DNA from: Variovorax sp. 54
Lineage (GTDB): Bacteria; Pseudomonadota; Gammaproteobacteria; Burkholderiales; Burkholderiaceae_C
Direction of reading: 5' to 3'
Length of the DNA stretch: 64,000 bases
NCBI RefSeq assembly: GCF_002754375.1
Contig: NZ_PEFF01000001.1
Span: forward strand, 5,535,501-5,599,500
The translations under genes were made by a program, and so were the position numbers. The notes under the pieces were generated by a model. It was not told where the DNA came from. It did not search any database and worked only from the letters and a program-made list of their open reading frames with translations. This document shows positions 1 to 64,000 of this stretch, piece after piece. Position 1 is the first letter of the stretch; every line of letters begins with the position of its first letter.

Positions 1-699
1 CGCGCCGCGTTGGTCGGTGATCGGGATGGTGCCGGGCGGCAGCAGCCGTTCGGGCTGCAGCTTCTCGCAGCCCAGGCTCACGACCATCACCTCGCCGCCG
101 AAGTTCGGGTTGAGGCTGATGTTGCGCAAGGTGCGGATTGGCACGATGGCGTCGGGCGCGTCGATGGCGACGCCGCAGCCGTAGCTGTGTTCGAGCGCCA
201 CCACGTCATCGACGTGCGGGTACTTCGGCAGCAGCTCGGCCTTGATGCGTGTCACGGCAAACTCGGTCACGCCGGCCACGCACTGCACGGTCTGCGTGAT
301 GGCCAGGATGTTGCGCGTGCCCACCGAGCCGTCGGCGTTGCGGAAGCCCTCGAAGGTGTAGCCCTCGAGCGGCGGCAGGGCAGGGGGCTTGACGGTCGCG
401 ATGGGCAGGCCGTCGAGCTCGGGCGCGACCGGCATGCGCATCACGCGCTCGTGCACCCAGCTGCCGCGCGGCAGCGCCTTGAGCGCGTAGCCGATCACCA
501 CGTTGTAGCGGACGATGGCCGCACCCTCGGCCAGGTCGGTCAGCGCGACCTTGTGGCCCTGGGGCACGGTGTCGACCAGCACGAGGCCGTCGTCGAAGGC
601 CGTGCCCGTTTTGAGGCCGCCGTCGTTCGCAACGATGGCGACGTTGTCGGCCGCGTGGATGCGGATGTACAGCGGCGGTCGGGTGTTCGCATCGGCCAT
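1..699 (-). CDS. garD: Galactarate/altronate dehydratase family protein (N-terminal part, runs off the window)
   Basis: Dehydrates an aldaric acid; GarD makes 5-dehydro-4-deoxyglucarate from galactarate (meso-galactaric acid). The visible 233 codons start [15 protein letters not shown] and carry the small N-terminal SAF-type domain (about residues 8-90) followed by the start of the main domain, with [17 protein letters not shown] and the later HSYGCG segment typical of the UxaA/GarD family. The ATG at 699 is preceded by an AAGGG ribosome site. It is the last visible gene of a leftward operon, 22 bp after the TRAP large permease. UxaA altronate dehydratase is the main alternative, but the uronate dehydrogenase and lactonase in the same operon produce aldarates, which favours GarD. 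The C-terminal part lies outside the window. Confidence 0.82.
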
Positions 700-721
700 C
701 GTGAGGCCCTTTCTTCTGTCT

Positions 722-2017
722 TTACTTCACCACCATGAACAGGCTCGGGAGCCAGGTGGAAAACGCGGGAACGAAGGTAACGACCCCGAGCGCAAAGATC
801 AATGCGCCGTAGAAGGGCCAGATGGTCTTCATCACCGTGCCCACCGACACCCCGCCGATGGCACAGCCGACGAACTGGGTGGTGCCCACGGGCGGCGTGT
901 TCAGGCCGAGCGCGCAGTTGATGAGCATCACCACGCCGAACTGCACCGAGGTCATGCCGTACTGCTGTGCAATCGGCAGGAAGATCGGCGTGCACAGCAA
1001 GATGGTCGCGGCCATGTCCAGGAAGGTGCCCAGCACGAACAGGATGATGTTGATGAGCAGGAAGATCATCCACGGCGTGGTCGTGAACTGCGACAGCATC
1101 TGGCCCGTGAGTTCGGCCACGCCGTACAGGCTGATCAGGTAGCCGAAGGTGCTCGAGATGCCGATCAGCAGCAGGATCACGCCCGTGGTGCGCACCGCCT
1201 TCGAGGCGGCCTTGATGAAGTGCTCCCACTTCAGCGTGCGGTACACGAAGATCGTGAGCGCCAGCGCATAGAGCACCGCCACCGCCGCAGATTCGGTCGC
1301 CGTGAAGATGCCCGACAGGATGCCGCCGAGGATCAGCACCACGATGAACAGGCCTGGCAATGCCGCTGCGAACGAACGTGCCACGATGTCCCAGCCCGGG
1401 AACTTGCCGGCGGGGTAGCCGCGCTTCACGGCCACGAGGTAGGCCGCTGCGAGGTTGCTGAGCGTGAGCACGGCCGCCGGCAGCAGCGCCGCCAGGATCA
1501 GCGCCGCGATCGACACCTTGCCGCCCGCGGCGAGCGAGTAAATGATGAGGTTGTGGCTCGTCGGCATCAGCGCGCCGACCAGTGCCGCGTGGGTCGTCAC
1601 GTTGACCGCGTAGTCGGCGTGATAGCCCTCCTTCTTCATCATCGGGATCATCACGGCGCCCATGGCCGAGACGTCCGCCACGGGCGAGCCCGAGACGCCG
1701 CCGAACAAGGTGCAGGCCACCACGTTCGACATGCCGAGACCTCCGCGCACGTGGCCCACGAGGTTGCGCGCAAAGTTGACGATGCGGTCCGCGATGCCGC
1801 CGTAGAGCATGAGCTCGCCGGCGAAGATGAAGAACGGAATGGCCAGGAACGAGAAGATGCCCATGCCCGAGGTCATCTGCTGGAAGCCCACCGCGAGCGG
1901 CAGGCCTTCGTACAACAGCGTGGCCAGGGCCGACAGGCCGATCGAGAACGCCACCGGCACGCCGAGCAGCAGGAACAGCGTGAACGAGAGGCAAAGAATG
2001 AGAAGAGGGGTCGTCAT
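722..2017 (-). CDS. dctM: TRAP transporter large permease (DctM family)
   Basis: Large membrane subunit (431 aa, about 12 hydrophobic helices) of a tripartite ATP-independent periplasmic transporter, the part that moves the substrate using the ion gradient. It starts [19 protein letters not shown], the usual DctM opening, and contains the family segments [15 protein letters not shown] and [17 protein letters not shown] longer upstream open frame exists, but the ATG at 2017 matches the family start and lies 8 bp after the small permease stop, so the two are translationally close. With the DctP and DctQ genes upstream it forms a complete TRAP system. Context suggests a uronate or aldarate as substrate (inference). 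Confidence 0.93.
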
Positions 2018-2025
2018 GATGAGGT

Positions 2026-2514
2026 TCAGCCCCAGGAGGGTTCGACTTCGCGGCCCTGGGCGAGCGCGATGATGTGTTCGATCGAGAACATCACGATGAG
2101 GACGCCCGACACGGTGGCGGGCACGTACTTCCAGCCTTCGGAAATCCACAGCGTGGGCAATCTGTAGTCCCACACCGATTCGGCGAGCGAGGCGCAGTTC
2201 CAGGCCATGGCCAGGCCGAAGATCAGGATCAGCACGTGGATGAGGTATTCCATCTTCAGGCGCAGCCAGTCGGGTGCGAGCACGAGGAAGGATTCAAGCC
2301 CGATGTGGCCCGCGTCGCGCACGCCCACGGCCACGCCCAGCATGGTCACGTAGAGCACCAGCAGCAGCGCGAGGCTTTCGGCCCAGGTGGGGGTGTTGTT
2401 GAGCACGTAGCGGCCGAACACCTGCCAGCTCACGGCGCAGATCACCGCGACGAGACCGAGGATGCCCAACCACATGCAGGCACGGGCGAGCGTGCGGCAA
2501 AGTTTGGTGTACAT
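2026..2514 (-). CDS. dctQ: TRAP transporter small permease (DctQ family)
   Basis: Small membrane subunit of the TRAP transporter, 162 aa with four predicted helices (about residues 13-33, 47-67, 87-107, 130-150), which is the DctQ layout. The family pattern QVFGRYVLNNTPTWAESLA after helix 1 is present. It lies between the binding protein gene and the large permease in the usual P-Q-M order. The gap to the binding protein gene (139 bp) holds a dispersed GC-rich repeat, so expression of the permeases may be set apart from the binding protein by that structure (inference). Confidence 0.92.
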   Translation of the reverse strand: MYTKLCRTLARACMWLGILGLVAVICAVSWQVFGRYVLNNTPTWAESLALLLVLYVTMLGVAVGVRDAGHIGLESFLVLAPDWLRLKMEYLIHVLILIFGLAMAWNCASLAESVWDYRLPTLWISEGWKYVPATVSGVLIVMFSIEHIIALAQGREVEPSWG

Positions 2515-2579
2515 ATTTCCAGCGCGAAAAATGGAGAGGCCCCGCCTCTTCGTGGAACACCGAGGAACCGGCTTTGCCG

Positions 2580-2650
2580 GGCCTCAGGTGTTGCCCCCGG
2601 TAGGGGGTTGGAGAAGCGACACGAAGTGCGCGAAGCCTGGGGGCGAGCCC
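2580..2650. repeat. Dispersed intergenic repeat, copy 1
   Basis: GC-rich non-coding segment with a short hairpin (GCCCCC-GGTA-GGGGGT region) followed by GCGACACGAAGTGCGCGAAGCC. A related copy in the other orientation lies at 7,499-7,608, where CCGGCTTTGCACTCGCTTCG and CGTGTCATTCGCCACCCCCC are the matching parts. Both sit between a binding-protein gene and the next gene of an uptake or catabolic operon. No protein is encoded. Confidence 0.6.
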
Positions 2651-2653
2651 TGT

Positions 2654-3631
2654 TTACTTTGTGTCCTGGACGCGCTTGACCAGGTCTTTCAGCTTCGCGT
2701 CCGTGATGAACTTGTCATACACCGGCTTCATCGCGGCCTGGAACGGGGCCTTGTCGACGTCGATGATCTCGGCGCCGCCGGCCTTCACCGTGGCCAGCGA
2801 CTTCACTTCACGCTCCTGCCACTGCTTGCGCATGTAGGGCACCGATTCCTTGGCGGCCTGGCGGATCCAGCCTTGCTCTTCGGCGGAGAGCTTGTCCCAC
2901 GCGCGCTTGGAGAACAGCAGCATCTCGGGCGCCATCGAGTGCTCGGTCTTGCTGTAGTACTTGGCGACCTCGAAGGCGCGCGCGCTTTCGTAGGTGGGGT
3001 AGTTGTTTTCTGCGGCATCGATGAGGCCGGTCTTCAGGCCGGTGTAGACCTCGCCCATGGGCATCGGCGTGGCGTTGGCGCCCATGGCTTCGAGCATCGA
3101 TACCCACAGGTCGGACTGCTGCACGCGGACCTTCAGGCCCTTCATGTCGGCGAAGGTGCGCACGGGCTTCTTGGCCGTGAACATCGAGCGCGCGCCGCTG
3201 TCGTAGTAGGCCAGGCCCACGAAGCCCTGCTTCTCGCACGACTTCAGGATTTCTTCGCCGATCGGGCCGTCGAGCACCTTGTGCAGGTGTTCGACCGAAC
3301 GGAACAGGAAGGGCATGGTCGGCACCTGCGTCTCGGCGCAGATGTTGTTCATGGGCGCGATGTTCACGCGCACCATCTGCAGCGCGCCGATCTTGGTCTG
3401 CTCGATCGTGTCCTTCTCGTTGCCGAGCGCGCTGTTGTTGAAGACCTTGATGCTGTGCTTGCCCCCGGACAACGCCTTGAGCCGTTCGCTCATGAACTTC
3501 ACGGCGGTCACCGTGGGGTAGTCGTCGGGGTGGATGTCGGCCGAGCGGAACTCGGTGGCGCCTGCAGCCAGCGTGGTCAACGCGGCCGCAGCGCCGGCAG
3601 CAAGTGCGATGAGTGTCTTGTAGAGCTTCAT
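2654..3631 (-). CDS. dctP: TRAP transporter substrate-binding protein (DctP family)
   Basis: Periplasmic binding protein (325 aa) that delivers the substrate to the DctQM permease. A Sec signal peptide is clear ([20 protein letters not shown], cleavage after LAAGA-type residues). The DctP domain follows; the segment [21 protein letters not shown] holds the conserved arginine (KVRVQ) that binds the substrate carboxylate in this family, and [20 protein letters not shown] is the usual later motif. The ATG at 3631 is chosen because it starts the signal peptide. It lies 44 bp downstream of the lactonase gene in the same operon. Homology to uronate-type TRAP binding proteins is my inference from context; the ligand is not read from sequence. 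Confidence 0.92.
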
Positions 3632-3675
3632 TTGTCTCGTCCTCTTGGTGGTTGTCGTAAACAGAAAGAAAGGGG

Positions 3676-4566
3676 TCAGCCGCCGAACGCCGGCTCGGGC
3701 ACGCCGGCCACGCCGGGCCGCAGCGCGAACACGCCGCCGGCCAGCGGCTGGTCCGACAGGTCGATGCCGCCGGGGCGGATCGAGGTGACGAACAGCGTGT
3801 CGAGGTTTGCGCCGCCGAAGGCGCACATGGCGGGCTTCTTCACCGGCACGGCGAGCGAGCGGTCGAGCCGGCCGTCGGGCGTGAAGCGGTGCACCAGGCC
3901 GGCGTCGTTGCCGCAGATCCAGTAGCAGCCGTCGACGTCCATCGCCGCGCCGTCGGGGCGGCCGGGCAGGGGCTGCATGTCGATGAACAGGCGCCGGTGG
4001 TGGGGCGTGCCGGTGTCGGTGTCGTAGTCGAAGGCCCAGACGGCCTGCACGCTCGGGTGCGAGTCCGACAGGTACATCGTGCGGCCGTCGGGGCTGAAGG
4101 CCAGGCCGTTGGGCACGATCAGGTCGTCGAGCTTCAGGGCGGCGCCGTCGTCGCCGGGGCCGTAGCTGTAAAGACGGCCGACGCGTGCGCCGGCGGCCAT
4201 GTCGAGCAGCATCGTGCCGGCCCAGAAGCGGCCCTGCCGGTCGCAGCGGCCGTCGTTGAAGCGCATGCCCGGCGCGGCGTGCGCCACTGGCGCGAGCGGC
4301 GTGGCCGCGAGCGTGCCGTCGGTGCGCGGGCGCAGCGAGAACAGGCCGCTTTCCATGCCGGCGATCCACTCGCCGAGTTGGTCGGCGCGGGGTGCGATGC
4401 AGGCGATCATTTCATCGGCCTGCCACGTCGCATGGCCTTCGCCGGCGTGCCAGCGGTTGAGCGTGCGCGCGGGAATGTCGACCCAGTAGAGCGCCTGCTG
4501 CGCGGCCAGCCACACCGGGCTTTCGCCCGTGCCGTTGCGCGCGTCGAGAACGAGGTCGGCTTGCAT
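3676..4566 (-). CDS. SMP-30/gluconolactonase/LRE family lactonase
   Basis: Six-bladed beta-propeller lactonase (296 aa). Family marks visible are [19 protein letters not shown] near the N terminus (the metal-ligand Glu), [19 protein letters not shown] around residues 100-120, and [18 protein letters not shown] around 150-170, which holds the metal-binding Asn and the catalytic-loop Asp. In this operon it most likely opens the galactaro- or glucaro-lactone produced by the uronate dehydrogenase 17 bp upstream, giving the free aldarate for dehydration. Arabinono- or gluconolactonase would be the alternative use. The ATG at 4566 (MQADLVL) fits the family start; the upstream frame extension has no family similarity. 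Confidence 0.9.
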
Positions 4567-4583
4567 GTCGTGGTGCTGCGCGT

Positions 4584-5408
4584 TCAGTCGCCGAACGGGC
4601 CTTGAGCAGTGAACGCGCCGCCCTGGTAGATGGCGTTCGGGTCGGTGGGCGCCACCTTCGGCTGCGCCTCGACCTTGTCGCGGAACACCTCGGAGCTGTC
4701 TTGCGGCACGAAGCCCAGGTGCGCGGCGGCGGCGTTGTTCCACCACAGGTCGCGGTTGGCCGACATGCCGTAGACCACCGTGTGCTTCACGTCGGGCGTG
4801 AAGAGCGACTTTTCGATCAGCGCCGTGAGGTCGCGGTAGCTGAGCCAGGTGCTCATCATGCGGCGGTTGAGCGGCTCGGGGAACGACGAGCCGATGCGGA
4901 TGCTCACCGTTTCGATGGCCCAGCGGTCGAAGTAGAACTGCGCCATGTCTTCGCCGAAAGACTTCGACAGGCCGTAGTAGCCGTCGGGCCGGCGCGCGGC
5001 GTGCGCGTCGATGTGCTCGTCTTGTTTGTAGAAGCCGATCACGTGGTTCGAGCTGGCGAACACCACGCGCTTCACGCCGTGGCGGCGCGCGGCCTCGTAC
5101 AGATTGAACACGCCCTTGATGTTGGCTTCGAGCACTTCTTCGAAAGGGCGCTCGACCGACACGCCGCCGAAATGGGCGATGGCGTCGCAGCCGGCCACCA
5201 GCGCGTCGACCGCGGCCTTGTCGGACAGGTTGCAGGGCACGACTTCTTCGTGCGCGCCCGTGGCCGGCGCGATGTCGGCGATGTCGGAGAGGCGGATCAC
5301 GTTCGCAAACGGTGCGAGCCGTTCGCGCAGCACGCGGCCCAGGCCGCCGGCGGCGCCGGTCAGCAGCAAGCGGCCGAGTGGGGAGGAGGGGGCTTCAGGC
5401 GTCGACAT
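4584..5408 (-). CDS. udh: Uronate dehydrogenase (NAD-dependent epimerase/dehydratase fold)
   Basis: Oxidises D-galacturonate or D-glucuronate to the aldaro-lactone with NAD+ (EC 1.1.1.203). The 274-aa length is that of known bacterial Udh. The Rossmann motif GAAGGLG is at about residues 18-24; the catalytic Tyr-Lys pair is in YYGLSKSFGED; FASSNHVIGFY gives the conserved Ser region. It is the first gene of the leftward operon with the lactonase, TRAP system and galactarate dehydratase, facing the GntR regulator gene across a 97-bp shared promoter region. Other extended-SDR sugar epimerases share the fold, but the context and SNHVIGFY segment favour Udh. Confidence 0.88.
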   Translation of the reverse strand: MSTPEAPSSPLGRLLLTGAAGGLGRVLRERLAPFANVIRLSDIADIAPATGAHEEVVPCNLSDKAAVDALVAGCDAIAHFGGVSVERPFEEVLEANIKGVFNLYEAARRHGVKRVVFASSNHVIGFYKQDEHIDAHAARRPDGYYGLSKSFGEDMAQFYFDRWAIETVSIRIGSSFPEPLNRRMMSTWLSYRDLTALIEKSLFTPDVKHTVVYGMSANRDLWWNNAAAAHLGFVPQDSSEVFRDKVEAQPKVAPTDPNAIYQGGAFTAQGPFGD

Positions 5409-5473
5409 GTCTTCGGGATGTGTGATGGGAAGCGGAGGGAGTGGACAACTGTGTCACCGTTTTTAGGTGATAA

Positions 5474-5494
5474 GTTATCTGTTGTCGTACAACT
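5474..5494 (+). promoter_or_regulatory. Candidate GntR/FadR-type operator in the udh-gntR divergent promoter
   Basis: A 21-bp element of the form GTTATC-N5-TCGTACAACT. Its core TTGTCGTACAA (5,482-5,492) fits the FadR-subfamily operator pattern TNGTNNNACNA, and a second short palindrome GATAAGTTATC overlaps at 5,469-5,479. An 18/21 match in the opposite orientation lies at 6,426-6,446 before the next operon. It sits 12 bp before the regulator start, which suggests autoregulation and control of udh. Confidence 0.6.
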
Positions 5495-5505
5495 GTGAGG
5501 GGATT

Positions 5506-6378
5506 ATGATCGTCGCCATGGCCCCAACGATTGCGGGTAATCCCGAAGTTCAGAAAACGACCGCCGACAACCCGGCGGGAAGCGCCGCCTTCGTGGGGCG
5601 GCCGCGCCAGCGCGCGCGCGGCCTGGCGCACGGGCTGGTGGAAGACCTGGGCGAGAAGATCCGCAGCCAGTCGCTGCGGCCGGGCGACAAGCTGCCGACC
5701 GAGTCGGCCATCATGCAAGCCTATGGCGTGAGCCGCACCGTGGTGCGCGAGGCGCTGTCGAAGCTGCAGGCGGGCGGGCTGGTCGAGACGTTGCACGGCG
5801 TGGGCACCTTCGTGCTGCAGCCGCGTCCGGGCGGCATGGGCGGTGTGTTCCGCCTCGATCCCGGCGAGATCGCAACCTCGGTCGACGTGCTCGCCGTGCT
5901 CGAGCTGCGCATCAGCCTGGAGACCGAATCCGCCGGGCTGGCCGCGAGCCGGCGCACCGACGAGCAGCTGGTCGCGATGCGCCAGGCGCTCGACGCGTTC
6001 GAGCAGAACGTCACGGTGGGCGGCGACACCGTGGCGCCCGATTTCGCTTTCCACCTGGAGATCGCGCAGTCGACCGGCAACCCCTATTTCGCCGACATCA
6101 TGCGGCACCTGGGCACGACGATCATCCCGCGCACGCGCATCAGCGCGATCCGCGTGCAGGACGGCAGCTACCTGAGCCGCGTGAACCGCGAGCACGAAGA
6201 AATCTACGCGGCCATCGCGCGCCGCGACCCCGAGTCGGCACGCGCCGCGATGCGCATCCACCTGACCAACAGCCGCGAGCGGCTGCGCATGGCGCAGGAA
6301 GCCGCGCAACAGCAAAAAGCCAAGGCGGAGGCGGCCGGCAACGGCGCCGCTTCGTCCGACAACACCCCTTCGCGCTGA
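5506..6378 (+). CDS. GntR-family regulator, FadR/FCD subgroup (probable uronate/aldarate regulator)
   Basis: DNA-binding regulator, 290 aa from the ATG at 5506. The winged helix spans about residues 45-105 (LVEDLGEKIRSQSLRPGDKLPTE and YGVSRTVVREAL), followed by an all-helical FCD ligand domain. Candidate metal-binding residues of the FCD domain are the Asp and His in DFAFHLEIAQ, the His in NREHEEIY and the His in MRIHLTNSRE. The start is uncertain: ATG 5506 has GAGGGG only 4 bp upstream, ATG 5518 is also possible, and 5467 would include the operator. UxuR/ExuR/GudR-like regulators of sugar acids belong to this subgroup. It lies between the two arms of the uronate cluster and shares the operator motif with both (inference on targets). 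Confidence 0.85.
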   Translation: MIVAMAPTIAGNPEVQKTTADNPAGSAAFVGRPRQRARGLAHGLVEDLGEKIRSQSLRPGDKLPTESAIMQAYGVSRTVVREALSKLQAGGLVETLHGVGTFVLQPRPGGMGGVFRLDPGEIATSVDVLAVLELRISLETESAGLAASRRTDEQLVAMRQALDAFEQNVTVGGDTVAPDFAFHLEIAQSTGNPYFADIMRHLGTTIIPRTRISAIRVQDGSYLSRVNREHEEIYAAIARRDPESARAAMRIHLTNSRERLRMAQEAAQQQKAKAEAAGNGAASSDNTPSR

Positions 6379-6425
6379 GTTCGCCCTGAGTTTTCAGGGC
6401 CCAAGTCTGGACAAGCTGATTTTCT

Positions 6426-6446
6426 AGTTGTACGATGACTGATAAC
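6426..6446 (-). promoter_or_regulatory. Second candidate GntR operator, before the rightward catabolic operon
   Basis: Read on the minus strand this 21-bp element again gives GTTATC-N5-TCGTACAACT, differing from the 5,474-5,494 element at 3 positions, all within the inner spacer. It lies 55 bp upstream of the first Bug-protein gene, in the expected promoter area. One half of the FadR-type core (ACAA) is kept, the other half is weaker. Confidence 0.55.
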
Positions 6447-6501
6447 ATGCGACGCCATCGCGGCCACGCATGCCTGCATCGAACTTCAGGAGACAGCCCC
6501 C

Positions 6502-7491
6502 ATGACCGTCAACCGACGCGGCGCGCTCGGCGCCGCCCTCGCCACCACACTGGCCGCCAGCCTGCCCTTGCACGCATTCGCGCAAGGGGCGGGCGGCAAT
6601 TGGCCTTCCAAACCCATCCGTTTGATCGTGCCGTACCCGCCGGGCGGCTCGTCGGACATCATTGCGCGCGCCATCGGCCAGCCGCTGTCCGAAGCGCTGG
6701 GCCAGCCCGTGGTCATCGAGAACCGCGCGGGCGCCAACGGCAACCTCGGCGCCGACATGCTGGCCAAGGCGCCGGGCGACGGCCACACGCTCATGCTGTG
6801 CGACCTCGGCGCGCTGGCCATCAGTCCGTCGCTGTACCCCAAGCTGCCCTTCGACCCGTCGAAGGACCTGCGCAGCGTGGCCATGCTGGCCTACTCGCCG
6901 CACCTGCTGGTGGTGCACCCCTCGGTGCAGGCGAACACGCTGAAGGAACTGGTCGAGCTGTCGAAGAAGAGCGACCTCAACTTCGCCGTCACCGCCAGCG
7001 GCAGCACCGCGCACCTGGCCGGCGTCGAGTTGCAGCGCAAGAGCGGCGCCAAGTGGGAATACGTGCCCTACAAGGGCGGCGTGCAGGCCGTGCTCGACAC
7101 CGTCGCCGGCCAGACGCAGGTGCTCATGAACGGCATGCTGGCCACGTACCCGCATGTGCAGAGCGGCAAGCTCAAGCTCATCGCGGTGTCGAAGTCGACG
7201 CGCATGCCGCTGATCGGCAACGTGCCGACCATCGCGGAGCAGGGCGTTCCCGGCTACGAGTCGGGCACATGGCAGGGCGTGGTCGCGGCGCGCGGCACCC
7301 CTGACGCGGTGATCGCCCGGCTCAACAAGGAACTGGTCCGCATCATCCGCACGCCCGACATCCGGGCGCGCCTGGCGGGGCAGGGCGCCGAGGTCGTGAC
7401 CATGACCGCGCCCGAGCAGGACCAGTTCTTCGCCAAGGAGCGCGCGCGCTGGGCGCAAGTGATCCAGCAGGCCAACCTGAAGCTCGACTAG
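6502..7491 (+). CDS. Bug/TctC-family tripartite tricarboxylate binding protein 1
   Basis: Periplasmic binding protein of 329 aa, family Bug (TctC-like). It has a signal peptide with twin Arg (NRRGALGAALATTLAASLPLHAFAQ, cleavage near residue 27), then the family start PSKPIRLIVPYPPGGSSDIIARAIGQ, the VIENRAGANGNLGAD segment and VPYKGGVQAVLDTVAGQ. A CAGGAGAC ribosome site precedes the ATG. It opens the rightward arm of the uronate cluster, so a sugar-acid ligand is plausible, but Bug proteins bind very varied carboxylates. No tctA/tctB permease genes lie in the window, so it is an orphan, as is common in this bacterial group. Confidence 0.92.
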   Translation: MTVNRRGALGAALATTLAASLPLHAFAQGAGGNWPSKPIRLIVPYPPGGSSDIIARAIGQPLSEALGQPVVIENRAGANGNLGADMLAKAPGDGHTLMLCDLGALAISPSLYPKLPFDPSKDLRSVAMLAYSPHLLVVHPSVQANTLKELVELSKKSDLNFAVTASGSTAHLAGVELQRKSGAKWEYVPYKGGVQAVLDTVAGQTQVLMNGMLATYPHVQSGKLKLIAVSKSTRMPLIGNVPTIAEQGVPGYESGTWQGVVAARGTPDAVIARLNKELVRIIRTPDIRARLAGQGAEVVTMTAPEQDQFFAKERARWAQVIQQANLKLD

Positions 7492-7498
7492 TCATGTG

Positions 7499-7608
7499 GG
7501 CCCCCCGGCTTTGCACTCGCTTCGCTCCGTGTCATTCGCCACCCCCCGAGGGGGAGGCGCGGCTCGCCTTGGGGCGGCCCGGCGGCGGCCGCCTCCCCGC
7601 TCCCTGAA
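7499..7608. repeat. Dispersed intergenic repeat, copy 2 (inverted relative to copy 1)
   Basis: The 150-bp gap between the Bug gene and kdgD is filled mostly by this GC-rich element. It contains CCACCCCCCGAGGGGGAGG, a strong hairpin, and CGTGTCATTCGCC, which matches the reverse complement of the copy at 2,580-2,650. It probably marks a partial transcription stop or RNA-stabilising structure within the operon (inference). Confidence 0.6.
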
Positions 7609-7641
7609 TTTTTTCCTTTTACTTTTTTATTGGAATCTCCG

Positions 7642-8553
7642 ATGAACCCGCAAGAACTCAAGACCATCATGGGCTCCGGCCTGCTCTCGTTCCCGCTGAC
7701 CGACTTCGACAGCAACGGCGACTTCCACAAGAAGGGCTACATCGAGCGCCTCGAATGGCTGGCGCCCTACGGCGCGAGCGCGCTGTTCGCCGCGGGCGGC
7801 ACGGGCGAGTTCTTCTCGCTGACGGGTGAGGAGTACCCCGAGATCATCCAGACCGCGGTCGACACCTGCCGCGGCGTGGTGCCGATCATTGCCGGCGCCG
7901 GCGGCCCGACGCGCTTTGCCATTCAATGCGCGCAAGCCGCAGAGAAGGCCGGCGCGCACGGCATCCTGCTGCTGCCGCACTACCTCACCGAAGCCGGCCA
8001 GGAAGGCCTGGCCGCGCATGTCGAGGCCGTGTGCAAGAGCGTGAAGTTCGGCGTGATCGTCTACAACCGCGCCTCGAGCCGCCTCAAGCCCGACACGCTG
8101 GCCCGCCTGGCCGAGCGCAACCCGAACCTCGTCGGCTTCAAGGACGGCGTGGGCGACATCGAAGCGATGGTCGCGATCTTCCAGAAGATGGGCGACCGCT
8201 TCGCCTACCTGGGTGGCCTGCCGACGGCCGAGGTCTATGCCGCGGCCTACAAGGCGATGGGCACGCCCGTGTACTCGTCGGCGGTCTTCAACTTCATTCC
8301 GAAGACGGCGATGGATTTCTATCACGCGGTCGCCAACGACGACATGGCCACGCAGCACCACCTGCTGAAGAACTTCTTCATGCCCTACCTCGAGCTGCGC
8401 AACCGCGTGCCCGGCTACGCCGTGAGCATCGTGAAGGCCGGCGCCAAGCTCGTCGGCCACGACGCCGGCCCCGTGCGCGCGCCGCTGACCGACCTGAAGC
8501 CCGACGAGATGGACGCGCTGAAGGCGCTCATCGACACGCTCGGCCCGCAGTAA
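7642..8553 (+). CDS. kdgD: 5-dehydro-4-deoxyglucarate dehydratase
   Basis: DapA-superfamily lyase (303 aa) that decarboxylates and dehydrates 5-dehydro-4-deoxyglucarate to 2-oxoglutarate semialdehyde (EC 4.2.1.41). The N-terminal [13 protein letters not shown] and [16 protein letters not shown] are typical of KdgD. The Schiff-base lysine is in VGFKDGVGD (about residue 180), and the partner tyrosine is in [10 protein letters not shown] (about residue 145). The ATG at 7642 with GGA 7 bp upstream is preferred to the TTG 12 bp earlier. This is the common step that drains the products of both galactarate and glucarate dehydratases found in the cluster. Confidence 0.93.
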
Positions 8554-8607
8554 GCAGGCACTGATCGCAGTAGTCGACCGCACCACAGAACAACAGGAGA
8601 CAACGAC

Positions 8608-9069
8608 ATGCTCATCAGAAAATTCTTCCTCGCCGCCGCAGCGACCGCCGTGTTCGCAGGCTGCGCCGCCAGCGGTGGCAGCAGCAGCGGCGGTGCATCG
8701 GCCGAACCGGCAGTGGCCGCGGCCGCCGAGCGGCTGCGCATCGCCATGGTCGACCCGACGCCTGCCGCGCTGCGCGCGCTGGTGGCCGACGACCTGAGCT
8801 ACGGTCATTCGGGCGGCAAGGTCGACACGCAGGCCAGCTTCATCAGCGACCTGCTCGACCGCAAGTCGGACTTCGTGACCATCGCGATCACCGACCAGAC
8901 CATCAAGGTGGTCGACGGAAACACCGCCATCGTGCGTCACACGCTCACGGCCGACACCAACGACTCGGGCAAGCCCGGCAAGGTTGCGCTGAAGATCCTC
9001 GGCGTCTGGCACAAGCAGGGCGGCGAGTGGAAGCTGCTCGCGCGCCAGGCCGTTCGCCTTCCTTCCTGA
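8608..9069 (+). CDS. Small lipoprotein with SnoaL/NTF2-like (DUF4440-type) domain
   Basis: 153-aa protein with a lipoprotein signal (AAATAVFAGCAASGG; the Cys is at residue 19) and a Ser/Gly linker, so it should be a lipid-anchored periplasmic protein. The rest has the pattern of the NTF2-like fold: AAAERLRIAMVDPTPAALRALVADDLSYGHSGG, then ITDQTIKVVDGNTAIVRHTL and HKQGGEWKLLARQAV. This family includes small binding or isomerase domains with no single function. An AGGAGAC ribosome site is clear. It lies inside the uronate operon between kdgD and the second Bug gene (14 bp before it), so it may serve the same pathway, but I cannot name its role. Confidence 0.78.
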   Translation: MLIRKFFLAAAATAVFAGCAASGGSSSGGASAEPAVAAAAERLRIAMVDPTPAALRALVADDLSYGHSGGKVDTQASFISDLLDRKSDFVTIAITDQTIKVVDGNTAIVRHTLTADTNDSGKPGKVALKILGVWHKQGGEWKLLARQAVRLPS

Positions 9070-9083
9070 TCGGACCACCGCTG

Positions 9084-10070
9084 ATGAAGAGAAAGCAATT
9101 CCTGTCGGCGGGCCTCGCGCTCGCCGCCACCGCGCTGCTGCCGTTGCACGCCTTGGCGCAGGCCGACACATGGCCGCAGCAGAAACCCGTGACCATCATC
9201 GTGCCGTTCCCGGCCGGCGGTTCCACCGACATGGTGGCGCGCGCGCTGGCGCAGCAGCTGCAGGCCAAGCTCGGCGGCAGCTTCGTGGTCGACAACCGAC
9301 CCGGCGCCACCGGCACCATCGGCACCGGCTTCGTGCGGCGCGCACTGCCCGACGGCTACACGCTGCTGGTGTCGTCGCTCGGCGCCTTCGTCGTCACGCC
9401 GCACCTGCAGAAGAGCGTGCCCTACGACGCCACCAAAGACTTCGACTACATCAGCGTGCCCGTGCAGGCGCCCAACGTGCTCGTGGCCAACGTTGCGCGG
9501 CCCGAACACACCGTGGCCGACGTGCTCGCGCTCTTGCGCAAGACGCCGGGCAAGGTCTCGTTCGCGAGCTCTGGCAACGGCTCGTCCGACCACCTGTCGG
9601 CCGAACTCTTCTGGCAGCAATCGAAGACCGAAGGCGTGCACGTGCCCTACAAGGGCGGTGCGCCGGCCGTGAACGATCTGCTGGGCAACCAGGTCGATTT
9701 TTCGTTCCAGAACGTGAACGCCGTGCTGCCGCACATCCGCGCCGGCAAGCTGCGCGCGATTGCCGTCACCGGCGACAAGCGCTCGCCCGTGCTGCCCGAC
9801 GTGCCCACGCTCGCCGAAGCCGGCGTGAAGGGCGCGGAGGTTTACTCGTGGCAGGGCATGGCCGCACCGAAGGGCCTGCCGCCCGCCACGAAGAAGAAGC
9901 TGAGCGACGCGGTCATTGCCGCCATGCAAGACCCCGAGACGAAGAAACGCATGCTCGACCAGGGCCTGGAAATCGTCGCGAGCACCCCAGAAGACTTCAC
10001 TGCTTTCCAGTTGCGCGAATGGGCGCGATGGAAGACGCTCATCGACACCCGCCACATCACTGCCGACTGA
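9084..10070 (+). CDS. Bug/TctC-family tripartite tricarboxylate binding protein 2
   Basis: 328-aa periplasmic binding protein with signal peptide [20 protein letters not shown] and cleavage near ALAQA. The mature part shows [49 protein letters not shown] and [15 protein letters not shown], the standard Bug blocks. The ATG at 9084 is chosen because it starts the signal peptide; an open frame begins 57 bp earlier but only adds Arg/Pro-rich residues. It is only moderately similar by eye to the Bug protein at 6,502, so a recent duplication is unlikely. It lies 16 bp before the glucarate dehydratase gene, so a glucarate-like ligand is a reasonable guess. Confidence 0.92.
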
Positions 10071-10086
10071 GCCACCGAGCCCGAAG

Positions 10087-11448
10087 ATGACCTCTCCTGA
10101 ATCCGCTGCTTCCCCCGCCGTGTCGGGCGCGCCCGTCGTCACCGCCATGCGCGTCGTGCCCGTTGCGGGCCACGACAGCATGCTGATGAACCTCAGCGGC
10201 GCGCACGGCCCGTTCTTCACGCGCAACCTGCTGATCCTCACCGACAGCGCCGGCCACACCGGCGTGGGCGAAGTGCCGGGCGGCGAGAAGATCCGCCAGA
10301 CGCTCGAGGACGCACGCGACCTCATCGTGGGCCAGCCCATCGGCAACCACAACGCCGTGCTCAACCGCATGCGCAACGCGTTTGCCGCGCGCGACAGCGG
10401 CGGGCGCGGCCTGCAGACCTTCGACCTGCGCGTGACCATTCACGCCGTCACCGCCGCCGAAGCCGCTCTGCTCGACCTGCTGGGTCAGCACCTGGGCGTG
10501 CCCGTGGCCGCGCTGCTCGGCGAAGGCCAGCAGCGCGATGCGGTGCAGATGCTCGGCTACCTCTTCTACGTGGGCGACCGCACGAAGACCGACCTGGCGT
10601 ACGAGACCGACCCCGGCGCCGACAACGACTGGTTCCGCCTGCGCCACGAAGAGGCCATGACGCCCGAGGCCATCGTGCGACTGGCCGAAGCCACGCATGC
10701 GCGCTACGGTTTCACCGACTTCAAGCTCAAGGGCGGCGTGCTGCGCGGCGAGGAAGAGGTCGAAGCCATCCGCGCGCTGCACGAGCGCTTTCCGCAGGCG
10801 CGCGTCACGCTCGACCCGAACGGCGGCTGGCTGCTGGCCGACGCCATCCGCCTGTGCCGCGACCTGCACGGCGTGATGGCCTATGCCGAAGACCCCTGCG
10901 GCGCCGAGGGCGTGTTCTCGGGCCGCGAGGTGATGGCCGAGTTCCGCCGCGCCACCGGCCTGCCCACCGCCACCAACATGGTCGCCACCGATTGGCGCGA
11001 GATGGTGCACAGCCTCTCGCTGCAGTCGGTCGACATCCCGCTGGCCGATCCGCACTTCTGGACGATGCAGGGTTCGGTGCGCGTGGCGCAGCTGTGCCAG
11101 GCCTGGGGCCTGACCTGGGGCTCGCATTCGAACAACCACTTCGACGTGTCGCTCGCGATGTTCACGCACGTGGCCGCTGCCGCACCCGGCAAGGTCACGG
11201 CCATCGACACGCACTGGATCTGGCAGGACGGCCAGCGCCTCACGAAGGCGCCGCTGCAGATCGAAGGCGGCCTCGTGCAGGTGCCCACGCGCGGCGGCCT
11301 GGGCATCGAGCTCGACATGGCCGAGGTCGAGAAGGCGCACCAGCTGTACCTGACGCATGGCCTGGGCGCGCGCAACGACGCGCAGGCGATGCAGTACCTC
11401 ATTCCCAACTGGACTTTCGACAACAAGCGGCCTTGCATGGTCCGCTGA
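10087..11448 (+). CDS. gudD: Glucarate dehydratase (enolase superfamily)
   Basis: 453-aa enolase-superfamily enzyme that dehydrates D-glucarate to 5-dehydro-4-deoxyglucarate (EC 4.2.1.40). The N-terminal capping domain has [21 protein letters not shown]. The barrel carries the KxK-type base in [11 protein letters not shown], the metal ligands in TLDPNGGW and YAEDPCG, the Asn in [10 protein letters not shown] and the catalytic His in [10 protein letters not shown]. All of these match GudD rather than mandelate racemase. It overlaps no gene and follows the second Bug gene by 16 bp. Together with the galactarate dehydratase of the opposite operon it lets the cell use both aldarates, and so both uronates. 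Confidence 0.94.
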
Positions 11449-11461
11449 AGGAAACGACGCA

Positions 11462-12898
11462 ATGCAGAACTTCGACAACCTCATCAACGGCGAATGGCTG
11501 GCCGGCCAAAGCTACAGCCCCAACATCAACCCCAGCAACCTGGCCGACGTGCTGGGCCAGTACACGCAGGGCGACAAGGGCCACGTCGACGCGGCGGTGG
11601 CTGCTGCCACAGCCGCCTTCCCCGCATGGGCGACCGGCAGCATCCAGGCGCGCTCCGACGCGCTCGACAAGATCGGCACCGAGATCCTTGCGCGCAAGGA
11701 AGAACTCGGCACGCTGCTCGCGCGTGAAGAAGGCAAGACCAAGGCCGAAGGCATCGGCGAGGCCACGCGTGCGGGGCAGATCTTCAAGTTCTTCGCGGGC
11801 GAGTGCCTGCGCCTGTCGGGTGAGCTGCTGCCTTCGGTGCGTCCGAACATCGGCGTGGAGATCACGCGCGAGCCGGTCGGCGTGGTCGGTCTCATCACGC
11901 CGTGGAACTTCCCCATCGCGATTCCTGCCTGGAAGATCGCTCCGGCATTGGCCTTCGGCAACTGCGTGGTGCTCAAGCCCGCCGACCTCGTGCCGGGCTG
12001 CGCCTGGGCGCTGGCCGAGATCATCAGCCGCTCGGGCATTCCGGCCGGCGTGTTCAACCTCGTGATGGGCCGCGGCAGCGTGATCGGCGATGCGCTGGTG
12101 AACCACCCCGGCATCCATGCGATCAGCTTCACGGGCTCGGTGGGCGTGGGCCGCAACATCGCGGTGCAATGCGTCACGAATCACAAGAAGGTGCAGCTCG
12201 AAATGGGCGGCAAGAACCCGCAGGTGGTGCTCGACGATGCCGACCTCGCGCAGGCCGTGGAGCTCAGCGTGCAGAGCGCGTTCTACTCGACGGGCCAGCG
12301 CTGCACGGCATCGAGCCGCCTCATCGTGACCGAAGGCATCTACCCGAAGTTCATCGAGGCGATGAAGACGCGCATGGCGAAGATCAAGGTCGGCGACGCG
12401 CTCGCGCAGGGCACCGACGTGGGCCCGGTCTCGTCGAAGTCGCAACTCGACCAGGACATGGAATACGTGGCCATCGGCAAGGGCGAAGGCGCCACGCTGG
12501 CGGCCGGTGGTGAGCTGCTGAAGCTGGAGACCGACGGCTACTACATGTCGCCTGCGTTGTTCAGTGAGTCGGCCGCAAACATGCGCATCAACCGCGAGGA
12601 AGTGTTCGGCCCAGTGGCGAGCGTGATCCGCGTGAAGAACTACGAAGAGGCGCTGGCCACGGCCAACGACACCGAGTTCGGTCTGTCGGCTGGCATCGCG
12701 ACCACTTCGCTGAAGTACGCGACGCACTTCAAGCGCCACAGCCAGGCGGGCATGGTGATGGTGAACCTGCCGACGGCGGGGGTGGACTATCACGTGCCGT
12801 TCGGTGGCCGCAAAGGGTCGAGCTACGGGCCGCGTGAGCAGGGCAAGTACGCGCAGGAGTTCTTCACAACGGTGAAGACGGCGTACACGCTGGCTTGA
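11462..12898 (+). CDS. 2-oxoglutarate semialdehyde dehydrogenase (aldehyde dehydrogenase family)
   Basis: 478-aa NAD(P)+-dependent aldehyde dehydrogenase. The catalytic cysteine is in YSTGQRCTASSRL, the general-base glutamate in VQLEMGGKNPQ, and the coenzyme loop in ISFTGSVGVG. TPWNFPIAIPAWKIAPAL is the usual Asn-containing active-site strand. Placed 13 bp after gudD and downstream of kdgD, it should oxidise 2-oxoglutarate semialdehyde to 2-oxoglutarate (EC 1.2.1.26), the last step of the pathway. Substrate assignment is from context; succinate semialdehyde-type enzymes look similar. It is the last gene of the operon and is followed by a terminator. Confidence 0.9.
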   Translation: MQNFDNLINGEWLAGQSYSPNINPSNLADVLGQYTQGDKGHVDAAVAAATAAFPAWATGSIQARSDALDKIGTEILARKEELGTLLAREEGKTKAEGIGEATRAGQIFKFFAGECLRLSGELLPSVRPNIGVEITREPVGVVGLITPWNFPIAIPAWKIAPALAFGNCVVLKPADLVPGCAWALAEIISRSGIPAGVFNLVMGRGSVIGDALVNHPGIHAISFTGSVGVGRNIAVQCVTNHKKVQLEMGGKNPQVVLDDADLAQAVELSVQSAFYSTGQRCTASSRLIVTEGIYPKFIEAMKTRMAKIKVGDALAQGTDVGPVSSKSQLDQDMEYVAIGKGEGATLAAGGELLKLETDGYYMSPALFSESAANMRINREEVFGPVASVIRVKNYEEALATANDTEFGLSAGIATTSLKYATHFKRHSQAGMVMVNLPTAGVDYHVPFGGRKGSSYGPREQGKYAQEFFTTVKTAYTLA

Positions 12899-12920
12899 CG
12901 TTTCTCTTCTGAATTGTTGG

Positions 12921-12946
12921 AAGCCCCCGGGTGGGGGCTTTTTTAC
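12921..12946 (+). terminator. Rho-independent terminator of the uronate operon
   Basis: AAGCCCCC (12,921-12,928), a short loop, GGGGGCTT (12,933-12,940) and a run of six T to 12,944. It follows the aldehyde dehydrogenase stop by 22 bp. Confidence 0.85.
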
Positions 12947-12976
12947 GTCTGCTGTTTTCGGGGTGCGTGCAAAGGA

Positions 12977-13191
12977 CACCGGGTACTTCCCTCCGCGAAT
13001 GTCCCCCGCTTCGCTCCTCCTTGATTTCGCTGCGGGAAGCACCCAGTGCCCTGTGCACGAGGGCACGCTGTGCGCTTGCAGTCGATCAACGACTTCTACT
13101 GAAAACGATCACGCTGGCGGTGTGCCTTGCGCAGCGAAATCAAGGAGGAGGCCGCAGGCCGGGGGACATTCGCGGAGCAAGGTACGCCGTC
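12977..13191. repeat. Long inverted-repeat element filling the 12,899-13,214 gap
   Basis: The 316-bp gap between the aldehyde dehydrogenase and the OpuC-like gene holds a terminator and this element. Outer arms of 17 bp (CTCCGCGAATGTCCCCC at 12,991-13,007 and its exact complement at 13,161-13,177) enclose inner arms of 19 bp (13,015-13,033 and its exact complement at 13,131-13,149), with a 97-bp centre. A third copy of the outer motif, extended to 31 identical bases, is at 25,999-26,029. No open frame with protein-like character is inside, so it looks like a miniature non-autonomous element or a repeat-extragenic structure. Confidence 0.75.
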
Positions 13192-13214
13192 GGCGTGATC
13201 GCGCCCTGAACAGC

Positions 13215-14753
13215 TCAGGCCAATGGCGCCCTGCGACTGCGCCGCATCAGAAACTCGATCAGCTCGAAGATGCCTTCGCTGATCAACGCCATGGCCGCAG
13301 CCGGCAGCGCACCGGCCATCAACAGCTCGCGATCATTGAGCGCCAGCCCCGTCACGATGCGCTCGCCAAAGCCGCCCGCGCCGATGAAGGCCGCGATGGT
13401 GGCGGTGCCGATGGCAATCGCAGTGGCTGTTCGCACGCCTGCCAACAACGTGGGCAGCGCAAGAGGCAGCAGCACCACCTGAAGGCTCTGCGGCGGTGTC
13501 ATACCCAGCGCGGTGCCGGCCAGTCGCAGGCCATTGGGCACCTCGGTCAACCCGGTCACGGTGTTGCGCATGATCGGCAACAGCGAGTACAGCGTGAGCG
13601 CGATGAGTGCGGGCAGCGCGCCGATGGCACCGAGCAGCGAGATCAGCACCGCGAGCAGCGCCAGCGAGGGCACGGTCTGCATCACGCTCGCAAAGCCCAG
13701 CACCACGGCGCGCAGCCGCAGGTGCGGAAACACGAGGATCGCGAGCGGCACGCCGATGAGGATCGCCACGCCGACCGACACCGCCACCAGCAGCAGATGC
13801 TGGCGCGCAAGCGGCCAGAGGTCGGGCCCGAAGAGCTTGGCCGTGAAGCCGCGCGCGGCGCTCGGCGGTGTCTTGCCGTCTTTGGTGGCGCCGGCGAGGA
13901 AGTCGCGCGCGATGGTGTCGAAGCGCACGCCCTGCAGTTCGGCGCGTGCGTTCATCGCGATCATGGCGTGCTCGTCGATGGTGCCTTCGAGCGCCTGCAA
14001 TGCGGCCCAGGCTTTCGGCAGCCGCGCCGGCAGGTCGAGGCGGTAGAGCACCACGGCGTCGTAGCGCGGAAAGTACTTCTTGTCGTCTTCCAGCACACGC
14101 AGGCCAAGGTGGTCGATCTTGGCGTCGGTGGTGTAGATGTCGATGGCGTCGATCTGCTTGGCCGTCATCGCCTCGTAGGCCAGGCCGTGGTCGAGACCGG
14201 TCGGTGTCTGCGTGAAGCCGTAGCTTGCCGCCAGGCCTTTCCATCCGTCGGCGCGGCCGATGAATTCGTTCGATAGCCCGATGCGCAGCTCGGGGTGCTT
14301 CGCCAGGTCGCTCAGCGTGCGCAGCCCGAGATTGTCGGCATCGGCGGCGCGCACGGCCAGCGCGTAGCCGTCGTTGAAGCCCATTGGAATCGCCACGCCG
14401 AGGCCGAGCGGCGCGAGCGCGGCGTTCATCGCTTCGCGCGTGTCGGCGGGCGAGCCCTTGAGGATTTCGAGTGCGATGGTGCCGGTGTATTCGGCGTAGA
14501 GGTCGATGGCGCCGGAACGCAATGCTTCGTAGACGATGGCCGTGTTGCCCAGGCCCTGGCGAATGACGGGCGGCGATGCGGTGTGCGGCGCGGCGGTCTG
14601 CGCCAGCACCTCGGCCAGGATGTACGACTCGGTGAAGCGCTTGGAGCCAACGCGCAAGGTCTCGTCGGCGGCCTGCGCACAGGGCGCAGCGGCCAGCCAG
14701 AGCATCGCGGGAAGCCACAGGGCGGCGCGCCAGAAGCTGCGAAGCAGGTGCAT
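13215..14753 (-). CDS. ABC transporter permease/substrate-binding fusion, OpuC/ProWX type
   Basis: 512-aa fusion for quaternary amines or related osmolytes. A signal peptide (residues 1-28) is followed by a periplasmic binding domain of the glycine betaine/choline type (about 32-290; VGSKRFTESYILAEVLAQ and DLYAEYTGTIALEIL are hallmarks), then a five-to-six-helix permease domain (about 315-505) with the EAA-type loop GMTPPQSLQVVLLPLALPTLLAGVRTATAIAIG. In most relatives the order is permease then binding domain, so this order is a less usual fusion. No ATPase gene is next to it, so it must borrow one from elsewhere. Ligand cannot be told from sequence. Confidence 0.85.
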   Translation of the reverse strand: MHLLRSFWRAALWLPAMLWLAAAPCAQAADETLRVGSKRFTESYILAEVLAQTAAPHTASPPVIRQGLGNTAIVYEALRSGAIDLYAEYTGTIALEILKGSPADTREAMNAALAPLGLGVAIPMGFNDGYALAVRAADADNLGLRTLSDLAKHPELRIGLSNEFIGRADGWKGLAASYGFTQTPTGLDHGLAYEAMTAKQIDAIDIYTTDAKIDHLGLRVLEDDKKYFPRYDAVVLYRLDLPARLPKAWAALQALEGTIDEHAMIAMNARAELQGVRFDTIARDFLAGATKDGKTPPSAARGFTAKLFGPDLWPLARQHLLLVAVSVGVAILIGVPLAILVFPHLRLRAVVLGFASVMQTVPSLALLAVLISLLGAIGALPALIALTLYSLLPIMRNTVTGLTEVPNGLRLAGTALGMTPPQSLQVVLLPLALPTLLAGVRTATAIAIGTATIAAFIGAGGFGERIVTGLALNDRELLMAGALPAAAMALISEGIFELIEFLMRRSRRAPLA

Positions 14754-14863
14754 CCGGGTCAGTGTATCGGCATCGCCGCGCCAGCCGTACCCGTCCGTCT
14801 CCTACACGCCGTGGTGCGCGGGGCCGATGCGCCACGGGCGTGCAACAGCCCATAGTGGCCGTC

Positions 14864-15922
14864 ATGAAAAAGACCAAGCACGCGCTCCCCGGTCCCGACA
14901 TCCATGGCCTGCGCGAGCTGCCCGGACTGCGCGTGGACGGCTACAGCCTGCAGCTGCGCGACAAGAACGGTTTCGTCGGCGACCAGGCCAGCCAGACGGC
15001 GTTTCGCGAACTGCTCGAGCGCTGGCGCAAGCGGCGCCGCAAGACGGGCCGCGACCCGCTGGGCAAGACCCATTCGCGCAACTTGAGCAAGAAGGACCTC
15101 GACCGCGCGCTGCAAGAGAAAACCGCCACGGCCGCCGGCGATGTGATGCATGGCGCCATCGAGGAGTTCGCGGAAGAACTGGCCTTCGTGATCCAGCGCT
15201 TCGTGCGCCAGCCCTCGTGGCGCAAGGTGCAGCGCATCGTGGTCGGCGGTGGTTTTCCCGAGAGCGACGTGGGCGAGCGCGCGATCCTGGAGGCGGGCGC
15301 GATGCTAGAAGACCTGGGCGTGCATGTGCAGCTGGGCCGGCTGTCGCACAACGTCGACGACGGCGGGCTGATCGGCTGGGTGCACCTGACGCCGCCGGCC
15401 CTGTTGAAGGGGCACGACGCGATTCTTGCGGTGGACATCGGCGGCACCAACGTGCGCTGCGGCATCGTGAAGACGCGCCATCGCAAGGCGCCCGACTTCT
15501 CGCGCGCGAAAGTGGTCCGGCGCGAGAAGTGGCGTCATGCCGACGACGGCCCGAACCGCAGCCACATGGTCGAGCGCATCGCCGACATGCTCGAGGACAT
15601 GGTGATCTACGCCGATCGCCACAAGATCCGGCTCGCGCCCTTCATCGGCATCGGCTGCCCGGGGTTGATCCGCGCCGACGGCTCGATCGCGCGCGGCGCG
15701 CAGAACCTGCCGGGCGACTGGGAGAGCCGCGCCTTCCACCTGCCGGCTGCGCTGTGGCAACGCCTGCCGATCATCGGCTCGGGCGCGACGCTGGTGCTCA
15801 TGCACAACGACGCGGTGGTGCAGGGCCTGAGCGAGCTGCCCTTCATGCGCGACGTGCGGCACTGGGGCGTGCTGACCATCGGCACGGGGCTGGGCAACGC
15901 CAGCTTCACGAACCGGCGCTGA
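14864..15922 (+). CDS. ROK-like (ASKHA fold) protein with swapped halves
   Basis: 352-aa protein. Residues 187-352 carry the first half of a ROK sugar kinase: the phosphate-1 motif ILAVDIGGTNVRCGIV (Asp191), GIGCPG (262-267), the Asn-Asp pair of the catalytic site in MHNDAVVQG (315-316) and phosphate-2 GTGLG (340-344), where the protein almost ends. Normal ROK proteins continue for about 150 residues. Residues 100-180 instead resemble the C-terminal ROK part: VQRIVVGGGFPES and DDGGLIGW, the latter like the DDAGLIGAA end of ROK proteins. No Zn-binding CxCGxxGC is seen. The first 95 residues are basic and unrecognised. Circular permutation is my inference; sugar kinase activity is unproven. ATG 14864 is preferred (MKKTKHALPG). 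Confidence 0.7.
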   Translation: MKKTKHALPGPDIHGLRELPGLRVDGYSLQLRDKNGFVGDQASQTAFRELLERWRKRRRKTGRDPLGKTHSRNLSKKDLDRALQEKTATAAGDVMHGAIEEFAEELAFVIQRFVRQPSWRKVQRIVVGGGFPESDVGERAILEAGAMLEDLGVHVQLGRLSHNVDDGGLIGWVHLTPPALLKGHDAILAVDIGGTNVRCGIVKTRHRKAPDFSRAKVVRREKWRHADDGPNRSHMVERIADMLEDMVIYADRHKIRLAPFIGIGCPGLIRADGSIARGAQNLPGDWESRAFHLPAALWQRLPIIGSGATLVLMHNDAVVQGLSELPFMRDVRHWGVLTIGTGLGNASFTNRR

Positions 15923-15930
15923 GTCTGGCC

Positions 15931-17694
15931 TTACAGATCCTCGGGCCGCAGTTCCGCGCCCACGCGCGCAACGGCCGAGGTGGTGGCGACATTGCCCGCC
16001 GCATCGGTGGCGCGCAGTTCGATGTTCGCCAGGCCCGCGCGCGCGGGTGTCCAGCTGCAGGCGTAGGGCGCGGCGCGCAGTGCGCAGACGGTCTTGCCGT
16101 CGACGATGAAGGCCAACTCGGCCACGCTGACATCGTCGGACGCGCTGGCCGACAGCCGCACCGGCAGGCCGGCCGCCGACGAGGCCATGGGCGGCACATT
16201 GAGCGTCACGGTCGGTGCCGTGGTGTCGGCGGGCGCGCGCACGATCACCTGCGCCGAGGCGACCTCGGCATTGCCCGCGGCATCGACCGCGATCACGCGG
16301 ACGATCTGCACGCCGGGCGCCGTGGGCGTCCAGTGGCAGGTGTAGGGCGGGGCAGTGAAGGTGCAGATCGGCAGGCTGTCGGTGCCGATCACCTTCACGC
16401 CGAACACGCCGACGTTGTCGACCGCCACGGGCGCCAGCGCCACCGGCTGGCCCACGGTCGCCATCGCGGGCGCGGCCAGCGACACCGCAGGCTTCTGGCT
16501 GTCGGGCACGCCCAGCGGCAGGTCGATGGTGAAGGCCGCTTGCCCCTGCACCGCCTTCTGTTCGAAGGCGTCGAAGATGGTGAACCACGTCGCGCCCGGT
16601 GCGCGGCCCGAGGCCTGGGCCTTCACGAGCAGCGTGGTCTTGCCGACGGCGAAGCAGCTGAAGCCGCAGCGCCAGTCGAAGACGAAGCGGCCTTCGGCAT
16701 TGGTTGTGCCTTGTGCGATGGGCTCCAGCGGCTTGCCGGCGCCCAGGTCGCGCCACACCGAAACCGGCGCGCCGGCCAGTGCGGCGCCGCTCTCACGCTC
16801 GGTCACGCGCACCTGCGTGGCGGTGGTCCCGGCCATGAACTTCGAGCTGCCGAGCTTGGGCCAGTCGCGCCAGTCGGTGTTGATCTGCGCCTTGGTGCCT
16901 TCGGTGAAGCGGATCAGGCCGAGCGTGGCGACACGGTTGGCGGCCGGGTCGTAGCGCTGCTCGAACACGGTGCCCAGCAGCGGGTCGAGGCGCCAGTGCT
17001 GGCGCGTCCACCAGTAGCGGTCGGTGTGCTTCACGAGGGCGAGGTCGCTGGCGGGCGCGGTCTCGGTGGTGTCGGCGACGGCGATGGCGTTGTAGTACTC
17101 GCCGGAGCCGGCGCCGAACACATGCTCCAGCTCGTGCAGCAGGGTCTTGAGCTGGCGGCCGAGGTAGTCCTTCTCGGTGGACTCGGGCGCGGCGGAGGTG
17201 ATGGCGCGCGACAGGCGCAGCGGGTCGTGGATGGCGGTCCAGTTCAGGTTCCACGTCACGCCGGTGGGCGGGAAGGTGGTGCTCGTGGTCAGGCCGCCAT
17301 GGCTGTAGCCGCGCTTCGACGGCCCGACGCACAGCACGATCTCGCCGCCGGCCACGCCGTTGAAGCCGCAGGGTGGCGCCGCACCGGGCGCGACGATCTG
17401 CAGGTCTTTCGCGGGGTCGAAGGTGAAGCTGCGCACCGTCTCGCGCATGAACACGGTGTTGAGGTCGGCCACGTACTGCGCGAGGCGGCGGCCGGCCTCG
17501 GGCGCGCCGATGTCGGCCGCCAGTTGCGGGTCGATGAAGAAGCGCAGGCGGTGCACGCTCGGCGTGGCGCGGCCGACTTCGTTCAGGGCCGCCCAGGTCG
17601 GGGCGGCGGACAGCGGCAGCAGCGTGGCCAATGCGACAGGCAAGGCTGCGCCCAGCCGGCGCGCGAGCGCCAGCAGCGAATCCATGGAGGGCAT
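15931..17694 (-). CDS. Secreted HExxH protein with two Ig-like domains (candidate metallopeptidase)
   Basis: 587 aa with a signal peptide (residues 1-35, cleavage near TWA-AL). The N-terminal domain (about 40-300) has HELEH at 187-191, followed by GAGSGEYY; the Glu at about 199 could be a third metal ligand, which is the gluzincin plan, but the family is not known to me. Paired cysteines (CGFNG, LCVG) suggest an exported fold. A middle domain (about 305-400) looks like a carboxypeptidase-regulatory or Ig-like fold. Two tandem Ig-like repeats follow (about 415-495 and 505-580), each with APPYxCxWTP and ATDAAGN-type ends. It is probably surface-located or secreted. GGGGAG 8 bp before ATG 17694 fixes the start. 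Confidence 0.72.
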   Translation of the reverse strand: MPSMDSLLALARRLGAALPVALATLLPLSAAPTWAALNEVGRATPSVHRLRFFIDPQLAADIGAPEAGRRLAQYVADLNTVFMRETVRSFTFDPAKDLQIVAPGAAPPCGFNGVAGGEIVLCVGPSKRGYSHGGLTTSTTFPPTGVTWNLNWTAIHDPLRLSRAITSAAPESTEKDYLGRQLKTLLHELEHVFGAGSGEYYNAIAVADTTETAPASDLALVKHTDRYWWTRQHWRLDPLLGTVFEQRYDPAANRVATLGLIRFTEGTKAQINTDWRDWPKLGSSKFMAGTTATQVRVTERESGAALAGAPVSVWRDLGAGKPLEPIAQGTTNAEGRFVFDWRCGFSCFAVGKTTLLVKAQASGRAPGATWFTIFDAFEQKAVQGQAAFTIDLPLGVPDSQKPAVSLAAPAMATVGQPVALAPVAVDNVGVFGVKVIGTDSLPICTFTAPPYTCHWTPTAPGVQIVRVIAVDAAGNAEVASAQVIVRAPADTTAPTVTLNVPPMASSAAGLPVRLSASASDDVSVAELAFIVDGKTVCALRAAPYACSWTPARAGLANIELRATDAAGNVATTSAVARVGAELRPEDL

Positions 17695-17980
17695 CGATTT
17701 TTCTCCCCGTGCTCAGGGGAATCCGGCAGTGATCAACAACAAAGGGGATCGCTTCGGGCCGCGCGAAGGTGTCGCCCGGCGCCCAGCGCACAGACCCCGC
17801 GGCGACCGCCTTTGCCGGTCACGCTCCTGCATCGCATCGAGGTCGCCGAGGGCGATACGCCCTGACGGACGCCGATGCTTCTGAAGTGCGGGGAACTGGT
17901 TGCAAATTTAGAAGAGAAAGGGCGGACCGCTCATTCCTCCACGCAAGACTTGCAATAACCAGTGAACCTTTATCTTAAGT

Positions 17981-18238
17981 TTCGACCCCCGTAGGAAGGG
18001 GGCTTGCCTCGCTGTAGTGGGTGCCTGTTATTTGGGCACTTTGTCACGACAGCGGTATTGCGCGTGCAAGCACCCTGGGGGTGCGGCGAGAAGAAAGCTC
18101 GCATCGGTTTTTCCCCGGAGCCGGGGCGCAAGATTTCCAACGGATGGCGCCAGGGTCGGCCCTTGAAGACCAGGCCCGGGCGGGCTGCCCCGCGATGCAG
18201 GGGGCTCCGACAGATCGTCATCCACCGGAACCGGTGGC
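17981..18238 (-). ncRNA. Candidate structured RNA or leader in the 17,695-18,309 gap
   Basis: The 615-bp gap between the Ig-domain gene and cardiolipin synthase has no credible protein. It is packed with perfect hairpins: CCACCGG/CCGGTGG (18,222-18,237), CCCCGG/CCGGGG (18,113-18,126), GCGAG/CTCGC (18,086-18,102), GCACCC/GGGTGC (18,070-18,084), CGCTGT/ACAGCG enclosing GTGCC/GGCAC (about 18,010-18,054) and CCCCC/GGGGG (17,986-18,002). A good minus-strand promoter lies just outside. It is either a free RNA or a long structured leader of the Ig-domain gene. I compared it from memory with tmRNA, RNase P RNA, SRP RNA, 6S RNA and common riboswitches and could not match it. The part 17,695-17,980 shows nothing further. 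Confidence 0.45.
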
Positions 18239-18239
18239 G

Positions 18240-18269
18240 ATTCTAGTGTGAATGTTCAATTAGTTTCAA
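18240..18269 (-). promoter_or_regulatory. Sigma-70 type promoter reading into the structured region
   Basis: On the minus strand TTGAAA (18,269-18,264), an 18-bp spacer and TAGAAT (18,245-18,240); each hexamer matches the consensus at 5 of 6 positions. It lies after the cardiolipin synthase stop, so it does not serve that gene. Transcription would start near 18,233, at the edge of the first hairpin. Confidence 0.6.
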
Positions 18270-18309
18270 TTGTGTTGCATTCGTGCATCTGGAGCGATGC
18301 GCCGCCCAC

Positions 18310-19689
18310 CTACAGCTGGAACGCGATGGTCAGCAGCAGCCCTTCGGCGATGTCGCGCAGCAGCCCCGGGCGCCGTGCACGGTAGGGCTCGCCGGCCGAG
18401 GCGGTGGTCTCGATCCATTCGGCGAACCATTCGATGTCGTCGCGCCCGTAGAACACCACGGCCGCTTCGTGATTCAGCAACAAGCTGCGCAGGTCGAGGT
18501 TGATCGAGCCGCACATTGCCAGCTCGTCGTCGACCACCACGGCCTTGGCGTGCGCCATGAAGGGCAGCATGCGAAAGCTCACGCCCGCGCGTGCGAGGTC
18601 GCGCATGGCGCGTGCGCGCACGAAGTCGGCGAGGCGATGGTTCGACTGCGCGGGCATCGCGATGGTCACTTGCACGCCGCGCCGTGCGGCCAGCCGCAGC
18701 GCGTCGCGCAGGCCGTCGCCGGGCACGAAGTAGGGCGTGATCGCGAGCAGGCGGTGCTCGGCGCGAAAGCAGGCGTCGATGAGCAGCGCGTGCGCCGTGT
18801 CTTCGGTCTGGTCGGGGCCGCTTGGCAGGAACTGCGCCATGGCGCAGCCGGGGCCCGCGGGCACGTCGTCGGCGGTGATGGCGCGTGCCTTGCGTCCGCG
18901 CACCGAGCTCCAGTCGTGGTCGAACTGGCGCGCGGCAGCGGCGGCCACGCTGCCGCGCAGGTCGAACGACAGGTCGTGCCAGGCTTCGGGGTGCTTGTCG
19001 TTGCCGGTGAAGTATTCGCCCGCGAGGTTGCGCCCGCCCGACCACAGCCAGCGGTCGTCGGCAATGGTGAGCTTGCGGTGGTTGCGCAGGTTGCGCGGCC
19101 CGATGCGGCGCAGGCTGAAGAAGGGGCGGAACACCGCCACCTCGCCGCCGGCCGCGCGCAGCCGGTCGAAGTGATGGCGCGGCAGCGAGAGCGCGCCGAA
19201 GCCGTCGAGCAGCACGCGCACCTTGATGCCCTCGCGCGCACGCTGCGCGAGCCGCGCGAGCACGGCCTGCCCGAGCGCGTCGTCGCCGATGATGAAGGTG
19301 CACACGTCCAGGCGTTGCTGCGCGCCGTCGATCACCTCGAACAGCGCTTCGCGCGCGGCTTCGCCGTCGGCATGCATGCGGATCGCGCAGCGACCGGGCG
19401 GCGCCAGGCCGAAGCTCTCGATGAGGTCGGCCGCCCAGTGGCCTGGCGGCATCGCGCGCGGCGGCCGGGGCGCGCCGGCCGGGCGCAGCTTGCGCTGGCC
19501 GAACAGCAGGTACATCGGCAGGATCACATACGGCATCAGCACCAGCCCCATGACCCACGCGATGGCGGTGGTGGGGGCGCGCTGCTCGCGGCGCGTGCGC
19601 GTGGTCAGCACATAGACCAGCAACGCGAAAGTGACGGCAAGAAAATGCTGCGAGGGTGAGGGCAGCCAGTCGAAGGAGGTGTCCGGCAT
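18310..19689 (-). CDS. cls: Cardiolipin synthase / phospholipase D family protein
   Basis: 459-aa membrane enzyme that joins phosphatidylglycerol molecules into cardiolipin. Two N-terminal helices (about residues 12-30 and 42-65) are followed by two phospholipase D motifs: HRKLTIAD (in RNHRKLTIADDRWLWSGGRN) and HAKAVVVD (in MAHAKAVVVDDELAMCGSINLD), both HxKxxxxD complete. The length and PLDNc-type N terminus match ClsA. The ATG at 19689 starts just before helix 1. It lies 26 bp downstream of the GST gene on the same strand, and its 3' end is followed by the structured region. Confidence 0.93.
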   Translation of the reverse strand: MPDTSFDWLPSPSQHFLAVTFALLVYVLTTRTRREQRAPTTAIAWVMGLVLMPYVILPMYLLFGQRKLRPAGAPRPPRAMPPGHWAADLIESFGLAPPGRCAIRMHADGEAAREALFEVIDGAQQRLDVCTFIIGDDALGQAVLARLAQRAREGIKVRVLLDGFGALSLPRHHFDRLRAAGGEVAVFRPFFSLRRIGPRNLRNHRKLTIADDRWLWSGGRNLAGEYFTGNDKHPEAWHDLSFDLRGSVAAAAARQFDHDWSSVRGRKARAITADDVPAGPGCAMAQFLPSGPDQTEDTAHALLIDACFRAEHRLLAITPYFVPGDGLRDALRLAARRGVQVTIAMPAQSNHRLADFVRARAMRDLARAGVSFRMLPFMAHAKAVVVDDELAMCGSINLDLRSLLLNHEAAVVFYGRDDIEWFAEWIETTASAGEPYRARRPGLLRDIAEGLLLTIAFQL

Positions 19690-19715
19690 GGGGCGGGTGA
19701 TGCCTCGGTGCCCGT

Positions 19716-20393
19716 TCAGCGCTGAAGGAAGGCCGGCACGCCGCGCCCTTGCGACGCCAGGAACCGCATCATCGGATCGACCACTGTGCGCACGGCGGGC
19801 CGCGCGCCCACGCGGTCGCGCCAGGCCACGAGGCGCGGCGTGGCGTCGGTCATGCCGGCGCCCTTGCGGTCGGCGAAGACGTGGGCCATGTAGAAAGCGA
19901 TGTCGGCGAAGCCGTACGGCCCGGCCAGGAACTCGCGCGTGGCGAGCAGGCCTTCCATCTCTTCGTAGAAGCGTGCGCAGCCGGCGCATGCGGCCACGGC
20001 CGGCGCGCTCTGCATGGCGTCCTGCAAGCCGAACAGCTTGATGACGTTCGGAAAGAACACCTCGTCCGAGGTCTGCTCCAGCTGCCGTGCGCGGGCCCGG
20101 TCGGCAATGCCTTCGGGCCACAGCGCAGGCTGCGGGTAGCGGTCTTCGAGGTACTCGAAGATCTGCGTCGAGTCGAACAGCGCCACGTCGTTATCGACCA
20201 GCACCGGCACCTGCTGCTTCACCGGGTTCACGCGCAGCACCTCGGGGTGCTTGGGCTCGTAGGCATCGTCGATGGTGAACGGCACCATGATGAGCTCGAA
20301 GTTGATGCCTTTTTCGTACGCGGCGATCTGCACCTTCGCGCCGAACATGCTGAGGGGGCCGGAGTAGAGGCGTGTCGTTGTCGTCGTCGTCAT
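19716..20393 (-). CDS. Glutathione S-transferase family protein
   Basis: 225 aa. The N-terminal thioredoxin-like domain (about 8-85) has RLYSGPLSMFGAKVQIAAYEKG, PVKQQVPVLVDNDVALFDSTQIFEYLED (the cis-Pro in QVPVLV and the Ser of the glutathione site in DST). The helical C-terminal domain has GPYGFADIAFYMAHVFADRKG with the usual N-cap Asp. The Ser of LYSGPLS may act as the catalytic residue, as in beta/theta-like GSTs. It lies 27 bp after the MetE-like gene and 26 bp before cls, so the three may form one transcript. Substrate unknown. Confidence 0.87.
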   Translation of the reverse strand: MTTTTTTRLYSGPLSMFGAKVQIAAYEKGINFELIMVPFTIDDAYEPKHPEVLRVNPVKQQVPVLVDNDVALFDSTQIFEYLEDRYPQPALWPEGIADRARARQLEQTSDEVFFPNVIKLFGLQDAMQSAPAVAACAGCARFYEEMEGLLATREFLAGPYGFADIAFYMAHVFADRKGAGMTDATPRLVAWRDRVGARPAVRTVVDPMMRFLASQGRGVPAFLQR

Positions 20394-20420
20394 GCCCCCG
20401 ACTTCAACAGAAACCGCGCG

Positions 20421-21542
20421 TCAGGTCGAGCCCCAGACTTCCTGCGCGGTTTCGACCACAAGGCGCAGCTTGTTGCGCTGCGCTTCGACGGCGATGTTGT
20501 TGCCGTGCACCGTGCTGGAGAAGCCGCACTGCGGCGACAGCGCGAGCTGTTCGAGCGGCGCGTACTTGGCGGCCTCTTCGATGCGGCGCTTGAGCTCGTC
20601 CTTGTCTTCCATCTCGCCGAACTTGGTGGTCACCAAGCCGAGCACCACGGTCTTGCCCTTGGGCAGATAGCGCAGCGGCTTGAAGTCGCCCGAGCGGGCG
20701 TCGTCGTATTCCATGAAGTAGGCGTCGAGGTCCATCTCCTTCAGGAGCGCCTCGGCCACGGGCTCGTAGTTGCCGGCGGCGGCGTGCGTGCTCTTGAAGT
20801 TGCCGCGGCACAGGTGCATGGCCAGCAGCATGCCCGGCGGCTTCTGCGCCACCACCTTGTTGATGAATGCTGCATAGCGGTGGGGCAGTTCGTTCGGGTC
20901 GTCCCCGCGCTTGCGGGCGGCTTCGCGCATGTGCTCGTCGCACAGGTAGGCGAGGTTGGTGTCGTCCATCTGCACGTAGGTGCAACCGGCGGCGGCCAGC
21001 GAGCGCAGTTCGTCGCCGTAGGCCTTGGCCACATCGTCGTAGAAGGTCGGGTCGAGCTCGGGGTACGCCTCTTTGCTGATGCCGGCGCGGCCACCGCGGA
21101 AGTGCAGCATCGTCGGCGAAGGAATGGTCACCTTCGGCGTGCGGCCGGCCGACACCTGGCTCTTGAGGTACTGGAAGTCGGCGAGCTGGATGTCCTTCAC
21201 GTGGCGCACCTTGTCGAGCACGCGCATCGCGGGCGGCGCCAGTTCCTCGGTGCCATCGGGGCGGCGGATGGTGACCGGAATGTCGGTCTTCACGCCGCCG
21301 AGCTGGTCGAGGAAGTCGATGTGGAAGTAGGTGCGGCGGAACTCGCCGTCGGTGATGCTCTTGAGGCCGATGTCTTCCTGGAAGCGGACGATCTCGGTGA
21401 TGGCCTTGTCTTCGACCTCGCGCAGTTGCGCGGGCGTGATCTGGCCCTTGGCTTTCTGCTCGCGTGCTTCGAGCAGGTACTGGGGGCGCAAAAAGCTGCC
21501 CACGTGGTCGTAGCGGGCGGGCAGGGCGGCATGCTGGGACAT
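20421..21542 (-). CDS. Cobalamin-independent methionine synthase-like (MetE C-terminal domain) methyltransferase
   Basis: 373-aa single-domain protein of the YxjG/MetE-C type, a Zn-dependent TIM barrel that transfers a methyl group to a thiol. Visible marks are DHVGSFLRPQYL near the start, TDGEFRRTYFHIDFL, YVQMDDTNLAYLCDE, MHLCRGNFKST (a His-Xaa-Cys Zn site) and LSPQCGFSSTVHG (second Cys). It lacks the N-terminal half of full MetE, so the methyl donor need not be methyl-tetrahydropteroyltriglutamate. It is divergent from the vanillate demethylase operon, sharing a 145-bp promoter region, which hints at a link to methyl-group metabolism (inference). ATG 21542 is chosen over a much longer, unsupported extension. 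Confidence 0.85.
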   Translation of the reverse strand: MSQHAALPARYDHVGSFLRPQYLLEAREQKAKGQITPAQLREVEDKAITEIVRFQEDIGLKSITDGEFRRTYFHIDFLDQLGGVKTDIPVTIRRPDGTEELAPPAMRVLDKVRHVKDIQLADFQYLKSQVSAGRTPKVTIPSPTMLHFRGGRAGISKEAYPELDPTFYDDVAKAYGDELRSLAAAGCTYVQMDDTNLAYLCDEHMREAARKRGDDPNELPHRYAAFINKVVAQKPPGMLLAMHLCRGNFKSTHAAAGNYEPVAEALLKEMDLDAYFMEYDDARSGDFKPLRYLPKGKTVVLGLVTTKFGEMEDKDELKRRIEEAAKYAPLEQLALSPQCGFSSTVHGNNIAVEAQRNKLRLVVETAQEVWGST

Positions 21543-21603
21543 GGAATGAACTCCGTCGTGACTGTGAACGAGCGGAATCCTATCGCCTTCGCGCGAAGCT
21601 TGT

Positions 21604-21680
21604 TTGTATACGTTGAACTCAGTATTTACCCTCAAATAAGGGGTTCCACGCTGGAATTTCTCGCTGTTCTGTATACATTG
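21604..21680. promoter_or_regulatory. Paired TGTATAC sites in the metE-like/vanA divergent promoter
   Basis: TGTATACGTTG (21,605-21,615) and TGTATACATTG (21,670-21,680) are direct repeats, 10 of 11 identical, 65 bp apart; the second contains the palindrome TGTATACA. They flank the promoter region and the second is 8 bp before the Rieske start. They are good candidates for binding by the GntR regulator encoded at 22,797. Confidence 0.5.
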
Positions 21681-21687
21681 CGTATTC

Positions 21688-22797
21688 ATGAAGACGCCCA
21701 CGACCGCCTTTCCGCTCAACGCCTGGTATGCCGCCGCCTACGACGTCGAAGTGCGCCACGCGCTGCTGCCGCGCACGATCTGCAACCAGAAGCTGGTGAT
21801 GTTCCGCCGCACCGACGGCCAGGTGGCCGCGCTCGAAGACGCCTGCTGGCACCGGCTGATGCCACTGTCGCTCGGCCGGCTCGAAGGCGACGAGCTGGTC
21901 TGCGGCTACCACGGCCTGGTCTACAACAGCCAGGGCCGCTGCACCCACATGCCGAGCCAGGAAACGCTCAACCCCTCGGCCTGCGTGCGCAGCTTTCCGG
22001 TGGTCGAGAAGCACCGCTTCGTGTGGATCTGGCCCGGCGACCCGGCCAAGGCCGACCCCGCGCTCGTGCCCGACATGCACTGGAACGACGACGCGGCCTG
22101 GGCCGGCGACGGCAAGATGATCCGCGTCAATTGCGACTACCGCCTCGTGGTCGACAACCTCATGGACCTCACGCACGAGACCTTCGTGCACGGCTCGTCG
22201 ATCGGCAACCGCGAGGTGGCCGAGGCGCCCTTCGTCGCCACGCACGGCGACCGCTCGGCCACCGTCACGCGCTGGATGGAAAACATCGACGCGCCGCCGT
22301 TCTGGGGCAACCAGATCCGCCATGCGCGCGGCTACACGGGCAAGGTCGACCGCTGGCAGATCATCCGTTTCGAAGGCCCGTGCACGGTGAACATCGACGT
22401 CGGCGTGGCCGAAGCGGGCAGCGGCGCGGTGCCGTCGGGCAGCAATCCCGGCGACCGCAGCAAGGGCGTCAACGGCTACGTGCTCAACACCATCACGCCC
22501 GAGACCGACAAGACCTGCCTGTACTTCTGGGCCTTTGCGCGCAACTACTGCCTGGGCGAGCAGCGCCTCACGCACGAGCTGCGCGAGGGCGTCTCGGGCA
22601 TCTTCCGCGAGGACGAGATCGTGCTCGAGGCGCAGCAGAAAGCCATCGACGAGCACCCCGACCACCAGTTCTACAACCTCAACATCGACGCCGGCTCGAT
22701 GTGGGCGCGCCGCCTCATCGACCGCATGATCGAGAAGGAGCGGCCCGCGCGCGCCGCGATCCCGATCCGCTCCGTCGAAGCGTCGCAGGCCGCGTGA
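21688..22797 (+). CDS. vanA: Vanillate O-demethylase oxygenase-type Rieske protein
   Basis: 369-aa Rieske non-heme iron oxygenase. The [2Fe-2S] ligands are CWH (C53, H55) and CGYH (C72, H75); the mononuclear iron site is in [16 protein letters not shown] (H163, H168, with Asp156 as the bridging residue). The family is that of VanA and related O-demethylases, which release formaldehyde from methoxy-arenes. It is followed at once by a regulator and the matching reductase, as in van operons. Vanillate is the likely substrate; syringate or 3-O-methylgallate are possible. Start at ATG 21688 ([18 protein letters not shown]) matches the family. Confidence 0.87.
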
Positions 22798-23570
22798 TGA
22801 AGGTCGCCCCCATGACTTCCGCCGAGCCTGGCGACAGCGGCAGCTCGCAGGCCGTGAAGGCGCAGCTGCGTTTGCGCGAAATGATTCTGGCGGGCGAACT
22901 GCCCGGCGGCGCGCGCATTGCCGAAGTCGCCATCTCCGAGCAGCTCGGCGTGTCGCGCACGCCGGTGCGCAGCGCGCTCATGCGGCTGGAACAAGAAGGT
23001 TTGCTCGAAGCGCTGCCCAACGGCGGCTATGCGGTGCGCACCTTTTCCGAACGCGACGTGGCCGACGCCATCGAGCTGCGCGGCACGCTCGAAGGCCTGG
23101 TGGCGCGGCTGGCGGCCGAGCGCGGCGCGGCGCCCGTGGTGCTGCGCGAGGCGCGCGCCTGCCTCACGCGCATCGACGAACTGCTGCGCGAGCCCGCGCT
23201 CGACGACGCGGCCTTCTCGCGCTACGTGACGCACAACGAAAAATTTCATGCGCTGCTGTGCGAGATGGCCGGCAGCCCCGTCATCGCGCAGCAGCTCGAA
23301 CGCGTGGTCAACCTGCCGTTTGCTTCGCCCTCGGGCTTCGTCATCGTGCAGGCCAACTCGCCGGCCGCGCGCGACATGCTTGTGATCGCGCAGGACCAGC
23401 ACCTGCAGGTGCTCGATGCCATCGAATCCGGCGAGGGCTCGCGCGCCGAGGCGCTGATGCGCGAGCACAGCCGCATCGCACGGCGCAACCTGCGCGAGGC
23501 GCTGCACGGCACGCCGAGCGCCGAGCAGCGCCCGCTGCCGGGCGTGCAACTGATCCGCCGTCGCGGCTGA
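22797..23570 (+). CDS. vanR: GntR-family regulator, FCD subgroup (VanR-like)
   Basis: 257 aa. The winged helix (about residues 18-75) has [23 protein letters not shown] and [22 protein letters not shown]; the FCD ligand domain (about 85-230) has the His residues in [26 protein letters not shown] and [11 protein letters not shown] that usually bind a metal. Its ATG overlaps the Rieske gene stop by one base (TGATG), so translation is coupled. Position between oxygenase and reductase genes and the FCD type fit VanR repressors of vanillate operons, which are relieved by vanillate. ATG 22812 is a possible second start. Confidence 0.85.
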
Positions 23571-23615
23571 TCGACGACGTTCTTCCTTCTTTCTTTCCCT
23601 GCTGGTGTTCCCCCG

Positions 23616-24605
23616 ATGAAAAGCGATCTCCAATGGATGCAGGCGCAAATCGTGGCGCTGCGCGACGTCACGCCCACCGTGCGCGAATTCACGCTGCGCC
23701 CCGACGCCGACTTCGTCGCCGCGCATGAGCCCGGCGCCCACCTGCAGGTGCAGGTGATGACCGAGCAGGGCCGCGTGCAGACGCGTTCGTACTCGCTGGT
23801 GGGCGAGGGCGATGGCAGTTGCTGGCGCATCGCCGTCAAGCGGCTGGACGACGGCCGTGGCGGCTCGCGCGCGATGTGGCGCCTGGCCGTGGGCGATCGG
23901 CTGCAGGTGAGCGCGCCGCAGAACCACTTTCCGCTCGACCTCGCGGCGCCCGGCTACCTGCTGGTGGCGGGCGGCATCGGCATCACGCCGCTGGTGCTGA
24001 TGGCGCAGCGCCTCGGCGCGCTGGCGCAACGTCGCGGCGTGCCGGTGGCCATGCTGTACGGCGCGCGCCACGCGGGCGAGTTCGGCTACCTCGACACCCT
24101 GCGCGAGGCATTGGGCGAAGCCGGCGTGCAGGCGCACGAAGGCGCCGCGCCCATCGACTTCGACGCCGCCATCGCCGCGCTGCCGCCCGGCGGCCAGCTC
24201 TACACCTGCGGCCCCGTGCCGATGCTCGAAGCCGTCAAGCGCGCCTGGGCCGCGGCCGGCCGACCGCTCGCAGATTTGCGCTTCGAAACCTTCGGCAGCA
24301 GCGGGCGGCTTGCGACGCAGGCCTTCACCGTGCGCATTCCGCGCCACGACCTGTCGATCACCGTGCCGGCCGACTGCACCCTGCTCGACGCGCTCGATGC
24401 GGCCGGCGTGCAGACCCTGTCGGACTGCAAGCGCGGCGAGTGCGGCCTGTGCGCCATGGACGTGCTGGCCGTGGACGGCGAGGTCGACCACCGCGACGTG
24501 TTCCTGAGCCCGCACGAGAAGCAGGCGACCACGCGCATCTGCGCCTGCGTGTCACGCGCCGTGGGTACGCTCACGCTCGATTCCGCGTACCGTCCCGACC
24601 ACTGA
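23616..24605 (+). CDS. vanB: Vanillate demethylase reductase-type flavin/2Fe-2S oxidoreductase
   Basis: 329-aa electron-transfer partner of the Rieske oxygenase, class IA (phthalate dioxygenase reductase plan). Flavin domain (1-100) with TRSYSLVGEGDG; NAD domain (105-225) with LLVAGGIGITPLVLMAQRL and YTCGPVPMLEAV; C-terminal plant-type [2Fe-2S] domain (about 245-329) with CKRGECGLCAMDV and the fourth Cys in ICACVS. It would pass electrons from NAD(P)H to VanA. It lies 45 bp after the regulator in the same operon. Confidence 0.9.
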   Translation: MKSDLQWMQAQIVALRDVTPTVREFTLRPDADFVAAHEPGAHLQVQVMTEQGRVQTRSYSLVGEGDGSCWRIAVKRLDDGRGGSRAMWRLAVGDRLQVSAPQNHFPLDLAAPGYLLVAGGIGITPLVLMAQRLGALAQRRGVPVAMLYGARHAGEFGYLDTLREALGEAGVQAHEGAAPIDFDAAIAALPPGGQLYTCGPVPMLEAVKRAWAAAGRPLADLRFETFGSSGRLATQAFTVRIPRHDLSITVPADCTLLDALDAAGVQTLSDCKRGECGLCAMDVLAVDGEVDHRDVFLSPHEKQATTRICACVSRAVGTLTLDSAYRPDH

Positions 24606-24612
24606 AAAAATA

Positions 24613-24654
24613 GGTTGCGCGATCATCGCGCAACCATTCGATTGATCGCGCAAC
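24613..24654. promoter_or_regulatory. Perfect 23-bp palindrome plus half-site before the LIV-type operon
   Basis: GGTTGCGCGAT, one central C and ATCGCGCAACC form a perfect 11-bp inverted repeat at 24,613-24,635. The half-site GATCGCGCAAC recurs at 24,644-24,654. It lies 8 bp after the reductase stop and 105 bp before the binding-protein start. It could be a terminator hairpin, but there is no T-run after it, and the extra half-site suggests a protein-binding site. Confidence 0.55.
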
Positions 24655-24759
24655 AAAGTCCCGCCACGCGGGTGGGTAGGTGATTGCCTGCTGCGCCAAT
24701 TGTTGCGAATTGTTCAAAATATGCCCGGTTTCGCATTCCGTCCCTCAAAGGAAAACTCC

Positions 24760-25944
24760 ATGCAAAGACGCCATCTCATTCAGACCGCCGGCCTTTCGGC
24801 GATTGCGCTCGCCGCCGCGCTGTCGCTGCCCGTGGCCAGCGCCCAGGACAACAAGTTCAAGATCGGCCTGATCCTGCCGATGACGGGCCAGTCGGCCTCC
24901 ACCGGCCGCCAGATCGAGGCCGCCGCGCGGCTGTACATGGCGCAGAACGGCGACACCGTGGCCGGCAAGAAGGTCGAGCTGATCGTGAAGGACGACACCG
25001 GCCTGCCCGACGTGACCAAGCGCCTGGCGCAGGAGCTCATCGTCAACGACAAGGTCAACGTGATCGCCGGCTTCGGCATCACTCCGGCCGCGCTGGCCGC
25101 CGCGCCGCTGGCCACGCAGTCGAAGACGCCGCAGGTCGTGATGGCCGCCGCCACCTCGAGCATCACCGAGGCCTCGCCCTACATCGTGCGCAGCAGCTTC
25201 ACGCTGCCGCAGGTGTCCGTGGTGATGGGCGACTGGGCGCCCAAGAACGGCGTGAAGTCGGTCGTGACGCTGGTCACCGACTACGGCCCCGGCAACGACG
25301 CCGAAAAATTCTTCAGCGAGCGCTTCCAGCTCAACGGCGGCAAGGTGCTCGAAAAACTGCGCGTACCGCTGCGCAACCCCGACTTCGCGCCGTTCCTGCA
25401 GAAGGTGCGCGACGCCAAGCCCGACGCACTGTTCGTCTTCGTGCCCTCGGGCGCGGGCGCGGCGGTGATGAAGCAGTTCCTGGAGCGCGGCATGGACAAG
25501 GCGGGCATCAAGATGATCGCCACCGGCGACGTGACCGACGACGATCAGCTGAACGACATGGGCGACGGCGCGCTGGGCGTGGTCACCTCGCACCACTACT
25601 CGGCCGCGCACCCTTCGGCGCTCAACAAGAAGTTCGTCGAGGCCTTCCAGAAAGCCAACCCCAAGATGCGCCCCAACTTCATGGCCGTGGGCGGCTATGA
25701 CGGCATGCGCGTGATCTACGAAGCCCTCAAGACCACCAAGGGCCAGGGCGGCGGCGAAGCACTGCTGGCCGCCATGAAGGGCCAGGTCTTCGAGAGCCCG
25801 CGCGGCCAGGTGCTGATCGACGCGCAGACGCGCGACATCGTGCAGGACGTGTACCTGCGCAAGGTTGAAAAGAAGGACGGGCAGCTCTACAACGTCGAGT
25901 TCGACGTGATCAAGGGTGTGAAGGACCCGGGCAAGGCGAAGTAA
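24760..25944 (+). CDS. LIV-type ABC transporter substrate-binding protein
   Basis: 394-aa periplasmic binding protein of the branched-chain amino acid (LivJ/K, Peripla_BP_6) family. A signal peptide (about residues 1-28, SLPVASA-Q) is followed by FKIGLILPMTGQSASTGRQIEAAARL, ELIVKDDTGLPDVTKRLAQELI and VVTLVTDYGPGNDAEKFF, all standard blocks. Members of this family in aromatic-degrading operons bind aromatic acids, and the vanillate genes upstream and the esterase downstream suggest such a ligand here (inference). AAAGGAAAA precedes ATG 24760. The gene is followed by a repeat and then the permease genes. Confidence 0.92.
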   Translation: MQRRHLIQTAGLSAIALAAALSLPVASAQDNKFKIGLILPMTGQSASTGRQIEAAARLYMAQNGDTVAGKKVELIVKDDTGLPDVTKRLAQELIVNDKVNVIAGFGITPAALAAAPLATQSKTPQVVMAAATSSITEASPYIVRSSFTLPQVSVVMGDWAPKNGVKSVVTLVTDYGPGNDAEKFFSERFQLNGGKVLEKLRVPLRNPDFAPFLQKVRDAKPDALFVFVPSGAGAAVMKQFLERGMDKAGIKMIATGDVTDDDQLNDMGDGALGVVTSHHYSAAHPSALNKKFVEAFQKANPKMRPNFMAVGGYDGMRVIYEALKTTKGQGGGEALLAAMKGQVFESPRGQVLIDAQTRDIVQDVYLRKVEKKDGQLYNVEFDVIKGVKDPGKAK

Positions 25945-25998
25945 TTTTTTGCTTCGTCGCGTGGGAGCGCTGCCGTTCAGGGCGACGCTCCCGCCGAC

Positions 25999-26029
25999 GG
26001 GGGACATTCGCGGAGGGAAGTACCCGGTG
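25999..26029 (+). repeat. Third copy of the GGGGGACATTCGCGG repeat
   Basis: 31 bases identical to the complement of 12,977-13,007, starting GGGGGACATTCGCGGAGGG and ending with the GTACCCGGTG part. It lies alone, without the inner arms, in the 142-bp gap between the binding protein and the LivH gene. Confidence 0.7.
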
Positions 26030-26086
26030 GCCTGAGCACACACCCTGAACAGCAGCATCCAGAACGAACGCACCCAGACAACCGAC

Positions 26087-26959
26087 ATGCTGACCATTCT
26101 TTTCGACGGCATCGCCTACGGCATGCTGCTCTTCGTCCTCGCCGTGGGGCTGGCCGTGACGCTCGGGCTGATGAACTTCATCAACCTCGCGCACGGTGCC
26201 TTCGCCATGGCGGGCGGCTACCTCACCGTGTTCGCGATGCAGAAGTTCGGCGTGCCGTTTCTGGCCTGCCTGCCGCTTGCGTTCATCGTCGTCGCGCTGG
26301 CCGGCGCGGTGCTGGAGCGCACGCTCTACCGGCCGATGTACGGCAAGCCGCACCTGGACCAGGTGCTGTTTTCCATCGGGCTGGCGTTCATGGCCGTCGC
26401 GGCCGTTGACTACTTCGTCGGCTCGTCGCAGCAGAACCTGCACCTGCCCGAGTGGCTGCGCGGGCGCACCGAGATCGGCGACGGCGCCACGTTGCTCGGC
26501 ATGGGCCACTACCGCCTGTTCATCATCGGCGTGTGCGCCGTGCTCACCGTGGTGCTGCAGCTCATTCTCTCGAAGACGCGCTTCGGCAGCCGCCTGCGCG
26601 CGGCGGTCGACGACCCGCGCGTGGCGGCCGGGCTGGGCATCAACGTCAACATCGTGTTCATGCTGACCTTCGCCGTGGGCTCGGGTTTGGCCGGGCTGGG
26701 CGGTGCATTGGGCGCGGAAATCCTCGGGCTCGATCCGACGTTCCCGCTCAAGTACATGATCTATTTCCTCATCGTGGTCTCGGTCGGCGGCACCTCGTCG
26801 ATCACCGGGCCGCTCGCCGCCGCGCTGCTGCTCGGCATTGCCGACGTGGCGGGCAAGTACTTCATTCCGAAGATGGGTGCGTTCACCGTCTACCTGCTCA
26901 TGATCCTGATCCTCATGTGGCGGCCGCAAGGCCTGTTCACGCGCAAGGGAGGCCGTTGA
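26087..26959 (+). CDS. livH: LIV-type ABC transporter permease (LivH)
   Basis: 290-aa membrane protein, about eight helices, first of two permeases of the LIV-type importer. [20 protein letters not shown] near residue 30 and ILGLDPTFPLKYMIYFLIVVSVGG near residue 215 are typical of LivH, the latter next to the ATPase-contact loop. The following permease starts one base after its stop. The GC-rich repeat upstream may reduce or shape expression relative to the binding protein. Confidence 0.93.
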   Translation: MLTILFDGIAYGMLLFVLAVGLAVTLGLMNFINLAHGAFAMAGGYLTVFAMQKFGVPFLACLPLAFIVVALAGAVLERTLYRPMYGKPHLDQVLFSIGLAFMAVAAVDYFVGSSQQNLHLPEWLRGRTEIGDGATLLGMGHYRLFIIGVCAVLTVVLQLILSKTRFGSRLRAAVDDPRVAAGLGINVNIVFMLTFAVGSGLAGLGGALGAEILGLDPTFPLKYMIYFLIVVSVGGTSSITGPLAAALLLGIADVAGKYFIPKMGAFTVYLLMILILMWRPQGLFTRKGGR

Positions 26960-26960
26960 C

Positions 26961-27947
26961 ATGAGCGCGCCTGCCTATGAATCGGCCCTGCTGCGCACCG
27001 CGCGCTGGCGCCCCTGGGAGTTCGTGATCTGGGCCGTGGCCTTCGCGCTGCCGCTGGCCATGCCCTCGCACTCGCTGCTGGTCAACGAGATCGCCATCGT
27101 CGCGCTGTTCGCGATGTCGCTCGACCTGATCCTCGGCTACACCGGCATCGTGTCGCTCGGCCATGCCGCCTTCTTCGGCTTCGGTGCGTATGCCGCCGCG
27201 CTGTTCGCCAAGCTCGTCATGCCCGACCCGACCGTCGGCCTCGTGTTCGCCACCGTGCTCTCGGCGCTGCTGGGCCTCGTGGCCAGCGTGACGATCTTGC
27301 GCGGCAGCGACCTCACGCGGCTCATGGTCACGCTCGGCACCGCGCTGCTGCTGCTCGAACTGGCCAACAAGCTCGACTGGCTCACCGGCGGCGCCGACGG
27401 CCTGCAGGGTGTGGTCATGGGGCCGGTGCTGGGCCTCTTCGAATTCGACCTCTACGGCCGCACGGCCGCGTGGTACTCGCTGGCCGTGATGCTCGTGCTG
27501 TTCCTCGTGATGCGCCGCATCGTGCATTCGCCCTTCGGCGCCACGCTCAAGGCCATCCGCGACAACCGGCTGCGTGCCATGGCCATCGGCATCCCGGTGG
27601 TGTCGCGGCTCGCCGTGGTCTACACGGTGGCCGCCGGCATCGCGGGCGCGGCGGGCGCGCTGCTGGCGCAGACCACCGGCTTCGCCTCGCTCGACGTGCT
27701 GGCCTTCGACCGTTCGGCCGACGTGCTGCTGATGCTGGTCATCGGCGGCGTGGGCTGGCTGTATGGCGGCGTGACCGGCGCCATCGTCTTCAAGCTGCTG
27801 CAGAACTGGCTGTCGTCGGTCACGCCGCAGTACTGGATGTTCTGGATCGGCTTGATCCTGGTGCTGCTGGTGCTCGTGGGACGCGATCGGTTGCTCAAGC
27901 CGTGGACGTGGTTCGGCATGGGCAAGAAGAAGGGCGGTGCCGCATGA
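26961..27947 (+). CDS. livM: LIV-type ABC transporter permease (LivM)
   Basis: 328-aa second permease with about ten helices. LGYTGIVSLGHAAFFGFGAYAAALF (about residues 57-80) and FGATLKAIRDNRLRAMAIGIPV (about 190-215, the EAA-like loop) are family marks. It starts one base after the livH stop, and its stop overlaps the livG ATG (ATGA), so the three are translationally coupled. Confidence 0.93.
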   Translation: MSAPAYESALLRTARWRPWEFVIWAVAFALPLAMPSHSLLVNEIAIVALFAMSLDLILGYTGIVSLGHAAFFGFGAYAAALFAKLVMPDPTVGLVFATVLSALLGLVASVTILRGSDLTRLMVTLGTALLLLELANKLDWLTGGADGLQGVVMGPVLGLFEFDLYGRTAAWYSLAVMLVLFLVMRRIVHSPFGATLKAIRDNRLRAMAIGIPVVSRLAVVYTVAAGIAGAAGALLAQTTGFASLDVLAFDRSADVLLMLVIGGVGWLYGGVTGAIVFKLLQNWLSSVTPQYWMFWIGLILVLLVLVGRDRLLKPWTWFGMGKKKGGAA

Positions 27948-28705
27948 GCGATACCGTGCTCTCGACCCAAGGCCTCGTGATGCGCTTCGGCGGCATCACG
28001 GCCACGAACAACGTCACGATGGAACTGAAGCGGGGCGCACGCCATGCGCTCATCGGCCCGAACGGCGCCGGCAAGACCACGCTGATCAACCTGCTGACGG
28101 GCGTGCTCACGCCCACCGAAGGCCGCATCTCGCTGCTCGGCGAAGACATCACCATGCTCGCGCCGCACAAGCGCGTGGCGCGCGGACTGGTGCGCACCTT
28201 CCAGATCAACCAGCTCTTCGATTCGATGACGCCGCTGGAAACGCTGGCGCTCGTGGTGTCGCAGCAGAAGGGCATCGCCGCGCAATGGTGGCGCCCGCTG
28301 GGTGCGGACAAGCGCATCGCCGAGCGGGCAGGGCAACTGCTGGAGCAGTTCCACCTCGCCGACGTGGCGCAGCAGCAGACCAAATTCATGGCCTACGGCA
28401 AGCGCCGCCTGCTGGAGATCGCCATCGCGCTGGCCTGCGAGCCGCGCGTGCTGCTGCTCGACGAGCCCGTGGCGGGCGTGCCCGCTGGCGAACGCGAAGA
28501 GCTGCTGCAGACCGTGGCCGCGCTGCCGTCCGACGTGTCGGTGCTGCTCATCGAGCACGACATGGATTTGGTGTTCAGCTTTGCCGACCGCATGACGGTG
28601 CTCGTCAACGGCGCACTGCTGACCGAGGGCGACCCCGAGACGATCGCCAACGATCCGAAAGTGAAAGAGGTCTACCTGGGCCACGGAGAACATGCCCATG
28701 TCTGA
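27944..28705 (+). CDS. livG: LIV-type ABC transporter ATP-binding protein (LivG)
   Basis: 253-aa ATPase subunit. Walker A GPNGAGKTT at about 38-46, the LivG-type signature MAYGKRRLLEIAIAL, Walker B VLLLDEPVAG and the switch His in LLIEHDMD are all present, so it should be active. It overlaps livM by 4 bp at the start and livF by 14 bp at the end. Confidence 0.94.
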   Translation: MSDTVLSTQGLVMRFGGITATNNVTMELKRGARHALIGPNGAGKTTLINLLTGVLTPTEGRISLLGEDITMLAPHKRVARGLVRTFQINQLFDSMTPLETLALVVSQQKGIAAQWWRPLGADKRIAERAGQLLEQFHLADVAQQQTKFMAYGKRRLLEIAIALACEPRVLLLDEPVAGVPAGEREELLQTVAALPSDVSVLLIEHDMDLVFSFADRMTVLVNGALLTEGDPETIANDPKVKEVYLGHGEHAHV

Positions 28706-29405
28706 ACTGCTGCGCATCGAGAACCTGAGCGCCGGCTACGGCGAGGCCGTGGTGCTGCACGACGTGGCGTTCACGCTCGGCGAGGGCCAGACGCTCGCGC
28801 TGCTGGGCCGCAACGGCACGGGCAAGACCACGCTCATCAACACGCTGGCCGGTGCCACGCGCCAGCACGGCGGCACCATCGCGCTCGGCGGGCAGGCGGC
28901 GCTGCACAAGCTGCAGCCGCACCAGCGCGCGGCAGCGGGCATCGGCTGGGTGCCGCAGGAGCGCAACATCTTCAAGTCGCTCACCGTGCACGAGAACCTC
29001 ACCGCGGTGGAGCGGCCGGGCAAGTGGAATCCGCAGCGCGTGTATGAGATGTTCCCGCGCCTGGCCGAGCGCAAGACCAACCTGGGCACGCAGTTGTCGG
29101 GTGGCGAACAACAGATGCTGGCCGTGGGCCGCGCGCTGGTGCTCAACCCCAAGCTGCTGCTGCTAGACGAGCCGCTCGAAGGCCTCGCGCCGATCATCGT
29201 GGAAGAGCTGCTGCGCGCGATTCGTCGCATCACGCAGGACGAAGGGCTGGCCGCGATCATCGTGGAGCAGCACCCGCAGGCGATCCTCGCGATCTCCGAC
29301 CACGCCGTGGTGCTCGACCACGGGACCATCGTGCACACCGACACGGCCGCGGCGCTGCGTGCGCAGCCCGAGGTGCTCGACCGGCTGCTGGGCGTGGCGC
29401 GGTAG
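28692..29405 (+). CDS. livF: LIV-type ABC transporter ATP-binding protein (LivF)
   Basis: 237-aa second ATPase subunit, pairing with LivG. Walker A GRNGTGKTT, signature LSGGEQQMLAVGRAL, Walker B LLLLDEPLEGLAP and the LivF-specific WVPQERNIFKSLTVHENL are visible. Starts at ATG 28692 (MPMSE) or at ATG 28698; both are inside the end of livG. Confidence 0.94.
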   Translation: MPMSELLRIENLSAGYGEAVVLHDVAFTLGEGQTLALLGRNGTGKTTLINTLAGATRQHGGTIALGGQAALHKLQPHQRAAAGIGWVPQERNIFKSLTVHENLTAVERPGKWNPQRVYEMFPRLAERKTNLGTQLSGGEQQMLAVGRALVLNPKLLLLDEPLEGLAPIIVEELLRAIRRITQDEGLAAIIVEQHPQAILAISDHAVVLDHGTIVHTDTAAALRAQPEVLDRLLGVAR

Positions 29406-29443
29406 CAGCGGTCACTCACAACGAACCACAAGGAGACAGACAG

Positions 29444-31147
29444 ATGGCGATCCCCCAGACAGTGTTCAGCGGGGGCGCCATGCTGGCGACCGCCGCCTTG
29501 CTCGCCGCATGCGGCACGGCCCCGACCGGCCCCACACGCCTCGGCCTCGGCGCCGATCCGGCCCAAGCCTGCGCGGCGCTCACCGCACCGGTGGCGGCCA
29601 CCGCCATCGGCCTGCCCAGCGGCGCGGCGACGATCGATTCCGCGGCGCTCGTGCCGGCGTCCGCGCTCGCCGTGGCCGAGCGCGGCCCCAGCCCTGCGTC
29701 GCGCATCACGCCGGCGATGCCCGCGTACTGCAAGGTGCTCGGGCGCATCGCACCGGTCGACGCGAGCGCGCCGCCGATCCTGTTCCAGGTCAACCTGCCG
29801 CTCGCATGGAACGGGCGCAGCGTGCAGTACGGCGGCGGGGGCTTCAACGGCGTGCTGATCACCGGCCTTTCGCTGGTGCCGGCGGGCCGCTTCGACCAGC
29901 CCACGCCGCTCGCGCAGGGCTACGTGACCTACGGCACCGACTCGGGCCACCAGAACGTGCAGGGCCAGCCGCCGCAGGCCTTTGCGCTCAACGACGAGGC
30001 GCTCGTGAACTTCGCGCACGCCTCGTACAAGAAGGTGCGCGACGTGGCGGTGGCGCTGACGCAGCGCGCCTACGGCCACGCGCCGCAGAAGCTCTACTTC
30101 ATGGGCAGCTCCGAAGGCGGGCGCGAGGCGCTCACGATGGCGCAGCGCTATCCGCAGGACTTCGACGGCATCTTCAGCCGCGTGCCGGTGATCAACTGGA
30201 CCGGGCTGCAGCATGCGGGCACGCGCAACGGCATCGCCACCTTCGGCGAAGGCTGGCTGCGGCCCGCGCAGGTGCAGCTGGTGCACAACGCGGTGCTGGC
30301 GTCGTGCGACGCGACGGATGGCGTGGCCGACCGCATCGTGTCGAACCCGGTGGCCTGCCTGCAGCGCTTCGACCCCGCCACCTTGCGCTGCGCGTCGGGC
30401 ACGAGCGGCGACAACTGCCTCAACGACGCGCAGGTGCAGGCGGTGCGCACGCTGCGCACACCGTGGCGCTCGCCCGTGCCGCTGGCGCATGGCGTCACCG
30501 AGTACCCGGGCTGGGGCATCGGCGGCGAAGGTACGCCGGCCTTCGCTTCGATGGGCGGCTGGAACGCCTGGTGGACGGGCACCGCCGCACCGACCGTGCC
30601 GCCGCAGCCGAGCAACGGCATCGCGTGGTTCTACGGCAGCGGGGCGCTGCAGTATTTCTATGCGCGCAACCCGTCGCTCGACGCGCGCAACTACCGCGCC
30701 GAAGACTTTGCCGCGCGCATCGCCACCGTGTCGCAGCTGATGGACTCGACCAATCCCGACCTCAGCGCCTTCCATGCGCGCGGCGGCAAGCTGCTGGTGC
30801 TGGAGCACATGGCCGACTACGCGCAGAGCCCGTTCGCGGGCATCCGCTATTACGAGGCGGTGGTGGCACGCATGGGCCGCGAGAACGTGGACCGCTTCAT
30901 GCGCCTGTACACCGCGCCCGGTGTCGACCATGTGGGCAGCGGCGCACCGGCCAACGTCGACATGCTTGGCGCGCTGGCCGATTGGGTCGAGCGCGGGCGG
31001 GCGCCGTCGGGGCTGCAACTGCTTGAACAAGAAGTGCAGCCGCCGTTCAGGACCACCCGTGCGCGTCCGCTGTGCGAGTGGCCGCTGTGGCCGCGCTATG
31101 TGAGTGGCGATGCGTCGCAGGCGGCGAGCTTCCAGTGCAGCCGGTAG
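29444..31147 (+). CDS. Tannase/feruloyl esterase family lipoprotein
   Basis: 567-aa alpha/beta-hydrolase of the tannase/feruloyl esterase family, which cuts gallate or ferulate esters. A lipoprotein signal (LLAACGTAP, Cys23) suggests lipid anchoring in the periplasm or outer membrane. Nucleophile Ser is in YFMGSSEGGREAL; likely acid Asp is in LEHMADYAQSP; His in APGVDHVGSG. Many members have a Cys before the Ser and after the His (CS-D-HC disulfide); here both are replaced (SS and HV), so that brace is missing. It closes the vanillate/ABC cluster 38 bp after livF and would free methoxylated aromatic acids for uptake and demethylation (inference). Confidence 0.87.
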   Translation: MAIPQTVFSGGAMLATAALLAACGTAPTGPTRLGLGADPAQACAALTAPVAATAIGLPSGAATIDSAALVPASALAVAERGPSPASRITPAMPAYCKVLGRIAPVDASAPPILFQVNLPLAWNGRSVQYGGGGFNGVLITGLSLVPAGRFDQPTPLAQGYVTYGTDSGHQNVQGQPPQAFALNDEALVNFAHASYKKVRDVAVALTQRAYGHAPQKLYFMGSSEGGREALTMAQRYPQDFDGIFSRVPVINWTGLQHAGTRNGIATFGEGWLRPAQVQLVHNAVLASCDATDGVADRIVSNPVACLQRFDPATLRCASGTSGDNCLNDAQVQAVRTLRTPWRSPVPLAHGVTEYPGWGIGGEGTPAFASMGGWNAWWTGTAAPTVPPQPSNGIAWFYGSGALQYFYARNPSLDARNYRAEDFAARIATVSQLMDSTNPDLSAFHARGGKLLVLEHMADYAQSPFAGIRYYEAVVARMGRENVDRFMRLYTAPGVDHVGSGAPANVDMLGALADWVERGRAPSGLQLLEQEVQPPFRTTRARPLCEWPLWPRYVSGDASQAASFQCSR

Positions 31148-31275
31148 CGCGCGCTTGAAGAGGTCGCGATCTTCAAGGAGCGATTGAAAGAGTTTCCGGG
31201 TGCGGGGGCTTTTTCATGTGCGGGTGTCAGCACAGACTGCAGGCAACAGAACTTCTTGCCGCAGCGCACCGACCC

Positions 31276-31575
31276 ATGAGCACCACGCCCCTCATCAGCA
31301 TCGCCGTATTGAAGGCCAGGACCGGCCAGCGCGAGGCGCTGCGCGACGCCTTGAGCGCGCTGGTGGCGCCCACACGGCAGGAGCCTGGCTGCCTCGACTA
31401 CACCTTGTTCGAACTGCGCGACGAGCCCGGCAGCTTCTACATGCGCGAGTCGTTCCAGGACCAGGCCGCGCTCGACGCGCATTTCGCCACGCCGTATTTC
31501 CAGGCCTTCGAGCAGCGGTTCGACGAGTTGCTGGACGCGCCGATCCGGCTGGTGTTCCTGGAGAAGGTCGCCTAG
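31276..31575 (+). CDS. Antibiotic biosynthesis monooxygenase (ABM) domain protein
   Basis: 99-aa dimeric alpha/beta-barrel domain. LISIAVLKARTGQREALRDALSALVAPTRQEPGCLDYTLF and FYMRESFQDQAALDAHFATPYFQAF match the ABM/YgiN family, which includes small quinone-linked monooxygenases and proteins of unknown role. The ATG at 31276 fits the domain start, but I see no clear ribosome site. Its TAG stop overlaps the stop of the convergent DsbA-family gene (CTAG shared). Confidence 0.82.
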   Translation: MSTTPLISIAVLKARTGQREALRDALSALVAPTRQEPGCLDYTLFELRDEPGSFYMRESFQDQAALDAHFATPYFQAFEQRFDELLDAPIRLVFLEKVA

Positions 31576-32306
31576 ATCGCGCAGCCGTCGGGGCCGCACG
31601 TTTCAGGCGCCGCAGTTGCCGCAGGCGTCGGCGCGACGAAGGTGGCGAGTTGCGCCTTCCAGTCGTCCGCACGCCCCAGCCACGGCCCGATGTCGATGCG
31701 GCCCGCACTGCCATCGGCCTGCGCGAGCACGAAGGTCGGAAAGCCCTGGCCGCCCGAGCGCTGCAGCAGGTCGCGGCTTGCGGCGATGTGCTGCGTGGTG
31801 GCGTCGCCCGTGTGCTGCGCGAAGGCTGCAGCAAAAACATCGGCATCGAAGCCAAGCTCGACTGCCAGCGCGGCGAGCACGCCGGCCTCCGCGATGCGCT
31901 GGCCTTCGACGTAGTGCGCCTGCTGCACGCGGTGCGCCATGTCCAGCCCGCCGCCCGCGCGCAGCGATTCGGCGGCGAGGATGGCGGTGATCGGCGGGGC
32001 CGAATCCATCACCGCGCCGCTGTCGCGCAGCAGGCCTTCGAAGTAGGCCTCGCCGAAGGGCTGGCCCGTGAGTTCGGCGATGCGCTTGTCGTGCGGGATC
32101 ACGTAGTCGCGCCACTGCGGCGTGATGGGGCGGCGGTTGGCGCCGGTCATCATGCCGCCGCCGTGGAATTCGACGCGCAGGCCCGGCACGGCGCGCGCCG
32201 CCTCGACCAGTGGCGCGGCGGCATAGCACCAGCCGCACAGCGGATCGAAGATGTAGTGCAGCGTGGCGGTGTCGCCGTTGCTGTTGCTGTTGGTTATTGC
32301 GGCCAC
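31572..32306 (-). CDS. DsbA-family (FrnE-like) thioredoxin-fold protein
   Basis: 244 aa from a GTG start at 32306, which has GGGAGA 7 bp upstream and makes the gene overlap the preceding MBL gene by 13 bp. The CGWC redox motif in FDPLCGWCYAA and a helical insertion (AYFEGLLRDSGAVMDSAPPITAILAA) match the DsbA/FrnE group; GGQGFPTFVLA gives the cis-Pro loop. There is no signal peptide, so it acts in the cytoplasm, unlike true DsbA. The end carries a short CGPDGC tail, which could bind a metal. Role: disulfide or isomerase chemistry, substrate unknown. Confidence 0.85.
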   Translation of the reverse strand: MAAITNSNSNGDTATLHYIFDPLCGWCYAAAPLVEAARAVPGLRVEFHGGGMMTGANRRPITPQWRDYVIPHDKRIAELTGQPFGEAYFEGLLRDSGAVMDSAPPITAILAAESLRAGGGLDMAHRVQQAHYVEGQRIAEAGVLAALAVELGFDADVFAAAFAQHTGDATTQHIAASRDLLQRSGGQGFPTFVLAQADGSAGRIDIGPWLGRADDWKAQLATFVAPTPAATAAPETCGPDGCAI

Positions 32307-33193
32307 TTCATTTCTCCCTTGATGACCTTGGCGCCCAGTTCGAGCGACGAGGCGTCTTCGAGCTTCGGGTAGCGCTGCTTCATGGCGGCGATGAGCGCGG
32401 CCGAGTCCTTGGCCTTGGTGGCTTCGGTCTCGAAGGCTTTCAGGTAGTCGCGCGTGAACTTCACCGAAGCCACGGTGTAGGGCGCCGAGCCGTCGGCGTT
32501 GGGCAGGTAGTGGCCGGGCACCACGGTCTTGGGGTGCAGCGCGGCGATGCGGTCGAGCGTCTTGAGCCAGTCGCGGCGCGACTGCACGGTTTGCGTGTCG
32601 GCCACCCAGACGTGGATGTTGGCCGACACCGGAATGCCGCCGACCACCGCCTTCAGCGAGGGAATCCACGCGAAGGTGCGCGCGGGCGTGGCGCTGTCGA
32701 GGCCGACGACCTGGATCTTTTTGCCTTCGAGCGTGAGGCTGTCGCCGGCCAGCGGCTCGGGCACGACCAGCGCCTGGGGCGCGTTGTCCTTGAGGATCGG
32801 GCGCCAATGCGCGAGCTTGCCGTCTTTCGAGGCCTGGATGGCGGCCACGGTCTGCGGCGTGGCGACGATCTTGGCGTCGGGGAACGCGGCGCGGATCACG
32901 TCGAGGCCGAAGTAGTAGTCGGGGTCGCTGTGGCTGATGTAGACCGTGGTCAGCTTCTTGCCGCTGTCCTTGATCTTCTGCACCAGCGCCTGCGCGTCGT
33001 TGCGCTGGAATTGGGCGTCGACCAGCACGGCGTCGGTGGCGCCGGCGACCAGCACCGACGACACGGGGAACATCGACTTGGTGCCGGGGTTGTAGACGTC
33101 GATCTTCAGCGGCTGGGCGGCCTGGGCGGCGAAGGGCGCGAAGGCGAATGCGGCGGACAGGGCGGCGGCGGCAACGAGGGTTCTGCGGAACAT
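32294..33193 (-). CDS. Exported metallo-beta-lactamase-fold protein with altered metal motif
   Basis: 299 aa with signal peptide (MFRRTLVAAAALSAAFAFAP, cleavage near AQA). The MBL strand order is visible: SSVLVAGATDAVLVDAQF, TTVYISHSDPDYYFGLDVI, VVGGIPVSANIHVWV and KTVVPGHYLPNADG. The usual HxHxDH is HSDPDY here, so the second and third His are lost; a mononuclear or metal-free site is likely, or Asp replaces a His. Quinoprotein-relay MBL proteins of this type often sit near DsbA-like genes, as here. Function unknown. ATG 33193 starts the signal peptide. Confidence 0.8.
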   Translation of the reverse strand: MFRRTLVAAAALSAAFAFAPFAAQAAQPLKIDVYNPGTKSMFPVSSVLVAGATDAVLVDAQFQRNDAQALVQKIKDSGKKLTTVYISHSDPDYYFGLDVIRAAFPDAKIVATPQTVAAIQASKDGKLAHWRPILKDNAPQALVVPEPLAGDSLTLEGKKIQVVGLDSATPARTFAWIPSLKAVVGGIPVSANIHVWVADTQTVQSRRDWLKTLDRIAALHPKTVVPGHYLPNADGSAPYTVASVKFTRDYLKAFETEATKAKDSAALIAAMKQRYPKLEDASSLELGAKVIKGEMKWPQ

Positions 33194-33314
33194 GGCGGTG
33201 TCTTTCGGTCGGTGGGTTGGATGGGTGACAGCGTGAACAGACCGAATGTTAGGTTGCGGGAAACGAAACAAAAACCACCGCCAGGACAATGGATCGTTTC
33301 GGTTATCGGACGAA

Positions 33315-34232
33315 TCAGCCGGCTTCCGCGCGGTCCGTGGCGCATCGCTCCAGGTGCGCGACCAGCAGCTGCGCCGAGGGCGACAGCGTCGCCTCGCTGC
33401 GAAAGCAGATCGCGAAACGACGGCGCGCCCAGTCGTCCGTGAGCGGCATCAGCCGCAGCCCGAAGGCCTCGGTGAAGGGCCGGGCGACTTCCGCCGGCAC
33501 CACGCTGATGGCCAGCCCGGCGCGCACCACGCGCAGCGCCGCATCGAAGTTCGACACCAGCACGCGGTACACGAGCGGCTTGCCGGCCACGGCCGCTTCG
33601 CGCGCGAGCATCAGCTGCACGGCGCTCAGCGCGGGCATGCCGACGAATTCGTGGTCGAGCACATCCTCGAAGCGCACCGCGTCGTGGCGTGCCACGGGGT
33701 GCGACGGGTGCGCGACGATCGCCAAGTGGTCCGACCGGTAATCGCGCCGCTCCAGCCCGTCGAGGTCGGCCGCGTCCCAGCACAGGCCGATGGAGGCCAC
33801 GCCCTCGCGGATGCCGCGCACGATCTCGGGGCTCACGCGCTCTTCCATGTCGACGCGGATGTTGCGGTGCGCCGGGTCTTGCAGAAAGCCGGCGACGTCC
33901 TCGGCCAGCGATTCGGCCATGACCGAGGCCGACGCCAGGACGCGCACATGCCCGCGCGCCCCGCCCGCATAGGCGGCCATGTCGCGCTCGATGCGGGTGG
34001 CGCTGCCGAGCATGGCGCGCGCGTGTTCGAGCAGCGTTTCGCCGGCCGGCGTGGGCACCACGCCACGGCGCTTGCGCAGCAGCAGCGGCGTGCCGACCGT
34101 GTCTTCGAGCTGCGCGAGGCGCTTGCTGATCGCCGAGCCGACGATGTTCGCTTGCTCGCCCGCGCGCGCGATGCTGCGGCTCTCGCAGACGGCCACGAAG
34201 AGGCGCAGGGTGGTCAGGTCGAGGTCTCTCAT
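33315..34232 (-). CDS. LysR-family transcriptional regulator
   Basis: 305 aa. N-terminal helix-turn-helix in LRLFVAVCESRSIARAGEQANIVGSAISKRLAQLEDTVG (about 8-46), then the effector domain (about 90-290). It is divergent from the lyase/CoA-transferase operon across a 100-bp promoter region with clear palindromes, so it most likely controls that operon and itself. The effector should be an acid related to the substrate of that operon (inference). Confidence 0.9.
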   Translation of the reverse strand: MRDLDLTTLRLFVAVCESRSIARAGEQANIVGSAISKRLAQLEDTVGTPLLLRKRRGVVPTPAGETLLEHARAMLGSATRIERDMAAYAGGARGHVRVLASASVMAESLAEDVAGFLQDPAHRNIRVDMEERVSPEIVRGIREGVASIGLCWDAADLDGLERRDYRSDHLAIVAHPSHPVARHDAVRFEDVLDHEFVGMPALSAVQLMLAREAAVAGKPLVYRVLVSNFDAALRVVRAGLAISVVPAEVARPFTEAFGLRLMPLTDDWARRRFAICFRSEATLSPSAQLLVAHLERCATDRAEAG

Positions 34233-34242
34233 GAAGTTCCAA

Positions 34243-34265
34243 TTTGGAAGCCAATGGCTTCCAAA
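34243..34265. promoter_or_regulatory. LysR-type palindrome in the divergent promoter
   Basis: TTTGGAAGCC-AAT-GGCTTCCAAA is a perfect 10-bp inverted repeat. A second inverted pair, GAAGTTCC (34,233-34,240) and GGAACTTC (34,287-34,294), brackets it. Both lie between the LysR start and the lyase start. Confidence 0.6.
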
Positions 34266-34332
34266 ATATACCTTCAGGACTGAATCGGAACTTCTACGAT
34301 GGGCGCCATTCCCTCACGACGGAGACAAAACC

Positions 34333-35280
34333 TTGATTCACGCCTTCCTGCCGCCGCGCGCGGTCGTCCGCGAAGTGGGCCTGCGCGACGGGCTGCAAAG
34401 CATTGCCCGCGTGCTGCCCACCGCCCACAAGCTCGAGTGGATCCGCGACGCGCACGCGGCCGGCCAGCGCGAGATCGAGGTCGGCTCGTTCGTGCCGGCG
34501 CACCTGCTGCCGCAGCTGGCCGACACGGCCGAGCTGCTGGCGTATGCGAAGACGCTGCCGGGCCTGTTCGCTTCGGTGCTCGTGCCCAACCTCAAGGGCG
34601 CGGAGCGCGCCATCGCCGGCGAGGCCGACCTGATGATGGTGCCGCTGTCGGCCAGCCACGCGCACAGCCTGGCCAACCTGCGCAAGACGCCCGACGAGGT
34701 GGTGGCCGAGGTCGGGCGCATGCGCGCGGCGCGCGATGCGGCGGGTTCGAAGACGCTGATCGACGGCGGCGTCGGCACGGCGTTCGGCTGCACGATCCAG
34801 GGCCATGTCGACCCCGACGAAGTGCTGCGGCTGATGCAGGCATTGCTCGATGCCGGCGCCGACCGCGTGAGCCTCGCCGACACGGTGGGCTACGCCGATC
34901 CGGCGATGGTGCGCAGCCTGTTCGAGCGCGCGCTGCGCATCGCGGGCGACCGCCTGTGGTGCGGCCATTTCCACGACACGCGCGGGCTGGGGCTCGCCAA
35001 TGTCTACGCGGCGCTGGAGGTCGGCATCACGCGCTTCGATGCGTGCCTCGCCGGCATCGGCGGCTGTCCGCATGCGCCGGGCGCGAGCGGCAATGTCGAC
35101 ACCGAAGACCTCGTCTTCATGCTTGAGAGCATGGGCGTGGCGACGGGCGTCGACCTGCCGAAGCTGCTCGACCTGAGGAAGCGCGTGGCCGGCTGGCTCG
35201 ACGGCGAGACGCTGCAGGGCACGGTGTGGCGCGCGGGTTTTCCGAAGACCTTCGCACTGTCGGAAGGCGTCGCGGCATGA
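34333..35280 (+). CDS. HMG-CoA lyase family protein (HMGL-like)
   Basis: 315 aa from a TTG start at 34333, with GGAG 8 bp upstream; no ATG fits the domain start. The HMGL barrel shows VREVGLRDGLQS (catalytic Arg and metal Asp), DGGVGTAFGCTIQGHV, CGHFHDTRGLGLAN (metal His pair) and the flexible-loop cysteine in GGCPHAPGASGN. It cleaves a 3-hydroxy-3-methylglutaryl-CoA-like thioester to acetyl-CoA and an oxo acid. It overlaps the following CoA-transferase gene by 4 bp (ATGA), so the two enzymes should activate and split the same acid. Citramalyl-CoA or 3-hydroxy-3-methylglutaryl-CoA are the natural candidates. Confidence 0.87.
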   Translation: MIHAFLPPRAVVREVGLRDGLQSIARVLPTAHKLEWIRDAHAAGQREIEVGSFVPAHLLPQLADTAELLAYAKTLPGLFASVLVPNLKGAERAIAGEADLMMVPLSASHAHSLANLRKTPDEVVAEVGRMRAARDAAGSKTLIDGGVGTAFGCTIQGHVDPDEVLRLMQALLDAGADRVSLADTVGYADPAMVRSLFERALRIAGDRLWCGHFHDTRGLGLANVYAALEVGITRFDACLAGIGGCPHAPGASGNVDTEDLVFMLESMGVATGVDLPKLLDLRKRVAGWLDGETLQGTVWRAGFPKTFALSEGVAA

Positions 35281-36476
35281 GCAACGAAGCAAAACGCCTG
35301 CCGCTCGCGGGCATCCGTGTGGTCGAGTTCACGCACATGGTGATGGGCCCGACCTGCGGCATGGTGCTGGCCGACCTGGGCGCCGAGGTCATCAAGGTCG
35401 AGCCGATCGACGGCGACCGCACGCGGCATCTGCTCGGCGCGGGCGCGGGCTTCTTCCCGATGTTCAACCGCAACAAGAAGAGCATCGCACTCGACCTGCG
35501 CCATCCGCAGGGGCTCGAGGCGGCGCTGCGGCTGTGCGCCACGGCCGACGTGGTGGCGCAGAACTTCCGGCCCGGCACGATGGACAAGTACGGCCTGGGT
35601 TATGCCGCGCTCGGCAAGCTCAATCCGCGCCTCGTGTACGTGAACCACACGGGCTTCCTGCCCGGCCCGTATGAGCACCGCACCGCGCTCGACGAGGTGG
35701 TGCAGATGATGGGCGGGCTCGCCTACATGACCGGGCGCCCCGGCGATCCGCTGCGCGCGGGGAGCAGCGTGAACGACATCATGGGCGGCATGTTCGGTGC
35801 CATCGGCGCCATCGCCGCGCTGATGCAGCGCGCCGAAACCGGCCAGGGGCAGGAGGTGCAGTCGGCGCTGTTCGAGAACAACGTGTTCCTCGTCGGCCAG
35901 CACATGCTGCAGTACGCGATCACGGGGCAGGCGGCGGCACCGATGCCCGAGCGCATCTCGGCCTGGGCGCTGTACGACGTGTTCACCGTGAAGGACGGCG
36001 AGCAGATATTCCTGGCGGCTGTGAGCGACGCGCAATGGAAGACCTTCTGCGACGCGCTGGGCTTCGACGACCTGAAGGCCGACGCCACCTTGCAGACCAA
36101 CAACGACCGCGTGCGCCTGCGTCCCAGCTTGCTGGCCGAATTGCGCACGCGCCTGGCCGACCGCTCGGCCGCCGAGCTGTCGGCGATCTTCGAGGCACGC
36201 GGCCTGCCGTTCGCACCGATCACGCGGCCCGAAGACCTGTACGCCGATCCGCACCTGAAGGCCACGGGCGGCCTCGCGGACATCCGCCTGCCCGACGGCG
36301 AACGCGCGGGCGAGATGGCGCAGACGACGTTGTTCCCGATCACGCTCGGCGGCGAGCGCCTGGGCGTGCGCCTGCACCCGCCGACGCTGGGCGAACACAC
36401 GCGCGAGCTGCTGGCCGAGCTGGGCTATGCCGGCGCGCAGGTGGATGCGATGCATGCCGATGCGGCCATCGCCTGA
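35277..36476 (+). CDS. CaiB/BaiF (family III) CoA-transferase
   Basis: 399 aa. GIRVVEFTHMVMGPTCGMVLADLGAEVIKVEPIDGDRTRHL is the typical N-terminal region, MFNRNKKSIALDLRHPQG and AQNFRPGTMDKYGLGY follow, and the catalytic Asp is likely that in GSSVNDIMGGMFG. It transfers CoA from a donor such as succinyl-CoA to an organic acid. It is translationally coupled with the upstream lyase and followed by a Bug binding-protein gene, so the three look like a complete uptake-activation-cleavage set for one acid. Confidence 0.9.
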   Translation: MSNEAKRLPLAGIRVVEFTHMVMGPTCGMVLADLGAEVIKVEPIDGDRTRHLLGAGAGFFPMFNRNKKSIALDLRHPQGLEAALRLCATADVVAQNFRPGTMDKYGLGYAALGKLNPRLVYVNHTGFLPGPYEHRTALDEVVQMMGGLAYMTGRPGDPLRAGSSVNDIMGGMFGAIGAIAALMQRAETGQGQEVQSALFENNVFLVGQHMLQYAITGQAAAPMPERISAWALYDVFTVKDGEQIFLAAVSDAQWKTFCDALGFDDLKADATLQTNNDRVRLRPSLLAELRTRLADRSAAELSAIFEARGLPFAPITRPEDLYADPHLKATGGLADIRLPDGERAGEMAQTTLFPITLGGERLGVRLHPPTLGEHTRELLAELGYAGAQVDAMHADAAIA

Positions 36477-36510
36477 TTGCTTCATCCAAAACAAGACGAG
36501 AGACAAGACC

Positions 36511-37497
36511 ATGACCACGAACATTTTTCCGATGAACCGCCGCGCGATGCTGGGTTTCGGCGCGAGCGCCGCGGCGCTCGCTGCACTTCCCGCGCTCGCG
36601 CAGGGCTCCGACAAACCCGTGCGCTTCATCCTGCCGATCAGCGCGGGCTCGGGTGTGGACGCCATCGCGCGCGCCGCCTCGGTTGCGCTCGGCAAGGCGC
36701 TGGGCCAGCCGGTGGTGATCGAGAACCTGCCGGGTGCCGGCGGCATCACCGGCACTTCGGCCGTGATCAAGGCGCTGCCCGACGGTTTCACGCTCGGCAT
36801 GGTGTCGAACAACCATGTGATCAACCCGAGCGTGTTCAAGAAGATGCCCTTCGACGCCATCACCGACATCACACCCATCAGCGTGGTCGGCGCCACGCCG
36901 CTGGTGCTGGCCGTGAACCCGAAGCTGCCGGCGAAGAACGTGAAGGAACTGGTGGCGTTGCTGCGCGCGAAACCCGAGGGCTACAACTACGCCTCGTCGG
37001 GCAACGGCACCATCATCCACCTCGCGGGCGAGATGTTCATGGACGAGGCCGGCGTGAAGGCGCGGCATATTCCGTACAAGGGCACGGGGCCGATGGTGAC
37101 CGACATGATCGCGGGGCAGGTCGAGATGGGCGTGGTCGCGCTGCCGGCGGTGCAGCAGCACATCAAGAGCGGCGCGCTGCGCGCCATCGGCGTGTGCGGC
37201 CCGGCACGCTCGCCGGCCGCGCCCGACATGCCGACCATCGCGGAGCAGGGGCTGCCGAACTACGCGGTCGAAGGCTGGTTCGCGGTGATCGGCCCGCCGA
37301 AGATGCAGCCGGCCGACGTCAAGCGCGTGCACGAAGCCATCGTGGCCGCCTTCGGTGCGCCAGAGGTGCGCGAGGCGATGGACAAGCAGGGCAACATCGT
37401 CAAGCCCACGTCGCCCGAGCAGGCCGCGAGCTACTTCCGCAGCGAGGCCGCGCGCTATGCGGCGCTGGTGAAGAAGGCGAACGTGGTGCTGGAATAA
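36511..37497 (+). CDS. Bug/TctC-family tripartite tricarboxylate binding protein 3
   Basis: 328-aa periplasmic protein; the signal peptide (NRRAMLGFGASAAALAALPALAQ) carries a twin Arg. Mature blocks are VRFILPISAGSGVDAIARAAS, VIENLPGAGGITGTSAVIKALPDGFTLG and IPYKGTGPMVTDMIAGQ. ISAGSGVD replaces the usual PxPAGGxxD, so the ligand loop differs from the two Bug proteins of the uronate cluster. ATG 36511 or 36532 may be the start. It probably captures the acid handled by the lyase and CoA-transferase encoded just upstream. Confidence 0.91.
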   Translation: MTTNIFPMNRRAMLGFGASAAALAALPALAQGSDKPVRFILPISAGSGVDAIARAASVALGKALGQPVVIENLPGAGGITGTSAVIKALPDGFTLGMVSNNHVINPSVFKKMPFDAITDITPISVVGATPLVLAVNPKLPAKNVKELVALLRAKPEGYNYASSGNGTIIHLAGEMFMDEAGVKARHIPYKGTGPMVTDMIAGQVEMGVVALPAVQQHIKSGALRAIGVCGPARSPAAPDMPTIAEQGLPNYAVEGWFAVIGPPKMQPADVKRVHEAIVAAFGAPEVREAMDKQGNIVKPTSPEQAASYFRSEAARYAALVKKANVVLE

Positions 37498-37502
37498 AGG
37501 TC

Positions 37503-37622
37503 TTGCTCCTTCCCCTCCCGGGGAAGGTTGGGATGGGGGCACGCGGCCTTCGATGAAGCGCCGCGTTGTCGTGGAAGCCGTCGTGCCCCCACCCCCGGCC
37601 CTCCTCCGGAAGGGGAGGGAGA
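37503..37622. repeat. GC-rich inverted-repeat element between convergent genes
   Basis: CCTTCCCC-TCCC-GGGGAAGG (37,508-37,527) is a perfect 8-bp hairpin; a similar CTCCTCCGGAAGGGGAGG part lies near the other end with GCCCCCACCCCCGG facing GGGATGGGGGC. The whole is an imperfect inverted repeat of about 120 bp between the converging Bug and HPP genes. It could act as a two-way terminator. Confidence 0.65.
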
Positions 37623-37636
37623 AACACAGGCGAGGC

Positions 37637-38764
37637 CTACGCCGGGCTCACCGCGCGGTACAGCGCCCGCACGAAATCCGACTGCGTGATCATTCCCGTC
37701 AGCCGCTTCTCGCTGTCGATGATCGGAATGTGGTGGTGCCCGCCTTCCGAGAACAGCGGCACCAGCTCGACCACCGGCCGGTCGGCGCTGGCCACGCGCA
37801 CCTGGCGCGTCATGATCTGGCCGACCACCTCGGGCTTGTTCGACATCACCGTGCGCGTGGCACGGATCAGGTCGCGCAGCCGGCCCGCGATGCCGTCGTG
37901 GTGCTGCAGGTCGAGCTGGCGAAAGAAGTCGGCCTGCGTGACGATGCCGACCACGCGGCGCGTGCGGTCGGTCACTGGCAGCGCCTTGATGCGGTGCTGG
38001 TGCATCAGCGTCCAGGCTTCCTGCAGCGGCGTGCCGAACTCCACCGAGATCGGCGTGCCCGACATGATGTCGGCGCAGTGCAGCGTGCCCAGGCGGCGCT
38101 TGTACGACTCCAGCTCGGTCTGCTGTATCAGCGACTCGAGGTCGTCGCGGCTGATGTCGAGCACCTGGTTGTAGCGCGCCAGCACGGCGTCGATGTCGCT
38201 CTGGCTGAAGCGCGCATCGGGCGAGGGCGGGCGTGCCACCTGCACGTGCGGATAGCGTCGGCCTGTGAGCGTGTTGTAGGCCACGCCGGCCAGCACCAGC
38301 AGCACCGAGTTCACGAGCACGGGGAACAGCGCCGCCGAGAAATCGGTGGTGTGCGTGAGCACCGCGAGCAGCGCCGCCGCGCCGCCGGGCGGGTGCAGGC
38401 AGCGCGTGAAGAACATCAGGCCGATGGCCAGCGCCACAGCGACGGCGGCTGCGAGCGCGGTGTCGGGAATCCAGCTCGCGCAGGCGATGCCCACGAGCGT
38501 CGACAGCGTGTTGCCGCCGATCACCGACCAGGGCTGGGCCAGCGGGCTGGCGGGCACGGCGAACACGAGCACGGCGGTGGCGCCCATCGGTGCGACCAGC
38601 CACACGGCGTGCTCCAGCGGGACGGCCAGCCAGCGGCACAGCAGGCCGGTGATCAGCAGCCCGATGCCTGCGCCGCCCACGGCGCGCAGGCGCTCGCGCG
38701 CATTGACGTTGGAGGGGCCCGGGAGCCAGGCGCGCAGATAAGTCCACAGTGCGGCGAATCGCAT
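37637..38764 (-). CDS. HPP-family membrane protein with CBS domain pair
   Basis: 375 aa. Residues about 25-180 form the HPP domain with four to five helices and the signature LHPPGGAAALLA (HPP motif); residues about 235-375 form two CBS domains (ADIMSGTPISVEFGTPLQEAWTLM and QIMTRQVRVASADRPVVELVPLF). Plant and cyanobacterial HPP proteins carry nitrite across membranes; CBS pairs sense adenosine nucleotides. So it may be a nucleotide-gated anion channel or carrier, but the substrate here is not known. It lies 12 bp downstream of the exporter gene on the same strand. Confidence 0.86.
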   Translation of the reverse strand: MRFAALWTYLRAWLPGPSNVNARERLRAVGGAGIGLLITGLLCRWLAVPLEHAVWLVAPMGATAVLVFAVPASPLAQPWSVIGGNTLSTLVGIACASWIPDTALAAAVAVALAIGLMFFTRCLHPPGGAAALLAVLTHTTDFSAALFPVLVNSVLLVLAGVAYNTLTGRRYPHVQVARPPSPDARFSQSDIDAVLARYNQVLDISRDDLESLIQQTELESYKRRLGTLHCADIMSGTPISVEFGTPLQEAWTLMHQHRIKALPVTDRTRRVVGIVTQADFFRQLDLQHHDGIAGRLRDLIRATRTVMSNKPEVVGQIMTRQVRVASADRPVVELVPLFSEGGHHHIPIIDSEKRLTGMITQSDFVRALYRAVSPA

Positions 38765-38776
38765 CCCGCGTCTCCC

Positions 38777-40015
38777 TCAGGCTTCGTCGAGAGCCACCCG
38801 ACGCCCGATGTCGGGCCAACGGTGGTGCAGCCAGACCCAGGCGACCAGCCCGATCGCGAGCATCAGCGCGGAGGTGAGGGCCAGTGCCAGCGTGGAGTGC
38901 ATCACCAGCGGCGCCACCGCGCCGGCCACGACGCCGTTGGCGGTGGAGCCGATGACGGCCTGCAACGACGAGGCCATGCCGCGGCGCTCGGGGTGCAGGT
39001 CGAGCACGAGCAGCGTGACCACGGGCACCATCAGCGCCCAGCCGAAGGCGAACACCGCCAGCGGCCACACGGCCCAGGCCACATGCGCCTGGAAGAAGAT
39101 GTTGGCCACCACGTTGACCACCGAGGTGACCATCATGATCAGGAAGCCGTCGCGGATCTGCCGCTTGGGCGCCACCTTGCCGGCCATGCGGCCGCTGGCG
39201 CGCGCGCCGAGCATGATGCCGCCGATGGTCAGCAGGAAGAACCAGAAGAACTGCTGCGGCTGCAGCGCGAGGTGGTCGCCCAGGAACGCGGGCGCGGCCA
39301 GCACGTAGAGAAACATGCCGTTGAAGGGCACGCCGCTTGCGAAGGCCAGCAGCAGAAAGCGCGGGTCGGAGCACAGGTCGCGGTAGCCGCGCATCAGGTG
39401 GCGCACCTGGAAGGGCTGGCGGTGGTCCTTGTGCAGCGTCTCGGGCAGCAGCTTGTAGTTGGCGACGAACAGCACCACGCCCACGGCCACGAGGAACCAG
39501 AAGATCGAGTGCCAGCCCGCGTGCACGAACAGGAAGCCGCCCACGATGGGCGCAATGGCCGGCGCGACGCCGAAGTAGATCGTGACCTGGCTCATCACCC
39601 GCTGCGCCTCGGCCGGCGGGAACATGTCGCGGATCACGGCACGCGACACCACGATGCCGGCGCCGGTCGACAACCCCTGCAGGCCGCGGAACAGCACCAG
39701 CTGCGTGATGTTCTGCGACAGCGCGCAGCCCAGCGAGGCGAGCGTGAACACCGCCAGCCCCCACAGCACCACGGGCCGGCGCCCGAAGCTGTCCGACAGC
39801 GCGCCGTGGAACAGGTTCATGAACGCGAAGCCGAACAGGTAGGCCGATAGCGTCTGCTGCATCTCGGCCGGCGTCGCGCCGATGGAGTGCGCAATGCCCG
39901 AGAACGCCGGGATGTAGGTGTCGATGGAGAAGGGCCCGAGCATGCCCAGTACGGCGAGCAGCACGGCAAGCGCCCAGCGCGGGGCCTGCCAGAGTTTGTC
40001 TGCGTCGGGATTCAT
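38777..40015 (-). CDS. Bcr/CflA-family MFS multidrug exporter
   Basis: 412 aa with 12 predicted helices. MLGPFSIDTYIPAFSGIAHSIGATPAEMQQTLSAYLFGFAFMNLFHGALSDSFGRRPVVLWGL contains both the Bcr-type helix 1 and the MFS motif GxLsDrxGRrpv. GFLFVHAGWHSIFWFL is motif C-like. It likely exports small toxic compounds or dipeptides by proton exchange. It is upstream of the HPP-CBS gene with only 12 bp between. Confidence 0.91.
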   Translation of the reverse strand: MNPDADKLWQAPRWALAVLLAVLGMLGPFSIDTYIPAFSGIAHSIGATPAEMQQTLSAYLFGFAFMNLFHGALSDSFGRRPVVLWGLAVFTLASLGCALSQNITQLVLFRGLQGLSTGAGIVVSRAVIRDMFPPAEAQRVMSQVTIYFGVAPAIAPIVGGFLFVHAGWHSIFWFLVAVGVVLFVANYKLLPETLHKDHRQPFQVRHLMRGYRDLCSDPRFLLLAFASGVPFNGMFLYVLAAPAFLGDHLALQPQQFFWFFLLTIGGIMLGARASGRMAGKVAPKRQIRDGFLIMMVTSVVNVVANIFFQAHVAWAVWPLAVFAFGWALMVPVVTLLVLDLHPERRGMASSLQAVIGSTANGVVAGAVAPLVMHSTLALALTSALMLAIGLVAWVWLHHRWPDIGRRVALDEA

Positions 40016-40070
40016 GGAAAGGCGGCTCCGTTGTACTTGTAGTGTGTGTCGGTGGAAAAGAAACGAGAAC

Positions 40071-40101
40071 GCCCGCCGCCCGGGTGAGGGGCAAGGCGGG
40101 C
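40071..40101 (-). terminator. Possible rpoD terminator
   Basis: GCCCGCC (40,071-40,077) and GGCGGGC (40,095-40,101) form a 7-bp stem 24 bp past the rpoD stop. On the minus strand it is followed by a T-rich but broken tract. Confidence 0.55.
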
Positions 40102-40124
40102 GCTTGGGCTTCAGCGAACCTGGA

Positions 40125-42491
<2,367 letters not shown>

Positions 42492-42562
42492 ACGACCTCG
42501 TTACGACAAGAAAAGACAAGCGGGATCACAGGCGCGCTGTCACGCGGACAGCACCACCATGC

Positions 42563-42612
42563 CCGTGCACAGGCACGGACAAAACAATTGGGAAACGAGG
42601 AATTAATTCCTC
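42563..42612. promoter_or_regulatory. Structured rpoD leader (dnaG-rpoD gap 42,492-42,787)
   Basis: The 296-bp gap has two clear elements: a hairpin CCGTGC-ACAG-GCACGG (42,563-42,578) and the perfect 16-bp palindrome GAGGAATTAATTCCTC (42,597-42,612). Both would lie in the rpoD mRNA leader if transcription starts at the promoter near 42,766. No open frame of note is in the gap. Confidence 0.5.
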
Positions 42613-42765
42613 ACCAGGCAAGATGTCGGGCGAACATTTGGTATGCAGTCCTTGCGGTTATTGACCCTTTCCGCCGGAATTTACCGTTGGAGTGCGTTGC
42701 GCTAGGGGTCGGCCCGGAGGTGCTGCTGTCGCTCTTGCCTAATTTCGCCAGTTGCGAAGCCCTAC

Positions 42766-42791
42766 ATTATAGCCTGTTGCGCAAATTTCAA
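42766..42791 (-). promoter_or_regulatory. rpoD: rpoD promoter overlapping the dnaG stop
   Basis: A perfect TATAAT on the minus strand (42,771-42,766). TTGAAA lies 14 bp upstream, shorter than usual, overlapping the dnaG stop codon. It gives rpoD a leader of about 265 nt. Confidence 0.6.
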
Positions 42792-44815
42792 GCAGTATCT
42801 GTCCCCGACGCGCGAATGCGGTCTCGCAATTCGAGCCGGCGGGCTTCCAGCGCCTTGTAGCGTTCCAGGGCTTTCGGGTCTTTTCCGACCGACGCGATGG
42901 CCTCGCTCTGCTGGGCCTTCAGTCGGTCGTCGAGCATGAAGTCGAGCACGCTCGCCAGCTCCTTGGCGGCATCGGCCAGGTGCTGTTCTTCCTCGCCCTC
43001 GGGCACCGGCCCGGCCTCCGAAACGCTCATGAGGCGCTCGGCCAGCGGCGCGAAATCGAGCCCGCGCAGGCCTTCGCGCAGCGCCGCCCAGGGTTGCACG
43101 CCGTGCTCGTGCAGCTGGCTGTCCAGCCAGGTGAAGAGGGCGCCGTGCTCGCCCGGCAGGTCGCACAGCATCACGTGCAGCTCGTGCGACAGCGCTTCCC
43201 ACTGCGCCATGTTCGACAGCACCAGCCGCACCGCCACATCGGGTCGGCTCGGCGGCTTGCCGCGTCCGCGCAGCGGCTCGATGGGCTCCTCGAACTTGCC
43301 GCCCCAGCGCTTGCCCTTGGTGAACTTGCGCGGCTGGAACTTGGGCTTGCTCTCGTTTTCGTAGCGCGGCGGCTCGTAGTCCTGCGCGGGCGGCATGTCC
43401 GGGTAGTAGTCGCCGGGGTCATTGCCGTAGCTGTCGGGTTCGCTGTGGCGCTGCGGGGCCTGGGACGGCGCACCGGCACCCTTGCGCGGGCCGGGCGCGG
43501 CCGTGGCCCACAGGTCGGACAGCGCCGCGGCGTCGAGCTGCACCAGCGTGGCGATCTCGCTGAGCAGCTGCCGCTTGAGCGCGCCGTCGGGCATGGCGCT
43601 CCAGAGCGGGCGCACGTTGCTGGTCATGTGGGCGCGGCCCTCGGCGGAACTCAGGTCGCAGCCTTCGCGGGCGGCTTCGAGCATGAAGCGCGACAGCGGC
43701 GTGGCCTCGGCCACGAAGCCCGCGAAGGCCTCGGCGCCGTGCGCGCGGATGTAGCTGTCGGGGTCGTGCTCGGCCGGCAGGAACAGGAACTTGATGCTGC
43801 GCGTGTCGGTGGCATAGGGCAGGGCGCCATCGAGCGCCTTGCGCGCGGCGCGGCGTCCGGCGGCATCGCCGTCGAAGCTGAACACCACCGATTCGGTGAA
43901 GCGGAAGAGCTTCTGCACATGCTCGGTGGTGCAGGCGGTGCCGAGCGTGGCCACCGCATTCGGAAAGCCGAGCTGCGCCAGCGCGACCACGTCCATGTAG
44001 CCCTCGGTGACGAGCGCGTAGCCGCGGTCGCGGAAGGCGGCGCGCGCTTCGTACAGGCCGTAGAGCTCGCGGCCCTTGCTGAAGACGGGCGTTTCGGGCG
44101 AATTCAGGTACTTGGGCTTTTCGTCGCCGAGCACGCGCCCGCCGAAGCCGATGCACTCGCCCTTGACGTTGCGGATCGGGAACATCACGCGGTCGCGGAA
44201 GCGGTCGTAGCGCTTGGCCTCCTCGTCGCTGAGCTTGCCTTCCTCGTTGTTGACGATCACCAGTCCGCTCTCGGCGAGCAACGGATCGTCGTAGTCGGGG
44301 AACACGCTGGCCAGCGCACGCCAGCCGGCCGGCGCATAGCCGATGCCGAACTGCTTGGCGACCTCGCCCGAGACGCCGCGGCCCTTGAGGTAGTCGATGG
44401 CGCCGGGCGCCTGGCGCAGCGCCTTGCGGTAGGCGTCGCCGGCTTTTTCGAGCACGTCGGTCAGCGTGGCCTGTTTCTGGCGCTGGGTGGCGGCGCGGGC
44501 GCGTTCGGCGGGCGAAACGTCGTCCTCGGGCACGACCAGGCCGTACTGGCCGGCCAGGTCGTGCACGGCTTCGACGAAGCCCATGCCCGCGTGTTCCATG
44601 AGGAAGCCGATGGCGTTGCCGTGCACGCCGCAACCGAAGCAGTGATAGAACTGCTTGGTCGGGCTGACCGAGAACGAGGGCGACTTCTCGCCGTGGAAGG
44701 GGCACAGCCCCATGAAATTGGCGCCGGCCTTCTTGAGCTGAACGTAGCGGCCGACAATTTCGACCACATCGGCGCGCGCGATGAGTTCCTGGATGAATGA
44801 AGCGGGGATGGTCAT
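42788..44815 (-). CDS. dnaG: DNA primase
   Basis: 675-aa primase that makes RNA primers at the fork. N-terminal CHC2 zinc domain (CPFHGEKSPSFSVSPTKQF then YHCFGCGVHGNAIGF), the RNA polymerase domain with Toprim (ALVTEGYMDVVALAQLGF and VVFSFDGDAAGRRAARKAL), and a C-terminal DnaB-binding helical domain (about 540-675). A linker rich in Pro, Tyr and charged residues (about 455-530) separates them. ATG 44815 (MTIPASFIQELIARADVVEIVGRYV) matches the family; a longer frame upstream is not supported. It faces away from the yihY gene across 74 bp. Confidence 0.97.
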   Translation of the reverse strand: MTIPASFIQELIARADVVEIVGRYVQLKKAGANFMGLCPFHGEKSPSFSVSPTKQFYHCFGCGVHGNAIGFLMEHAGMGFVEAVHDLAGQYGLVVPEDDVSPAERARAATQRQKQATLTDVLEKAGDAYRKALRQAPGAIDYLKGRGVSGEVAKQFGIGYAPAGWRALASVFPDYDDPLLAESGLVIVNNEEGKLSDEEAKRYDRFRDRVMFPIRNVKGECIGFGGRVLGDEKPKYLNSPETPVFSKGRELYGLYEARAAFRDRGYALVTEGYMDVVALAQLGFPNAVATLGTACTTEHVQKLFRFTESVVFSFDGDAAGRRAARKALDGALPYATDTRSIKFLFLPAEHDPDSYIRAHGAEAFAGFVAEATPLSRFMLEAAREGCDLSSAEGRAHMTSNVRPLWSAMPDGALKRQLLSEIATLVQLDAAALSDLWATAAPGPRKGAGAPSQAPQRHSEPDSYGNDPGDYYPDMPPAQDYEPPRYENESKPKFQPRKFTKGKRWGGKFEEPIEPLRGRGKPPSRPDVAVRLVLSNMAQWEALSHELHVMLCDLPGEHGALFTWLDSQLHEHGVQPWAALREGLRGLDFAPLAERLMSVSEAGPVPEGEEEQHLADAAKELASVLDFMLDDRLKAQQSEAIASVGKDPKALERYKALEARRLELRDRIRASGTDTA

Positions 44816-44889
44816 GGCTGCGGGGAGCGGCAAATCATACGCAAGCCGACGGGCGGCATACTGAACCCCGCCGCAAATCCACATCACGC

Positions 44890-45837
44890 ATGAAGACGCC
44901 CCTGCCTTTGCAACACGCCGCGCCGCTGCTGCGCCACCCGCTGCGCTTCGTCTGGGGCGCGCTCAAGGACTTCCGTGCCAACCAGGGGTTGCTGCTGGCG
45001 GGGGCGGTCGCCTATTACGCGCTGCTGTCCATCGTGCCGCTGCTGATCGTGAGCGTGATGGCGCTGTCGCACGTGATCGACCAGGGCGAGCTGCTGCGCA
45101 CCATCGGGCGCTACCTCGAATGGCTGCTGCCGGGGCAGTCGAAAGCGATCGTGGCCGAGCTGTCGAGCTTCCTGGACCACCGCTCGGTGCTCGGGCCGGT
45201 GCTGCTGGTGACGATGATTTTCTTCAGCTCGCTGGCGTTCAGCGTGCTCGAAAGCGCGATGGCGGTGATCTTTCACCACCGCAAGGACGATCACAAACGG
45301 CACTTCCTGGTGTCGGTGGCGATGCCGTACCTCTACATCCTGAGCCTGTGCGCGGGGCTGTTGCTGGTCACGCTGGTGTCGGGGGCGCTGCAACTGGTGG
45401 GGCAGGAAAGCGTCGACCTGCTGGGGCGCAGCTGGTCGCTGTCGGGCATTTCGGGCCTGCTGCTGTACCTGCTGGGGCTGGGCGGCGAGATCTTCATGCT
45501 GACCTCGCTCTACCTCGTGATGCCGGCGGGGCGCATGTCGCTGCGGCATGCGCTGCTGGGCGGCGTGACCGCCGCGCTGCTGTGGGAGGCCACGCGGCGC
45601 GTGCTGATCTGGTATTTCTCGACGCTGTCGCAGGTGAACATCGTCTACGGCTCGCTCACCACGGCGATCGTGGTGCTGCTGAGCCTGGAAATCGCCGCCA
45701 TGCTGGTGCTGCTTGGCGCCCAGGTGATCGCGAACTACGAGCGCCTGGACCGCACCGGCAGCACGGCGCTGCCGGCGTCCGAGATCAGCGAGGGGCCAAT
45801 CGAATCGCTCCGTCCAGACGAATCACCTCGCCGTTGA
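44890..45837 (+). CDS. YihY/BrkB family inner-membrane protein
   Basis: 315 aa with six predicted helices. [26 protein letters not shown] is the typical first block, and [31 protein letters not shown] the last. The family was once called RNase BN but is a membrane protein of uncertain role. The tail (last 30 residues) is hydrophilic. Its 3' end overlaps the convergent SDR gene by 53 bp. Confidence 0.9.
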
Positions 45838-46543
45838 GCATGTCGTTCTCGATGATGTGCTTGGCCAGCTTGGCGTAATCGTCGGGCGTGCCCAGGCGCG
45901 ACGGGAAGGGCACGCTGGCGGCCAGCGCGTCCTGCACCTCTTGCGGCATGCCGAACAGCATGGGCGTGCCGAAGATGCCGGGGGCGATGGTCATGTTGCG
46001 GATGCCGCTGCGCGCGAGGTCGCGGGCGATCGGCAGGGTCATGCCGACCACGCCGCCCTTCGAGGCGCTGTAGGCGGCCTGGCCGATCTGGCCGTCGTAG
46101 GCTGCGACCGAGGCGGTCGAAATCAGCACGCCGCGTTCGCCGGTGGCTTCGGGCTCGTTCTTGCCCATGGCGTCGGCCGCGAGGCGGATCATGTTGAAGC
46201 TGCCGATCAGGTTGACCGTGACGGTCTTGCTGAACACGGCCAGCGCGTGCGGGCCGTTCTTGCCCACAGTCTTCTCGGCCGGTGCGATGCCGGCGCAGTT
46301 GACGAGGCCCATCAGCTTGCCGAGCTTGGCAGCGGCGGCCACCACGGCCTGGCCGTCGGCTTCCTGGCTCACGTCGCACTTGACGAACACGCCACCGATC
46401 TCGCGGGCGACGGCTTCGCCCTTGTCAGCCTGCATGTCGGCGATGACCACCTTGGCGCCGTTGGCGGCCAGCATGCGCGCCGTGCCTTCGCCGAGGCCCG
46501 AAGCGCCACCGGTCACGATAAAAACCTTGCCGTCGATTTGCAT
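45785..46543 (-). CDS. Short-chain dehydrogenase (3-hydroxyacyl-CoA dehydrogenase type II-like)
   Basis: 252-aa [12 protein letters not shown] coenzyme motif at 12-20, DMQAD after beta-2 (NAD preference by the Asp), NCAGI, catalytic Ser in [13 protein letters not shown] and YSASKGG. The [11 protein letters not shown] segment and lack of insertions match HSD10/type II 3-hydroxyacyl-CoA dehydrogenase, a fatty-acid or branched-chain oxidation enzyme; other SDR roles cannot be excluded. It follows the phasin on the same strand but after a terminator, so it has its own promoter. Confidence 0.87.
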
Positions 46544-46593
46544 TGAGAGTCTCCAGAAATGAGACCTGCATTATCGAAGACGGCTGCCGGGCC

Positions 46594-46623
46594 AAAAAAA
46601 AGGCCTCGTCGTGAGACGAGGCC
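46594..46623 (-). terminator. Rho-independent terminator of the phasin gene
   Basis: On the minus strand a 9-bp perfect stem GGCCTCGTC/GACGAGGCC with a 4-base loop, followed by eight T. It lies 50 bp past the phasin stop. Confidence 0.9.
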
Positions 46624-46673
46624 CTGAATTGGATCCGTGAGGACCCAAGGAGACAACTGGTGGTGGTCGGTGC

Positions 46674-47225
46674 TTAGCGCTTGCGCGAAGCGGTGGCCGT
46701 CTTGGCAGCGGCGACGGCTTGGGTCGACACGGCGTTGAAGTTGGCTTCGGCGACGTCCGACGCTTGCTTGACGGCCTTCTGGACCGATTCGAAAGCGTTG
46801 TTGGCGGCAGCCACGGCGCTCTTCAGCACGGCAACGGCGGTTTCCGAACCGGCGGGGGCGTTCTTGGATGCGCTGTCGACCAGACCGACGAAGGCTTGCT
46901 GGGCTTCAGCGGCCTTGGCTTCGAAAGCCTTCGAGAATTCGGCGTTCGTGCCTTGGGCGATGTCGTACAGGTGACGGCTGTAGGCAGCGGTCTTTTCAGC
47001 CAGGGGCTGGAACAGGCTGGCTTGCAGCGTCAGCAGCTCTTGGGCGTCCTTGACGCTCAGGGCGGCCTGGACGGTGCTCTGGGCTTCGGTCAGCGCGGCC
47101 TTGGAAGCGGTCACGTTCAGTTCGACCAGCTTTTCAACGCCTTCGAAAGCCTTGGAGGTCAGGCCGAACAGGGTTTCGAGGTTTGCTTTTTGAGCGGCGA
47201 GGATTTGGTCAGCGGTCAGGGCCAT
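46674..47225 (-). CDS. phaP: Phasin family protein (PHB granule coat)
   Basis: 183 aa, Ala-rich, almost wholly helical. [40 protein letters not shown] is the Phasin_2 start, and the rest has amphipathic heptads typical of granule-coating phasins; the tail ends in Lys/Arg residues. Phasins cover polyhydroxybutyrate granules and control their size. ATG 47225 is the family start (MALTADQI). The upstream region has a duplicated TTGCNGTGCAGCA motif, a candidate PhaR site. Confidence 0.92.
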
Positions 47226-47289
47226 TTGAGATCTCCAGAAAGGATGATGGGGTGGTCGATTCACGTTGCGCTGCGCCTCGTCGTTCATG

Positions 47290-47363
47290 TTGCGGTGCAG
47301 CATGGCCTGAAGTATAGGCAGCTGACTGTGACGAGCAAGTGCTTTTTTGTTGCTGTGCAGCAA
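47290..47363. promoter_or_regulatory. Direct TGC-rich repeats upstream of the phasin gene
   Basis: TTGCGGTGCAGCA (47,290-47,302) and TTGCTGTGCAGCA (47,350-47,362) are 12/13 identical and exactly 60 bp apart; the second is part of the palindrome TTGCTG-TG-CAGCAA. PhaR repressors of phasin genes are known to bind TGC/GCA-rich sites, so these are likely operators. Confidence 0.5.
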
Positions 47364-47410
47364 TTTAGAAGTGGCCTTCTAAATCCGGCCTGCGCGGCCA
47401 GAATGCGGCC

Positions 47411-48337
47411 ATGCGTGCTTTCTATTCCGGGCAGTTCGTCCTGCCCCTGCCGCCGGGCCACCGCTTTCCCATGTCGCGCTACGCGATGCTGCGCGACCGC
47501 CTGCAGGAACAGCTGCCGGCCGTCGAGATGGACCCGGCCCCGCGCGCCACCGACGACGAGCTCGCGCTGGCCCACACGCCCGAATGGATCGCCGCCGTCA
47601 GCGAAGGCCGTGTGAGCCCGCAGGCCATGCGCGAGATCGGCTTTCCCTGGAGCGAGGCGATGGTCGAGCGCTCGCGCCGTTCCACCGGCGCCACCATCGC
47701 CGCCTGCCGCGCGGCCTTCGCGGGCGGCGTGTCGGCCAACATGGCGGGCGGCACGCACCACGCCTACGCCGACAAGGGCAGCGGCTTCTGCGTCTTCAAC
47801 GACGCGGCGGTGGCCGCGCGGCTCATGCAGGTCGAACAGGCCCGCGCCGGCCGGCTGCTCAAGGTGGCGATGATCGATCTCGACGTGCACCAGGGCAACG
47901 GCACCGCCCGCATCTTCCAGGGCGACCCCAGCGTGTTCACGCTGTCGGTGCACGGTCAGAAGAATTTCCCGTTCCGCAAGGAGGCGAGCGACCTCGACGT
48001 GGAACTGCCTGACGGCTGCGGCGACACCGACTACCTCGCGGCGCTGGAGCACGCGCTCGACGAGCTCGACCGCCGCTTCTCGCCCGGCCTCGTGATCTAC
48101 CTGGCCGGCGCCGACCCCTTCGAGCGCGACCGGCTGGGCCGTCTCAAGCTGAGCTTCGACGGCCTGGAGGCGCGCGACCGCCGCGTGTTCGACTGGACCT
48201 GGCAGCGCCGCATCCCGACGGCCTTCGCGATGGCCGGCGGCTACGCCAGCGACATCGCCGAGACGGTGCAGGTGCAGCTGGGCACCTTCCGGGTGGCGCT
48301 GGACTACTGGCGCCGCTGGCAAAATGCCGCGCGATGA
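47411..48337 (+). CDS. Histone deacetylase/acetylpolyamine amidohydrolase family protein
   Basis: 308-aa Zn-dependent deacetylase fold. [27 protein letters not shown] holds the tandem His charge-relay and the FNDxA motif; [14 protein letters not shown] holds the Asp-His Zn ligands; [14 protein letters not shown] holds the last Asp ligand. The catalytic Tyr of the GGY loop is present ([10 protein letters not shown]). Bacterial members deacetylate acetylpolyamines or similar amides. It ends in a 4-bp overlap with the thioesterase gene. Confidence 0.92.
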
Positions 48338-48792
48338 GCGCCCCGAACCCGACACCCACCCCCAAGCCCACGCCCCACACCCGCAGCGCCTATCGGGCGT
48401 TTCGCAGCATCCCGACGCGCTGGGCCGACAACGACATGTACGGCCACGTCAACAACGTCGTCTACTACAGCTGGTTCGACACCGCGGTGAATGCGCTGCT
48501 CATCGAGCGCGGCGCGCTCGACATCCACGGCGGCCCCACCATCGGCTTCGTGGTCGAGACGCAGTGCAACTACTTCGCGCCGCTGGCCTTCCCGCAGACG
48601 GTGGAAGCAGGCATCCGCGTGGCGCAGGCGGGCCGATCGAGCGTGCGCTACGAGATCGCGCTCTTCGCCGAGGGCTCCGACACCGCGGCTGCGCAGGGGC
48701 ACTTCGTGCATGTGTACGTCGATCGCGCGACGCAGCGGCCGGTGCCGTTGCCCGAGGCGCTGCAGCAAGTGGTCGATTCGCTGCGCGCCTGA
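48334..48792 (+). CDS. Acyl-CoA thioesterase (hot-dog fold, 4HBT/FadM-like)
   Basis: 152 aa. [26 protein letters not shown] is the 4-hydroxybenzoyl-CoA thioesterase block with the catalytic Asp. The first 18 residues are Pro/Thr-rich and lie outside the fold. Start codon overlaps the HDAC-family stop (ATGA), so they are translated together. Substrate not determined. Confidence 0.88.
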
Positions 48793-48801
48793 GCGCCCAC
48801 G

Positions 48802-48825
48802 AAAAACGGCGCCCGCAGGCGCCGT
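48802..48825 (-). terminator. Terminator between convergent thioesterase and secreted coiled-coil gene
   Basis: ACGGCGCC-CGCA-GGCGCCGT, a perfect 8-bp stem, with five T on the minus strand. It best serves the leftward gene but could stop both. Confidence 0.75.
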
Positions 48826-48848
48826 CGTGAGCGGGGGCAGGGCCCCGC

Positions 48849-49259
48849 TTACATCGTCTTCTTCATGGCCTTGATGTCGGCCTTGCCCTGGGCCTCGTCG
48901 GCCTTGGCCTGCTTCACGCACGCGTCCTTGGCCGCGCCGGTCTGGTCGTCGCACTTTTCCTTTGCGACTTCATAGGTGGCCTTCACCTTCTCTTCGGCCA
49001 CCTTGCGGGCATGGCTGTCGCTCGGCTGGTACTGCTGCTCCAGCTCGGCCTTGGCCACTTCTTCCTTGCCCTTGGCTTCCTTCTGGCAGACGTCCTTGGC
49101 GTTGTCCTTCATCGTGTCGCACTGGGCCTTGGCGACCTTGTAGTCGGCCTCGACCTTTTCCTTGGCGACCTTGTACTCGTCCTTGGTCATGGCCCCGGCC
49201 TGGCTGGCGACGAAGCAGGTGGAGGCGAGGGCGAGCATGACGAGGTGCTGTTTTTTCAT
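48849..49259 (-). CDS. Secreted helical protein with two CX10C repeats
   Basis: 136 aa. A signal peptide ends near residue 23 (QAGA). The mature part is Lys/Ala-rich, all helix, and made of two tandem units offset by 56 residues (about 30-73 and 86-129), each with KVAxEKVxAxYxVAKxxC, ten residues, then a second Cys: C47/C58 and C103/C114. The repeat is a duplication within the gene. Twin CX10C helices could form two disulfide hairpins. I know no function; similar small proteins recur in Burkholderiales near stress genes, and CsbD is next to it here. ATG 49259. Confidence 0.75.
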   Translation of the reverse strand: MKKQHLVMLALASTCFVASQAGAMTKDEYKVAKEKVEADYKVAKAQCDTMKDNAKDVCQKEAKGKEEVAKAELEQQYQPSDSHARKVAEEKVKATYEVAKEKCDDQTGAAKDACVKQAKADEAQGKADIKAMKKTM

Positions 49260-49314
49260 GGTGTGTGTCCTTTGCGGTGAGTGACGGAAAGAAGAGCGCA
49301 GGGCGCGTTCGTTC

Positions 49315-49548
49315 TCAGTACTTTTCGAACCAGAGCGCGTCCGGCGAGCGGCCGTCGCGCGATTCCCAGTCCTTCACCTGCTTCTCGGCCTCGTCGCGGC
49401 TGATGCCGTGGCGTTCCTGGATGCGGCCCAGCAATTGGTCGCGCTTGCCGGCGATGACGTCGAAGTCGTCGTCGGTCAGCTTGCCCCATTGCTCGCGGAC
49501 CTTGCCCTTGAGCTGCTTCCAGTTGCCTTCGATGGTGTCCTTGTTCAT
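49315..49548 (-). CDS. CsbD-family stress protein
   Basis: 77 aa. NKDTIEGNWKQLKGKVREQWGKLTDDDFDVIAGKRDQLLGRIQERHGISRDEAEKQVKDWES is the complete CsbD domain (four short helices). CsbD proteins rise under general stress; mode of action is unknown. The last 12 residues (SPDALWFEKY) extend past the domain. Confidence 0.92.
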   Translation of the reverse strand: MNKDTIEGNWKQLKGKVREQWGKLTDDDFDVIAGKRDQLLGRIQERHGISRDEAEKQVKDWESRDGRSPDALWFEKY

Positions 49549-49736
49549 GCGAATCTCCTTGAGAAAGAGTGATGACCCGGCGGAACATGCCGCCGCCGTG
49601 AAATCAATGTCGCGTGAGTGATTCCCCCTGCCGGTAGGACGTGCAGTCCGACCCTCGTAGGCAGAGGCCGACGCAGGCCGTGATAATGGAACGGACGCCG
49701 ACGCCAGAGACCCGACGAGACACCGCGCACCGCACC

Positions 49737-50957
49737 ATGATCATTCACAGCCTGCTCGACACCGACCTCTACAAGTTCACGATGATGCAGGTGGTCCTGC
49801 ACCACTTTCCGGGGGCGCGGGTCGAGTACCGCTTCAAGTGCCGCAACCCCGGCGTCAACCTCGCGCAGTTCGCGGGCCAGATCCGCGACGAGATCCGCAG
49901 CCTGTGCTCGCTGCAGTTCCGCGATGCCGAACTCGCCTACCTGCGCTCGATGCGCTTCATCAAGAGCGACTTCGTCGACTTCCTGGGACTGTTCAGGCTC
50001 AACGAGAAGTACATCAACGTCATTCCCCAGCCCTCGGGCGAGCTCGAGATCCGCATCAAGGGCCCGTGGCTGCACACGATCCTGTTCGAGATCCCGGTGC
50101 TGGCCATCGTGAACGAGGTCTACTTTCGCAACACGCAGAAGAACCCCGACTTCGAGGAAGGCCGCCGCCGCCTTGACCTCAAGATCAGCCAGCTGCAAGA
50201 GGCCGGCCTGGGCGACCTCAAGATTGCCGACTACGGCACGCGCCGCCGCTTCTCCAAAGACTGGCACGAAGAAGTGCTGCGCACGTTGACGCAACGGCTC
50301 GGCGCTGTGGCCTCGCCGCCGGCCAAGTCGCCCGCCGGCGAACACCTGCCGCAGCTGGCGGGCACCAGCAACGTGCTGTACGCCATGAAGCTCGGGCTCA
50401 TTCCACTGGGCACCATGGCGCACGAATACCTGCAGGCCTGCCAGGCGCTGGGCCCGCGGCTGCGCGACAGCCAGATCTTCGGCTTCGAGAGCTGGGCCCG
50501 TGAATACCGCGGCGACCTGGGCATTGCGCTGTCCGACGTGTACGGCATGAGCGCCTTCCTGCGCGATTTCGACCTGTACTTCTGCAAGCTCTTCGACGGC
50601 GCTCGCCACGACAGCGGCGACCCGTTCCAGTGGGGCGAGCGCATGCTGGCGCACTACCACGCGAACCGGGTCGATCCGCTCACCAAGACGCTGATCTTCA
50701 GCGACGGCCTCACGGTGCCGCGCACCATCGAGCTGTACCAGCAGTTCCGCGGCCGTTGCCTGCTGGCCTTCGGCATCGGCACCAACCTCACCAACGACCT
50801 GGGCTACGAGCCGCTGCAGATCGTCATCAAGATGATCCAGTGCAACGACCAGCCGGTGGCCAAGCTGTCGGACACGCCGTCCAAGAACATGTGCGAGGAC
50901 GAGAAATACCTGGCCTACCTGCGCCAGGTCTTCGAGATCGAACAACCCCCCGCGTGA
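49737..50957 (+). CDS. pncB: Nicotinate phosphoribosyltransferase
   Basis: 406 aa; joins nicotinate to PRPP with ATP in the NAD salvage pathway. Family marks are [62 protein letters not shown] (with the phosphorylated His in TMAHE), [21 protein letters not shown] and [13 protein letters not shown] 49737 (MIIHSLLD) fits the family; ATG 49686 would add 17 residues. It runs divergent from csbD. Confidence 0.95.
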
Positions 50958-51006
50958 ACCCTGTACCGACCCCCGTACGGCGCTTCGTCTGGTACGGTAC
51001 AGCCCC

Positions 51007-52419
51007 ATGAAAAAATCCCTCCGACTGGCCGCGGCCGCACTGCTGCCGCTGATGTTCCCCGCCCTCGCGTCGGCCGCCGAATTCAACGGCGCCACGCTGT
51101 CGCCGCTGTGGGGCGTGCCCTTCGCAGGCATCCTGCTGTCGATCGCGCTCATGCCGTTGCTGGTGCCGTCGTTCTGGCACCACCACTACGGCAAAGTGTC
51201 GGCCGCCTGGTCGCTGGCCTTCCTGCTGCCCTTCGCCGTGATCTACGGCGCGCCGTTGGCCGGGGCGCAGACGGTGCATGCGCTGGTCGAGGAATACATC
51301 CCCTTCATCATCCTGCTCACCGCGCTGTTCACGGTGGCGGGGGGCATCCACATCCGGGGCAACCTGCACGGCGCGCCCGGGCTCAACACGGCCATCCTGG
51401 CCATCGGTGCGGTGCTCGCGAGCTTCATGGGGACCACGGGCGCCTCGATGCTGCTGATCCGCCCGCTGATCCGCGCCAACGACAACCGGGCGAACCGGGC
51501 GCACGTGGTCGTGTTCTTCATCTTCATCGTCTCGAACGCGGGCGGCTCGCTCACGCCGCTGGGCGATCCGCCGCTGTTCCTGGGCTTCCTGAAGGGCGTC
51601 GACTTCTTCTGGACCGCGCAGCACATCCTGCCCGACACGCTGTTCATCCTGGCCGTGCTGCTCGTGCTGTTCTACCTGATCGACCGCCATTACTACCGCA
51701 AGGAAGGCGTGCTGCCGGTCGACCCGACGCCCGACACCAAGCGCATCGGCTTCGACGGCGCCATCAACTTCGTGCTGCTGGGCGGCGTGATCGCGCTGGT
51801 GCTGATCAGCGGCTTCTGGAAGTCGCCGGTCACCTTCGACATCTACGGCTCCAAGATGGGCCTGCCGGGCCTGGTACGCGACGTGGGCCTCATTGCCATC
51901 ACGCTGCTGTCGCTGAAGATCACCGCCGCCAAGGTGCACGCCGACAACCAGTTCGAATGGGGCCCGATGGCCGAGGTGGCCAAGCTCTTCGCCGGCATCT
52001 TCCTGACGATCATTCCGGTGATCGCCATGCTCAAGGCCGGCACGCAGGGCCCGTTCGGCGCCATCGTCGCAGCCGTGACGCGCGCCGACGGCCAGCCTGA
52101 CCCGGCCATGTACTTCTGGGCCACCGGCATCCTGAGCTCGTTCCTGGACAACGCACCCACCTACCTCGTGTTCTTCAACACGGCGGGCGGGGACCCGGTG
52201 GCGCTCATGACCACCTACGCCACCACGCTGGCCGCCATCTCGGCCGGCGCCGTGTTCATGGGCGCCAACACCTACATCGGCAACGCGCCGAACCTGATGG
52301 TCAAGGCCATCGCCGAAAGCCGCGGCGTGCGCATGCCCAGCTTCTTCGGCTACATGGTGTGGTCGGGCGCGATCCTGGTCCCGCTGTTCGTGCTGACCAC
52401 CTTCATCTTCTTCCGCTGA
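51007..52419 (+). CDS. NhaD/CitMHS_2-type sodium:proton antiporter
   Basis: 470 aa, about 12 helices after a signal-like first segment. TGASMLLIRPLIRAND, FFIFIVSNAGGSLTPLGDPPLFLGFL and GILSSFLDNAPTYLVFF are conserved blocks of this ion-transporter branch (IT superfamily), with the polar re-entrant parts PLGDPP and DNAPTY. It probably exchanges sodium for protons; substrate is inferred from family. It lies 49 bp after pncB. Confidence 0.85.
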   Translation: MKKSLRLAAAALLPLMFPALASAAEFNGATLSPLWGVPFAGILLSIALMPLLVPSFWHHHYGKVSAAWSLAFLLPFAVIYGAPLAGAQTVHALVEEYIPFIILLTALFTVAGGIHIRGNLHGAPGLNTAILAIGAVLASFMGTTGASMLLIRPLIRANDNRANRAHVVVFFIFIVSNAGGSLTPLGDPPLFLGFLKGVDFFWTAQHILPDTLFILAVLLVLFYLIDRHYYRKEGVLPVDPTPDTKRIGFDGAINFVLLGGVIALVLISGFWKSPVTFDIYGSKMGLPGLVRDVGLIAITLLSLKITAAKVHADNQFEWGPMAEVAKLFAGIFLTIIPVIAMLKAGTQGPFGAIVAAVTRADGQPDPAMYFWATGILSSFLDNAPTYLVFFNTAGGDPVALMTTYATTLAAISAGAVFMGANTYIGNAPNLMVKAIAESRGVRMPSFFGYMVWSGAILVPLFVLTTFIFFR

Positions 52420-52453
52420 TCCCTTCCGCCCTTCAAAGAAAGAGACACGTTCC

Positions 52454-53446
52454 ATGAGCAGCAGCAAGCCCAAGATCCTGGTCGCGCGCGCGGTGTTCCC
52501 CGAGACCCTGGCGCGCCTCGCGCAGCATTTCGAGGTCGAGTCGAACCAGGCTGACGAGACCTGGAGCAAGGACCAACTGATCGCAAAGCTGCAAGGCAAG
52601 CAGGGCGCCTTCACCACCGGCAGCGAACGCATCGATGCCGCGGTGCTCGATGCCTGCCCGGAACTGAAGATCTGCGCCAACATGGCCGTGGGCTACAACA
52701 ACTTCGACGTCGACGCCATGGCCGCGCGCGGCGTGCTGGGCACCAACGCGCCCGACGTGCTGACCGAGACCACGGCCGACTTCGGCTTCGCGCTGCTCAT
52801 GGCCACCGCGCGCCGCATCACCGAGAGCGAACACTTCCTGCGCGCCGGCAAGTGGGAAAAGTGGAGCTACGACATGTTCGCCGGCTCCGACATCCACGGC
52901 GCCACGCTCGGCATCATCGGCATGGGCCGCATCGGGCAGGGCATTGCCAAGCGCGGCGCGCACGGCTTCGGCATGAACGTGATCTATCACAACCGTTCGC
53001 GCCTCGACGCCGCGCTCGAGGCCGAATGCAAGGCCAGCTACGTCGGCAAGGAAGAGCTGCTCAAGACCGCCGACCACGTCGTGCTGGTCGTGCCGTACTC
53101 GCCGGCCTCGCACCACACCATCGGCGCGGCCGAGATCGCGCTCATGAAGCCGACCGCCACGCTGATCAACATCGCGCGCGGCGGCATCGTCGACGACGCC
53201 GCGCTGGCCGTGGCGCTGCGCGAGAAGCGCATCGCCGCCGCCGGCCTCGACGTGTTCGAGGGCGAGCCGAAGGTCCACCCCGATCTGCTGACCGTGCCGA
53301 ACGTGGTGCTCACGCCGCACATCGCCAGCGCCACCGTGCCCACGCGCCGCGCCATGGCCGACCTGGCGGCCGACAACCTCATCGCCTGGGGCAGCGGCAA
53401 GGGCGCGCTGACGCCGGTCACGCCGGTGCCATCGGCCACGAAGTAG
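52454..53446 (+). CDS. D-isomer 2-hydroxyacid dehydrogenase (glyoxylate/gluconate-type reductase)
   Basis: 330 aa NAD(P)-dependent dehydrogenase. The coenzyme motif is GIIGMGRIGQGIAKRG, catalytic Arg in NIARGGIVDD, Glu in FEGEPKVHPDL and His in LTPHIASATVPTR. HNRSRLD after beta-2 contains basic residues that suggest NADP+ use, as in glyoxylate/hydroxypyruvate reductases. Specific substrate is unknown. It is 34 bp downstream of the antiporter gene and precedes rmuC. Confidence 0.9.
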   Translation: MSSSKPKILVARAVFPETLARLAQHFEVESNQADETWSKDQLIAKLQGKQGAFTTGSERIDAAVLDACPELKICANMAVGYNNFDVDAMAARGVLGTNAPDVLTETTADFGFALLMATARRITESEHFLRAGKWEKWSYDMFAGSDIHGATLGIIGMGRIGQGIAKRGAHGFGMNVIYHNRSRLDAALEAECKASYVGKEELLKTADHVVLVVPYSPASHHTIGAAEIALMKPTATLINIARGGIVDDAALAVALREKRIAAAGLDVFEGEPKVHPDLLTVPNVVLTPHIASATVPTRRAMADLAADNLIAWGSGKGALTPVTPVPSATK

Positions 53447-53480
53447 TTCAACCTGACCGCGAGAGCGACACGCCCCCACC

Positions 53481-54863
53481 TTGGAACTGACGGAATTGAT
53501 TCTTCTCGCACTGGCCGCACTCGCCGTGGTGCAGCTGGTGCTGGTCATCTGGCTGCTGGCCCGCCGGCAACCCGCACCTGATCACAGCGAGATGCTGGGC
53601 GTGCTTGCCGCGATGGGCCGCGCCAACGAGCGCACCGAGCGCGAACTGCGCCGCGAGATCGGCGAGAACTCGCGCGGTGCGCGCCAGGAAACCGCGCAGG
53701 CCTTCGCCACCTTCCAGCAGTCGTTGACGCAGCAGGGCGCCGAGGCCACGCGCACGCAGAACGCGCAGCTCGACGCCTTCGCGCTGCAGCTCGCCTCGCT
53801 GCAAAAAACCCTGGCCGACACGCTGAACACCCAGCTGCAGGGCCTGAGCGAATCGAATGCGCGCCGCCTCGCCGAGGTGCGCACGACCATGGAAACCCAG
53901 CTCGCCCAGCTGCAGCAGAGCAACGCCGCCAAGCTCGACGAGATGCGCAAGACCGTCGACGAGAAGCTGCAGAGCACGCTCGAAGCGCGCCTGGGCGAGA
54001 GCTTCAAGCAGGTGGCCGACCGGCTCGAGCAGGTGCACAAGGGTCTGGGCGAAATGCAGACGCTGGCCGTGGGCGTCGGCAGCCTGCAGCGCGTGCTGTC
54101 TAACGTGAAGACGCGCGGCGTGTTCGGCGAAGTGCAGCTGGAGGCGCTGCTCGAGCAGGTGCTCACGCCCGAGCAGTACGCGCGCCAGATCGAGACCAAG
54201 CCGCGCAGCGGCCAGCGCGTCGACTTCGCGATCCGCTTTCCGGGGCGCGGCGATGACGGCGCGCCGGTGTGGCTGCCGATCGATGCCAAGTTTCCGCGCG
54301 ACGACTACGAACGCCTCATCGACGCCCACGAGCGCGCCGATGCCGCCGGTGCCGAGGCCGCGGCCAAGGCACTTGAAGCCCGCATCCGCACCGAGGCCAA
54401 GTCGATCGCCGAGAACTACCTCGCGGCGCCGCACACCACCGACTTCGCGATCCTGTTCCTGCCGGTCGAAAGCCTCTACGCCGAGGTTCTGCGCCGCCCC
54501 GGCCTGATGGACGCGATCCAGCGCCAGCACCGCGTGACGCTGGCCGGTCCGACCACCTTGCTCGCGATGCTCAACAGCCTGCACATGGGCTTTCGCACGC
54601 TGGCGCTGGAGCGCCAGGCCTCCGAGGTCTGGAAGGTGCTCGGTGCGGTCAAGACCGAATTCGAGCGCTATGGCGAATGGGTGGCGCGCATCAAGGAACA
54701 AGTGGCCAAGGCCTCCGACACCATCGACAAGGCCGACACGCGCGCCAAGCAGATGCGGCTAGCGCTGCGCAAGGTCGAGGCCTTGCCCGAGGGGCAGTCC
54801 GAGGCGCTGCTGCCGCCCATTGCCGGCACTGATCTCGACAGCGAGGGCGACGACACCCCGTGA
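53481..54863 (+). CDS. rmuC: DNA recombination protein RmuC
   Basis: 460 aa with a start-TTG at 53481 giving MELTELILLALAALAVVQLVLVIWLLARRQ, one helix that fits an inner-membrane anchor. A long coiled coil (about 60-210) follows, then the RmuC nuclease-like domain with NVKTRGVFGEVQLEALLEQVLTPEQYARQIETKPRSGQRVDFAIRFPGR and LPIDAKFPRDDYERL. It limits rearrangements in repetitive DNA; the catalytic mode is not settled. The ribosome site is weak, so the start is not certain. It overlaps the following MFS gene by 4 bp. Confidence 0.91.
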   Translation: MELTELILLALAALAVVQLVLVIWLLARRQPAPDHSEMLGVLAAMGRANERTERELRREIGENSRGARQETAQAFATFQQSLTQQGAEATRTQNAQLDAFALQLASLQKTLADTLNTQLQGLSESNARRLAEVRTTMETQLAQLQQSNAAKLDEMRKTVDEKLQSTLEARLGESFKQVADRLEQVHKGLGEMQTLAVGVGSLQRVLSNVKTRGVFGEVQLEALLEQVLTPEQYARQIETKPRSGQRVDFAIRFPGRGDDGAPVWLPIDAKFPRDDYERLIDAHERADAAGAEAAAKALEARIRTEAKSIAENYLAAPHTTDFAILFLPVESLYAEVLRRPGLMDAIQRQHRVTLAGPTTLLAMLNSLHMGFRTLALERQASEVWKVLGAVKTEFERYGEWVARIKEQVAKASDTIDKADTRAKQMRLALRKVEALPEGQSEALLPPIAGTDLDSEGDDTP

Positions 54864-56023
54864 AAGGTTCTGAACTGCTGCGCGTCATCGGCGCCCAGGT
54901 CTGCCTGCACGCCACGATGGCGGGCATGCGGCTCGCGACCCCGCTGCTCGCGCTGCAGCAAGGCTACAGCGCCGCAGCCGTCGGCCTGCTGATCGCGCTG
55001 TTCGCGCTGACCCAAGTGTTCCTTGCGCTGCCCGCCGGGCGCTTTGCCGACCGGCACGGGTTCAAGCGGCCGCTGTGGCTGTCGGTGATCGCGGCTTCGG
55101 GCGGGGCCGGGCTGGCGTTGATTTTTCCGGTGTTCCCCGTCATGTGCATCGCCGCGCTGCTGACCGGCGGCGCCACCGGCGCGACCGTCATCGCGCTGCA
55201 GCGGCACGTGGGGCGCTCGGCCACCGATCCGACGCAGCTCAAGCGCGTGTTCAGCTGGCTGGCCATCGCGCCGGCGGCGGCGAACTTCGTCGGTCCCTTC
55301 CTGGCCGGCATGCTGATCGATCACGCCGGCCGTGCACCGGCCGACCTGCTGGCCTTTCGCATCTGCTTCGCCGTGATGGCCTTCCTGCCGCTGCTGTGCT
55401 GGCTGCTGGCGCGCGGTGCGCACGAGCCGCCGCGGGTGCCGCCAGTGCCGGGCGCCGTGCCCACGCGGGCCTGGGACCTGCTGCGCGAGCCGATGTTCCG
55501 CCGCCTGCTGTTCGTGAACTGGCTGCAGTCGTCGAGCTGGGACGTGCACGCCTTCGTGCTGCCGGTGCTGGGCCACGACCGGGGCATCAGCGCCTCGGTG
55601 ATCGGCTCCATCCTTGGCGCCTTCGCAATTGCCGCGGCGATCATCCGCGTGGTGCTGCCGCTGATCGCCTCGCGCGCGTCGGAGCGCAGCGTGATCCTGA
55701 GCTCGACGGTTGTCACCGCCGCCGTGTTCGCCGTCTATCCGTTGCTGAACTCGCCGTGGACCATGGGCATCTGCTCCGTGATCCTGGGCTTCGCGCTCGG
55801 CGCGGTGCAGCCGATGGTGATGAGCATGCTGCACCAGATCACGCCGCATGCGCGGCATGGCGAAGCGCTCGGGCTGCGGCTCATGACCATCAACGCATCG
55901 AGCGTCGCGATGCCGATGCTGTTCGGCTCGTTGGGTGCGCTGATCGGCATCACCGGCGTGTTCTGGGTGGTGGGCGGCGTGCTGGCGCTGGGCGCGAAAG
56001 CGACCTGGGGATTGAAGCTCTGA
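54860..56023 (+). CDS. Major facilitator superfamily transporter (12-helix)
   Basis: 387 aa, GTG start overlapping the rmuC stop (GTGA). MFS motif A is in LALPAGRFADRHGFKRPLWLS and motif C-like in NFVGPFLAGMLIDHAG; in the second half GALIGITGVFWVVGGVL is the last helix. Substrate unknown; efflux of drugs or metabolites is likely. No regulator is next to it. Confidence 0.86.
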   Translation: MKGSELLRVIGAQVCLHATMAGMRLATPLLALQQGYSAAAVGLLIALFALTQVFLALPAGRFADRHGFKRPLWLSVIAASGGAGLALIFPVFPVMCIAALLTGGATGATVIALQRHVGRSATDPTQLKRVFSWLAIAPAAANFVGPFLAGMLIDHAGRAPADLLAFRICFAVMAFLPLLCWLLARGAHEPPRVPPVPGAVPTRAWDLLREPMFRRLLFVNWLQSSSWDVHAFVLPVLGHDRGISASVIGSILGAFAIAAAIIRVVLPLIASRASERSVILSSTVVTAAVFAVYPLLNSPWTMGICSVILGFALGAVQPMVMSMLHQITPHARHGEALGLRLMTINASSVAMPMLFGSLGALIGITGVFWVVGGVLALGAKATWGLKL

Positions 56024-56092
56024 CATGCACGGGGAGGGCGCCTGATCGCGGCCTGAATCCCACGTTGCAAATAACAGTAATTCTCATTTGAT

Positions 56093-56120
56093 TGACAAAA
56101 TACTGACTCAAAGTCAGTAT
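56093..56120 (+). promoter_or_regulatory. Promoter with TetR-type operator before the DHA2 exporter
   Basis: TTGACA (56,093-56,098) is a perfect -35 box. ATACTGACT-CAA-AGTCAGTAT (56,100-56,120) is a perfect 9-bp inverted repeat in the -10 region, the place where a TetR repressor would block polymerase. The regulator is encoded at 58,241 in the same operon. Confidence 0.8.
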
Positions 56121-56154
56121 CGGCGCCTTCTTCGTTCCTGACCCGAAGGCGTCC

Positions 56155-57693
56155 ATGGACTCCCATTCCCCGTCGGCGGCTGCCGACCCGCGCCGCCGCC
56201 TGGCCCTGGTGGCGGCGGTCTACCTCGGCAGCTTCATTGCCACGCTCGACGTGAGCATCGTCAACGTCGCGCTGCCCACGTTGCAGCGCGCGCTCGCGAC
56301 CGACCTGGCCGGGCTGCAGTGGGTGATCGACATCTATGCGCTGTGCCTGTCGGCCTTCATGCTGTCGGCCGGCTCCCTCGGCGACCGCTACGGCCGCAAG
56401 CGCGCCTGGCTGGCCGGCGTGGTGGTCTTCACCGTGGGCTCGGCGATGTGCGCGATGGCGTCGGGGCTGCCGATGCTGCTCGCGGGCCGCGCGGTGCAGG
56501 GCGTGGCGGGCGCGCTGATGATTCCGGGTGCGCTGTCGCTGCTGGCGCACGCTTTCCCCGAGCCAGCGAGCCGCGCACGGGTGATTGGCGGCTGGTCGTC
56601 GTTCACGGCGCTGTCGCTGATCCTCGGGCCGATGCTCGGCGGCCTGCTGGTGGACCACGCGGGCTGGCAGAGCATCTTCCTCATCAACCTGCCGATCGGC
56701 GTGCTGACCGTGGCGCTGGGGATGTGGGGCCTGCGCGAGTCGTCGCACCCCGAGCACGCGGCGCTCGACCCGGCCGGGCAGGTGCTCAGCGTGCTCTGGC
56801 TGGGGGCGTTGACTTACGGGCTCATCGCTGCGGGCGAACATGGCTGGGGCTCGCGCCACGCGGTGATCGCTCTTGTCGCGGCAGGTGTCGGGCTGGCGCT
56901 GTTTCTGGTCGTGGAGGCGCGCGTGGAGCGGCCGCTGCTGCCGCTCGCGCTGTTCCGCGACGCGCGCTTTTCGGTCACCAACTTCGCCTCGTTCGTGCTC
57001 GGCTTTTCGACCTATGCGAGCCTGTTCTTCTTCTCGTTGTTCCTGCAGCAGGTGCAGGGCTGGTCGGCCAGTGAGACCGGTTGGCGGCTGGTGCCGCAGT
57101 TCGTGGCGACGGGCGTCGTGGCTTCGCAGTTCGGCCGGCTGGCGCGCCGCTTCGAGGTCCACACGCTGATGGTCGCGGGCTACGGGCTGATCGGCGCGGC
57201 GATGCTGTTGCTGACGCTGTTCTCGGCCGACACGCCGTACCTGCCGCTGGCGTTGATCTTCGTGGCGCTGGGCGTGGGCGCGGGCCTGGCCGTGCCAGCC
57301 ACGAGCACGGCGGTGATGGCCTCGGTGCCCGCGCAGCGCTCGGGCATGGCCTCGGCGACCATGAACGCGTTGCGCCAGGGCGGCATGCTGATCGGCATCG
57401 CGCTGCTCGGCACGCTGATGCGCACGCGCGCCACCGCGTTGATGACCGAGTCGCTCGCGCGTGCCGGCGTGCCCGATGCGTCGCAGGCGGCTGTGGCTGC
57501 GGTCTCGCGGCATGACCTCGGCGCGCTTGCGGCGCTCGACGCCGGCACCGCGCAGCGGTTCTTGAGCGATGCGCTCGCGGGCGGCTTCCATGCCGCGATG
57601 GCCTGTGCCGGCGTGGCCGGGTTGGTGGCGGCGGGGCTGCTGCTGCGTGTCAGGCCGCGTGCCGCCGCAGTGGCCGCCGCCACGCGCGCCTGA
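56155..57693 (+). CDS. DHA2 (EmrB/QacA) family MFS multidrug exporter
   Basis: 512 aa, 14 predicted helices. TLDVSIVNVALPTLQ in helix 1, GDRYGRKRAWLAGVVVF (motif A) and GPMLGGLLVDHAGWQSIFLINLPIGV (motif C) are typical of drug:H+ antiporters of this branch. It is first in an operon with a hypothetical protein and a TetR regulator, and has an operator-bearing promoter, so expression is likely induced by its substrate. Confidence 0.93.
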   Translation: MDSHSPSAAADPRRRLALVAAVYLGSFIATLDVSIVNVALPTLQRALATDLAGLQWVIDIYALCLSAFMLSAGSLGDRYGRKRAWLAGVVVFTVGSAMCAMASGLPMLLAGRAVQGVAGALMIPGALSLLAHAFPEPASRARVIGGWSSFTALSLILGPMLGGLLVDHAGWQSIFLINLPIGVLTVALGMWGLRESSHPEHAALDPAGQVLSVLWLGALTYGLIAAGEHGWGSRHAVIALVAAGVGLALFLVVEARVERPLLPLALFRDARFSVTNFASFVLGFSTYASLFFFSLFLQQVQGWSASETGWRLVPQFVATGVVASQFGRLARRFEVHTLMVAGYGLIGAAMLLLTLFSADTPYLPLALIFVALGVGAGLAVPATSTAVMASVPAQRSGMASATMNALRQGGMLIGIALLGTLMRTRATALMTESLARAGVPDASQAAVAAVSRHDLGALAALDAGTAQRFLSDALAGGFHAAMACAGVAGLVAAGLLLRVRPRAAAVAAATRA

Positions 57694-57782
57694 GCTGGGA
57701 GCCGCTCGCCATGCCCGCTGTACGCGTTCCTTTCCTGCGCCGGAGTGCCCGACGCCTTCTGTCCATTCCCAAGGAGTCTTTC

Positions 57783-58238
57783 ATGGTCCGTCATGAACTC
57801 AGTCAATGGCCGCTGGTCATCAGCGTGTCTACAGGCTTGCAGACGCTGGAAAGCATGCAGGCCTTCTCCGAGGACTGGAACCGCTGGCTCGACCGCGGCG
57901 AGCCCTTTGTCTCGCTGCGCGTGTTCGCGGACGCCGACGCGCTGGTGCATCCCGAGGGCAGTGCGCAGCGCGCCAAGCAGTGGCTGCAGGCGCGCGGCGC
58001 CGACATCCGCCGCCATATGATGGGCATGGCGAGCGTGGTGCCCGCCGACCAGTTCGAGAAGATCAGCAAGATGAACGTCGAGAAGCTCTTCGGCATTCCC
58101 GCCAGCACCTTCGCCCGCACCGACGAAGCCCTGACCTGGTTGCGCGAACGCGTGATGGCGCCGCGCGGCCTGATCCTCGATGCCGCGGCGGTGCGCGCTG
58201 CCATCGACACGGCACGCGCGGGTGCCACGGCCTCCTGA
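57783..58238 (+). CDS. Conserved hypothetical protein between exporter and TetR
   Basis: 151 aa, cytoplasmic, no signal or helix anchor. WPLVISVSTGLQTLESMQAFSEDWNRWLDRGEPFVSLRVFADADAL has alternating strand/helix character, perhaps a STAS-like or small alpha/beta fold; the C-terminal ARTDEALTWLRERVMAPRGL resembles the end of such folds. AAGGAG 7 bp before ATG 57783 fixes the start. It lies 2 bp before the TetR gene and 89 bp after the exporter. I do not recognise a function. Confidence 0.7.
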   Translation: MVRHELSQWPLVISVSTGLQTLESMQAFSEDWNRWLDRGEPFVSLRVFADADALVHPEGSAQRAKQWLQARGADIRRHMMGMASVVPADQFEKISKMNVEKLFGIPASTFARTDEALTWLRERVMAPRGLILDAAAVRAAIDTARAGATAS

Positions 58239-58240
58239 CC

Positions 58241-58891
58241 ATGACAAACAGCAGCCCCGACGACACCCCTGCCACCACCGCACGCCGCCGCACCAAGGCG
58301 CCGCAGACCCGCGCCGCCGCGCTGATGGACGCTGCCGAGCAGCTGTTCATCACCAAAGGCATTGCGGCCACCAGCATCGATGACATCGCGGCCGGCGCGC
58401 AGGTGGCCAAGGGCACCTTCTATCTGTACTTCCCGTCGAAGGAGGCGATGCTCGGCGCGTTGCAGCAGCGCTTCGTCGACACCTTCTGCGGGCGCCTGCA
58501 GGAGGCGATGGACCGCCACGCGCCGGGCAAGTACCGCGCGCGGCTCAAGGCCTGGGTGGAGACGGGGCTGGAGACCTACCTGGACAACGTCGCGTTGCAC
58601 GACGTGGTGTTCCACGAGTACCGGCCCGAGGACCGGCGCATGCGCAACGACAACGTCGTCATCACGCAGCTCGTGACCCTGCTGACGCAAGGCGACGCCG
58701 CGGGCGTGTGGGAGGTCGAGGACGCGACGCTGACGGCCGTGATCCTCTTCAATGCACTGCACGGCGTGGCCGACGATGCCGTGGCGATGGGGCCGCACGC
58801 GAACCCCGTGGCCGACCGGCGCCGCCGCGCCCGCGCGCTCACGCGCTTCTTCGAGCAGGCCCTGCGGCCCGACGACAGCGACGACGCCTGA
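58241..58891 (+). CDS. TetR-family transcriptional regulator
   Basis: 216 aa. N-terminal 22 residues are disordered, then the TetR helix-turn-helix: RAAALMDAAEQLFITKGIAATSIDDIAAGAQVAKGTFYLYFPSKEAMLGAL (about 25-75), then an all-helical ligand and dimer domain. It likely represses the DHA2 exporter operon, including itself, through the 56,100-56,120 palindrome (inference). The 9-bp gap to the convergent LOG gene has no separate terminator. Confidence 0.91.
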   Translation: MTNSSPDDTPATTARRRTKAPQTRAAALMDAAEQLFITKGIAATSIDDIAAGAQVAKGTFYLYFPSKEAMLGALQQRFVDTFCGRLQEAMDRHAPGKYRARLKAWVETGLETYLDNVALHDVVFHEYRPEDRRMRNDNVVITQLVTLLTQGDAAGVWEVEDATLTAVILFNALHGVADDAVAMGPHANPVADRRRRARALTRFFEQALRPDDSDDA

Positions 58892-58900
58892 TCGCGTCGG

Positions 58901-59764
58901 TCAGAGTTTGTAGAAACGCTTGATGGCGTCCCACGCGTCTTCGGGCGCGTCGACGTATTCGAAGAGCTTCACGTCGCCCGGCGAGATCACGCCTTCGTCC
59001 ACCAGGAAGTCGAAGTCGATCATCTTCTTCCAGTAGGCCGAGCCGAACAGCACGATCGGCACCGGCTTCGACTTCTTGGTCTGCACCAGCGTGATGACTT
59101 CGAACAGCTCGTCGAGCGTGCCGAAGCCGCCGGGGAACGCCACCAGCGCCTTCGCACGCATCATGAAATGCATCTTGCGGATCGCGAAGTAGTGGAACTT
59201 GAAGCTCAGCGCCGGCGTGACGTAGGGGTTGGCTTCTTCTTCCATCGGCAGCGCGATGGCCAGGCCGACCGAGAGGCCGCCGGCTTCGTGCGCGCCGCGG
59301 TTGGCCGCCTGCATGATGCCGGGGCCGCCGCCGGTGCACACGAAGAGCTTGTCCTGCGGCTCCTTCTTCTCGCTGTACTGCGCGACCAGCTTGCCGAAGG
59401 TGCGCGCCTTCTCGTAGTAGTGCGAGTTGCGCGCGAGCCGGCGCCAGCGGTCGGCCGCGGCCGTGTCGCCGGCCGCCTCGGCCTGCGTGACCAGCGCGGT
59501 GGCTTCGTCTTCGCTGCGGAAGCGCGCACTGCCGAAGACCACCACCGTGTTCTCGATGCCGTGCGCGCGCTGCTCGAGGTCGGGCTTCATCAGCTCCAAC
59601 TGCATGCGGATGCCGCGCGTTTCGCGGCGCAGCAGGAACTCGGGATCGGCGAAGGCCAGGCGCGAGGGATCGGGGTCCAGGGGCAGGCCCCGGTCGGAGT
59701 GGGACTGCAACGTGGCCCAGGCATCGGCCAGGCGCTTGTCGTGAATGTTGTGCGTGTTGTTCAT
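58901..59764 (-). CDS. LOG family (TIGR00730-like) nucleotide 5'-monophosphate phosphoribohydrolase-type protein
   Basis: 287 aa. VFGSARF near residue 75, CTGGGPGIMQAANRGAHEAGGLSVGLAI and AFPGGFGTLDELFEVITLVQ (the PGGxGTxxE motif) are the family core. The N-terminal 70 residues extend beyond the core and are present in the longer LOG subgroup. Relatives split nucleotide monophosphates (for example cytokinin or pyrimidine nucleotides) into base and ribose 5-phosphate. ATG 59764. Confidence 0.89.
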   Translation of the reverse strand: MNNTHNIHDKRLADAWATLQSHSDRGLPLDPDPSRLAFADPEFLLRRETRGIRMQLELMKPDLEQRAHGIENTVVVFGSARFRSEDEATALVTQAEAAGDTAAADRWRRLARNSHYYEKARTFGKLVAQYSEKKEPQDKLFVCTGGGPGIMQAANRGAHEAGGLSVGLAIALPMEEEANPYVTPALSFKFHYFAIRKMHFMMRAKALVAFPGGFGTLDELFEVITLVQTKKSKPVPIVLFGSAYWKKMIDFDFLVDEGVISPGDVKLFEYVDAPEDAWDAIKRFYKL

Positions 59765-59826
59765 GGAGCTGTCGAGCTGAATTGACCAGACATTGTGCGC
59801 CGACGCAAGCGGTGTGCCCGCCAACG

Positions 59827-59852
59827 AAAAAGGCTCCTTGCGGAGCCTTTTT
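59827..59852 (-). terminator. Terminator downstream of efp
   Basis: GGCTCC-TTGC-GGAGCC with A-run and T-run on both sides, so it can act in either direction. It lies 30 bp after the efp stop. Confidence 0.85.
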
Positions 59853-59882
59853 GTGGTGGTGGTCAACCGGGTGCGAACGCGC

Positions 59883-60437
59883 TCAGACGCGCTTGCGGTA
59901 TTCGCCGGTGCGGGTGTCGATTTCGATCTTGTCGCCTTGTGCAACGAAGAGCGGCACGCCGATTTCGAAGCCGGTGGCGATCTTGGCGGGCTTCATGACC
60001 TTGCCCGAGGTGTCGCCCTTGACGGCCGGCTCGGTCCAGGTGATTTCGCGCTCGACGCTGGTCGGCAGTTCGACCGAGATGGCCTTGCCGTCGTAGAACA
60101 CCACTTCGACAGCCATGCCGTCTTCGAGGTAGTTCAGGGCGTCGCCCATGTTCTCGGCTTCGACTTCGTACTGGTTGTACTCGGTGTCCATGCAGACATA
60201 CATCGGGTCGGCGAAGTAGGAGTAGGTGCACTCCTTCTTGTCGAGCACGATCTGGTCGATCTTGTCGTCGGCCTTGAAGACCACTTCGGTGTTGAAGTTG
60301 GCGATCAGGCTCTTGAGCTTCATGCGCACGGTGGCGCTGTTGCGGCCGCCGCGGCTGTACTCGGTCTTCAGGACGACCATCGGGTCCTTGCCGTGCATGA
60401 TGACGTTGCCGGCGCGGATTTCTTGAGCGATTTTCAT
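59883..60437 (-). CDS. efp: Elongation factor P, arginine-32 type
   Basis: 184 aa; helps ribosomes pass polyproline stretches. Three beta domains: KOW-like (1-63), OB (65-125) and C-terminal OB (130-184). The tip loop is YSRGGRNSA, which puts Arg at position 32, instead of the Lys at 34 of the E. coli type. That marks the EarP branch, in which Arg32 is rhamnosylated; earP lies just upstream. The gene follows earP by 153 bp on the same strand. Confidence 0.96.
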
Positions 60438-60590
60438 ATCAGGTTCTCTGGATGTTGGCCGCTCGGTGCGCGGGGCCCTCGGCGCTGTGTGCCGTCGTAT
60501 CTGGCCCCGCCGTACATGTCCCGCGGCAGGTTTGGCGAAAGGCGTCCCGGACCACGGCGGTCAGGGCTGAATTCCGCAAAGCCTGCTATT

Positions 60591-61682
60591 TTAGCTTTTT
60601 CCGGCGACCAGCTGCCGCAGTTGGGCGAGCAGATCGTCCTGCGCGAGCAGCCTGTCGCGCGCCGCACGGGCGGTTTCGCGCCATGCCGCCAGCGGGCCGG
60701 GTGGGGGCAGGGCGCTGTCGCCGAAGCCGTTCCAGGCGTGGTGAAAAAGCCGCAGCGCGGGCGGGGCGCCGAGCCAGTCGAGCCAGGCGTTGAGCTTGAC
60801 GTGGTGCGCGTCGTCGTCCTGCGGGTAGATCTGCCAGACCAGGGGCGCACCGGCCCAGAGGGCGCGCACCAGGGAGTCTTCGCCGCGCACGAAGTTGAGG
60901 TCGCAGGCCCACAGCAGGTGGTCGAAATCCGCCTGGCTGAGGTAGGGGAGGTATGAAATTGATAGCGAACTTTGGACGCCCATCGGGCGATCAGGCGCAT
61001 CAAGGCTCGCCTGCACGGCGCGCGCGGCCCGGCCCGCGGTGACCAGCAAGCGCGTGGGCACCGAGTCGGCAGCCAACTGGGCCAGCAGAGCGGTCAGCGC
61101 CGGCGGCTCGTAACAGAAGAGCGAGACCAGGCGTTCGCCTTCCTGCCAGGGAATCTGCTGCGCCTCCAGCCAGCGCGCCCGGTCGAAGCGTGCCTGGCGC
61201 GCCATCAGGTCGGGCTCGCGCAGCAGGCCGCCGGTCGCAGGCGTGAAGCCCGGGTAGAAGAAACGCTTCGTCAGCCCGGCGCCCGGGCCTTTGAACACCG
61301 GCGACGGCAGCCGGTGCAGCTTCTCGACATAGGGCTCGGCCGACAGGTATTCGAGGTTGATCCAGGCCTGCGCATGGCTCGGGGCTTGCGCGAAACGCGC
61401 GACGAGTTCGGGCTCCGGGTCGCAACCGAAAGCTTCGACCAGCACGTCAGGCACCGAGTCGGCAACGGCGCGGCGCACGACTTCGGCGTCGGACCAGTCG
61501 ATCACCTGCACGCCGTCGCAGCCGGCCGGCGCCATCCAGTGCAGCGCCGTCGGGTCGTCGACCCACAGCCGCGCGCGCTCGCCGGCCGCCGCCAGCTGGC
61601 AGGCCAGGCGCCAGCAGACGCCCAGGTCGCCGTGGTTGTCGATGACTTTGCAGAAGATGTCCCATTGCATGCGCGTGCCCAT
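60591..61682 (-). CDS. earP: EF-P arginine rhamnosyltransferase EarP
   Basis: 363 aa, GT-B fold. WDIFCKVIDNHGDLGVCWRLACQLA (about 7-31) contains the two Asp of the acceptor/catalytic site; DFDHLLWACDLNFVRGEDSLVRALWAGAPLVWQIYPQDDDAHHVKLNAWLDW (about 262-312) is the nucleotide-sugar binding block with Arg and Glu-Asp. It moves rhamnose from dTDP-rhamnose to Arg32 of EF-P. ATG 61670 (MQWDIF) is a second possible start. The genes for dTDP-rhamnose synthesis are not in the window. Confidence 0.94.
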   Translation of the reverse strand: MGTRMQWDIFCKVIDNHGDLGVCWRLACQLAAAGERARLWVDDPTALHWMAPAGCDGVQVIDWSDAEVVRRAVADSVPDVLVEAFGCDPEPELVARFAQAPSHAQAWINLEYLSAEPYVEKLHRLPSPVFKGPGAGLTKRFFYPGFTPATGGLLREPDLMARQARFDRARWLEAQQIPWQEGERLVSLFCYEPPALTALLAQLAADSVPTRLLVTAGRAARAVQASLDAPDRPMGVQSSLSISYLPYLSQADFDHLLWACDLNFVRGEDSLVRALWAGAPLVWQIYPQDDDAHHVKLNAWLDWLGAPPALRLFHHAWNGFGDSALPPPGPLAAWRETARAARDRLLAQDDLLAQLRQLVAGKS

Positions 61683-61786
61683 GGCCGCGAGTGTGCCTGC
61701 CTTCGCGGTCGCCCAGGCGCAGGCGAAAACGCCGCGTGATTGCTATGCTGGCCCTCGCCACAACAACCATCGGAGAGAGCCAGACC

Positions 61787-63238
61787 ATGAGGATGCAGAC
61801 CCGTCGCCGTTCGCAGATTTCTTCTTCGTCTCCCTTGTCCGCCGCCCGACGCGGCGTGCTCGCGCTCTCGCTGGCCCTGGCCGGCATCGCCGGCGCCCAG
61901 GCCCAGACCGCGCCGCTCACCGCTCAACAGCAGCGCTTCCGCGAGATCTACAAGGAGCTGATCGAGATCAACACCACCCACTCGGTGGGTGACAACACCG
62001 CCGCGGCGCGGGCCATGGAAAAACGGCTGGTCGATGCCGGCTTCGCCGCGGGCGACATCCAGATCTTCGAGCCCTTCCCGAAGAAGGGGAACCTGGTGCT
62101 GCGCTTCAAGGGCGACGGCAGCAAGAAGCCGCTGCTGCTGCTGGCGCACATCGACGTGGTCGAGGCCCGCCGCGAAGACTGGAAGACCGACCCCTTCAAG
62201 CTGCAGGAAACCGGCGGCTACTTCACGGCGCGCGGCGCCATCGACGACAAGGCGATGGCCGCGGCGCTGGTCTCCGTGCTGGGGCAGCTCAAGCAGGAAG
62301 GCTTCAAGCCCAAGCGCGACATCATCCTGGCGCTCACGGCCGACGAGGAGCGCGGCGACGCGCTGAGCAACGGCGCCTTCTGGCTCATCAACAACAAGCC
62401 CGAGCTGCTGCAGGCCGAGTTCGGCATCAACGAAGGCGGCGGCGGCGAGCTGCGCGGCGGCAAGCCGAACCTGCACCGCATGCAGGTGGCCGAGAAGATG
62501 TACACGACCTACATGCTCGAGGCGCGCGACGTCGGCGGCCACAGCTCGGTGCCGACCAAGACCAACCCGATCTACGCGCTCTCGGCCGGCCTGGAGCGCC
62601 TGGGCAACTACGCGTTTCCGATCAAGCTCGCGGACGTCACCAAGACCTACTTCGCGCGCAGCGCACCCTTTGCCGCCGGCCAGCTGGCCGACGACATGCG
62701 CGCCATCGGCAGCGGCAACCCCGACGCCGGCGTGCTCGAGCGCATGACGGCCAACCCGGCCTACAACGCGCAGCTGCGCACCACCTGCGTGGCGACGATG
62801 GTGCAGGCCGGCCATGCCGAGAACGCGCTGCCGCAATCGGCCAAGGCCACGGTCAACTGCCGCATCCTGCCGCACGACGATCCCGAGGAGGTCGAGCGCC
62901 TGCTGACCCAGGCGGTGGGCAACGACAAGATCGTGGTGCGCAACATGGGCAAGCCGCTGCGCAGCCCGGCCTCGCCGCTCAACGGCGACCTCGTGAAGAC
63001 GGTCGAGACGCTCACGCAGCAGATGTGGCCCGGCGTGCCCGTGGTGCCCGCGATGAGCACCGGCGCCACCGACAGCCGCTTCCTGCGCAACGCCGGCATC
63101 CCGATGTACGGCGTGACCGGCATGTTCCTCGAGCCGACCGATGCGCGCGCGCACGGGCTGGACGAGCGCATCGAGATCCAGCGCCTGTACGACGGGCGCG
63201 AGTTCCTGTACCGGCTGGTGTCGGAAGTCGCGAAGTAA
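61787..63238 (+). CDS. M20-family zinc metallopeptidase, exported
   Basis: 483 aa. The N-terminal 45 residues include an Arg-rich start and a hydrophobic stretch (VLALSLALAGIAGAQA), so it is exported, perhaps through the twin-arginine or Sec route. LLLLAHIDVVEA, RGAIDDKAMAAALVSVL, TADEERGDAL (catalytic Glu) and FGINEGGGGEL are the metal-site blocks, and ARDVGGHSSVPTKTNPIYALSAGL the dimer-domain block. GGAGAG 9 bp before ATG 61787 sets the start. Carboxypeptidase, aminopeptidase or dipeptidase activity cannot be told apart. Confidence 0.9.
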   Translation: MRMQTRRRSQISSSSPLSAARRGVLALSLALAGIAGAQAQTAPLTAQQQRFREIYKELIEINTTHSVGDNTAAARAMEKRLVDAGFAAGDIQIFEPFPKKGNLVLRFKGDGSKKPLLLLAHIDVVEARREDWKTDPFKLQETGGYFTARGAIDDKAMAAALVSVLGQLKQEGFKPKRDIILALTADEERGDALSNGAFWLINNKPELLQAEFGINEGGGGELRGGKPNLHRMQVAEKMYTTYMLEARDVGGHSSVPTKTNPIYALSAGLERLGNYAFPIKLADVTKTYFARSAPFAAGQLADDMRAIGSGNPDAGVLERMTANPAYNAQLRTTCVATMVQAGHAENALPQSAKATVNCRILPHDDPEEVERLLTQAVGNDKIVVRNMGKPLRSPASPLNGDLVKTVETLTQQMWPGVPVVPAMSTGATDSRFLRNAGIPMYGVTGMFLEPTDARAHGLDERIEIQRLYDGREFLYRLVSEVAK

Positions 63239-63262
63239 ATAGACAGATCAGTGATCAGGCCG

Positions 63263-63296
63263 AAGGGCCGGCGCGGCGAGGGCTGCGCCGGCCCTT
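63263..63296. terminator. Two-way terminator between M20 and gamma-glutamyltransferase genes
   Basis: A perfect 12-bp stem, AAGGGCCGGCGC (63,263-63,274) with its complement at 63,285-63,296 and a 10-base loop. T-runs are short. Confidence 0.7.
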
Positions 63297-63302
63297 GGTC
63301 GT

Positions 63303-64000
63303 TCAGGGCGTGAAGGTGTCGCCCAGCACGATGCCCTCGCGGCGCGGGTCTGCACCGCCGGTCAGCGCGGGCTTGCCGCCGACGTTCGTGCGGATGATGG
63401 TGCTCACGCCGCTGGACTGCGCGCCGAAGTTCACCGTGTGACCGAGCGCTCGCAGGCCAGCAATCAGCGGGTCGTTGTTGCCCGCGTTGGAGGTGTCGAT
63501 GGCCGGATGCTCGCCGCCTACGTTGGTGAGGCTGTAGGTGGCGCCGGAGGGCGTTGGTGGTGGGGTGTTGGTGGCACCGAAGTCGACCAGCGACGTGGCT
63601 TGTTGCGCATCGAGTCCCCAGTCGAGCGCGCCAACCAGTGTCTTCACCACGTACTGGATGATCGTGCCGCCGCCCGGCGAGCCGGTGCCCATCACGAACT
63701 CGCCCATGCTGCCGTCGGCGTTCTTCTTGAACACCAGCGTCGGCGCCATCGTGCTACGCGGGCGCTTGCCGGGCGCGACGCGGTTGGCGAACTTCACGTT
63801 CGGGGTCACCGAGGTGTCGATCGGGTTGGGCGCGAAGTCGGTCAGCTGGTTGTTCAGCAGGAAGCCCTGCGTCATGTGGAACGAGCCCATGCTGGCTTCC
63901 ACCGTCGTGGTCATCACGACCACGTTCCCTTGCTTGTCGACGACGGTGAAGTGCGTGGTGCCATGCTCTTCGGTCTTGTCGACGCCCAGCGGCACATCGC
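63303..64000 (-). CDS. ggt: Gamma-glutamyltransferase, C-terminal part (runs off the window)
   Basis: The visible 232 codons hold the small subunit of GGT. EEHGTTHFTVVDKQGNVVVMTTTVEASMGS contains the Thr nucleophile (first Thr of TTHF) at which the precursor splits itself, then RPRSTMAPTLVFKK and GSPGGGTIIQYVV (the Gly-Ser-Gly oxyanion part). The enzyme works in the periplasm and hydrolyses glutathione or moves its glutamyl group. The N-terminal large subunit and signal peptide lie beyond base 64,000. Confidence 0.94.
   Translation of the reverse strand, partial: DVPLGVDKTEEHGTTHFTVVDKQGNVVVMTTTVEASMGSFHMTQGFLLNNQLTDFAPNPIDTSVTPNVKFANRVAPGKRPRSTMAPTLVFKKNADGSMGEFVMGTGSPGGGTIIQYVVKTLVGALDWGLDAQQATSLVDFGATNTPPPTPSGATYSLTNVGGEHPAIDTSNAGNNDPLIAGLRALGHTVNFGAQSSGVSTIIRTNVGGKPALTGGADPRREGIVLGDTFTP

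Follow-up and report, generated by a model that had tools for sequence, protein, structure and literature searches.

A conserved, circularly permuted ROK fold in a putative ATP phosphotransferase of Variovorax sp. 54

Results and discussion

Within the window (the whole 64,000-nucleotide stretch of Variovorax sp. 54 DNA that was analysed), one gene encodes a protein in which the sequence motifs of a ROK protein stand in swapped order, those of the second half preceding those of the first. This motif order is confirmed, and the underlying circular permutation of the ROK fold is real and conserved among relatives. Taken as a whole, the evidence is best explained by a naturally circularly permuted ROK-type protein that is likely an ATP phosphotransferase with an altered acceptor pocket, a reading in which we place considerable confidence. 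The family represents a natural and widely kept permutation within the acetate/sugar-kinase/Hsp70/actin fold, in which a two-lobed kinase has been re-cut at its substrate loop. The features of the gene, in window positions, are as follows.

14864–15922, plus strand: whole gene of the permuted ROK-type protein, 352 amino acids plus stop (translation; full-length relatives)
14864–14926, plus strand: residues 1–21, variable low-confidence extension (pLDDT 37 for residues 1–10 and 58 for residues 11–20; alignments)
14927–15409, plus strand: residues 22–182, equivalent of the second (C-terminal) ROK half
14969–14992, plus strand: GFVGDQAS (residues 36–43), counterpart of ROK GCLEAYAS (alignments)
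15026–15091, plus strand: residues 55–76, region with an insert relative to ROK, in which R55, D64, P65 and K76 are invariant (alignments)
15239–15265, plus strand: VVGGGFPES (residues 126–134), GGG motif belonging to the second half of ROK (alignment with ROK SGG/GGG)
15356–15379, plus strand: DDGGLIGW (residues 165–172), counterpart of the ordinary-ROK C-terminal motif D.AGLLGA (alignments)
15380–15415, plus strand: residues 173–184, linker between the old C- and N-termini (rotation optimum, cuts 176–186)
15416–15919, plus strand: residues 185–352, equivalent of the first (N-terminal) ROK half
15434–15451, plus strand: DIGGTN (residues 191–196), phosphate-1 loop (61-member alignment)
15803–15811, plus strand: HND (residues 314–316), invariant in 61 of 61 members and aligned with ROK ND
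15881–15898, plus strand: GTGLGN (residues 340–345), phosphate-2 motif, invariant (61-member alignment; joint alignment)

Motif order

Translation places DIGGT (191–195), GIGCPG (262–267), MHND (313–316) and GTGLG (340–344) in the second half of the protein exactly as a preliminary description of the sequence had them. The chain stops at residue 352, the reported eight residues after GTGLG and thus seven after GTGLGN, at a point where ROK proteins run on into the ExGH hairpin. The same description had the second-half motifs begin at residue 127, ahead of DIGGT; their order stands, and their start moves to residue 126. It was also right that CxCGxxGC is missing, C199 and C265 being the only cysteines. 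Its 95-residue unrecognised basic head has to be given up: residues ~22–95 instead correspond to the central part of a ROK protein, and because the joint alignment described below places this region on ROK, the head is mainly ROK core with an insert around residues 55–76.

The motifs exceed chance, as key residues in them are invariant in all 61 aligned members and the gene is under purifying selection (below). G128–G130 are invariant in the 61-member alignment, as are D165, G168, L169 and G171 of the old C-terminal motif, and D191, G193, G194 and N196 of the phosphate-1 loop are identical in 61 of 61 members. In GFVGDQAS the zinc cysteines are missing and Gly39 stands in place of Glu, while the adjacent Asp40 is invariant among the 61 members and at least 90% conserved in a second alignment. 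Residues 1–21 include a conserved HG (14–15) and L19, positioned in the alignments just before the counterpart of the strand found after ExGH in ordinary ROK proteins.

Evidence for the permutation

The family alignment comprised the Variovorax protein and 60 relatives of 46–95% identity, chosen as full-length matches. It was compared with 15 ordinary ROK proteins, namely three of the four from the host genome (the degenerate L114 being dropped) and 12 of the 14 loci L097–L110; L102 and L108 were left out, and a filter removed rows covering <40% of L097. Rotation of the family profile used 44 even cut points and 7 finer ones. Unrotated, only its last half aligned, to ROK positions 12–158, with a score of 118.9. 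Cuts at 176–186 scored 133.6–135.0, with the maximum of 135.0 at cut 180, and aligned 287–289 columns from ROK 12–15 through 315–317 of 318; the remaining cuts scored 64.6 to 129.4. When the columns of the N-terminal half were shuffled the mean score was 118.8 and the maximum 124.6, none of 200 shuffles reaching 135.0, and reversal of this half gave 118.4. Taken alone, the N-terminal half scored 38.1, and none of 200 shuffles of it exceeded 26.5.

Other sequence searches gave a fainter signal for the second ROK half. The ordinary-ROK profile matched all 61 members with its first half, and its second half matched weakly (up to 9.6 bits) in 26 of them, 22 of which come from the search with a distant member; this second match preceded the first in the chain in all 26 cases. 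A second match of any kind was missing in 12 of the 61, and the Variovorax protein gave no tail match with this profile. The rotated profile, when run against ordinary ROK proteins, again drew its score mainly from the first half. Rotation of the single sequence against Pfam was uninformative, with 26.5, 22.4 and 23.5 bits for cuts 182, 100 and 230, compared with 24.9 unrotated. Since this single-sequence evidence is weak, it is the profile evidence that carries the case for permutation.

The full predicted model (pLDDT 86.6, pTM 0.85) has two halves that map to complementary halves of ROK structures: on the Streptomyces griseus ROK glucokinase 3vgk, residues 185–351 correspond to 2–142 and residues 22–167 to 142–302. 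Nine rotated members were also aligned jointly with ordinary ROK proteins. Here GTGLGNASFTN aligns with ROK GTGVGGGLILN and the family LPxVxVDxY with the ROK strand starting at ExGH (EFGHLRV), which places the new termini inside the ExGH-bearing hairpin. GFVGDRAS aligns with GCLEAYAS, its cysteines and glutamate missing, and is followed by helices, GGG and D.AGLIGA in ROK order.

An alternative is that an unrelated helical domain precedes a truncated ROK N-terminal half, the GGG and GLIG motifs having arisen by chance. This would account for several features of the N-terminal half of the Variovorax protein. Its profile found no ROK chain among PDB sequences, its model alone (pLDDT 66) returned nothing significant in Foldseek at E 0.001, its hhalign probability was 60–64%, and in 23 of the 61 members, the Variovorax protein included, this region aligned weakly, at up to 6.7 bits, with the wrong part of the ROK profile. 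We regard such a fusion as very improbable. The circular permutation suggested in the preliminary description is supported by the rotated-profile alignment, by the placement of the two halves on complementary ROK halves, and by the order kept in relatives. Profile and model comparisons show that the chain is open within the hairpin that separates GTGxG from ExGH, and that a short segment connects the old C-terminal motif DDGGLIGW with the former N-terminal lobe (DIGGTN…HND…GTGLG). The permuted gene may well have arisen when a ROK gene was duplicated in tandem and both ends were then trimmed.

Relation to known ROK proteins

Our list of ROK features was taken from PMC5458393, which gives a DxGxT nucleotide-binding motif in the N-terminal region, a catalytic Asp, the sugar-binding motif ExGH, a CxCGxxGCx(E/D) zinc motif, and activity as a sugar kinase or repressor. 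The Variovorax protein has DxGxT, as DIGGT with invariant D191, G193 and G194, and the strictly conserved aspartate, as D316 (61 of 61, aligned with ROK ND), which is the presumed catalytic base. DIGGT starts at residue 191 of 352 with the halves swapped, ExGH is missing and its alignment place is occupied by the new termini and xLPxV, and GFVGDQAS stands at the site of the zinc motif. With ExGH, the zinc motif and the ordinary order all lacking, we refer to a permuted ROK-related family and not to a ROK member in the strict sense. Pfam PF00480 matched at 24.9 bits (gathering threshold 22.9, E 1.8e-5), with residues 188–350 on profile positions 2–141 of 294, and matched 55 of the 61 members at E 0.01. 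The hexokinase model PF00349 gave 17.4 bits against a gathering threshold of 24.3.

The top PDB match of the family profile (E 7.2e-4) fell among the ROK N-acetylmannosamine kinases, namely the kinase domain of human GNE (2yhy/2yhw), on which residues 183–351 superpose at 2.0 Å over 147 residues with 25% identity; unlike these, the Variovorax protein has swapped halves and neither ExGH nor CxCGxxGCxE. The glucokinase 3vgk has a zinc site and the ordinary chain order, whereas the Variovorax protein is swapped and has no such site. Inorganic polyphosphate/ATP-glucomannokinase (1woq) likewise has the ordinary order, and the corresponding polyphosphate-glucose phosphotransferase model NF045942 scored the Variovorax protein at 19.2 bits against a cut-off of 250. 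A polyphosphate glucokinase was considered as parent and rejected, since some NF045942 match occurred in 72 of 100 genomes and exceeded the cut-off in none. Among the ROK loci compared, the rotated profile scored best with L097 (35.9 bits) and gave 17.9 bits with the PPGK-like L138, a comparison that is biased because L097–L110 were picked for resemblance to the Variovorax protein. Fusobacterium nucleatum NanK (5nck) matches both halves; according to PMC5458393 it likewise has no zinc site but keeps ExGH, and its order is the ordinary one. The permuted family offers a direct test of the need for ExGH and zinc in ROK catalysis. Searches of open-access full-text literature returned no title or abstract opening on a permuted ROK or hexokinase-fold sugar kinase.

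Distribution

A protein search with the Variovorax protein returned at least 7999 matches at E 0.001; among the best 120 listed, the top ones were full-length and the named ones were from Variovorax or other Burkholderiales. The search with a distant member returned at least 8000, and names among its best 120 listed include Reyranella and Enhydrobacter. In GTDB genomes a relative was encoded in 403 of 504 pattern-matched stretches, of which the best 80 were retained. Matches at E 0.001 were found in 51 of 299 Pseudomonadota genomes, the host's included: in 16 the full-length form was present, at 18 loci with E < 1e-100 whose matches each run to query residue 351–352, and 35 matched only within residues 159–352, as expected of ordinary ROK proteins. 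The permuted gene was present in 20 of 250 genomes of the host's family. Among 72,556 plasmids 206 matched, 204 of them over ≥80% of the query, mainly from Rhizobium (111) and Sinorhizobium (79). All 61 aligned members (picked as full-length matches) share the swapped order, as do 20 of 20 host-family genes and 18 of 18 strong loci, and other soil and root bacteria carry the family in this order.

The host genome has a single copy of the permuted gene, and two large genomes of one genus (G200 and G217, genus g82) carry two each. A search with the Pfam ROK model found four other ROK proteins in the host genome, all of ordinary order, and did not list the permuted gene itself. One of the four, L114 (G000:C1:5856968-5857846), has neither DxGxT nor a zinc motif, and VKLGRRGAEW replaces its phosphate loop. 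In the stretch of one distant member, the strand antisense to the permuted gene (L096 1501–2511, plus strand) is open over all 337 codons, and a database protein (P0122, 433 amino acids) matches this antisense reading at 51%.

Predicted activity and gene neighbourhood

Comparison with six other Variovorax genes (dN 0.024–0.110, dS 0.166–0.645) gave dN/dS of ~0.10–0.27, and the more distant L030 and L052 gave 0.34 and 0.62. These ratios point clearly to purifying selection among close relatives. As the ATP loops and the aspartate base are invariant, ATP-dependent phosphotransfer is the likeliest activity; most likely ATP would still be bound and its gamma-phosphate transferred with D316 as base. 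With ExGH, the zinc motif and the CxE glutamate lost and a new N-terminus at that site, the acceptor pocket is probably unlike those of known sugar kinases. Loss of ExGH could mean that catalysis is lost or changed. We propose tentatively, as one possibility, that these proteins form a distinct enzyme family of alpha- and betaproteobacteria in which permutation at the sugar-clamping ExGH hairpin made a new acceptor site, the compound phosphorylated being neither one of the usual hexoses nor an amino sugar of the usual kind. Family members are mostly annotated ‘ROK family protein’; since the database names ‘ROK family’ and ‘glucokinase’ rest on half a match, their function may well be misnamed.

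The same losses, together with distant groups that share no common gene neighbourhood, would suit a permuted ROK fold that phosphorylates no small molecule and acts as an ATP- or sugar-binding regulator. This is unlikely in our view, as the key residues of DIGGTN, HND and GTGLGN are invariant in 61 of 61 members and Pfam finds no DNA-binding domain in the Variovorax protein. That the protein is instead a permuted kinase acting on trehalose or some other glucoside is hinted at by a trehalose phosphatase gene (otsB) that is divergent from the permuted gene in the Rhizobium plasmid stretches L134 (6056–8044) and L135 (6057–8047) and adjoins it, also divergently, in L129 (7056–9037, the same place as L093). 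However, when one Rhizobium OtsB was run by tblastn against a set of the collected loci, each with 1.5–10 kb of flank, matches (93–100% alike) were confined to L134, L135 and a third genome, that of L093 and L129. In Phyllobacterium the permuted gene instead comes after genes for a LacI regulator and an aldolase, next to threonate-pathway genes. A trehalose or glucoside kinase is therefore highly unlikely, and a general link to trehalose was rejected because otsB adjacency is confined to Rhizobium-type stretches.

Neighbouring genes give no guide to the function, and no common immediate neighbour was seen across families in the 25 stretches compared. The largest neighbour cluster occurred in 7 of the 25, all of one family (f41), and some clusters several kb away from the permuted gene recur between families; Pfam assigned 20 scanned neighbours to many unrelated kinds. 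In the window, an ABC gene of glycine-betaine type that fuses substrate-binding and permease parts (OpuAC + BPD_transp_1; 13215–14753, minus strand) is divergent from the permuted gene. A relative is also upstream and divergent in L030, L052 and L058; in L030 a predicted ORF separates the two genes. On the other side, a gene for a 587-residue protein with one bacterial Ig domain (Big_7; 15931–17694, minus strand) is convergent with the permuted gene and had no relative in the other 24 stretches. Further upstream, at 9916–12898 on the plus strand, an enolase-superfamily gene (MR_MLE) is followed by an aldehyde dehydrogenase gene, apparently a sugar-acid pathway pair.
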